From: Chitinophagales bacterium
Lineage (GTDB): Bacteria > Bacteroidota > Bacteroidia > Chitinophagales > CAIODY01
Assembly: GCA_947449695.1 (NCBI GenBank)
Contig: CANFST010000031.1
Span: 1 to 34,846 of the forward strand
Reading direction: 5' to 3'
DNA length: 34,846 nucleotides
Below are positions 1-34,846 of the stretch, piece after piece; within the stretch, counting starts at the first letter, position 1, and each line of letters begins with the position of its first letter. The translations under genes and the position numbers were made by a program. The notes beneath the pieces were generated by a model. That model was not told where the DNA came from and ran no database searches. It was given only the letters and a program-made list of their open reading frames with translations.

Positions 1-731
1 AAAAGAGCTATTTCATTTTGTTGTTGTTCGATAATGGCTATTAGGTTTTGGCTGGTGTTATCGTGTTTTAAAATAATAATTTGTTCAGCAGCTACTGTGC
101 CTCTTACTTCTAAAGCATATTGTGGTGTGGTGGTGCGTATGCCTACGTTTGTTTTATCTGTGCCTAATACAAAACCATTATTAATATTTACTTTGGCATT
201 TGCACCTATGGCAGTGGTGTTGGAAATGTTGGTGCTGTCAGAACCTGTGTTTGCACCCAAGTAGGTATTTAATTGACCAGTGGTATTCGTATAGCCCGAA
301 TTTGAACCGACAAAAGTATTTTGCTGGGTGTTTAGATTTGTTGTATTATTAGTATTGTTATACCCTGCACTAAAACCAACAAATGTGTTATCTAAACCAT
401 AGTTAGTGGAGGCAATGGTAGCATTTGCAGCACATACGCCAATGTATAAATTGCTTGTATTTACTTTATACCATAAAAAGGGGTTGCTGTTTAATGAATA
501 TTTTGCATCTTGTGTGCTAACTGTTAAATCTAGGATACCTGATGACTTTAATGTCATCACTTGTGAGTTATTAAACTTAAACGGTAAATCAGCGATAGAG
601 TTTCCCCATCCTAAATAATTTCCCAATGTGTATGGGTTTCCTGAACCAGCATTTGTTGATTGTGAAAAACAAAATTTTGTCGTTAACAATAAACAACAAA
701 AAACGAGAATGAGTAATAAAAATTGTTTCAT
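1..731 (-). CDS. Secreted fibre/head-repeat protein, C-terminus cut by window edge
   Basis: The frame is open from ATG at 731 to base 1 (243 codons) without a stop, so the gene runs off the left edge. Residues 1-23 form a signal peptide (lysine, then a Leu/Val/Cys-rich core, ending FCFSQ). The middle carries degenerate repeats of the NTFVGxxxGYxNT / NTYLGANTG type followed by a TAIGANA motif. Then comes a segment of the pattern TNVGIRTTTPQYALEVRG, and near the edge a Gln/Glu-rich helix (EQQQNEI). That order is typical of Bacteroidota tail-fibre-like or trimeric-adhesin-like surface proteins, which often end in a coiled coil or an endosialidase-chaperone domain. The start lies 6 nt after the stop of the upstream T9SS cargo gene, so the two are probably co-transcribed. 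A surface or adhesive role is inference; the missing C-terminus prevents a firm call. Confidence 0.75.
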   Translation of the reverse strand, partial: MKQFLLLILVFCCLLLTTKFCFSQSTNAGSGNPYTLGNYLGWGNSIADLPFKFNNSQVMTLKSSGILDLTVSTQDAKYSLNSNPFLWYKVNTSNLYIGVCAANATIASTNYGLDNTFVGFSAGYNNTNNTTNLNTQQNTFVGSNSGYTNTTGQLNTYLGANTGSDSTNISNTTAIGANAKVNINNGFVLGTDKTNVGIRTTTPQYALEVRGTVAAEQIIILKHDNTSQNLIAIIEQQQNEIAL

Positions 732-737
732 GTTAAT

Positions 738-1703
738 TTAGTTTTTGATTATTGTTTTTGAAAATTGTTTTGAATTATTGTTTTTGAAAATTAAGTAGTA
801 TAAACCACTACTCAAATTATTTAAGTTAATTTCTGTTCGAGATTGTTTGATATAAACTGTTTTAATTAAAATACCGAAAGAGTTATAAATTTTAAGTTCA
901 TTAATCTCTTGGTTATTTACTTCAACAATCAAATTATCATGAACAGGATTTGGGTAAATTGATATATTTAAGAACGGGATAGTTTCAGCAAGAACATTTT
1001 CTTTTAAATCAGTTACTGAGATATCATCTACGTATAGATAGCTCCAATAGCCTACATTAGCACCGCCAACATAAATCCCTGTACTTGAAGAGTCGGATAA
1101 AAAATTTCCAATTGTTAAATATCTTTCACCTCCTTTTGCAATAAATGTATCTTGTACTAACTTCCAATTAGTTTTATCAAAGACTGTTCTTTTATTCTTT
1201 CCTTGTGGATTTAGGTAGATTTCATGTTGAATGGACGGAAATGCAATCATTTGTTTTGTAAATAAAAACTCCAAATTATTAGATAAATATTGACTTGAAT
1301 CTGCAATACTTCCAAAACAACTGACGCTGTATTTTTCATTCTTCATTAAAGTATCTGTCAGTTGAATTTGAATATATTCTCTATAATTACCTGTATCTGG
1401 AGTATAGATGCAAAAACCAGCATATGCATTTCCTGTATGAGCATATTGATATCCTGTATAGTTTATAGGTACGCCACAATAAATACCTGTACTGCAAGAG
1501 TTATTATAGTCTGGCGAACCTAAAGTTGGACTTATCCAATCAAGAGCATAGCTTATTTCGCCAGGAAGTGTTGGACAATGTATGGTATCCTCAAAACTCG
1601 GATTAGGTACAAGGTTAGTTTGGGCAAAAGCAGCCTCACCCCAACCCCCAGCAAAGGAGAGGGAGAAATACAAGGCAGTGAAAAGAAGGAATGTTTTTTT
1701 CAT
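738..1703 (-). CDS. T9SS-sorted secreted protein, VPNPSFE-type
   Basis: This 321-residue protein has an N-terminal signal peptide ending in FAQ, followed by TNLVPNPSFED. That motif opens a jelly-roll, carbohydrate-binding-like domain common in Bacteroidota surface proteins. Two further family-like segments are visible (GYQYAHTGNAYAG near residue 85 and YLYVDDISV near residue 225). The last 75 or so residues (IYPNPVHDNL through SGLYYLIFKNN to KTIIKN) are a type A T9SS C-terminal sorting domain, so export through the outer membrane is expected. The signal peptide is unusually long and contains GGWGEA, encoded by what looks like a piece of an interspersed repeat (1633-1664). A TACTTTTG box lies 20 nt upstream of the start. 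No catalytic motif was seen, so the molecular function is unknown. Confidence 0.85.
   Translation of the reverse strand: MKKTFLLFTALYFSLSFAGGWGEAAFAQTNLVPNPSFEDTIHCPTLPGEISYALDWISPTLGSPDYNNSCSTGIYCGVPINYTGYQYAHTGNAYAGFCIYTPDTGNYREYIQIQLTDTLMKNEKYSVSCFGSIADSSQYLSNNLEFLFTKQMIAFPSIQHEIYLNPQGKNKRTVFDKTNWKLVQDTFIAKGGERYLTIGNFLSDSSSTGIYVGGANVGYWSYLYVDDISVTDLKENVLAETIPFLNISIYPNPVHDNLIVEVNNQEINELKIYNSFGILIKTVYIKQSRTEINLNNLSSGLYYLIFKNNNSKQFSKTIIKN
1633..1664. repeat. Fragment resembling an interspersed Bacteroidota repeat, inside a signal peptide
   Basis: The plus-strand text GCCTCACCCCAACCCCC, then AGCAAAGGAGAGGGA, is strikingly GC-rich against its AT-rich surroundings. From memory it resembles the interspersed element in many Bacteroidota genomes whose core reads CCTCACCCC...CCCTCTCC...GGAGAGGG. 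Here the inner palindrome arm is altered. It is read in frame as Ser-Leu-Ser-Phe-Ala-Gly-Gly-Trp-Gly-Glu-Ala in the signal peptide of the gene at 738-1703. Assignment to the repeat family is from recall only. Confidence 0.45.
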
Positions 1704-1723
1704 GGTGGCTATTTTTGTTATAT

Positions 1724-1753
1724 CAAAAGTAAATTAATTTTTGCATAAAGCAG
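1724..1753 (-). promoter_or_regulatory. Promoter for the 738-1703 / 1-731 operon
   Basis: On the minus strand a TACTTTTG box (1731..1724) fits the Bacteroidota -7 consensus TAnnTTTG. It is preceded at exactly 19 nt by CTG, one mismatch from the -33 TTG. The start codon follows about 20 nt downstream. Confidence 0.5.
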
Positions 1754-1982
1754 TTACCTCATTTTTAATCATAGCTATTTCGTTTTTTAATTGTTGTAGT
1801 TCATTTTGTTGTTGGGTTAATTGCATTTGCAATGCTTGGTTTATAAAATCGCTGTGTTCGCTAAGGTTAGTTGCTTTACGAATAGCAATTGTTTCGGTTA
1901 GTGGGCACACTAACCGAGGCAGCAACGAACTTAAATAAGGGATAGAGTTGGTGAAGAATGAGCATGATGATTTTTGAAAATG
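1734..1982 (-). pseudogene. Orphan coiled-coil C-terminal fragment of a fibre-like protein
   Basis: A minus-strand frame opens after a TAG at 1985..1983 and ends at TAA 1736..1734. It has no ATG; the only possible initiators are TTG codons. Its last 35 or so residues form a clear coiled coil (QMQLTQQQNELQQLKNEIAM continuing to ALCKN). The QQQNE motif and 15 nt of DNA (TTCATTTTGTTGTTG) are shared with the end of the fibre-like gene at 1-731. The preceding residues (LPRLVCPLTETIAIRK) look like no intact domain. I read it as the leftover C-terminus of a duplicated fibre-like gene. A small unannotated coiled-coil peptide is possible but less likely. Confidence 0.4.
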
Positions 1983-2107
1983 CTATGGTAAGTTGCATTT
2001 AATTGAGTGGGCGCTGAATGATTAAATAGGATGAAAATGAGTTTAGATTGTATAAACACTTAATTAAAGTGTAACTTGCGGCTGTTTTTTATTTTAAATC
2101 TATTGAT

Positions 2108-2980
2108 ATGCTTAAATATAAAGCTGATATTAAAACTTTAATTTTTCTGATTATAACTACTGCTTTGTTTTTTGTGCAATGGCATTTTGGATTTTATTGG
2201 TGGTTGTATGTAACGTATTTATATTTATCTGTAACTGTTACAGTGATTGCTCACAATCATAATCATGTGCCGATATGGAAACAAAACTGGATGAATGAGG
2301 TGACTGATTACTGGATAACTCTGCTGTATGGTTTTCCGGCATTTATATGGACACCGACGCATAATAAAAATCATCACAAATTTGTAAACAAGGAGGGGGA
2401 TTTTACTATCACTTACAGGCTGACTGAAAAAAATAACTGGTTATCGCTGCTGAGTTATCCTTCTATCAGTAGTTACTATCAGCAAAGCCCTATAACGCAA
2501 CATTTGAAGGAGATAAAAGCTAAAAATAAAACTCAGTTTTATATTGCTATTTTTCAATATGTGGCATTGGGTTTATTCATTGGGTTTACCCTGTATTTGA
2601 ATTGGCGCAAGGCTTTATTGTTTGTGGTGTTGCCTCAGCAGTTTGCCATATTTACGGTGCTGATATTTAACTATATTCAGCATGTATATACTGATGAAGA
2701 ATCGGATTTTAATCATTCAAGAAATTTTATCAGCCCACTTACAAATTTTATGTTGTTTAATAATGGGTATCATACGGCTCATCATTACAGAGCAAGTGTA
2801 CACTGGAGTTTATTGCCGCAAACTCATGCATCGATTGCGGATAAAATTGATAGCAGATTGATAGAAAAAGGTTTTTGGAATTATATGATTAAAACTTATT
2901 TCGTAGCGCCATTGTTGCCTAAATACAGAGCAGTTAATATGCGATTGCTTCGAAAAGAAAACGAGCATAAAGCTTATTGA
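2108..2980 (+). CDS. Fatty acid desaturase family protein
   Basis: This 290-residue integral membrane protein has the three histidine clusters of di-iron membrane desaturases and hydroxylases: HNHNH at 49-53, HNKNHH at 85-90 and HTAHH at 222-226, with extra His around 192 and 203. Hydrophobic stretches lie near residues 10-48, 68-82, 145-163 and 169-190, as expected for a four-helix membrane core with the His boxes in the cytoplasm. Known family members insert a double bond into, or hydroxylate, acyl chains using O2 and an electron donor; the substrate and position cannot be read from the sequence. It is slightly shorter than typical acyl-lipid desaturases. Its stop overlaps the stop of the convergent beta-propeller gene by 7 nt. 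Confidence 0.85.
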   Translation: MLKYKADIKTLIFLIITTALFFVQWHFGFYWWLYVTYLYLSVTVTVIAHNHNHVPIWKQNWMNEVTDYWITLLYGFPAFIWTPTHNKNHHKFVNKEGDFTITYRLTEKNNWLSLLSYPSISSYYQQSPITQHLKEIKAKNKTQFYIAIFQYVALGLFIGFTLYLNWRKALLFVVLPQQFAIFTVLIFNYIQHVYTDEESDFNHSRNFISPLTNFMLFNNGYHTAHHYRASVHWSLLPQTHASIADKIDSRLIEKGFWNYMIKTYFVAPLLPKYRAVNMRLLRKENEHKAY

Positions 2981-3984
2981 TTGGAATAAACCAATACTTC
3001 AAAAGTATTTGGAAGCAAATGTTTTTTGCCTTCCTGAAACTTTCCGGCCGGAAGATATATTTTTTTGCTTCTCTTATCAATCATCATGGTACGGCAGCCT
3101 TTTTGAGTGATTAAGGTTTGTAATAATTTATATTCGGCAGGCGATTGTTGTTGGAATATACTGACATTGCCTTCGCCATTTGAACTGTAAATGATTTTTG
3201 TGATTGGGTCGAAAACAACTGCATCGGCGCCGCCTCCGATATGTAAAGTACTGACAATTTTTTTATCGCGATAATTGGAAACTATTAACAGATTATTGTC
3301 GCAAACACTAAATAATAATTTGTTGGCAGTATCAATAGCTAAGCCAGTAGGTTCGTTGCCTGGTGCAATTGACCATTGATTGATAACGGCTCTTTCTTTG
3401 CTGTCTATCTGAACAATTTCATTTTTATCTTCTAAATTAACAAATATGCTGCCTTTATCGTCGCATACGGCAAATTCGGGTTTGCCGCCTAAACTGATAG
3501 TGCCGTTTTCTTTCATTGATAAAGGGTCAATGGCAGTAGCATCTTTACTTCTGCCATTGAATGTGAATATTTGATTAGAAAATTTATCAAATAGAATTGC
3601 ATCCGGATTTTTACCATTGATGGCAATGGTATCAAAAACATGAAAATTGTTTAGATTAAAAACAGTGAGAGAATTGGTTTTGCCATTGCTTGTAAAACCT
3701 TTACTTAAATTACAATTTAATGCAATGCCATGAATGCCAATTGTGTTTTGTATTTCATCAATGATGGTGTCTTTATCCATATCAATCACAATCAACTTAA
3801 TGCCATGCGATACAAATAAATGACGTTTGTCATCAGAGGCTGCAAGATAATCCCAACCATAACTATCGTGAATCTGTATGGCTTTTTGCAAGTGATAAGG
3901 CTTGAAATTATTTTGTGCAGAAATAAATTTTGAACAAAAAATCAAGGCGATAAAAAATAATATTTTATTGATAGCTGATGACAT
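2974..3984 (-). CDS. Secreted YncE/YVTN-type beta-propeller protein
   Basis: The 336-residue product has a signal peptide (about 1-23, ending ISAQ) and then serial propeller blades. Recurring strands include HLFVSHGIKLIVIDMD, KGFTSNGKTNSLTVFNL, QIFTFNGRSKDATAID and IIYSSNGEGNVSIFQQ, spaced roughly 40-45 residues apart. That is the spacing of YVTN/YncE-like seven-bladed propellers. Such proteins are periplasmic or surface-bound with poorly defined binding roles. The start is ATG at 3984, with a TACATTTG box 17 nt upstream. There is no T9SS tail, so it is probably periplasmic. No catalytic residues are expected in the family. Confidence 0.8.
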   Translation of the reverse strand: MSSAINKILFFIALIFCSKFISAQNNFKPYHLQKAIQIHDSYGWDYLAASDDKRHLFVSHGIKLIVIDMDKDTIIDEIQNTIGIHGIALNCNLSKGFTSNGKTNSLTVFNLNNFHVFDTIAINGKNPDAILFDKFSNQIFTFNGRSKDATAIDPLSMKENGTISLGGKPEFAVCDDKGSIFVNLEDKNEIVQIDSKERAVINQWSIAPGNEPTGLAIDTANKLLFSVCDNNLLIVSNYRDKKIVSTLHIGGGADAVVFDPITKIIYSSNGEGNVSIFQQQSPAEYKLLQTLITQKGCRTMMIDKRSKKIYLPAGKFQEGKKHLLPNTFEVLVYSNQ

Positions 3985-4001
3985 ATTTTATTTTAAAAAA
4001 A

Positions 4002-4009
4002 CAAATGTA
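4002..4009 (-). promoter_or_regulatory. Candidate -7 box for the beta-propeller gene
   Basis: Minus-strand TACATTTG matches TAnnTTTG and ends 17 nt before the ATG at 3984. No TTG is seen at the canonical 19-nt spacing, so this is a -7 match only. Confidence 0.4.
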
Positions 4010-4072
4010 ATGTTTTAAAGTAATTTATGCTGTAATGCTCAATTAAGTTGAAGTTAAAAAAGAATCAACCAA

Positions 4073-4846
4073 TTATTTTATCAGCACCAATCTTATTTGT
4101 TCGCCTTCTTTTAAATTAAAAATGCGGCTGATGTTATAATTTCGGATAGCAATTTCTAAATATCCGAATTGGTTGAAATAGGCTACAGGCTCGTGTGTGC
4201 CAACATCAAACACATGCGATTGAATGGATGTTAATGGTGATTTGTAGCCAAAATGAATCTCTATTTTTTTGTCTGCAATAAATTCGGAAATGACTGTTTG
4301 ATGCATATTGGTAATCAGATTTCCGAAGCTATCAACCAACCAAATACTTCCACTAATACTATTGTCATCTTTTTTTATGCTATCACGGAAGATAACTTGT
4401 TCGGGGAGGTATGTTTTGCCTAACTGATTAAAATCAGAAGAGGTGGAAAATTTTTTAATTGCTTCAGCAATTGTCAGATTGAAGTTTTTATCATCGTGCA
4501 AGTTGCCAACTATTTGGTATTCGGGATTTTTATTTTGAAATAATAAATTGAAAATTCCATTATTCGGCGATAAAAAATAGTGCCCGTTGTATTTGGCAAA
4601 AATTAATTCTGAATCTTTATGGTGATGCGAATTTACTAATATCAAATGCAAGCTACCAGTTGGGAAATGTGGATAAAGATTTTCGATGAGGTAGGCTGCA
4701 TGACTAATTTGCAATGGTTTAATATCGTGACTTATATCATTGAAAGCCACTTGGGGCAAAGCATTGCTGATGTTCAACTTTAATAAAGTTACACTGCCAT
4801 CGGTTAAGCCAAAATCGGTTGTAAATGTGATTAACTGTGTTTGCAA
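4073..4846 (-). CDS. Divergent SAM hydrolase/halogenase-fold (DUF62) protein
   Basis: The 257-residue product begins with TTG at 4846 (in-frame TAA at 4858..4856 and no ATG between), which keeps the family's N-terminal TTDFGLTD motif at residues 9-16. Other family landmarks are NDISHDIKP (36-44), HYFLSPNNGIF (89-99) and the C-terminal domain's VDSFGNLITNM (171-181) and GYLEIAIRN (228-236). The family includes S-adenosylmethionine hydrolases (adenosine-forming) and the fluorinase/chlorinase enzymes. The usual VDPGVGxxRR segment is replaced by VNSHHHKDSE (71-80), and the HGRD segment is absent near residues 118-130, so the known Asp/Arg/His triad is not present. SAM or adenosine binding may persist; hydrolysis as described for archaeal members is doubtful. 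It is divergent from phoH. Confidence 0.75.
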   Translation of the reverse strand: MQTQLITFTTDFGLTDGSVTLLKLNISNALPQVAFNDISHDIKPLQISHAAYLIENLYPHFPTGSLHLILVNSHHHKDSELIFAKYNGHYFLSPNNGIFNLLFQNKNPEYQIVGNLHDDKNFNLTIAEAIKKFSTSSDFNQLGKTYLPEQVIFRDSIKKDDNSISGSIWLVDSFGNLITNMHQTVISEFIADKKIEIHFGYKSPLTSIQSHVFDVGTHEPVAYFNQFGYLEIAIRNYNISRIFNLKEGEQIRLVLIK

Positions 4847-4877
4847 ATCGAAAAATTATCGCTTTATATTTACGGCA

Positions 4878-4885
4878 CAAAGTAA
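4878..4885 (-). promoter_or_regulatory. Weak -7-like box for the DUF62 gene
   Basis: Minus-strand TTACTTTG differs from TAnnTTTG at one position and lies 31 nt before the TTG start at 4846. It is the best box in the divergent gap but weak. Confidence 0.3.
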
Positions 4886-5023
4886 TAGCATTTTGTTTTC
4901 AAATTATTTTGATGTTATGACTATGATGAAGTTATTAATCCATTTTTTTGGTGTACTGATTTTAAATATTGTCAATAACAAGAAACCAACTTTTATATTC
5001 ATTAAATAATAAACCCAATAGCT

Positions 5024-5974
5024 TTGAACGAAACTATTATTCATCTCGAAGGAATTAATCCTGTTGATTTTTTTGGCGTCAATAATTCTAAATTAGAAAT
5101 TTTAAAACGCAACTTTCCTGAAGTTAAAATCAATGCACGAGGCTCAGCAATTAAATTGCTAGGAAATCAAAAAGACAGAGATTTACTGGAAGATAAAATC
5201 CATCAAATAATTTCATTGATTGAAAAATATGGCAAGGTTAGTGAAAGAAGCGTTGAAAGCTTAGTTAACAGTGATGAATCTGCTGAAGTTACCATGCCTG
5301 AAATGACTGAAGATGTCATTGTTTATGGCACTAATGGTCATGTTGTAAAGAGCAGAACTGAAAATCAAAAAAAATTGGTAGCAGCTGCTGAAAAGAATGA
5401 TGTTGTGTTTGCAATCGGACCTGCAGGAACTGGTAAAACATATACAGCCGTAGCTTTGGCGGTAAGAGCCCTGAAGAATAAATGGGTTAAAAAAATTGTA
5501 TTAACTCGTCCGGCGGTTGAGGCTGGTGAAAGTTTGGGTTTTTTGCCTGGCGATTTAAAAGAAAAAATTGATCCTTATCTCCGTCCGCTTTATGATGCAT
5601 TGGATGACATGATTCCAGCCGATAAATTACAATATTATATGGCTAATCGGGTGATTGAAATTGCGCCCTTAGCATTTATGAGAGGTCGTACTTTGGATAA
5701 TGCATTTATTATTTTGGATGAGGCTCAGAATACAACTGATCTGCAATTAAAAATGTTGTTGACTCGTATTGGTCCAAATGCAAAAGCTATTATAACAGGT
5801 GATTTGTCGCAAGTTGACTTGCCAAAACATCAACGTAGTGGGCTTTATAAAGCTTTAGATATATTAAAAGAAATTGAAGGTATTGGTATAATAAGATTGA
5901 ATGAGAGTGATGTGGTGCGTCATCGTTTAGTGAAACATATCATTAAGGCTTATGATAATACTGATGATAAATAA
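5024..5974 (+). CDS. phoH: PhoH family ATPase
   Basis: This 316-residue cytoplasmic protein has a short N-terminal KH-like/RNA-binding region (about 1-75) and a PhoH ATPase domain. Walker A is GPAGTGKT at 132-139 and Walker B is FIILDEAQN at 228-236, with the family hallmarks TRPAVEAGESLGFLPGD (161-177) and ITGDLSQVDLP further on. PhoH proteins are linked to RNA metabolism and phosphate starvation in other bacteria; the exact reaction is not settled. The start is TTG at 5024, because no ATG lies upstream in frame and the N-terminus (NETIIHLEGI) matches the form seen in Bacteroidota. Oddly, this TTG lies inside a TAGCTTTG string (5019-5026) that would itself be a perfect -7 box, so either the box or the start needs checking. 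Confidence 0.9.
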   Translation: MNETIIHLEGINPVDFFGVNNSKLEILKRNFPEVKINARGSAIKLLGNQKDRDLLEDKIHQIISLIEKYGKVSERSVESLVNSDESAEVTMPEMTEDVIVYGTNGHVVKSRTENQKKLVAAAEKNDVVFAIGPAGTGKTYTAVALAVRALKNKWVKKIVLTRPAVEAGESLGFLPGDLKEKIDPYLRPLYDALDDMIPADKLQYYMANRVIEIAPLAFMRGRTLDNAFIILDEAQNTTDLQLKMLLTRIGPNAKAIITGDLSQVDLPKHQRSGLYKALDILKEIEGIGIIRLNESDVVRHRLVKHIIKAYDNTDDK

Positions 5975-5983
5975 GATTCGAAA

Positions 5984-7258
5984 TTAAAATTTCTTCACTG
6001 CATCAATCGTTTTTGCAATTTCATTTTCACCTAAAGCCATACTGAAAAACCAACTTTCATATGCCGATGGCGGTAAATAAATTCCTTCATTCAGCATGTG
6101 ATGGAAGAATTTGTTGAACAATGGAATATCACACTGCGAAGCAGTTTCAAAATCTTTTACTTTATGTTCGCCAAAATGCACACTAATCATACTACCCATA
6201 TGATTGATAGTATGCACAATTCCTTTGGCAGTAAGTACTTCATGCAATTGTTGTTTTAATAAATTGCCAGTTGCTTCTAAATCAGAATAAATTTGAGGAT
6301 TGTTTTTCAAAATGGACAGTGTTGTAAATCCTGCCGTTACAGCTACCGGATTACCACTTAAAGTGCCAGCTTGATAAACTTTTCCAACAGGAGCAATACA
6401 TTCCATGATTTCTTTTTTACCGCCAAATGCACCTACTGGCATTCCGCCACCGATTACTTTTCCGTAGCAAACTAAATCAGCATTTACTTTTAATTTTTCT
6501 TGTGCACCACCTTGTGCTAATCTGAATCCTGTCATCACTTCATCAAAAATCAAAACAGCTTTGTGCTCATCACACAATTTGCGTAAGCCTTCTACATAGC
6601 CTTCTTCGGGTAAGATGCAGCCCATATTGCCAGCCACTGGTTCTAAAATTATTGCAGCAATTTCATTCGGATTTTCAGCGAATAATTTCTTTACGGCTTC
6701 TAAATTATTGTAAGGTGCAGTGAGCGTATCATTACTTACACCAACAGTTACACCAGGTACAGTTTGAATATTAAATGTTGCCAAGCCACTTCCTGCTTTC
6801 ACTAAAAAAGCATCAGCATGACCATGATAACAACCTGCGAACTTGATGAATTTATTTTTGCCTGTGTATCCACGAGCCAAGCGCAATGCACTCATACAGG
6901 CTTCTGTGCCGCTACTTACTAATCTAATCAAATCAACATTTGGAACCATTAATTTAATTAACTCTGCCATTTGTGTTTCCAGTTCAGTTGGTGTGCCAAA
7001 TGAAATAGCAGTTTTAACTTTTTCAATCATAGCATCCACCACTTCTTTTTGACAATGACCTAAAATCATTGGTCCCCACGAGTTGATATAATCAACATAA
7101 TTATTGCCATCTACATCAGTTAAATAAGCTCCTGATGCAGATTGCATGAATATTGGATTGCCTCCAACGCTTTTAAATGCTCTCACCGGTGAGTTTACTC
7201 CACCTGGAATATGTAGGTGTGCTTTATTAAATAAATTCAGACTTTGTGTTGTGTTCAT
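5984..7258 (-). CDS. hemL: Glutamate-1-semialdehyde 2,1-aminomutase
   Basis: This PLP enzyme of the C5 tetrapyrrole pathway converts glutamate-1-semialdehyde to 5-aminolevulinate. Landmarks are the N-terminal [28 protein letters not shown] (PLP phosphate binding, near 115), [19 protein letters not shown] (about 238-246) and [17 protein letters not shown] with the Schiff-base lysine at about 267. About 424 residues is the usual length. I chose ATG at 7258 over the TTG at 7261 because the ATG shares its A with the TGA stop of the upstream CarboxypepD_reg-like gene (TGATG). This 1-nt overlap implies translational coupling. No other haem gene is in the window. Confidence 0.96.
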
Positions 7259-7896
7259 CAATAGTATTGTTTCTTCTTAAAATCACCACGTTTCCATGCT
7301 TTAAAAAACTCTGCCCAAGCCAGAGGATTGAAAATGTTTTGTGGTGGGATTTGCCCTTTGTAATAATAAGAGCTGGCATAATTTCTTAAATAAGTTGCAG
7401 CAGATTCTCTGCCATCAACAGGCACTGACATTCTTAGTTCGTCACTTGACATTTTTTTTAGATTTTTTTCTGCTCTATCCAAATCATCATCAGGAACTTT
7501 TAAATTCAAGAATGCTTTTTTAAATTCTTCAGGTCGGGGGTATGGACGAATAACTGTAACTGGCAAGTTCACAGTATCTTCTGCTAGTAATTGCATGATA
7601 CTATATCTGTCTTCAGATAAATTACTTGGAATTTTTATCCATCTTTTTTTAAAACCAACATAACTAAAAGATATACTATCACCTTCGGCAGCAGCAAAAG
7701 TAAAAAAGCCGGAATAATTGCTATAAGTACCCATGCCATTGGATTTATCATAAATGACAGCGTATGGTAATACTTCTAAACTATCACTGCTTAGAACCAT
7801 GCCACTAAACTGAACTACATGTTTGACGGCATTATTCTGTGCTTGCAAAAAATTTGAGCTAAGCAACAGAATAAGACCTATTACAATTTTATTCAT
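7258..7896 (-). CDS. CarboxypepD_reg-like domain secreted protein
   Basis: The 212-residue protein has a signal peptide (1-19, ending LQAQ) and then a carboxypeptidase-regulatory-like beta-sandwich at about 30-110. The fold's landmarks are [49 protein letters not shown] and a VTVIRPYP segment. These modules usually sit at the N-terminus of TonB-dependent receptors or in small stand-alone periplasmic proteins in Bacteroidota. The C-terminal part (about 115-212) is charged and Tyr-rich with no barrel, so this is the small free-standing type. It lies directly upstream of hemL with a TGATG overlap. The pairing may be only transcriptional convenience; a functional link with haem synthesis is not supported by the sequence. 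Confidence 0.8.
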
Positions 7897-7900
7897 TCAA

Positions 7901-7908
7901 CAAAGTTA
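7901..7908 (-). promoter_or_regulatory. -7-like box flush with the CarboxypepD_reg gene start
   Basis: Minus-strand TAACTTTG ends only 4 nt before the ATG at 7896. If real, the mRNA would be leaderless or nearly so. No -33 TTG is at the proper spacing, so chance in AT-rich DNA is possible. Confidence 0.3.
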
Positions 7909-7995
7909 TTTTTAAATATTCTAATTACTGCTTTTTAACAAAAAAAATGAATAAAAATTGTGGAGTTGAAAGCAATTTTATTGTTAAGTAGATTC

Positions 7996-8003
7996 TACTT
8001 TTG
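7996..8003 (+). promoter_or_regulatory. -7 box for the 8013 / XTP pyrophosphatase operon
   Basis: TACTTTTG matches TAnnTTTG and ends 9 nt before the ATG at 8013, predicting a very short 5' leader. The alternative TTG start at 8001 falls inside this box, which argues for ATG 8013. Confidence 0.45.
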
Positions 8004-8012
8004 CAATCTGCC

Positions 8013-8477
8013 ATGACAGAGCAACAAATTATACAAAACTGGATTACAAATCATTTGGTAAAAACAGATGATGCCGAAATAAATACTCAACAGGTATTGT
8101 GGGGAAAGTTGGAGAAAAAGATTTTGTTGATTGTTAAAACAGATAATATTGAAAACGATTCGGCATTAATTAAAAAAGTAATTGGTTTAACTCAAAATTT
8201 TGCAGCAGATGATTTTGCTTTTATCCATTATAATCGCTCGTTTTCTTTGATTAATGTCATTCATTACTTTGGTGCTGAAAAAATTCTGTTGTTCAATTTT
8301 AAACCCAGTGAATGTGCTGTTTATTTCAATGGTATTTCAGATGAACCTATGCTTTTGAATGGAATAGAAATCTGTTTTTTGCCTTACATGGAGAAATGTG
8401 TAACTGACCCAGTTTATAAAATTCGATTTGCTAAAATCTGGCTTAAAATTTTAAACACAAAATGGATTCAAAAATAA
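8013..8477 (+). CDS. Conserved-looking hypothetical protein (154 aa)
   Basis: I do not recognise this protein. It is 154 residues, soluble, without signal peptide or membrane helix, and mixed alpha/beta by eye. There are alternating strands (KKILLIVKT, KILLFNFK, ECAVYFNG), a helix-rich N-terminus (TEQQIIQNWITNHL) and a C-terminal positively charged helix. The start is ATG 8013 rather than TTG 8001 because the latter lies in the promoter box. Its last 16 nt overlap the start of the XTP/dITP pyrophosphatase gene, so the two are almost certainly translated from one mRNA. The size and charge could suit a small DNA-polymerase accessory or nucleotide-metabolism partner, but nothing in the sequence proves that. 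Confidence 0.7.
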   Translation: MTEQQIIQNWITNHLVKTDDAEINTQQVLWGKLEKKILLIVKTDNIENDSALIKKVIGLTQNFAADDFAFIHYNRSFSLINVIHYFGAEKILLFNFKPSECAVYFNGISDEPMLLNGIEICFLPYMEKCVTDPVYKIRFAKIWLKILNTKWIQK

Positions 8478-9061
8478 ATTCATTACTTTTTATTACTTCA
8501 AACAAGAACAAAATTGTTGAAATTCAAACTAAAATAGGGGAGCAGTTTGTTTTAAAAAGCCTTTCGGATATTGGTTTCAGTGATGAAATACCCGAACCTT
8601 ATGAAACCATTGAAGAAAATGCTGTTGCGAAAGCAAAATTTATTTATGATAAATTTAAAATCAATTGTTTTGCTGAAGACTCTGGTTTAGTAATTGAATC
8701 TTTACATGGCGAACCTGGCGTTTATTCAGCTAGATATGCTGGCGAACAAAAAAATGATGCTGATAATATTCAGAAAGTGTTAAAAAAATTAACAGGTATT
8801 GAAAACAGAAAAGCTTATTTCATCACCGTGATTGCTTTAATTTTTAATCATCAACTTTATACTTTTGAGGGCAGAGTTTATGGTAATATTACACATCAAA
8901 CTATTGGTAATGGAGGTTTTGGCTACGACCCCATATTTATTCCTGATAATTATTCCGAAACTTTTGCTGAATTAGGGTTGGCTGTAAAAAACAAAATCAG
9001 TCATCGTGCAAAAGCGGTTGAACAAATGACTGATTTTCTTCATCAACAATCATTAACCTAA
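8462..9061 (+). CDS. rdgB: Non-canonical purine NTP pyrophosphatase (XTP/dITP diphosphatase)
   Basis: The 199-residue HAM1/RdgB family enzyme hydrolyses XTP, dITP and ITP to the monophosphate and pyrophosphate, cleaning the nucleotide pool. Family motifs are present in order: TSNKNKIVEI (12-21), the acidic EENAVAKAKF, FAEDSGLVIESLHGEPGVYSARYAG starting near residue 71 (metal and substrate binding), FGYDPIF (about 153) and SHRAKA (about 181). Length is normal. It overlaps the upstream small gene by 16 nt, and its stop overlaps the convergent methyltransferase gene by 9 nt, leaving no room for a terminator between them. Confidence 0.95.
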   Translation: MDSKINSLLFITSNKNKIVEIQTKIGEQFVLKSLSDIGFSDEIPEPYETIEENAVAKAKFIYDKFKINCFAEDSGLVIESLHGEPGVYSARYAGEQKNDADNIQKVLKKLTGIENRKAYFITVIALIFNHQLYTFEGRVYGNITHQTIGNGGFGYDPIFIPDNYSETFAELGLAVKNKISHRAKAVEQMTDFLHQQSLT

Positions 9062-9739
9062 TAAAAAAACAGTTGGTCGCTTGTTCAAATCAGGCAACTG
9101 TTTTTTCCAATCACTTATTTTTTTAGTGGCTATCAATTCAGAAGTTAATGTAATATCGGTAGCTATGCAAAGCAATGTGTTTGCTTCGCAATGTTGCAAT
9201 ATATCATTCATTAAAGCGTTGTTTCGGTAAGGTGTTTCGATAAAAATCTGAGCCTGATTGTTTTTTTGTGCAACTATCTCTAACGATTTTATTTTTTTAA
9301 TTCGTTCATTTTTATCTATTGGTAAATAGCCATGAAAACAAAATGATTGTCCGTTCATGCCACTTGCCATTAATGCCATTAATATTGAACTTGGCCCTGT
9401 TAAAGGAATTACTCTTATATTTTTTTGATGTGCAATTTTAACTAATGCTGCACCAGGATCTGCTACTGCCGGAACGCCTGCTTCGCTCACAATGCCACAT
9501 TTTTTTTGTTGAATAATTTTTGCAAACAATTGCAATTCGTTTTCGCTGGTATCTTTTGTTAATTCATGCCATTCAAAATCATCAATTTTTTTTTGAACAC
9601 TGATTGCTTTTAAAAAATGTCTTGCTGTTTTTAAGTTTTCGGCAAACAATACTTCACATTCTTCCAACACATTTTTTATTTGTAAAGGAAGTAGCTGTGT
9701 ATCAGCATTGCCAAGATGTGTAGGAATTAAATAAAGCAT
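9053..9739 (-). CDS. Tetrapyrrole methylase-family SAM methyltransferase, RsmI-like
   Basis: This 228-residue protein has the tetrapyrrole (corrin/porphyrin) methylase fold: N-terminal YLIPTHLGN (3-11), the SAM-site loop GIVSEAGVPAVADPGAALV (about 86-104), the PLTGPSSILMALMASG segment (about 116-131) and QIFIETPYRN. It resembles RsmI, the 16S rRNA C1402 ribose 2'-O-methyltransferase. Its N-terminus (YLIPTxLG, then AENLKTARHFLK) and short C-terminus fit the second, RsmI-like paralogue common in Bacteroidota, so I give no gene symbol and leave the substrate open. It is convergent with rdgB, with a 9-nt overlap. Confidence 0.85.
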   Translation of the reverse strand: MLYLIPTHLGNADTQLLPLQIKNVLEECEVLFAENLKTARHFLKAISVQKKIDDFEWHELTKDTSENELQLFAKIIQQKKCGIVSEAGVPAVADPGAALVKIAHQKNIRVIPLTGPSSILMALMASGMNGQSFCFHGYLPIDKNERIKKIKSLEIVAQKNNQAQIFIETPYRNNALMNDILQHCEANTLLCIATDITLTSELIATKKISDWKKQLPDLNKRPTVFLLG

Positions 9740-9870
9740 TTCAAAAATAAATTGATGCTGTAAATAAACTAATTTTTTTGATTACGAATGGCTATCTTTT
9801 GTATAGTGTTTTTTATTAAGCGGCTGTTCATTTTGCCATCAAATGAAATATTTTGATTAGTCAGTATGAC

Positions 9871-9878
9871 TATATTTG
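9871..9878 (+). promoter_or_regulatory. -7 box deciding the start of the SMR-like gene
   Basis: TATATTTG is a perfect TAnnTTTG match. It lies inside the longest open frame (which could open at TTG 9853) and 13 nt before GTG 9892. A transcript from this box could only use the GTG start. Confidence 0.45.
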
Positions 9879-9891
9879 TAAAAAAAACGAA

Positions 9892-10242
9892 GTGCAAAAA
9901 TTATTTCAACATTTTCATCCTGTTGTATTTCTTATCATCGCTACTGTATTAGAAGTGTCTGGAGATGCTATTATCAGGCTATCAATTTATAATCATAGTG
10001 GCATGGCACGTATTATTCTGGCTATAGCTGGTGCTATATTATTATTCGGATATGGTTTGTTTTTAAATCTTACGCCTGTTGAGTTTGGGCAAGTTGTAGG
10101 GCTTTATATTGCAACACTTTTTGTAGTATGGCAGATTATCAATTATATTTTTTTTCGTCAATTGCCTACTTTACCAATTATGGCAGGTGGTGTATTAGTG
10201 ATTGCAGGTGGTTTGATTATTACTTTCTGGAAAAATAAATAA
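9892..10242 (+). CDS. Small multidrug resistance (EmrE-like) family membrane protein
   Basis: With GTG 9892 as start the product is 116 residues and almost all membrane, with four hydrophobic helices (about 10-30, 37-57, 64-86, 92-112). Helix 1 contains ATVLEVSGDA; Glu21 sits where EmrE-type transporters have their essential membrane glutamate (E14 in EmrE). The length fits a four-helix SMR/DMT-type dimeric transporter. The substrate is unknown, and quaternary-ammonium export should not be assumed. The upstream TTG 9853 start would add a polar, unlikely extension and would conflict with the -7 box at 9871. No neighbour suggests a role. Confidence 0.65.
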   Translation: MQKLFQHFHPVVFLIIATVLEVSGDAIIRLSIYNHSGMARIILAIAGAILLFGYGLFLNLTPVEFGQVVGLYIATLFVVWQIINYIFFRQLPTLPIMAGGVLVIAGGLIITFWKNK

Positions 10243-10325
10243 GATAATAAATGTTATTGTTGATTTTAAAATCATTAATAATCGTTGCACAATCCATCCT
10301 TATCAATCAATCCGGTTTTATGAGG

Positions 10326-11024
10326 TTAATGAAATAACTTATCAAACCCTACAGCTACAAAATAGGCAGCAGCAGCGGCAATCAGCCCAATACCGGTTAC
10401 TTTCAAGGCACCTTTTAATGGCGGCTGACCGGTTACTTTGCTTTTAAAATAACCAAATACAAATAAACAAATGGTAGTAATAATGGCCGACATGATTAAG
10501 CCATCTTTTGGGGTATTGGTAAAAAAATAAGCCGATAATGGCAACAATCCACCTACTAAATAAGCCATGCCAATGGTTAATGCTGAGTTTCTTGCCCTTT
10601 GCGGATTTGGTTCTTCCAATCCTAATTCAAATTTCATCATGAAATTTACCCATTTGGTTTTATCTTTTGCTAATTGGTTAGCTAAGAGCGTTTGACCACT
10701 TTCATCAATGCCATATTCGGCAAATACTTCTTTTACTTCGTGTATTTCTTTTTCGGGAATGGTTTCTACTTCATAATATTCCTTTCTTAGTTCGCTTTCA
10801 TAGTGTTCTTGTTCGGTTTTTCCTGCTAAATAGCCACCTAAACCCATAGCAATACAACCTGCAACTATTTCGGCAATGCCTGCTGTTATAACAATAGTAT
10901 TGCTACTTACTGCACCACTCAATCCGGCTGCTAAGGCAAACGGAACTGTTAAGCCATCACTCATTCCTATTACTATATCAGTTATAAAATCTGAACTTTT
11001 TAAATGTTTTTCAGGGTGCGTCAT
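10326..11024 (-). CDS. VIT1/CCC1-family iron/manganese transporter
   Basis: This 232-residue integral membrane protein of the VIT/CCC1 family moves Fe2+ or Mn2+ out of the cytoplasm in known members. Five hydrophobic helices are visible (about 12-32, 42-66, 147-168, 174-192, 203-224). Helix 1 has the family stretch SDFITDIVIGMSDGLTVPFALAAG. Between helices 2 and 3 lies a charged cytoplasmic insertion (about 70-145) with the Glu-rich helix EQEHYESELRKEYYEVE and the MMKFELGLEEP motif. Together these match the metal-binding domain described for plant VIT1, where Glu and Met residues bind metal, so this is the long form with the domain intact. It is transcribed divergently from the fibronectin-like gene, and the shared upstream region holds the 21-bp array. 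Confidence 0.9.
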   Translation of the reverse strand: MTHPEKHLKSSDFITDIVIGMSDGLTVPFALAAGLSGAVSSNTIVITAGIAEIVAGCIAMGLGGYLAGKTEQEHYESELRKEYYEVETIPEKEIHEVKEVFAEYGIDESGQTLLANQLAKDKTKWVNFMMKFELGLEEPNPQRARNSALTIGMAYLVGGLLPLSAYFFTNTPKDGLIMSAIITTICLFVFGYFKSKVTGQPPLKGALKVTGIGLIAAAAAYFVAVGFDKLFH

Positions 11025-11400
11025 ATTTTAGTATTAAAAGTTTAATGAGTTGTCTGATGCTAATCCATTTATGTTTTTTAGCTTAAAATGGATGGCTTAA
11101 CTCTTTTGTTTTTTATAAAATGTTGATTGATTATTCAACTCTTTTTTCAGTTACAAATATGCTTATTTTAATTGCTACCCGACAATGAATAATAAAAATA
11201 TTTTTTTGCTGATAAGAAAATTGATGATGCGCAATGATTCGGTATTATTGAACTTGTTTTAATCATCATCCTACATGTTAAGCATTTTATCAAACTTTAA
11301 TAACCATTATTCATCGCAATCGGGGTAGAAAAAATTTAATATACTTTTGATTAGTATCATTGCTGATAAGAAATCTGCCTTTTTTAGCTTGAAATAAGTT
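11025..11400. other. Divergent intergenic region, left part
   Basis: These 376 nt upstream of the VIT-family gene contain no convincing gene, RNA or TAnnTTTG box. AT-rich runs and weak short repeats only were seen. Confidence 0.5.
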
Positions 11401-11568
11401 CATGTATGTATACATTCACCCATTGCATGCATACATGAACCTATTGTATGTATGCATTGCCCTATTGCATGCATACATTTAACCATTGTATTTATGCATT
11501 GACTCATTGCATACATACATTCACCCATTGTATGCATACATTGACCCATTGCATGCATACATGAATTA
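11401..11568. repeat. Tandem array: 8 units of 21 bp, arranged as a 42-bp dimer
   Basis: Units start at 11401, 11422, 11443, 11464, 11485, 11506, 11527 and 11548, all exactly 21 bp with no indels. The consensus is ATTGyATGyATrCATtnACCC. The base after ATTG alternates strictly T, C, T, C, T, C, T, C across the eight units, pointing to a 42-bp higher-order unit. Each unit holds an 11-12 bp alternating pyrimidine-purine tract (for example CATGCATACATG) with GCATGC or ATGCAT palindromes. The edges are unit 0, which lacks a perfect ATTG, and unit 7, which ends GAATTA in place of ACCC. The array lies between two divergent genes. Confidence 0.92.
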
Positions 11569-11692
11569 ATTGCTGATTGGAAGTTATCTTTTTTTTATTT
11601 AAATTTGCTTTTATCAAGTGATAGTTGGTTGATAAACACCAGCAAAAGCTTTAAAAAATGCTTGTTATTATTTTATTCACTATTAAAATGAT

Positions 11693-12367
11693 ATGCAGAT
11701 GTATAAAATTAAAGTAAAACGAAATTTCAAACGCTTTGCCAATGCTAAATTAGTAGCATTTGCACGAAATGTAGCTCAAAAACTCACCAGCAATGCTGCT
11801 TTTCCAACACCCGATGTAGCACCTTCAGTTATTTTAGCCGAAGCGCAAACATTAAGCGATTATATTGTTGCTGCAATTAAAGGCAGTAAATATTCAACCG
11901 ATGTAATGCTGACACAATCGGCAAAACTAAAAGCCATATTAGAAACCGAAGCAGCTTATGTTGACCGTATTGCAATGGGAGATATAGCAAAAATAGATAG
12001 CGCAGGCTTTGAAATAACAGGAAATAATAAAGTAAAACGACCATTGCCCGATGCAGTATTAATAAAAAAAGCAGTTTCAATAAGAAATGGTGTAATCGAA
12101 ATTGAATTTGCACCACTCAGGCAAATATCGGGCATCATCGGTATAGCTTGCGAAGTGGGCGTATTGAAAGATATGCAATTACTCACTAATGCGGTGTCAA
12201 TACAATCAATAGCTGCCCAACAAAATACAGTAATTGCCTTTGGCAATGGTCATAAAATGACAATCAACGGATTGAAAAGCAATGTAAGATATGAAGTGAT
12301 TTTATTTGCCTTTAATGCCAACGGAAAAGGCGCTAACAGCAATATGGTAAGTGTGATGGTGCAATAA
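11693..12367 (+). CDS. Bacteroidota fibronectin type III-like hypothetical protein
   Basis: This 224-residue protein has no signal peptide. The N-terminal half (about 5-100) is helical and follows a pattern I recall from a Bacteroidota-specific family (KVKRNFKRFANAKLVAFARNV, NAAFPTPDVAPSVILAEAQ, then a small-residue helix and a TEAAYVDRIAMGD segment leading to SAGFEI). The C-terminal part (about 128-224) looks like a fibronectin-III-type beta-sandwich ending GLKSNVRYEVILFAFNANGKGANSNMV. Family members are usually uncharacterised. The start could be ATG 11693 or ATG 11699, two codons apart. The gene lies just downstream of the 21-bp array and is followed by a mismatched hairpin. No function can be assigned. 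Confidence 0.8.
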   Translation: MQMYKIKVKRNFKRFANAKLVAFARNVAQKLTSNAAFPTPDVAPSVILAEAQTLSDYIVAAIKGSKYSTDVMLTQSAKLKAILETEAAYVDRIAMGDIAKIDSAGFEITGNNKVKRPLPDAVLIKKAVSIRNGVIEIEFAPLRQISGIIGIACEVGVLKDMQLLTNAVSIQSIAAQQNTVIAFGNGHKMTINGLKSNVRYEVILFAFNANGKGANSNMVSVMVQ

Positions 12368-12368
12368 A

Positions 12369-12665
12369 ATAATGGTAAATTGATAAGGAATAATGAGCCA
12401 TGAATCATTGTTGATTAAAATTTTATTTTTTAAATTACTGTTGAACAACAGCAATAAAAAAGGATACCCTACTTGTCATAGGATACCCTTTAGTCGAAAA
12501 AGTGAAAATGCTAATGCAAAATCACCAATCCTAAAACATAGTGCAAATCAACTAATGATTTGTAAGGTATTTTGATAAGCTTATTTCATTTTTTCCTTTT
12601 GTTATCCACATTTTATGACTGCTGAAAGGCAGCCTAATTTATTAATTATTTTAAACATTAACAAA
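12369..12665. other. Intergenic gap with no convincing gene
   Basis: About 297 nt between the fibronectin-like gene and the T9SS LTD gene. Apart from the hairpin at 12456-12491 nothing is supported; the 60-codon open frame at 12393-12575 has no coding character. Confidence 0.5.
12456..12491 (+). terminator. Imperfect hairpin, possible terminator of the fibronectin-like gene
   Basis: A-rich DNA leads into AGGATACCCT (12461-12470), a 9-nt spacer and an exact direct copy AGGATACCCT (12480-12489), then TTT. Because the core is nearly self-complementary, the copies can fold as AAAGG-A-TA-C-CCTA against TAGG-A-TA-C-CCTTT, with two symmetric A.C mismatches and a 7-nt loop. The T tract is short. It may be a weak terminator or a paired protein-binding site. 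Confidence 0.35.
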
Positions 12666-14078
12666 ATGAAAAAAATTACTTTAAGTTTAATTATTATTTT
12701 GTTTGCTTTCTCTTCCAAAGCACAAACAAAAGTTAGTCCTGTAATGGGTTGTTCAGATTTATATTTTTCCGAATTAACATTCGGTCAATCAACTATCGGT
12801 AATATTACTGATTTAAATTATGCTGTTGAGCTATTTAACCCTACACAGCGCAAAATTGGTTTATCTAATTATACTTTAGCTTTAACCAGCACTGGAGGAA
12901 GTGTAAGTAATATTACATTTAATAGCACTGATAGTATTGCAGCAGGTGATGTATTCGTAGTTTGCAATAGTAATGCTAATTTAGGTTTACAAGCATTAGC
13001 TGACCATTTAAGTAGTAATTTAGATTATGCCAACAATGTAAGATTAGAATTAAAACATTCGGGTTTATTATTAGATAGAATAGGAGAGCCTGGTAACCCA
13101 ACACCAGGTGGTTTTAATTATGCTTTATTTTTTGCCGACCCTATTGGTTATGCAGCTTCTTTTCATTTAGATTTAAACGATTTTCAAAGTATTGATATGA
13201 GAAGAGGTATGCTGGTAGATAGAGGTGATACAGTTTTTGCGTCTGCAATATCATTGATAGGAAAATGGGCATTTTATCCAAATACAGATGTTTCTGATAT
13301 TGGAACACATTATTGTACGTGCGACAAATCAAGTAGTAATCCTATTGTTGGATTTAAAAATAATGTTGTTGTTGGCGATCCATATCTAATGTCAGAATTA
13401 TACACTTCACCGTTAAGCCAAACTACTGACCCTCTTCTATTACAGTCTGATCAACAGTTTTCATCTTTTGAAATTCAATATAATGTTACAGGAGGAAATG
13501 CTTCATGGGGAAGTCCATTTGCTACACCAAGTACAGATATGTATTTCTATCAAGATGATAATCCAACACCTAATTATGGAACTGGTTCTAAACAATATAC
13601 TTCATGTTTGAATGGTTTTTCAAATGGTGGGTCTCAAACTTTATATGATAATCTAGGAACGCTTGGATTGGAAGCTTTTACTTACGGAGGTTTATTTAAT
13701 GTTGGGTATACTTTTTCAGGTAATAAAACTGCTGAAATAACTCTTTCTGATCCTAATAGTAATTTTACAGTTGACCAAGCTAATAAAACTCATTATATTA
13801 ATTTGGCGGGTAATACTTTAAATACCGGTTATCAAGAATTGTCTTTAAATAAAAATATTGTTATTTATCCCAAAATTACATCTAATGAAATTAAAATTTA
13901 TTCAAAAGACAATTTTGATTACCAAGTTTACAATACTAATGGAGTTTTAATGTTTTCTGGTAAAATTTCTGAACAAATAAATTCTATTGAAGTATCAAAT
14001 TTTGCAAATGGATTGTATTTAATTAAATTTACTACAAAAGAAGGGTTTCAAAAAACAGAAAAGTTTATAAAAATATAA
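12666..14078 (+). CDS. T9SS-sorted lamin-tail-domain (LTD) protein
   Basis: Starting at ATG 12666 the product is 470 residues. The start is chosen because it gives a standard signal peptide (MKKITLSLIIILFAF..SKAQ); the frame is open further upstream without purpose. Residues about 28-145 match a lamin-tail-like beta-sandwich (DLYFSELTFGQS, YAVELFNPTQRKIGLSNYTLAL, FVVCNSNANLG, LELKHSGLLLDRIG), a module common in large Bacteroidota secreted proteins. The middle (about 215-385) is Ser/Thr/Gly-rich without a recognised domain. The last 75 or so residues form a T9SS type A-like tail, but the usual PNP is replaced by YPKITSNEIKI. A strong terminator hairpin follows, then two tandem outer-membrane-like genes. 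Confidence 0.82.
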   Translation: MKKITLSLIIILFAFSSKAQTKVSPVMGCSDLYFSELTFGQSTIGNITDLNYAVELFNPTQRKIGLSNYTLALTSTGGSVSNITFNSTDSIAAGDVFVVCNSNANLGLQALADHLSSNLDYANNVRLELKHSGLLLDRIGEPGNPTPGGFNYALFFADPIGYAASFHLDLNDFQSIDMRRGMLVDRGDTVFASAISLIGKWAFYPNTDVSDIGTHYCTCDKSSSNPIVGFKNNVVVGDPYLMSELYTSPLSQTTDPLLLQSDQQFSSFEIQYNVTGGNASWGSPFATPSTDMYFYQDDNPTPNYGTGSKQYTSCLNGFSNGGSQTLYDNLGTLGLEAFTYGGLFNVGYTFSGNKTAEITLSDPNSNFTVDQANKTHYINLAGNTLNTGYQELSLNKNIVIYPKITSNEIKIYSKDNFDYQVYNTNGVLMFSGKISEQINSIEVSNFANGLYLIKFTTKEGFQKTEKFIKI

Positions 14079-14087
14079 TGTTAGTAA

Positions 14088-14129
14088 ATACGATTAGCTA
14101 TTTTTAATGATAGCTAATCGTATCTTTTT
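14088..14129 (+). terminator. Rho-independent terminator after the LTD gene
   Basis: A perfect 14-bp inverted repeat, ATACGATTAGCTAT (14088-14101) and ATAGCTAATCGTAT (14110-14123), has an 8-nt loop and is followed by CTTTTT. It starts 9 nt after the LTD gene stop. Confidence 0.85.
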
Positions 14130-14146
14130 CTAATTTAATTAAAGCT

Positions 14147-14992
14147 ATGAAAAAAATATTGTTGTTTGTTTTTATTCTTTATTATTCAAAATCCACTTTT
14201 GCTCAGCAACATGAATTAAGCTTAAGTTTATTGACATTGCAGGGGTATAATAATAGTTTAATCAATAATACATATGTAAAATTCAATTCAGGTGATGAAA
14301 TAAAAAGCTCCGCTATTAATAAAACATCTGGAATTGATTATTTGCAACCCATTTTCCAATATTCTAAATTCAACACACATAGGAACATTGAATTTTCAAT
14401 TGCTTACGGATTTTTTAAAAGCCATGTAGACAGAAACGAATCAACACTTTCTACTAATGATATAAATAAAAATCCTTATTTAACTCTTAAAGAACTTGGT
14501 ACATTTAATACTTCATCGCATTTTATTAAATTACAAATTGCAAGAAGATATTATTTGGGAAATTATATGTTTGTTTTGGGGCTTAATATGCCTATTGAAT
14601 ACAATTTTAAAACTAAAGGCAATACAAAATATCTGTTCTACGACTCATTAGGCAGTTTAACTCAAATAGAAACAAATTATTTTACCCTTGAAAAGGTTAT
14701 TAAAACAGGAGTATTTATTAATCAAAGCATTTATTATCAATTTTTCAAGAATATTTGGTTAGGATTAGACCTAAATGTAGGCTTCAATGTAAACTATCAT
14801 TTTGGCGATGCAATTACAACATCAACAAGTTATCATATTAATCCATCAATAGTTGATTATCAAACTACTCATTACAATTCATTATTCGATTTGGCTTTTG
14901 GATTTAGACCTTACTTATTTATTAAATATCAATTACCACTTGCTAATAAACAAGAAAATAATTTACATTTTCAAAAAGCAATCAGCAACTAA
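14147..14992 (+). CDS. Putative outer-membrane beta-barrel protein, paralogue 1
   Basis: The 281-residue protein has a signal peptide (MKKILLFVFILYYS..TFAQ). The mature part is built of alternating amphipathic strands with many aromatic residues: RNIEFSIAYGFF, HFIKLQIARRYYLG, FVLGLNMPIEYNF, IYYQFFKNIWLGLDLNVGFNVNY and FRPYLFIKYQL. That pattern fits an outer-membrane beta-barrel of about ten strands, such as the porin-like/OmpW-type families of Bacteroidota. It is clearly paralogous to the next gene, 2 nt downstream: both share the AQQxE start, xPIEYN, QSxYY, xWLGLxL/xYLGLNL and a KYxL end. It has no T9SS tail. The barrel call is inference; ligand and function are unknown. Confidence 0.65.
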   Translation: MKKILLFVFILYYSKSTFAQQHELSLSLLTLQGYNNSLINNTYVKFNSGDEIKSSAINKTSGIDYLQPIFQYSKFNTHRNIEFSIAYGFFKSHVDRNESTLSTNDINKNPYLTLKELGTFNTSSHFIKLQIARRYYLGNYMFVLGLNMPIEYNFKTKGNTKYLFYDSLGSLTQIETNYFTLEKVIKTGVFINQSIYYQFFKNIWLGLDLNVGFNVNYHFGDAITTSTSYHINPSIVDYQTTHYNSLFDLAFGFRPYLFIKYQLPLANKQENNLHFQKAISN

Positions 14993-14994
14993 TC

Positions 14995-15786
14995 ATGAAA
15001 AAAATCATATTAATCCTAATTAGTTTTTTCACATATATCTCAGTTTTTGCTCAACAATCTGAAATAGGTTTTTCAATTTGGATGTTTCAAGCATCTCATC
15101 GAAGCATAACTATCATTCAGTCAAATTCTTCTAATTCAAATAATATTCTAAGGCAATCTAATGGTAGTGGTTTTGGGAATATTAATATTCCTATTCAATA
15201 TAATTATGTTTTAAAAAACAATTTGAATTTAATTGTTCAATATGGTTTCTTTTTTGATAATGAAAAAAGTGACTCTAAAACAACTGCTAATTTTTCTTCT
15301 AATTATGAAACTTATATTTCAAAATTAAAATCACGAACACATCATTTTGCATTCGGCATTGGCAAACGATTTAGTGCCGAAAAATTTATTTTAGAAACAG
15401 CTCTAATGCTTCCTATTGAATATAATTATTATAACAAAACAAATTATACGCATGATTATTTTAATGCATCATCAAATGTTTTAACCACAGGCTTTGGTCA
15501 TTCCTATCTTCAAAACACATTATCATTAGGTTTGTATTTATCGCAATCGGTTTATTATAAAGTATATCCACATTTTTATTTAGGGCTTAATTTAATGGCA
15601 GGTTATTATACAGATATTAAAAATGGTACTTGGGATATATTAAATGTTACTAAAGATAATACAACTGGTAATACTAGTATTTCTACTCAATCATTGCATT
15701 ATCATAACGATATGTCATTTAGCAACAATTTCATTCCAATGTTGTCGTTGAAATATATTTTGAAAAAGAAAGAAGCTGGTAAATAG
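14995..15786 (+). CDS. Putative outer-membrane beta-barrel protein, paralogue 2
   Basis: The 263-residue tandem paralogue of the preceding gene has a signal peptide (MKKIILILISFFTYISVFAQ) and recurring strands: NLNLIVQYGFFF, HHFAFGIGKRF, ILETALMLPIEYNYY, LSLGLYLSQSVYYKVYPHFYLGLNLMAGYY and FIPMLSLKYIL. The stop-to-start gap is 2 nt (TAATCATG), so the pair is co-transcribed. Shared landmarks with paralogue 1 lie at matching positions, but loops such as the Ser/Asn-rich stretch after residue 40 have diverged. It probably sits in the outer membrane. It may form hetero-oligomers with its twin, but that is speculation. Confidence 0.65.
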   Translation: MKKIILILISFFTYISVFAQQSEIGFSIWMFQASHRSITIIQSNSSNSNNILRQSNGSGFGNINIPIQYNYVLKNNLNLIVQYGFFFDNEKSDSKTTANFSSNYETYISKLKSRTHHFAFGIGKRFSAEKFILETALMLPIEYNYYNKTNYTHDYFNASSNVLTTGFGHSYLQNTLSLGLYLSQSVYYKVYPHFYLGLNLMAGYYTDIKNGTWDILNVTKDNTTGNTSISTQSLHYHNDMSFSNNFIPMLSLKYILKKKEAGK

Positions 15787-15939
15787 CAATAATTAAATAA
15801 CACCTTTTAATACAAATGCTAAAAAAGGGCTAAAGTTCTTATCACTTATGCAAATAAGAAACACTGATTTATAAATCTTGCTTATTGATAAGTTTGAAAG
15901 AATTGAATAAAAATTAATTTCCAATAAAACAATAGTGCT

Positions 15940-16737
15940 TTATTTTTTAGAAGTAAGCGGATTGCGGAGGTTTTCAAATTGATTCAAATCGGCTCTTACA
16001 TAACCCACTGATACTTCCGATTCAACCCTTACAGGAATGCGGTTAGCATCATCAGTAATCCAGATTCGCATACCTTCACCACCTTTAAACAAACTACCTT
16101 TAATTAAATACGGTACAAATTTTACGCAACTGAAAGTACCAAATTTGGTTTTCAACATTTCTTTGCCGCCATACTTTACATATACTGGCCAAATTTCATC
16201 ATCAATAAAAATTTTAAAAGGAACTTTTTCGTCTATCTTCAGATTTTTAAAATCAATATTACGGATTGAGAACACAGCACTCATAATATCCTGAATTCCA
16301 ACCGGTACTTTATAAACTCCATTGGTTGAAATGGCAATATGTTGTTCGGGTTTAAAAGTTACATTATGATATAATCGGTATCCACCTTCATGCACATCGC
16401 GAATGAATTTAATGGGTAGCATAGTCATAGTATCTACATAACTTTCATATAAATCTTTCACTTTAAAAAACCAATCGTACGATTTATAGGTTTTTCCAAA
16501 TCCTTTAAAATGCCAGCACATTTTGTTATTGTAAGTTTCTAAATTAGCATCAAAGGTTACTTCGCCTGCAGGCATATATAAAATACTGGCAGTGTAATAA
16601 ACTTTATAATGCAGATGTTCGCCCGATTGAAAAGCACGATTAGGCAATTTATGTAGTTGCAAAGTATCGTTAGTGGCAGCAAATGACTTTGTGAAACCAA
16701 TTAAGGCAATCAAAATCAGCAGTTTTAACTTTTTCAT
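15940..16737 (-). CDS. DUF3108 domain-containing secreted protein
   Basis: The 265-residue protein has a signal peptide (about 1-20, ending SFAAT) and a DUF3108 pattern: FQSGEHLHYKVYYTASILYMPAGEVTF (36-62), a W-F-KVKD..YESYVD segment, and later GGEGMRIWITDDANRIPVRVES with GYVRADL. DUF3108 proteins are periplasmic or outer-membrane-associated, of unknown function, and have a beta-sheet-rich fold resembling lipoprotein-carrier-like sheets. It starts 5 nt after the stop of the flippase-like gene and is the last gene of a three-gene operon (DUF1003, flippase-like, DUF3108), suggesting an envelope role. Confidence 0.82.
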   Translation of the reverse strand: MKKLKLLILIALIGFTKSFAATNDTLQLHKLPNRAFQSGEHLHYKVYYTASILYMPAGEVTFDANLETYNNKMCWHFKGFGKTYKSYDWFFKVKDLYESYVDTMTMLPIKFIRDVHEGGYRLYHNVTFKPEQHIAISTNGVYKVPVGIQDIMSAVFSIRNIDFKNLKIDEKVPFKIFIDDEIWPVYVKYGGKEMLKTKFGTFSCVKFVPYLIKGSLFKGGEGMRIWITDDANRIPVRVESEVSVGYVRADLNQFENLRNPLTSKK

Positions 16738-16742
16738 GATAT

Positions 16743-17726
16743 TTAATCTTCAATTTTTTTTCTTAAAATAAATACGGCACCAATAATGGCAGGAATAATT
16801 AAGTTGATTATCCATAAAGCTGATGATGCATATACGATGCCAAACTTTGATGAAAGTGGTAAAATATAGCTAAAGAAGAATTCAGATACTTTTCCTCTTA
16901 CGCCTAATTCGGCAATAGTAAAAGTAGGAATGATAGTTTGTACAAAAAATATTAAGGCAATAATCACTAGCGATGAAAGCAGGGGAGCAGCTATTCCAAA
17001 AAACTTTATCAATAAAAAAAACTGAAAAGCAAACACTATAAACCGCAGATAAGAAAGCAGTAATAACCTGAACAAATCCCAATAACCAAATGTGCTGAGG
17101 ATGGCAAAATACTTTTTCAGCTTGCGCAAATAACTGATGCGATTAAATAAATTTTCAATCAGATTCAAATTGAAATAAATGATGAATGAAGATGCAAGCA
17201 ACAATACAATAGATATACCTAAAGTGGCTTGCAACAAAAAGTTTTCATGTGTTTTAATCAGGCTTAAATGAAGATATTTTAAAATGAAAATATATGATGC
17301 TAATAAGCCTGTGGTGAGTGTTACAATGATTTGTCCGAAACTGCCAATCAAAGTAACCACAATGCCTTTAATGCGTTGATGTTGTTGCAGAAATAAAATT
17401 CTGCCGCCAAATTCGCCAACTCTGTTGGGTGTAAAAGTTCCGATTGTAACACCACAAATAACACCTTTGAGAGATTGTAAAAAAGAAATGGGTTGCATTT
17501 TTTTAATTAGCAATCGCCATTTTAAAGCTTCAATACTCCAGTTTACAAACATCAAAACAAAGGCAGCTATCAAATATAATTTGTTGGATTGTTGCCAATC
17601 GAGCAATAAAGTTTGCCATGCATCAGCCAGTTTTTCTTTATGATTGATTTGCCACAATAGTGTACCAACAAATAATACAGCAATAATGCTTTTTATTAGT
17701 ATGCCAATAATTTTAGTTTTTTTCAA
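16743..17726 (-). CDS. Flippase-like (UPF0104 / LPG synthase TM region) membrane protein
   Basis: This 327-residue polytopic membrane protein has about eight helices. It fits the flippase-like family typified by the membrane part of lysylphosphatidylglycerol synthase (AglD/MprF-like). Family landmarks are NWSIEALKWRLLI (62-74), the conserved VGEFGGRILFLQ segment (about 102-113) and the C-terminal AELGVRG (about 271-277). Such proteins are proposed to move or modify lipid-linked substrates; the soluble synthase domain is absent here, so only the transmembrane module is present. The start is TTG at 17726 (LKKTKIIGIL), 20 nt after the stop of the DUF1003 gene, as no ATG is available upstream. 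The DUF3108 gene follows 5 nt downstream. Confidence 0.8.
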   Translation of the reverse strand: MKKTKIIGILIKSIIAVLFVGTLLWQINHKEKLADAWQTLLLDWQQSNKLYLIAAFVLMFVNWSIEALKWRLLIKKMQPISFLQSLKGVICGVTIGTFTPNRVGEFGGRILFLQQHQRIKGIVVTLIGSFGQIIVTLTTGLLASYIFILKYLHLSLIKTHENFLLQATLGISIVLLLASSFIIYFNLNLIENLFNRISYLRKLKKYFAILSTFGYWDLFRLLLLSYLRFIVFAFQFFLLIKFFGIAAPLLSSLVIIALIFFVQTIIPTFTIAELGVRGKVSEFFFSYILPLSSKFGIVYASSALWIINLIIPAIIGAVFILRKKIED

Positions 17727-17746
17727 AATGCTGAAATAATGGTGGT

Positions 17747-18220
17747 TTAGCTTTTTGGTTGGCTTGTTTTATCTAAATGTTGCACAATCTGCAATATCAT
17801 TTTGTTTTGATTTTCTAAATGCAGCAAAATAGTTTCAATTTCTCTTTCGGCTTTAGTGTTTACTTCAAAATCAGCTTCAGCTCTTGCTTCAGCATGAGCT
17901 GATTGTAGGTTTTGTCCAATCATAATTAATGGCATCAGAAATATTTGAATCATGTTCGACATGAATAACCACAAAACAAAGGCAGGATAAGGGTCGAATC
18001 TGTAATTTGCAGGTGCTAAAGTGTTAAAACTAAGCCAAATTAAAGTCCAAACAAAAATGATAATAAAGAAACCCATAGTGCCAACATGGTCAGTAATCCA
18101 TATTGCCATTTTATCCAGTTTAGATAATTTACTTTTATGCTCTTGGTTCACATTTTTAATCATTTTTCTTTTTGCTTTTAGCTCAACTAACGATAAAGGA
18201 GCATTTGTTGGTTCGGGCAT
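17747..18220 (-). CDS. DUF1003 membrane protein
   Basis: The 157-residue protein matches DUF1003: an N-terminal charged region, then LDKMAIWITDHVGTMGFFIIIFVWTLIWLSFN (helix 1), FDPYPAFVLWLFMSNMIQIFLMPLIMIGQN (helix 2), and a C-terminal acidic helix with ARAEADFEVNTKAEREIETILLHLE. It is an inner-membrane protein with both ends in the cytoplasm; the family has no established function. It is first in the minus-strand operon with the flippase-like and DUF3108 genes. A TATTTTCG box lies 19 nt upstream of the ATG. Confidence 0.88.
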   Translation of the reverse strand: MPEPTNAPLSLVELKAKRKMIKNVNQEHKSKLSKLDKMAIWITDHVGTMGFFIIIFVWTLIWLSFNTLAPANYRFDPYPAFVLWLFMSNMIQIFLMPLIMIGQNLQSAHAEARAEADFEVNTKAEREIETILLHLENQNKMILQIVQHLDKTSQPKS

Positions 18221-18239
18221 GTCAGAAATATTTTATGCA

Positions 18240-18247
18240 CGAAAATA
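18240..18247 (-). promoter_or_regulatory. Candidate -7 box for the DUF1003 operon
   Basis: Minus-strand TATTTTCG (one base from TAnnTTTG) ends 19 nt before the ATG at 18220. TTA, one mismatch from the -33 TTG, lies at 19-nt spacing. Confidence 0.4.
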
Positions 18248-18362
18248 GATGATTTTTGCTTGTCATTAAAAAATAGATACATCCAGTAATTCAATTTGTT
18301 TCAATTAAAAATAAAGGCTTGCAACCTTTTTAATCAATTGTTCGTCTTAAAAATGATAGCTA

Positions 18363-18392
18363 TTGTTTATTATCTAAAATAGTTTATTTTTG
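18363..18392 (+). promoter_or_regulatory. Promoter of the C10 peptidase gene
   Basis: TTG (18363-18365), exactly 19 nt, then TATTTTTG (18385-18392): a full match to the Bacteroidota -33/-7 pattern. The ATG follows 52 nt after the box, giving a normal leader. Confidence 0.65.
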
Positions 18393-18444
18393 TCAGCAAT
18401 TCTTTTCTATCATAACCATTAAATTAAAATCAATAAATAATTAA

Positions 18445-20280
18445 ATGAAAAAGATTTTTACGTTAGGCTTATCAGTATTGTTCTCAGTTTTTGCCTTTTC
18501 AAAATCAGTTGATTTATTAACGGCACAAAAAGTAGCGGAAAACTATTTTAAACATTATACAAATGCTCATGATGCAACATTAATGCAAGATCATTTTTAT
18601 ACTGATGCTACACAAAATTTCTCTTTTTATGTTTTCGATTTTGCACCAACGGGTTTTATAATAGTTTCAGCCGATGATCGTTGTTTGCCAATAATTGGTT
18701 ATTCAAATGAATGTAATTATACTGAACCTTTAGCAGGCACTGCAATTAAAAATTGGTTAGATGGCAGAGCAACAGAAATTCAGTATGTTGTTAAAAATAA
18801 TTTACCTGCTGATGATAATATCAATCAACAATGGATGAATGGCATTAATAATTCAATTGCCCGTGCAAAATCAGGTAGTAGTATTTCTCCGTTATTAGGT
18901 TCAATTAAATGGGATCAAGGAAATTATTATAATTACTATTGCCCAACAGATGCATCATCAGTTATTGGTAATGGAAAAGTTCCAACAGGATGTGTTGCTA
19001 CAGCAATGGCACAGATAATGAAATATTGGAATTACCCAAGTGTTGGTAATGGTTCTCATTCTTATACAGCTTCTGGTTATGGTTCACAATCAGCTAATTT
19101 CGGAACAACACATTATGATTTTAAATCAATGAAAAACACTGCTAACAGCACATCTTATACTCAGATTGCTCGATTGATTTATCATTGTGGAGTCGCAATT
19201 AATATGGGTTTCGGGCCTACAGGTAGCGGAGCTCAAATGATAGGAGGAGGTAATTCAGCTTTAAATGCATTTAAAAATTATTTCAGATATAACTCAACCA
19301 AAATTAAAGGATATGCTCAGAGTAGCTATACAAATACCCAATGGATTAATATGATTGAAGCAGAATTAAAACTTCATCGTCCAATTCAATATGATGGTTA
19401 TGATCCTTCAAATGAAGGTCATTCATGGGTATGTGATGGCTTTGATACCAACGATAATTTGCACATGAATTGGGGTTGGGGAGGCACTGATAATGGATTT
19501 TATGCAGTTGGCTCTTTAAATCCACCTTCTTTAGGAACAGGAGGAGGAAGTGGTGGAGGTTTTAATGCAGGTGATGGTATTATTATGGGAATTGAACCTT
19601 TAGGAGATCCATATGAGGGAACAAATGGCAATAACAAGTATTCAACAGCTTATAAAGTGCCATTAAATTTTGTAAATGATACAGTAAGTTTTGTTACCAA
19701 CTATGCTTCTTTTCATACTATCACTGATACAGATTATTATCAATTTAGTTTACCAGCAGGTTATGATTATAGTATTACAAATAGTGCGTTATTTGATAAG
19801 TATTATATGCAGGCTGTAGGCAATTTTAATGAAGATGCACAATGTATGTACACAACTGATTCAGCTAATTGGATTGGAATATTTGATGACGTAATTAATG
19901 ATTTTTCGATGAGTTGTGGCGGCGAATTAATGTTTAAAGTGTTTCCTTTTTTAGCAACTGATATGGGTACATATCAATTAAATGTTCATTTATCAAGAAC
20001 TGCAAAATCGTGTACAACAGGAATAGATAATATTGCTGAAAATAAAATAAACATATTCCCAAATCCGGCTTCCGATAAAGTTATAATTATAAGTTCATTA
20101 CCTGTTCAAACTATTCAGATTGTTGATGTGATGGGTAGATTATTACTTTCTAAAACTTTTGATGGACGTTCAATGTTGTCATCGACTATTGATACAAAAG
20201 AGTTTGGTAATGGCATTTACTTTATTCAAATTAAAACTTCTTCTCAAAACATTACTCAAAAAATTATTGTACAACATTAA
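18445..20280 (+). CDS. T9SS-sorted C10 family cysteine peptidase (streptopain-like)
   Basis: The 611-residue preproprotein has a signal peptide (1-18), a propeptide (about 20-150, with AQKVAENYFKHYT and the FIIVSADDR motif) and a C10 catalytic domain (about 150-375). The nucleophile Cys183 is in VPTGCVATAMAQIMKYWNYP. The catalytic His326 is in EGHSWVCDGF, followed by LHMNWGWGGTDNGFY with the supporting Trp. A beta-rich region follows (about 385-530), and the last 80 or so residues are a T9SS type A tail (IFPNPASDKV, GNGIYFIQIK, KIIVQH). Known relatives include streptopain, interpain and Bacteroides fragipains. It should be secreted to the cell surface or medium and activated by propeptide removal. 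A lipoprotein gene follows at 29 nt and may be co-transcribed. Confidence 0.93.
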   Translation: MKKIFTLGLSVLFSVFAFSKSVDLLTAQKVAENYFKHYTNAHDATLMQDHFYTDATQNFSFYVFDFAPTGFIIVSADDRCLPIIGYSNECNYTEPLAGTAIKNWLDGRATEIQYVVKNNLPADDNINQQWMNGINNSIARAKSGSSISPLLGSIKWDQGNYYNYYCPTDASSVIGNGKVPTGCVATAMAQIMKYWNYPSVGNGSHSYTASGYGSQSANFGTTHYDFKSMKNTANSTSYTQIARLIYHCGVAINMGFGPTGSGAQMIGGGNSALNAFKNYFRYNSTKIKGYAQSSYTNTQWINMIEAELKLHRPIQYDGYDPSNEGHSWVCDGFDTNDNLHMNWGWGGTDNGFYAVGSLNPPSLGTGGGSGGGFNAGDGIIMGIEPLGDPYEGTNGNNKYSTAYKVPLNFVNDTVSFVTNYASFHTITDTDYYQFSLPAGYDYSITNSALFDKYYMQAVGNFNEDAQCMYTTDSANWIGIFDDVINDFSMSCGGELMFKVFPFLATDMGTYQLNVHLSRTAKSCTTGIDNIAENKINIFPNPASDKVIIISSLPVQTIQIVDVMGRLLLSKTFDGRSMLSSTIDTKEFGNGIYFIQIKTSSQNITQKIIVQH

Positions 20281-20308
20281 TTCAGTTAAATAAATATTTT
20301 AAAAGGTC

Positions 20309-20872
20309 ATGAACAAACAACATTTTAGTATTCTTGCGGTTTCAATTCTTGCTATTATCATTATAGCTTGCGGACATTCAAAATCTACTGTAAAAACTGC
20401 TGACGAATCTTCTAAAGCAACAGCTCAATCTGCAAAATCAGCTCATAACAAAACAACAGGTCCTCCGATGATCATTTATAGAACATCAAAGGATTATAGC
20501 CAGAATGTTCCAGTTACTTTATCTGATGATGGTACTAAAATAATTTCATATCCTGCTCCAAGCGATTTAAAAATAAATGGGAATTTTGTTTACCCAACAT
20601 CTTTAGGAAATGGTTATTGGTTAGATAATCGTGGACTAAATGAACATACTGCTTTTTTAGATATGACTTATGAGGATTATTCTAATGCACCAGAAGCAAT
20701 GTTAAATCCAATAGAGTTATATAATAGAGTTATCGACAAACGTCCTTTTGTAAAAATATATACTTGCAATTTAAGAAGTTCTTATGGTGATTCTTTAGTT
20801 AAAAAAGCTACCCAATTAGTTATTAGTGGCGATTTAATGAAAGTTTGCAAATGCAATAATGAGTCTCATTAA
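20309..20872 (+). CDS. Conserved hypothetical lipoprotein beside the C10 peptidase
   Basis: The 187-residue product has a lipoprotein signal (LAIIIIAC, lipid-bearing Cys at 21) and then a Ser/Thr/Lys/Ala-rich linker (about 22-50). The conserved-looking globular part begins PPMIIYRTSKDYSQNVPVTLSDDGT. It continues with GYWLDNRGLNEHTAFLD and MTYEDYSNAPEAMLNPIELYNRVIDKRPF, and ends with three cysteines (Cys173, Cys180 and Cys182 by eye). I recall the KDYxxNVPVTLS / LDNRGxNE pattern from uncharacterised Bacteroidota proteins but cannot name a function. Start ATG 20309 has AAAAGG upstream. Its position 29 nt after the C10 peptidase raises the idea of a partner or inhibitor, as C10 peptidases elsewhere sit beside inhibitor genes. 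It does not visibly resemble the propeptide, so that remains a guess. Confidence 0.8.
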   Translation: MNKQHFSILAVSILAIIIIACGHSKSTVKTADESSKATAQSAKSAHNKTTGPPMIIYRTSKDYSQNVPVTLSDDGTKIISYPAPSDLKINGNFVYPTSLGNGYWLDNRGLNEHTAFLDMTYEDYSNAPEAMLNPIELYNRVIDKRPFVKIYTCNLRSSYGDSLVKKATQLVISGDLMKVCKCNNESH

Positions 20873-20888
20873 TAACTTGTCTTCTCTT

Positions 20889-21572
20889 TTAATCTCTGTT
20901 GTCAGTTATTTCTATTCCAGGATGTTTTTTTGAATCGAAAGTAAAGAAAGCATCTTCTAATGGTGTATTAGCGGAAAAATTAACTACTTCGTAAGTGTAA
21001 TGATTCCCATTCTTGTCAAATATTTTTGTTTTTGCAATGCTTTGGTTGGCTTTATCAATGTATAATTTTAATTTGAAATAGCTTTTTGTTTTATCTGTTG
21101 GGGTAAGCTCAATTACCTGATATTCTTTACCACCTTCTTTTTCATTATTGGCAAGTTGATAGATGAATCCAGATTCATACATAGTGAAAATTTCAGCCGG
21201 ATTAATGCCTTTGTTTTTCTGTTCATTTTTATTAATGGTTACTTCGTTTTCATCTTTCGAGTAAGTCCAGATTTGATTTGCATCACATATGATTTGGATA
21301 TTACCCATTTCAACCAAGTATTTTGCACCTTTTAGAGTAATAGTACCTGATTTTTCTTCCTTGGTTTTGCTGGCGGCATTTTCAAGCATAAATTTAAAAC
21401 CAGCTTTAATTGTTTTGAATGATTTATATTTCTTGCTTAAGCCATCTAAAATGATTTTAGCTTTAGGATCATTAGTTGCTGGTTTGTTTTGAGCTGATAA
21501 ATGCTGAAAACTGATTGAAAAACATAGCAACATTGTTGCAAATCCAAATCGAGATAATAATATTGATTTCAT
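20889..21572 (-). CDS. LolA-like outer membrane lipoprotein carrier protein
   Basis: From ATG 21572 the product is 227 residues; this start gives a proper signal peptide (MKSILLSRFGFATMLLCFSISF..SAQ), and the longer frame upstream would bury it. The mature part follows the LolA half-barrel pattern: a YKSFKTIKAGFKFMLEN strand-helix start, KSGTITLKGAKYLVEMGNIQIICDANQIWTYS and EVTINKNEQKNKGINPAEIFTMYESGF, then beta strands ending GIEITD. LolA-family proteins chaperone lipoproteins across the periplasm; Bacteroidota usually carry several divergent homologues, and true lipoprotein transport by this one is an inference. A TATATTTG box lies 17 nt upstream. It is convergent with the lipoprotein gene. 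Confidence 0.85.
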   Translation of the reverse strand: MKSILLSRFGFATMLLCFSISFQHLSAQNKPATNDPKAKIILDGLSKKYKSFKTIKAGFKFMLENAASKTKEEKSGTITLKGAKYLVEMGNIQIICDANQIWTYSKDENEVTINKNEQKNKGINPAEIFTMYESGFIYQLANNEKEGGKEYQVIELTPTDKTKSYFKLKLYIDKANQSIAKTKIFDKNGNHYTYEVVNFSANTPLEDAFFTFDSKKHPGIEITDNRD

Positions 21573-21589
21573 TAATTTATTTATTGTTG

Positions 21590-21597
21590 CAAATATA
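21590..21597 (-). promoter_or_regulatory. -7 box for the LolA-like gene
   Basis: Minus-strand TATATTTG, a perfect TAnnTTTG match, ends 17 nt before the ATG at 21572. This supports ATG 21572 over the upstream start at 21611, which lies upstream of the box. Confidence 0.5.
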
Positions 21598-21633
21598 TAA
21601 TTGAAAACCATGCCAATTTTTTAAAAAAAATAC

Positions 21634-22845
21634 TCAACTGTATAATGTTTCTTCCACACTCTCAACCACAGCATTGATAACCATTTGCAGCATTTCATCA
21701 TTCAAATCATAAAATACGGGTAATGAAATTTCCGATTCAAATAGTTTGTTTGCGATTGGATAATTTTCAATTTTATAACCGGCATTTTTATATACACTCA
21801 ACAATGGTAATGGTTTGAAGTGTACATTCACTGAAACATCTTTATCAAATATTTTTTGAATGATGTCATTGCGTTGTTGCATTGTTACATTTTTTATACG
21901 CAATGGATACACATGATACGATGAAATTTTATCAGCTGTTTGAAATGGTGGCACTATTGCCCAATCATACTTTTTGAAAGCATTATCATACGTTTCAAAA
22001 ATGTGCTTGCGCTGCGGTAAAATTATTGGCTCATAATGTTTGAACTGTGCTAAACCAACAGCGGCGCAAATGTCAGGCATATTACATTTATAACCTGCTT
22101 CAATGATATCATACTCCCAGGCACCCTTTTGTGTTTTCGCCAACGCATCTTTTGTTTGCCCATGCAATGATTTAATATAAAGCGATTTGTAAATTTCTTC
22201 ATTGTTGAATGGTACAGGTAAATTCAAACACAAAGCGCCGCCTTCAGCAGTAGTTAAATTTTTTACAGCATGAAATGAAAACACAGTTGCATCACACAAA
22301 GTGCCTGTGCGCTTGCCTTTGTAATGTGCGCCTAATGAATGCGCAGCATCACTCAAAATCATTATTCTGCCTAATTGTTGTTGAATTTCATTATTTGCCT
22401 GATAAATATTTTTTGTAGAATTTACTAACGCATTCAACTCATTATAATCACACGGAAAACCAGCAAAATCAACAGGCATGATGGCTTTGGTTTTTGAAGT
22501 AATGGCACGTTTTACATTTTCTATAGAAATATTGAAATCATTTTCGTTCACATCCACCATCACAGGTGTTGCGCCACAGTGCATTACCACGTTTGCAGTG
22601 GCTGAATAAGTATAAGCAGGTACAATCACTTCATCACCTGCCGAAATGCCCAACCAGCGCAGCATTAACTCTAATCCTGCTGTTGCAGAGTTCAAGCACA
22701 AAACAGTTTTTGCGCCCACATACTCACCCACAACTTTTTCCAACGCTTTCGTTTTCGGTCCTGTTGTAATCCAACCGCTTCGCAATGCTGAGGTTACTTC
22801 AGCAATTACATCTTCGTTTATGAATGGTGGTGAAAATGGAATCAT
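21634..22845 (-). CDS. DegT/DnrJ/EryC1/StrS family PLP aminotransferase
   Basis: This 403-residue sugar aminotransferase-type PLP enzyme has SGWITTGPKTKALE near the N-terminus, NSATAGLELMLR, VIVPAYTYSATANVV, SDAAHSLGAHYKGKRTG with the cofactor-binding Asp166, and FSFHAVKNLTTAEGG with the Schiff-base lysine 195. The C-terminal half has YHVYPLRI and VNVHFKPLPLLSVYKNAGY. Family members transaminate nucleotide-linked keto-sugars for cell-surface glycans, for example UDP-linked 4-keto sugars. No other sugar-nucleotide gene flanks it here, so it appears to be a stand-alone locus; the exact sugar cannot be read. It is divergent from rarA with a 76-nt gap. Confidence 0.92.
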   Translation of the reverse strand: MIPFSPPFINEDVIAEVTSALRSGWITTGPKTKALEKVVGEYVGAKTVLCLNSATAGLELMLRWLGISAGDEVIVPAYTYSATANVVMHCGATPVMVDVNENDFNISIENVKRAITSKTKAIMPVDFAGFPCDYNELNALVNSTKNIYQANNEIQQQLGRIMILSDAAHSLGAHYKGKRTGTLCDATVFSFHAVKNLTTAEGGALCLNLPVPFNNEEIYKSLYIKSLHGQTKDALAKTQKGAWEYDIIEAGYKCNMPDICAAVGLAQFKHYEPIILPQRKHIFETYDNAFKKYDWAIVPPFQTADKISSYHVYPLRIKNVTMQQRNDIIQKIFDKDVSVNVHFKPLPLLSVYKNAGYKIENYPIANKLFESEISLPVFYDLNDEMLQMVINAVVESVEETLYS

Positions 22846-22893
22846 GTCAATTTCTTTTTAAAATATTTCTGCAAAGAAAATTAAAACAGTAGG

Positions 22894-22901
22894 TAGTTTC
22901 G
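22894..22901 (+). promoter_or_regulatory. Candidate -7 box for rarA
   Basis: TAGTTTCG, one base from TAnnTTTG, ends 20 nt before the ATG at 22922. No -33 TTG at exact spacing. Confidence 0.35.
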
Positions 22902-22921
22902 TGTTTTATAAATAAAATTTT

Positions 22922-24190
22922 ATGAACCAAATTCCTTTGGCTGAACGCATGCGCCCGAAAGACTTAAACACTTTTATCGGACAACAACATTTGGTGGGCG
23001 ACGGACAAGTTTTGAAAAATATGATTACTCACAAACAGTTGAGCAGTTTGATTTTTTGGGGCCCACCGGGCGTTGGAAAAACAACATTGGCTCATATTCT
23101 GGCAGCTGATGTGGGTTTACCAATTTTTACTTTAAGTGCCATTGAAAGCGGTGTGAAAGATATTCGAAGTGTGATTGAACAAGCAAAAACAAAAGGCAAA
23201 GCCATTTTATTTATTGATGAAATTCATCGCTTTAATAAATCGCAACAAGATTCTTTATTGGGTGCTGTTGAAAAAGGAATTGTTACATTGATTGGTGCTA
23301 CAACAGAAAATCCTTCCTTTGAAGTCATTGCTCCACTACTTTCCCGATGTCAGGTGTATGTTCTACAACCCTTATCCGAAGCAGAATTGCTGGCTTTGAT
23401 GCAACAATCATTAACGCAAGATGAATGGTTGAAAAATTATGAAATCAAAATTTCAGAGCATGAAGCTTTGTTGCAAATGAGTGGTGGTGATGCTCGAAAA
23501 CTATTGAATTTATTGGAGTTGGTGGTGCAATCGCTCGGCGAAAAAAATAAGAAAATAGAAATCACCAACGATGTGGTGATGAAAATTTTGCAACGCAAAA
23601 TGGCGTTGTATGATAAAAATGGAGAGCAACATTACGATATCATTTCTGCATTCATCAAAAGCATGAGAGGCAGCGACCCCAATGCTGCGGTGTATTATTT
23701 GGCACGAATGATCGAGGCTGGCGAAGACCCCAAATTTATTGCTCGGCGCATGTTAATTTTAGCCAGCGAAGATATTGGCAATGCCAACCCAACTGCGATG
23801 GTGATTGCCAACAATTGTTTTCAGGCGGTGGATGTAATTGGCTATCCTGAATGCAGAATTATTTTGAGTCAATGTGCCATTTATTTGGCCACTTCGTCAA
23901 AAAGCAATGCTTCCTACATGGCTATTGAAGTGGCTTTGAGTGAAGTGAGAAAAAGCGGAGATTTATCTGTGCCATTGCATTTACGCAATGCGCCTACAAA
24001 ATTGATGAAGAATTTAGACTATGGGAAAAATTATCAGTATGCCCATTCATTCGAAAATAATTTTGTGGAACAAGAATTTTTACCCGAAAAAATTTCAGGA
24101 AAAATATTCTATTCGCCGGGCAATAATGCCAGAGAAAATGAAGCGAAAACTTTTTTAAATAAAAGATGGAAAGGAAAATATGGCTATTAA
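22922..24190 (+). CDS. rarA: Replication-associated recombination protein A (AAA+ ATPase)
   Basis: The 422-residue RarA/MgsA/WRNIP1-family AAA+ ATPase acts at stalled replication forks. Near the N-terminus is [22 protein letters not shown], then Walker A GPPGVGKT (47-54), Walker [10 protein letters not shown] (97-105), sensor 1 [10 protein letters not shown], and an arginine-finger region PLLSRCQVY. The C-terminal tetramerisation part has [39 protein letters not shown] and ends near the GYxYAH-type segment ([11 protein letters not shown]). Length and motif order are standard. It is convergent with crcB, 16 nt away, with no clear hairpin between. Confidence 0.96.
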
Positions 24191-24206
24191 AAAAAATTGA
24201 ATGGTA

Positions 24207-24572
24207 TCAACTTGCTAATTTTAATCCAATAATAATGGCCAATATAGTCAGCAATAAATTTGCAGCAATATTAAAACTCAATAAAGACCATTGTTGTGTT
24301 TGAATTAATTGCCAATTTTGCCAACTAAACGTTGAAAATGTACTTAAGCCTCCACAGAAACCAATTGTCCAGAAAATTTGATTGTGTGTTAATTGTTTTG
24401 GCAAATGATTATGCGCTAAAATAAAAGCTATAACAATACAGCTAACAATATTAGCAACTAAAGTGGAATAAATAGCGTTTAAATTTTTATAAGAAAAAAG
24501 ATAACCCAATAGGTATCTAACAACAGAGCCTATCCCACCACCTAAAAATACCAACAGAAATCTTGCAATCAT
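24207..24572 (-). CDS. crcB: Fluoride efflux channel CrcB/FluC
   Basis: This 121-residue four-helix membrane protein matches CrcB: GGGIGSVVRYLLGY (11-24), STLVANIVSCIVIAF (36-50, with the polar pore Asn41), and GFCGGLSTFSTFSWQ (72-86, the Phe-box and Na-site stretch). CrcB subunits form an antiparallel dimeric channel that lets fluoride out of the cytoplasm. It starts 6 nt after the stop of the polyprenyl-phosphate transferase gene, so it is co-transcribed with it as the last gene of the operon. No fluoride riboswitch was recognised near it. Confidence 0.93.
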   Translation of the reverse strand: MIARFLLVFLGGGIGSVVRYLLGYLFSYKNLNAIYSTLVANIVSCIVIAFILAHNHLPKQLTHNQIFWTIGFCGGLSTFSTFSWQNWQLIQTQQWSLLSFNIAANLLLTILAIIIGLKLAS

Positions 24573-24578
24573 TTCAAT

Positions 24579-25664
24579 TTAATTATGCCTATGAGCATTT
24601 TTTTGATACATTAATTGAATTGCAATAAATAATACAAAGAAAAATCCTATACCAACTGGGTTAACAAATCTTGCATCATTTAAATAAAAATGTAAATACA
24701 GAAAAAGCAGTGAGGCAATTGCTGATAACAATAAATAACTGATACAAACAAAATTATCTTTAACACCTAACATTGCTAGATGATGTGTGATATGGTCTTT
24801 GCCACCTACAAATGGAGAATGCCCTCGTAACATTCGTCTTATTGATACAGTAGAAGTATCAATAATTGGAATAATAAATATCAATATTGGAGCCACAAAC
24901 TGTTTAATTTGAAAATACGGCCCATCCGCATCTCTGAAATTCCAGATAAAGATTATGCTCATGGCTGCAAGAAATGCCCCAAGAAACTGGCTTCCGGTAT
25001 CGCCCATGTAAATTTTTGAAGGGTACCAATTAAAAAATAAAAATCCTACCAAAGCAGCTATAACACCTCCTCCTGCAATAATAAAAAATGTATCTAAATG
25101 GCTATTGATGCCGCAGACTAATAAAATAGAAGAAATAATTATAATTGCATTTGAGCTAACAACACCATCCATATTATCTAACATATTTATTGAATTCATA
25201 ATCCCTACTACCCAAAAAATAGTGAAAATATAATTGAAAATTCGAAATGGAGTGATGTCAATAACAATACCTGCACCTAAAAAAATAATTGCGCATAAAA
25301 GCTGACCAGAAAATTTTAATAAAGGTTTTGTGTTGTAAGCATCATCAGCTAATCCAATTAAAAAACCTACTGTTGTTCCTAATAAAACTGCTAAATGTAT
25401 TTTGTTGATTAATATTTCCTTCGTTGGAAGCAATGCATAAAGAGAATATGAGAATAAGAAAATTATAAAAAATGAAATTCCACCAAAAGCTGGTTTGCTG
25501 GTAGAAGCCCATCTGACAATATCTTCCTTACCGCCCTCTTGATTTTTCATTCCTAACGTATGAGAAAATTTTACAAATAAACCATTGATTAAAATTGACA
25601 ACAAAACTGCAATCAAGAATAAAATAAAAACATATAAAGAATTTTCTGGAGCAAATAAATCCAT
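24579..25664 (-). CDS. Polyprenyl-phosphate sugar-1-phosphate transferase (WecA/TagO-like)
   Basis: This 361-residue multi-spanning enzyme of the MraY/WecA glycosyltransferase-4 family attaches a sugar-1-phosphate, usually GlcNAc, to undecaprenyl phosphate, starting surface glycan or O-antigen-like chains. Signature motifs are LIGLADDAYN (103-111, metal-binding Asp pair), MNSINMLDNMDG (156-167), YMGDTGSQFLG (219-229) and GHSPFVGGKDHITHHLAM (about 278-295). About ten hydrophobic helices are visible. The lipid-carrier role is family knowledge; the donor sugar is not visible. It follows the M20 amidohydrolase gene after 37 nt and precedes crcB by 6 nt. Confidence 0.93.
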   Translation of the reverse strand: MDLFAPENSLYVFILFLIAVLLSILINGLFVKFSHTLGMKNQEGGKEDIVRWASTSKPAFGGISFFIIFLFSYSLYALLPTKEILINKIHLAVLLGTTVGFLIGLADDAYNTKPLLKFSGQLLCAIIFLGAGIVIDITPFRIFNYIFTIFWVVGIMNSINMLDNMDGVVSSNAIIIISSILLVCGINSHLDTFFIIAGGGVIAALVGFLFFNWYPSKIYMGDTGSQFLGAFLAAMSIIFIWNFRDADGPYFQIKQFVAPILIFIIPIIDTSTVSIRRMLRGHSPFVGGKDHITHHLAMLGVKDNFVCISYLLLSAIASLLFLYLHFYLNDARFVNPVGIGFFFVLFIAIQLMYQKNAHRHN

Positions 25665-25701
25665 TTTTGAAAATGTTTTTTGATTTGATATAAAGATAAA
25701 A

Positions 25702-26892
25702 TTAAATTGCTAAATGTTGCATGGCTTGATAAGCCATTAAGCCAGCGCCTATTTCTAAAGCCTTTTCATCAATGTCAAAAGTAGCAGTATGAACAGGGCT
25801 GCTATTGCTTCCATCTTTACTTGCTGTGCCCAATCTGAAAAAACAAGCTGGAATTTTTTCTGCAAAAAATGAGAAATCTTCGGCTGTCATTCTCAAATCT
25901 AATTCTTCTACATTTTCGTTCCCTAAAAATTCTTGAGCATTTTTTTTGCTTAACTCAGTTACTTGAGTATCGTTAATCAAACATGGATAACCGTTTGAAA
26001 TTTCAACTAGACAACTGCCTCCCATGCTTTGTGAAATTCCTTCAGCAATTTGTTTCACATTTGCTAGAGCTTTTTTACGCCAAGTTTCATCCATTGTTCT
26101 AAAAGTGCCTTCCAATCTCACTTCGTCGGGTATTACATTAGTTGCACCATTTGCAATAAATTTCCCAAACGATAAAACTGATGGGGTAATCGGATAAGCA
26201 TTTCTGCTTACGATTTGTTGCAACGCTACAACAATGTGTGATGCAATTAAAACAGGGTCAATGCAATTTTGAGGTAATGCCCCATGACCACCTTTTCCTT
26301 TTACTGTGATATAAATTTCATCAGCACTTGCCATATATAAACCACTTCGGAAGCCAGTTTTGCCAACTGTCATGCTGGGATGAACATGTAACGCTAATAT
26401 TTTTTCAACTGCTGGATTTTCTAAAATGCCTTCGGCAATCATTACACTTGCGCCGCCTGGTTCTTTTTCTTCGCTGGGTTGAATGAATAATTTAATCGTT
26501 CCTTCCCATTCGGTTTTTAATTCGTTTAAGATTTTTGTTGCACCAAGCAAACAGGCTGTGTGCACATCATGTCCACAAGCATGCATCACACCTGGATTTT
26601 GGGAAGCATAACTACAATTGTTTTTTTCCAAAATAGGTAGTGCATCCAATTCGCTGCGCAATGCAATTACTTTTTTGTCGGCATTTTTTTCGCTACGTAG
26701 TATAGCGACAATGCCTGTTTTAGCTATATTGGGAGTAAATGGAATTCCCCATTCCATTAATTTTTGTTGAACAAATTTTGATGTTTCAAATTCCTGAAAT
26801 GATAGTTCAGGATGTGCATGTATATGCTCTCGAATAGTTTTTATTTCATTAAAATATCGGGCTGCTATTTTTTTTATTTTTTCTTCTAACAT
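25702..26892 (-). CDS. M20 family metallo-amidohydrolase
   Basis: The 396-residue M20D-type amidohydrolase (relatives cleave N-acyl or N-acetyl amino acids, hippurate or N-acetyl-diaminopimelate) has ligand motifs in order: HAHPELSFQE near 26, MHACGHDVH (103-111; Cys106, His108), PSEEKEPGGA with a Glu pair near 141, LALHVHP (His169) and a C-terminal SSPVHTATFDID with His. A dimerisation domain follows DEIYITVKGKGGHGALP. No signal peptide is seen, so it is probably cytoplasmic. The SPOR gene lies 3 nt upstream. The substrate cannot be told from sequence; a diaminopimelate or peptidoglycan-recycling role is only suggested by context. Confidence 0.9.
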   Translation of the reverse strand: MLEEKIKKIAARYFNEIKTIREHIHAHPELSFQEFETSKFVQQKLMEWGIPFTPNIAKTGIVAILRSEKNADKKVIALRSELDALPILEKNNCSYASQNPGVMHACGHDVHTACLLGATKILNELKTEWEGTIKLFIQPSEEKEPGGASVMIAEGILENPAVEKILALHVHPSMTVGKTGFRSGLYMASADEIYITVKGKGGHGALPQNCIDPVLIASHIVVALQQIVSRNAYPITPSVLSFGKFIANGATNVIPDEVRLEGTFRTMDETWRKKALANVKQIAEGISQSMGGSCLVEISNGYPCLINDTQVTELSKKNAQEFLGNENVEELDLRMTAEDFSFFAEKIPACFFRLGTASKDGSNSSPVHTATFDIDEKALEIGAGLMAYQAMQHLAI

Positions 26893-26895
26893 TCT

Positions 26896-27303
26896 TTAAT
26901 TTTTTTCTTCAATTCCTTCAGGAAAAATATTTACAATATCCGGAACTATAAAAATACCTTTAAAATTATCGTTAATTTCTTTCATGAATTTATAAGCCTC
27001 TGCTTTATCAGCAAAATCCCCAATTCTTAATTTAAAATAGGGTTGTTGGTAAGTTAAATAGGTTTTAGCGTTGGGATATGTGGTGAGAAATTGCGCTTTT
27101 GCTTTATTCACTTCTTCTCTATCAGAATTAGAGATGAGTTGAATTCTCCAGCCAGTAATTCTTTTTACAGTTGTATTTAACTCTATGTGTCTATCAACTA
27201 ATTTCGAAATTGCAGCATCTTGTTTTACAGTAATATTTGACTGAGCTACAATTAACTTTGCTAAGCTTAGTAATACCAACAAGCTAAATACTTTTGATTT
27301 CAT
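26896..27303 (-). CDS. SPOR domain-containing secreted protein
   Basis: From ATG 27303 the product is 135 residues with a signal peptide (MKSKVFSLLVLLSLAKLIVAQ) and a SPOR domain at about 55-130 (GWRIQLISNSDREEVNKAKAQF, YLTYQQPYFKLRIGDFADKAEAY, FKGIFIVPDIVNIF). SPOR domains bind glycan strands lacking stem peptides, usually at division sites, so this is a periplasmic peptidoglycan-binding protein. ATG 27303 is preferred to the TTG at 27312 because that TTG is the tail of a TAATTTTG promoter box. It is the first gene of the operon with the M20 amidohydrolase, polyprenyl-phosphate transferase and crcB. Confidence 0.88.
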   Translation of the reverse strand: MKSKVFSLLVLLSLAKLIVAQSNITVKQDAAISKLVDRHIELNTTVKRITGWRIQLISNSDREEVNKAKAQFLTTYPNAKTYLTYQQPYFKLRIGDFADKAEAYKFMKEINDNFKGIFIVPDIVNIFPEGIEEKN

Positions 27304-27309
27304 TAGATG

Positions 27310-27317
27310 CAAAATTA
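27310..27317 (-). promoter_or_regulatory. -7 box for the SPOR-M20-transferase-crcB operon
   Basis: Minus-strand TAATTTTG ends 6 nt before the ATG at 27303, implying a very short or absent leader. A TTG 16 nt upstream of the box is off the ideal spacing. Confidence 0.4.
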
Positions 27318-27376
27318 ATTACTGAAATCAATTCAATCATTTTTATTTTTCAACTGTATTCAGTGATTAGAAAATT

Positions 27377-27412
27377 AAAAAAAGGCAACCGAAAAATAGT
27401 TGCCTTTTTTTT
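27377..27412 (-). terminator. Hairpin terminator after the 27435-28139 gene
   Basis: Stem AGGCAAC / GTTGCCT with a 9-nt loop and flanking A/T runs that can pair (8 T on the plus strand, 7 T on the minus). It is usable on both strands but lies 23 nt after the stop of the minus-strand T9SS cargo gene. Confidence 0.85.
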
Positions 27413-27434
27413 AATATGTTAATTATTAAAATAA

Positions 27435-28139
27435 TTAATCTTTTTGGATTCGTTTGCTGAATAATTGTTTTCTATTATTATCAAATGCTGTAATGAAATA
27501 CAATCCTTTATTCATCATTACATTTGGAGATATTACAAGCGTTTCAGTATTTAAATTGACTTCCTGCTTGTATACTAATGAGCCAATTAAATTATAAATT
27601 TCAACAGTTTTAATTTTTGAAACTGCAGTCGATTCGATTGTGAAACTATTGGTAAAAGGAGTTGGGTATATTTTAAATTCGTTATTAGAGTTAATATTTG
27701 ATATTCCAGCTGATTTGCAATTAATATTAAAACGATAAAATCCACTGATTGAATCTTTTTGTCCATTTACGATTTTAAGGTCGATATAACCTACTCCAGC
27801 AATATTATTTGGAGTAACATTCATTGTAATGTTTTCTGAAGTATGTGCGGCTACATAAAAACTTTTTTGATTTACAAATGAGAGATAACAACCATTATTG
27901 TCACATGTAGTTACTGTCCATCCACTTGGCCATGTAATGTTTCTAACTGTTCTTTTCCAAGTTAATGTATCCTGCTTATTAGAGTTATTTGTTATTGTGA
28001 GAATTGCTTCCTGTGTTGTGTCGCAACGTTGAAAAGTTGCAACAATTGAGTCGTTAATAAATGAATAGGATTGCGCTCTTACACTTCCGAATGAGATCAA
28101 CAATACTAAAACAAATAAGCTGATAATATTTTTAGTCAT
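27435..28139 (-). CDS. T9SS-sorted secreted protein, Ig-like (234 aa)
   Basis: The 234-residue protein has a signal peptide (1-22, ending VRAQ) and one Ig-like beta-sandwich (about 25-145) with EAILTITNNSNKQDTLTWKR, WPSGWTVTTCDNNGCYLSF and VTPNNIAGVGYIDLKI. I recall WPxGW...CDNxxCY segments in accessory domains of Bacteroidota T9SS cargo. The final 80 residues are a T9SS type A-like tail, with YPTPFTNSFTIE in place of the usual PNP and SKRIQKD at the end. It is flanked by its own terminator and a TAGCTTTG promoter box, so it is probably monocistronic, next to the Omp28-related cargo gene. No function is visible beyond export. Confidence 0.82.
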   Translation of the reverse strand: MTKNIISLFVLVLLISFGSVRAQSYSFINDSIVATFQRCDTTQEAILTITNNSNKQDTLTWKRTVRNITWPSGWTVTTCDNNGCYLSFVNQKSFYVAAHTSENITMNVTPNNIAGVGYIDLKIVNGQKDSISGFYRFNINCKSAGISNINSNNEFKIYPTPFTNSFTIESTAVSKIKTVEIYNLIGSLVYKQEVNLNTETLVISPNVMMNKGLYFITAFDNNRKQLFSKRIQKD

Positions 28140-28150
28140 GATTTTTTTTA

Positions 28151-28158
28151 CAAAGCTA
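28151..28158 (-). promoter_or_regulatory. -7 box for the 27435-28139 gene
   Basis: Minus-strand TAGCTTTG fits TAnnTTTG and ends 11 nt before the ATG at 28139. Its expected -33 region falls in the upstream gene's terminator, with TTT instead of TTG at 19 nt. Confidence 0.45.
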
Positions 28159-28175
28159 CATGATTTTTTGTAAAT

Positions 28176-28209
28176 AAAAAAAAGCCATCGATTTCGATGG
28201 CTTTTTTTT
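28176..28209 (-). terminator. Hairpin terminator after the Omp28-related gene
   Basis: Perfect 8-bp stem GCCATCGA / TCGATGGC with a 2-nt TT loop, flanked by eight A and eight T, so it works on both strands. It lies 16 nt after the stop of the 28226-30244 gene. Confidence 0.88.
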
Positions 28210-28225
28210 ATTTAGGGAAAAAGAA

Positions 28226-30244
28226 TTATTTTACTACACTTAATTTTTGTACTGATAATTCTGTATTGTTAGAAATTAATTTAACAAAATAAAGACCAGA
28301 ATTTAATGATTCAGTATTCAAATTGATACTTTGATTTGAAACTCCAATCTTGCCAATATTTTGAGATGAGATAACTTTTCCAGCAATGTCAGATATAACA
28401 ATTGAAGTGTTTTCTGATTCGTTTTTCAATTGGAAATTTAGAGTTGCATTATTTGAAGCTGGATTAGGGAAAATATTGAAGAAAGATACTTTTTCAGTAA
28501 CATCTGCAACACCAGTAGTCACATTTGCATTCAAATTAATATCATCCACATATAAATTATTTCCAGCACCTTGAACACCTTCAAACATTACCATTATTTC
28601 TGGGGCATTGTTATAAGCTGTTAAATTTACAAACGCACCAGCCCAATCAGTAACTGCAGGATAGAAGAAAGTTGAATTATTATCTGCACCAGTCATTAAT
28701 GTTGAACCTGCTTTACTCCAAACAGTTGTCCAAGAATTACCGCAATCAGTTGAAACTTTAATGTTTAATGCATCTGAAGAATTTGCATCGAAACGGGCAT
28801 AAGCATAAGAAAACGTCATACCAACACTTGACTTACCACTTAAGTTAATTTTTTCAAAAACAACTGCTGCTGCATCTCCTGAATTGAAATAAGGGAATTT
28901 CCAACGCATTGCTTTTGTAGAGTTGCCAAATCCACCAAGATTTTGGGTTACACCAGTAGTAACATTTTTGTCAACTACATACATTGGGTCAGTGTTTGGA
29001 TTGACTTGAACTGCATTTGGTATTGGAGCACCAATTGTGTAAAGTGTTACACTTTCAAAACCTTCACTTAAAGATGAACCAACAGTTGAAACAGGAACAA
29101 CAGAAAAGGTAACTGCATCAGAAATATTATTAGTTCCATTATAATCACCAGTCGTTGCATAGTTTGAAGTTGCCCCGCCATTCACAGAAACAATACTGCC
29201 CACAATTGTAACTGATCCAGGAGATAAAGTTGCTGCTGGAAAAGTAATAGTTGTTGTTGCATTACTTGCCAAATTACCAGTCCAGTTTTGCGTAACAGGT
29301 GCTCCACCATTAATTGAGTAGGCAATTGTTGCAGATGTAATAGCTGTAGCACCATTGTTTTTAAAAGTGAATGTTGGCACAACAGATGTAGCACATAAAT
29401 TAGTAGGTGCAACTGTGTTATTTGTAATACCACCATCAACTAAGGTTGAAGGTAAAGCGATTGGAGAACTCATTCCAGCTTGTTGAATATTATATGTACT
29501 AGTAGATAAAGTTGCATCATCTTGAATAAATCCAACAAATTCAATTTGTGAAAAATCATAAATATAATTTGGAATAGCAGTTCTGAATGTTAAAGTTTGA
29601 GTTTGTCCATTAGTCCAAGAACCTGTTAATGCTGTACCATTATAATCTGGAATCATTTTTCTCATGGTATTATAAAAATCTTTTTCACCATTACTTCCAG
29701 TTGGAGCAACTAAATTAATAGTTTTTTCAGCCATTGCCAATCTGAATTTAAGGTTATTAGAACTATAAGCTTGAGAAGCTGTAATAACCACAGTTACAAT
29801 TGCAGAATCAAAAGCAGGTTTGAATGAATGAGAAATAGCAAGAGTAAATGGAGATGTTGCAGTCGTTCTTGCAGTAATAACTGATTGTGTTAAGAACGCA
29901 ACATGACCATTACTTTGGTTATTTGGGTCAGGAATTTGATAGCCATCTTGACGACCATAAGGTGCAAATGGTACAGAATAGTATGTAATTCTATTATCAA
30001 CATCAGTCATGTTTTTGCCATAAATAGAATTAGGACCAGCGCTTGAAGGAATAGGAGATTCATACTTTAAACTAATCATACTTGAAGTGTTTGTAGCCAA
30101 CAGAGTGTTTAATGTAGGATTTGAAGCAGCACATGGACCGCAATTCTCACCAGTGAATTCTTCAAATAATTGCATCCGAGGTGATTGAGCGAATGCCATT
30201 GATGAAAGGGCAATTGCCAAAAAAGAAAGTGTAATTTTTTTCAT
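28226..30244 (-). CDS. T9SS-sorted Omp28-related protein with thioredoxin-like CGPC domain
   Basis: The 672-residue protein has a signal peptide (1-19, ending AFAQ). An Omp28-like thioredoxin-fold region (about 22-265) carries the FTGENCGPCAASNP motif with Cys35 and Cys38, plus the YGRQDGYQIPDP and FVGFIQDD landmarks. A CARDB-like adhesion or immunoglobulin module follows (about 272-380; PTFTFKNNGATAITSATIAYSING). Next is a jelly-roll, choice-of-anchor-J-like domain (about 390-580; LSEGFESVTLY, LNIKVSTDCGNSWTTVWSK, NNLYVDDINLN). The end is a T9SS type A tail (FNIFPNPASNNATL to KLSVVK). It is expected at the cell surface. The CxxC could serve thiol exchange, but many Omp28 relatives have no tested activity. 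It has its own promoter and terminator. Confidence 0.9.
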   Translation of the reverse strand: MKKITLSFLAIALSSMAFAQSPRMQLFEEFTGENCGPCAASNPTLNTLLATNTSSMISLKYESPIPSSAGPNSIYGKNMTDVDNRITYYSVPFAPYGRQDGYQIPDPNNQSNGHVAFLTQSVITARTTATSPFTLAISHSFKPAFDSAIVTVVITASQAYSSNNLKFRLAMAEKTINLVAPTGSNGEKDFYNTMRKMIPDYNGTALTGSWTNGQTQTLTFRTAIPNYIYDFSQIEFVGFIQDDATLSTSTYNIQQAGMSSPIALPSTLVDGGITNNTVAPTNLCATSVVPTFTFKNNGATAITSATIAYSINGGAPVTQNWTGNLASNATTTITFPAATLSPGSVTIVGSIVSVNGGATSNYATTGDYNGTNNISDAVTFSVVPVSTVGSSLSEGFESVTLYTIGAPIPNAVQVNPNTDPMYVVDKNVTTGVTQNLGGFGNSTKAMRWKFPYFNSGDAAAVVFEKINLSGKSSVGMTFSYAYARFDANSSDALNIKVSTDCGNSWTTVWSKAGSTLMTGADNNSTFFYPAVTDWAGAFVNLTAYNNAPEIMVMFEGVQGAGNNLYVDDINLNANVTTGVADVTEKVSFFNIFPNPASNNATLNFQLKNESENTSIVISDIAGKVISSQNIGKIGVSNQSINLNTESLNSGLYFVKLISNNTELSVQKLSVVK

Positions 30245-30275
30245 TTTTTAAAATATTTTGTTTGAAATTGAGCTA

Positions 30276-30305
30276 CGAAAGTAAAGTGTTTTTTCGATTC
30301 ACCAA
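30276..30305 (-). promoter_or_regulatory. Promoter of the Omp28-related gene
   Basis: On the minus strand TTG (30305..30303), exactly 19 nt, then TACTTTCG (30283..30276), which is one base from TAnnTTTG. The ATG at 30244 follows after a 31-nt gap. Confidence 0.6.
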
Positions 30306-30366
30306 TTTTTTTAACAAAAATATTTTGTTGAGAATAAACAATACATTTTTTACTCAACTAAAATCT

Positions 30367-30374
30367 TACTTTTG
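30367..30374 (+). promoter_or_regulatory. -7 box for serS
   Basis: TACTTTTG, a perfect TAnnTTTG match, ends 17 nt before the ATG at 30392; the leader is A-rich. No TTG at the ideal -33 spacing was seen. Confidence 0.5.
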
Positions 30375-30391
30375 CGCCTTAAAAATAAAAA

Positions 30392-31663
30392 ATGCTTACA
30401 CTAAATTTATTGCGTAGCGAAACCGAAAAAGTGAAAGAAGGTTTACGCAAAAAACATTTTACTGATATTAGTTTAGTAGATGAAATATTGTCGATCGACG
30501 AAAAACGTCGCCAGATTCAACTGCAAAATGATAATTTGTTGGCACAACAAAACACAGCAGCCAAGCAGATTGGCGGATTTATGCAAGCAGGAAAAAAGGA
30601 AGAAGCTGAACAAATAAAACTACAAGTAGCTGATTGGAAAAAACAAACTGAACAATTGAAAACAGAATTGGAAAGCACCGAACAAACGCAACACGATTTG
30701 TTAGTTCGATTGCCGAATATGCCACACCAATCAGTTCCCATCGGAAAAACACCCGAAGAAAATGAAGTAGTTTATCAAGTAAAAGAACTTCCTACCTTGC
30801 CCGATGATGCTTTGCCACATTGGGAATTAACTACCAAATACAACTTGATTGATTTTGAATTGGGTGTAAAATTAACAGGAGCAGGCTTTCCTGTTTATAA
30901 AGGAAATGGTGCGAAATTGCAACGTGCCTTGATTGCTTATTTTTTAGATAAAGCCATTGAAGCAGGTTACAACGAAGTGATTCCACCATTAATGGTGAAT
31001 GCTGCAAGTGGCTATGGTACTGGGCAATTACCAGACAAAGAAGGACAAATGTATCATGCCACAGTGGATGATTTTTATTTGATTCCTACTGCCGAAGTGC
31101 CTGTAACAAACATTTATCGTGATACCATTTTAAAGGAAGAAGATTTTCCAATTAAGATGACAGCTTATACACCATGCTTTCGTCGAGAAGCTGGCAGCTA
31201 TGGCAAAGATGTTCGTGGATTAAATCGTTTGCATCAATTTGATAAAGTAGAAATTGTGCAAATCGAACATCCCGATAAAAGTTATGCTACCTTAGATTTA
31301 ATGACCAAACATGTAGAGAATTTATTGCAAGAATTAGAATTGCCTTATCGCATTTTGCGCTTGTGTGGCGGCGATATGAGTTTTGCATCTGCCCTTACTT
31401 TCGATTTTGAAGTATGGAGCGCAGCACAAAAACGTTGGCTCGAAGTCAGCTCCACAAGCTGTTTTGAAAGCTTTCAAACAAATCGCATGAAATGCCGATT
31501 TAAAGATGCCAATGGTAAAATGCAGTTGGCTCATTCATTAAATGGAAGTGCATTAGCGTTGCCAAGAATTGTTGCCGCTTTGCTGGAAAACAATCAAACG
31601 GCAGAGGGCATTAAATTGCCGAAAGTATTGCACAGATATTTTGGTACAGATATTATCAACTAA
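30392..31663 (+). CDS. serS: Seryl-tRNA synthetase
   Basis: The 423-residue class II aminoacyl-tRNA synthetase charges tRNA-Ser (and tRNA-Sec where present). The N-terminal tRNA-binding coiled coil spans about 30-105 (LSIDEKRRQIQLQNDNLLAQ and onwards). The catalytic core has TAEVPVTNIYRD (serine site), motif 2 as CFRREAGSYGKDVRGLNRLHQF, the EVSSTSCFESFQTNR stretch, and motif 3 as LNGSALALPRIVAALLENNQ near the end. Length and motif order are standard. It has its own promoter box and a clear terminator hairpin 7 nt after the stop, so it is probably monocistronic. Confidence 0.97.
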   Translation: MLTLNLLRSETEKVKEGLRKKHFTDISLVDEILSIDEKRRQIQLQNDNLLAQQNTAAKQIGGFMQAGKKEEAEQIKLQVADWKKQTEQLKTELESTEQTQHDLLVRLPNMPHQSVPIGKTPEENEVVYQVKELPTLPDDALPHWELTTKYNLIDFELGVKLTGAGFPVYKGNGAKLQRALIAYFLDKAIEAGYNEVIPPLMVNAASGYGTGQLPDKEGQMYHATVDDFYLIPTAEVPVTNIYRDTILKEEDFPIKMTAYTPCFRREAGSYGKDVRGLNRLHQFDKVEIVQIEHPDKSYATLDLMTKHVENLLQELELPYRILRLCGGDMSFASALTFDFEVWSAAQKRWLEVSSTSCFESFQTNRMKCRFKDANGKMQLAHSLNGSALALPRIVAALLENNQTAEGIKLPKVLHRYFGTDIIN

Positions 31664-31665
31664 CT

Positions 31666-31694
31666 AAAAAGCCGCTTCATAAGCGGCTTTTTTT
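31666..31694 (+). terminator. Rho-independent terminator of serS
   Basis: Stem GCCGCTT / AAGCGGC with a 3-nt loop, five A before and seven T after. It begins within 10 nt of the serS stop. Confidence 0.9.
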
Positions 31695-31914
31695 ATTGGG
31701 TTATCTAATCACTTCACCTTTTTCTACGCTGCTTGATTAATCTTTTTGATGCTTTTTTTTGTTACAAATATAAAGTGAGTTTAAAAGCTGAATTATGAAA
31801 TCTAAATGTTACACGAAAAACTCGACCATCATTGGCGCATCAAAACTAATATTTGTATGAAATTCAACAATTGTAAACCTAATATTTCGAAGAAATTTTA
31901 TTGACCAAAAAATA

Positions 31915-32350
31915 TTATTTCTTAATTACTTTGAAAATTTGTTCTGCATCATTTCCTTTTATTTTTAAGAAATAAATAAATGATGATAAAATTTCTAACG
32001 AAATAGTTGCTTCTGATTTATTAAGTAAATTAGTTAAAAGAGTTCTACCTAGAACATCTTCTACTATTATTTCTTTGATGATAGAAGAATTATTGCCACT
32101 GATATTAAGCACATCATTTGTTGGGTTGGAATAATATTATGCTTCTGCAGAATAGGGGTATTGGTTGAATATTAGGTAACAATTAATGGATGACCTGAAA
32201 CTTTACTAGACCATATTTATAGTAAGAGAAATCACCATGCTCAAAATCAATATTGCTGGGGCAATAAAATGGTGTTTGTGCAAATAAAGATTGGTTGATG
32301 AAAATAACTTCGGCCAATAAAATGAATCGAAAAGTTAGGTAGTTTTTCAT
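31915..32350 (-). pseudogene. Decayed T9SS cargo gene (signal peptide and C-terminal tail survive)
   Basis: ATG 32350 opens a frame with a signal peptide ending LFAQ, followed by TPFYCPSNIDFEHGDFSYYK. That start is typical of large Bacteroidota PKD or gliding-motility-associated cargo (CPxNIDFExGxFSxW). The frame stops at TAA after 55 codons. In another register, a frame beginning just after TAA 32139..32137 gives YYSNPTNDVLNISGNN and runs to a normal-looking T9SS tail end (FKVIKK) at 31915. So both ends of a secreted protein survive within 436 bp, while the middle is deleted and the frame broken. The proline-rich tail motif has decayed from YPNP to YSNP. It lies between the serS terminator and ftsK. 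A short independent exported peptide is the alternative, less likely. Confidence 0.6.
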
Positions 32351-32395
32351 GATTTTAATTTAGTACAATACTAAAAATAAAATCAGAAAAAATAG

Positions 32396-34846
32396 TTACT
32401 TCAACGTATTCAACACCTGCATCAAATCTGCTTCAGTTTTATATTTTACATCACGGGCTTTGCTACCATTGTTAGGTCCAACGATGCCCGCTGCTTCTAA
32501 TTGATCCATAATTCTGCCAGCACGATTATAACCTAATTTCATTCTGCGTTGAATCAACGAAGTAGAACCTTGCTGATGTTGCACAATTATTTTGGCAGCT
32601 TCTTCAAAAAACTCATCCCGTTCGCCACCCAAATCTATATCACCTTTGTTAGGATCGTTGGGGTCTTCGTATTCAGGCAACATAAATGCTGAAGGGTAGC
32701 CTTGTTGCTTGCTAATGTGTTCCGTAATTTTTTCAATTTCAGGGGTATCGCAAAAAGCACATTGCACACGAATCAGCTCTCCGCCTGCACTTACCAGCAT
32801 ATCACCTTTACCAATTAATTGCTCTGCGCCGCCAGTATCAAGGATTGTACGGCTATCAATTTTTGAAGAAACTTTGAAAGCAATACGAGCAGGGAAATTG
32901 GCTTTAATTGTTCCTGTAATAATATTTACTGATGGACGTTGTGTTGCTAAAATTAAATGAATGCCCACAGCCCTTGCCAATTGGGCAATACGGGCAATTG
33001 GCATTTCCACTTCTTTACCAGCCGTCATAATCAAATCGGCAAATTCATCAATCACCACCACAATAAAAGGCAAGTATTGATGCCCTTTTTGCGGATTTAA
33101 TTTTCTGTCGATAAATTTTTGATTGTATTCTTTCAGATTTCGACAGGTGGCTTCCTTCAACAAATCATAGCGGCTGTCCATTTCCAGACAAAGCGAATTT
33201 AAAGTAGCTACCACTTTTTTCACGTCAGTAATAATCGGGTCTTCTTCATAAGGCATTTTTGCCAAAAAATGTTTCTCGATCGTTTTGTAAATACTCAACT
33301 CTACTTTCTTCGGGTCAACCATCACCAGCTTCAATTGCGATGGATGTTTTTTATACAATAACGAAACTAAAATAGCATTTAACCCCACTGATTTACCTTG
33401 ACCTGTTGCACCAGCCACCAGCACATGCGGCATTTTTGCTAAATCTAAAATGATATTTTCATTGGCAATATTTTTTCCCAAGGCAATCGGCAAATCCATA
33501 TCCGATTTTTGAAATTTTTCGCTGCTTAATAAATTTCGCATCGAAACCAATTCCTTTTTGATGTTGGGCACTTCAATACCAATGGTGCCTTTGCCCGGAA
33601 TAGGCGCAATAATGCGTATTCCCAGAGCACTCAAACTCAATGCAATATCATCTTCTAGGTTTTTTATTTTAGAAATTCTTACACCAGCGGCAGGAACAAT
33701 TTCATACAAAGTAACTGTTGGTCCAATAGTAGCTTTAATTTTATCTATCTCGATGCCATAATTGCGAAGCGTATTCACAATCTGATTTTTGTTCTGTTCT
33801 AATTCTTCTTTCGTTACGCCACTACCTTCATTTCCAAAGTCAGCCAGTAAATCTAATGAAGGGAATTTATAATGAGATAAATCTAATGTAGGGTCATATT
33901 TTGTTAAAGGAACAACTGGTTCTTGTTCTTCGCCAACGGGTTCTTCTATCGGCTGTTCTACTTCCAGTTTCATGGGTTCCTCTACCATTTTTTGTTCTTC
34001 TACTTCTAATTCGGGTTCTGCAGTTTTTTCCTTTTTTTCTTCAAAAGGCTTTTGTACTAATTCAAATTCAACTGGTTTCGAATTGCCTGTAAACATTGGC
34101 ACATCTTCGTCTTCAATAATTTTATTCTCAACAATTTCTATTTCATCTTCTTTTACTTGCGAAGCTAATACATCAGCTTTCATGGCTTCTGCTTCATCTA
34201 ATAACGAATTATCAATGTTCACATTAGGTGTGATTTCATCGGTATTCTTTTTTGCAAATGATGGCATCGCATTTTTTATATCGCTCACTTTCACAGCAAA
34301 ATTCAAATTATAAATCGCCACTAAAAAAATTAAAAAGGTGAGTAGCAAATTCAAACCAGTACCTAATTCACCCACAAAACCATTCGTCCAGATATTTATA
34401 GCATCGCCCATTGCCCCACCAAATGGAAAAGGATTTTTTGCCAATACAAAACTCAATGCAGCCGCTATCCAAACAATAGCAAACAATGAATATTGCATGA
34501 TTCTAACAACAGGGAATATTTTTTTTCTGGTTAGTAAATTCATGCCAGTAGTGAAGAAAATTATCACAAAAGCAAATGATGCTAAACCGGTTCCGTTGTA
34601 GAAAAACTGGTGAGAAATAAAAGCACCTAATCTGCCCAGTTTATTGTGAATTTCAATTTCTTTTCCTTTGAATAATAAATGCCAGCTAAATTGGAAAACC
34701 TTGTCTTGGTCGGTTTTCCAGGTGAATAAATAACTGACAAATGAAATGGCAAGAATGGCTGAAAATAAAATGAAAATCAAACCAATGATTTTTGGGAAAC
34801 GCCCATCGGTGAAAAAATTTTTCACAGGCATTTCATCAATAGGTTT
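32396..34846 (-). CDS. ftsK: DNA translocase FtsK, N-terminus cut by window edge
   Basis: The FtsK/SpoIIIE translocase is open through the right edge. An internal ATG at 34831 would give 811 residues, but five more in-frame codons (KPIDE) precede it without a stop, so the true start is probably outside. Four membrane helices are at about 14-36, 84-104, 112-131 and 160-180. An acidic Glu/Pro/Val linker follows (about 200-310), then the motor domain with Walker A GATGQGKS (474-481) and Walker B FIVVVIDEFADL (589-600), and ATQRPSVNIITG further on. The C-terminal gamma winged helix (about 742-811, QRRMKLGYNRAGRIMDQLE) reads polar DNA motifs. FtsK clears chromosome ends at the division septum. The linker is short compared with E. 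coli FtsK. Confidence 0.96.
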   Translation of the reverse strand, partial: KPIDEMPVKNFFTDGRFPKIIGLIFILFSAILAISFVSYLFTWKTDQDKVFQFSWHLLFKGKEIEIHNKLGRLGAFISHQFFYNGTGLASFAFVIIFFTTGMNLLTRKKIFPVVRIMQYSLFAIVWIAAALSFVLAKNPFPFGGAMGDAINIWTNGFVGELGTGLNLLLTFLIFLVAIYNLNFAVKVSDIKNAMPSFAKKNTDEITPNVNIDNSLLDEAEAMKADVLASQVKEDEIEIVENKIIEDEDVPMFTGNSKPVEFELVQKPFEEKKEKTAEPELEVEEQKMVEEPMKLEVEQPIEEPVGEEQEPVVPLTKYDPTLDLSHYKFPSLDLLADFGNEGSGVTKEELEQNKNQIVNTLRNYGIEIDKIKATIGPTVTLYEIVPAAGVRISKIKNLEDDIALSLSALGIRIIAPIPGKGTIGIEVPNIKKELVSMRNLLSSEKFQKSDMDLPIALGKNIANENIILDLAKMPHVLVAGATGQGKSVGLNAILVSLLYKKHPSQLKLVMVDPKKVELSIYKTIEKHFLAKMPYEEDPIITDVKKVVATLNSLCLEMDSRYDLLKEATCRNLKEYNQKFIDRKLNPQKGHQYLPFIVVVIDEFADLIMTAGKEVEMPIARIAQLARAVGIHLILATQRPSVNIITGTIKANFPARIAFKVSSKIDSRTILDTGGAEQLIGKGDMLVSAGGELIRVQCAFCDTPEIEKITEHISKQQGYPSAFMLPEYEDPNDPNKGDIDLGGERDEFFEEAAKIIVQHQQGSTSLIQRRMKLGYNRAGRIMDQLEAAGIVGPNNGSKARDVKYKTEADLMQVLNTLK

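Follow-up and report, generated by a model that had tools for sequence, protein, structure and literature searches.

Locus-private arrays of about 21-bp units before small two-domain protein genes of Bacteroidota and Verrucomicrobiota

In a 34,846-nucleotide stretch of a Chitinophagales genome (contig CANFST010000031.1; hereafter the window, meaning the whole stretch that was analysed), eight copies of a 21-bp unit lie between two divergent genes, one coding for a transporter of the VIT1 family and the other for a small protein with a fibronectin type III-like (FN3-like) domain. Is such an array a random satellite, or is it an element that serves one or both of its neighbours? We took the array apart, looked for its sequence and for its period in other genomes, and weighed the readings that the results permit.

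The array and its neighbours in the window

The first-pass annotation had described eight contiguous units of 21 bp without indels, and this description is borne out by the sequence, by TRF and by shuffling (Table 1). TRF reports period 21 with 7.5 copies (score 174) and period 42 with 3.9 copies (score 215); the self-identity of the array is 0.71 at lag 21 and 0.79 at lag 42 as against 0.15-0.20 at off-register lags, and 0/2000 shuffles matched its identity at lag 21 or lag 42. No 7-bp sub-period was found within the array (identity at lag 7, 0.19). A CRISPR array is excluded, the units being contiguous and repeating at every position, without unique spacers. The alternation of T and C after ATTG, said to be without exception, does run through all eight units, but unit 1 starts with CATG (its variable base being T) rather than ATTG, and the partial unit at 11569 (ATTGC) has C again where T is expected. 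A 42-bp dimer as the true repeat is mildly supported, an equal excess of the 42- over the 21-bp signal being given by 229/5000 random unit orders; a strict alternation in pairs of units has weak support (p about 0.05). Alternating purine/pyrimidine tracts measure 13-15 bp in seven units and 7 bp in unit 5. An open frame of 52 aa, with heptapeptides rich in Met, His and Cys, runs over the array on the minus strand (11400-11558; MHAMGQCMHTMGEC...) and is probably a by-product of the 21-bp period; part of the array is also open on the plus strand (38 aa).

Table 1. The array and the features around it in the window
Feature	Position	Strand	Basis
Array of eight 21-bp units; consensus about TGTATGCATACATTGACCCAT, dyad core ATGTATGCATACAT	11401..11568	.	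Sequence, TRF, lag identity
Units 1 and 2, near-perfect 42-bp inverted repeat (TTCATGTATGTAT ... ATGCATACATGAA)	11401..11442	.	Read from the sequence
FN3-like gene, 224 aa, start possibly at 11699; member of an array-bearing family	11693..12367	+	Homology, predicted structure
Divergent VIT1-family transporter gene (PF01988), not consistently tied to arrays	10326..11024	-	
Bacteroidetes-type promoter-like site, TTG-N20-TAAATTTG, right behind the array	11577..11607	+	Consensus match only
Stretch 80% conserved at G000:C33:24521-24614, beside a two-unit copy of the array	11561..11650	+	Own-genome comparison

The model of the FN3-like protein (pLDDT 91.3) consists of an N-terminal helical bundle and a C-terminal FN3 domain. 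The latter matches 3n1f_C with a Z of 14.1 and an rmsd of 1.7 over 91 residues; the Pfam fn3 profile matches the window protein weakly and below the cut-off (E 0.0015), and matches 33 of 47 family members at E<=0.01. A structure search with the N-terminal domain alone (pLDDT 91.7) gave no confident match, the best being p130Cas (Z 8.5) and talin R3 (Z 8.1), both common helical arrangements. No HTH or winged helix was seen in the protein model, and their absence from the list of structure matches excludes nothing. The protein families (see below) are basic on median, with a pI of 9.0 and 9.5 and a wide spread.

Control of both flanking genes had been proposed. For the transporter this is unsupported, because arrays are lacking at the VIT1 relatives of two other genomes (G001, G002) and at a paralogue within its own genome, whereas homologues of the FN3-like protein have arrays. 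The promoter-like site is not a general companion of such arrays: at Bacteroidota loci, 5 full matches were found between array and ATG against 1.9 expected.

A period shared by arrays of unrelated sequence

Recurrence of the 21-mer consensus, suggested earlier as a check, failed by sequence and succeeded by period. When 59 relatives were searched with the 21-mer sequence, no match to the array DNA was found, and the 21-mer pattern has nothing in its own genome besides the array itself and one place on contig C33 (G000:C33:24489-24614; L002:1501-1640), where two units recur together with about 90 bp of the DNA behind them. This copy lies where a response-regulator gene and a phosphoesterase-like gene converge, with no FN3-like gene beside it.

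The first homologues of the 224-aa protein, found within the genus, are preceded by arrays of 21-bp or 41/42-bp units with other sequences (ATGTAATATTACATGCACCAC-like at L013, a unit of 41 bp at L015, units of 21 bp at L016 and L021). Of 198 genomes of the order searched with a profile, 31 had matches, the weakest (FN3 domains of large proteins) being omitted. Another 49 loci came from scanning named genomes; they belong to Bacteroidota, to Verrucomicrobiota and to two bins that bear the name Methylococcaceae, the species names being those of the records, many of which are metagenome bins. Within 1 kb upstream of this family (fam1), TRF arrays (score >=80) are present at 69/126 loci, and the best period lies within 1 of a multiple of 21 (21n) in 59/69 (chance share 3/21; binomial p 1e-39). 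About half of the loci are without a detected array; TRF overlooks diverged arrays. A lag test of the 700 bp upstream placed 53/83 family regions above their own shuffles, 46 of them at 21n, a count from which the 20.5-22-related lags 44 and 55, 24 and 52 are left out; of the controls, 250 upstream regions taken in four genomes, 22 were above shuffles and 7 at 21n. The comparison of 46/83 with 7/250 gives a Fisher p of 4e-26, which is optimistic because the loci are partly related and not independent. The earlier view that the array is tied to a gene family and is not a random satellite is supported.

Such a row of units was found at 8/13 loci of Verrucomicrobiota, two of these weak; the two Methylococcaceae bins have a weak repeat at most. 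The period ranges over 20.5-22, and 21 fits two turns of B-DNA; units of 22/44 bp take the place of 21/42 bp at L104 and L112 (G170, Lacibacter cauensis), L215 and L131. The distance from array to ATG in fam1 spreads widely (10-90% range, 104-597 bp). Among the family arrays, similar sequences were found in 9/2628 pairs; as the arrays are unrelated in all other pairs, most are separate in sequence, if not in descent. The eight units of the window are one instance of a widespread arrangement, in which small two-domain proteins of Bacteroidota and Verrucomicrobiota have arrays of about 21-bp units before their genes, with a sequence that is private at almost every locus and a spacing that is kept. 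The arrangement is apparently undescribed, and no earlier description of such arrays was found in the open full-text literature.

Further families were spotted through arrays beside small-protein genes in the control stretches. In fam2 (225 aa; query L163:206-880), arrays precede 21/27 genes, with 21/21 at 21n and a median of 95 bp before the ATG; in fam3 (247 aa; L183:9221-9961) they are found at 4/13 loci and in fam4 (402 aa, with a CarboxypepD_reg domain; L187:1924-3129) at 16/25. Since families 2, 3 and 4 were picked for an array beside one member, that member in each is not independent evidence. Further 21n arrays stand beside none of these families (L185:11527-11846, L188:6678-6813, L190:2703-2973, L191:9537-9661 and L177:10542-10650), one of them between convergent genes.

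For the genomes as a whole, own-genome statistics were drawn from sampled stretches, with one genome per species. In 740 kb sampled from family-bearing genomes, 14/19 non-coding arrays are at 21n, as against 0/5 in 704 kb sampled from four genomes of the order without fam1 or fam2 matches; fam3 and fam4 are also absent from these four among the matches listed. One of the four, G007, belongs to a taxonomic family that elsewhere includes carriers of the genes. That sampled relatives without the families are also without the arrays suggests a shared factor in the carriers.

No relatives were found in a search of phages, plasmids and viral contigs; no plasmid record encodes one, and the contig of the window belongs to an incomplete assembly. 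The family loci have no commonly conserved neighbour genes, and PADLOC and PHROGs gave nothing beyond scattered hits and hits driven by FN3. Genes resembling XRE-, LytTR- and LuxR-type HTH regulators adjoin small subsets of loci (L111, L118, L127, L152 and L158; L071, L125, L128 and L129; L147, respectively), mostly members without a near array; they were called by reading, without Pfam confirmation. At L133, L135 and L140 the family gene is preceded, at a distance of about 0.7-1.3 kb, by a RAYT-like gene with the Y1 transposase motif.

What changes and what is kept

Arrays that can be aligned between orthologues or close paralogues are 62-80% identical, less than the neighbouring DNA. In four of the five pairs compared, substitutions number 47-90 and gaps, each of 1-2 bp, number 0-3. 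Over 446 bp, L133/L135 differ by 90 substitutions and a single 1-bp gap; L246/L248 differ by 47 and no gap, L121/L122 by 57 and one gap; the arrays of L093/L097 have larger gaps (15, 6 and 3 bp). It had been suggested from the units of the window alone that phase is constrained; the quick substitution with few indels in the arrays of close orthologues agrees, in that phase looks constrained and sequence does not.

Arrays can also be wholly different between closely related loci. Proteins that are 80% identical (L093/L100) have unrelated arrays, the gene side being kept; at L213/L217 the gene side is likewise kept and the array replaced; and at L206/L208 the flanks are 87% identical around unrelated arrays, the outer flank being kept.

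Dyad symmetry in the units exceeds that of units shuffled at constant composition (19/73 arrays at p<=0.05; Fisher chi2 314 on 146 df), a moderate excess that is not found in all arrays. Covariation inside units is weak (z 4.0) and comes mostly from one locus, L142; the array of the window is negative. At L142 (upstream -590..-254), a 42-bp unit is present eight times, with the hairpins TTTCT.TCGA.AGAAA and CTAAAGtttttCTTTAG in alternation and a constant spacer, ACCCC. Purine/pyrimidine alternation, from which a Z-DNA element had been proposed, is present in the array of the window but significant in just 3/73 family arrays, and the proposal is not upheld.

Possible functions and their rivals

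We tentatively favour a reading of the array as a helically phased, iteron-like multi-operator that would control the FN3-like gene. A near-two-turn fixed period, a sequence free to differ between loci, dyads and an upstream position together suggest that neighbouring sites are bound on double-stranded DNA. The element would be a chromosomal cis element upstream of the FN3-like gene, with tandem sites at one per two turns of B-DNA; an oligomeric DNA-binding factor may fill adjacent units cooperatively and along the same face of the helix, and its occupancy of the array would set the expression of the downstream gene. Unequal exchange may lengthen and shorten the arrays in steps of whole units, each paralogue presumably having its own unit. 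Against a multi-operator stand the variable distance from array to ATG, promoters that are not regularly beside arrays, 21n arrays at unrelated genes or where genes converge, the fam1 loci at which no array was detected, the weak covariation inside units, the larger gaps of L093/L097, and a protein model in which no DNA-binding fold is recognised; the unrelated arrays of L093/L100 are hard to square with a sequence-specific partner. A broader proposal, which we hold with more doubt, is that the arrays and the small helical and beta-sandwich proteins may be two halves of one undescribed chromosomal system in Bacteroidota and Verrucomicrobiota, in which a genome-resident factor would make, keep or read locus-private arrays of 21-bp units.

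A mutational satellite, in which a replication or exchange process yields duplications quantised at 21 bp and the intergenic arrays are functionless by-products, seems unlikely, and we keep it as a rival because the family-bearing genomes also have 21n arrays at a distance from family genes, 21n prevailing among their non-coding arrays in general. The private sequences and the higher-order periods of 42, 63 and 84 resemble unit-wise amplification; a satellite does not account for the marked enrichment upstream of specific gene families in two phyla, the length retained while sequence changes, or the lack of such arrays in the sampled genomes without the families.

It is somewhat less probable that the array is transcribed and that its dyads fold into a series of hairpins, either within a small RNA or within the FN3-like mRNA leader. 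As RNA (+ strand) the window array folds at z -6.8 relative to shuffles, which do not keep the repeats, and this reading would suit the enriched dyads and the two palindromes that alternate with one spacer at L142. Hairpins, however, need neither a fixed 21-bp period nor so few indels; dyad strength is uneven, the promoter-like site of the window lies downstream of the array, and Rfam 15 gave no family at the gathering score, the only matches being sub-threshold and of microRNA type.

The exchanged arrays beside kept gene sides or flanks (L093/L100, L213/L217, L206/L208) would suit a recombination site that bounds swapped gene-plus-array modules, a reading that appears improbable: no recombinase is regularly adjacent, about 130 loci having three RAYT-like neighbours between them, copies were found in neither phages, viral contigs nor plasmids, and homologous exchange between loci is not expected of arrays unrelated in sequence. 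That the array encodes heptapeptide repeats is very improbable, since the periods 41, 62, 83, 22 and 44 break the frame, periods like 18 or 24 are nearly absent and no ORF is conserved across arrays, even though 21 bp make 7 codons, the window array is open as described above, and open frames slightly exceed the column-permutation expectation (1.54 vs 1.08).

The usual searches for repeats and motifs miss a class of repeat that is set by its period and gene neighbours and not by its sequence. Should the association be real, it offers a way in to the function of several small-protein families that have many members in each genome, and a natural setting in which to study the helical phasing of sites while their sequence drifts.

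Among known systems, REP/BIME elements with their RAYT transposases are intergenic palindromes, REPs being scattered over a genome as copies of a single sequence. Three of our loci have a RAYT-like gene nearby, but the arrays are private, and identity with REP/BIME fails in that the window's genome has one other partial place and no dispersed palindrome. The plasmid centromere sopC of F has tandem 43-bp units with a dyad site bound by the partition protein, together with ParA/ParB genes; the arrays share the tandem units with a dyad, whereas no plasmid and no ParA/ParB genes were seen here. The TAACTGA direct repeats of Beggiatoaceae, Cyanobacteria and some Bacteroidetes are built from one fixed heptamer and lie mostly at the start codon (PMC4679880). 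They too are intergenic tandem direct repeats before genes, with whole-unit changes and unknown function, but the arrays described here have units of about 21 bp, a private sequence, a position 50-600 bp upstream and particular gene families; no TAACTGA doublet was found in 360 loci. Plasmid iterons often lie near the gene of their binding protein. Those of R6K, RK2, P1, F and pPS10 are tandem repeats of 17-22 bp with a replicon-specific sequence, bound cooperatively in a manner tied to helical spacing, and a half-turn shift abolishes cooperative binding (PMC4980987). The window array likewise has tandem direct repeats of this size in helical register; unlike iterons, it is probably chromosomal, and the adjacent protein is, in the model, a helical bundle with FN3 and not a winged-helix Rep initiator. 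Iterons are the nearest model, in the sense that the array may work like them and not that it belongs to them.
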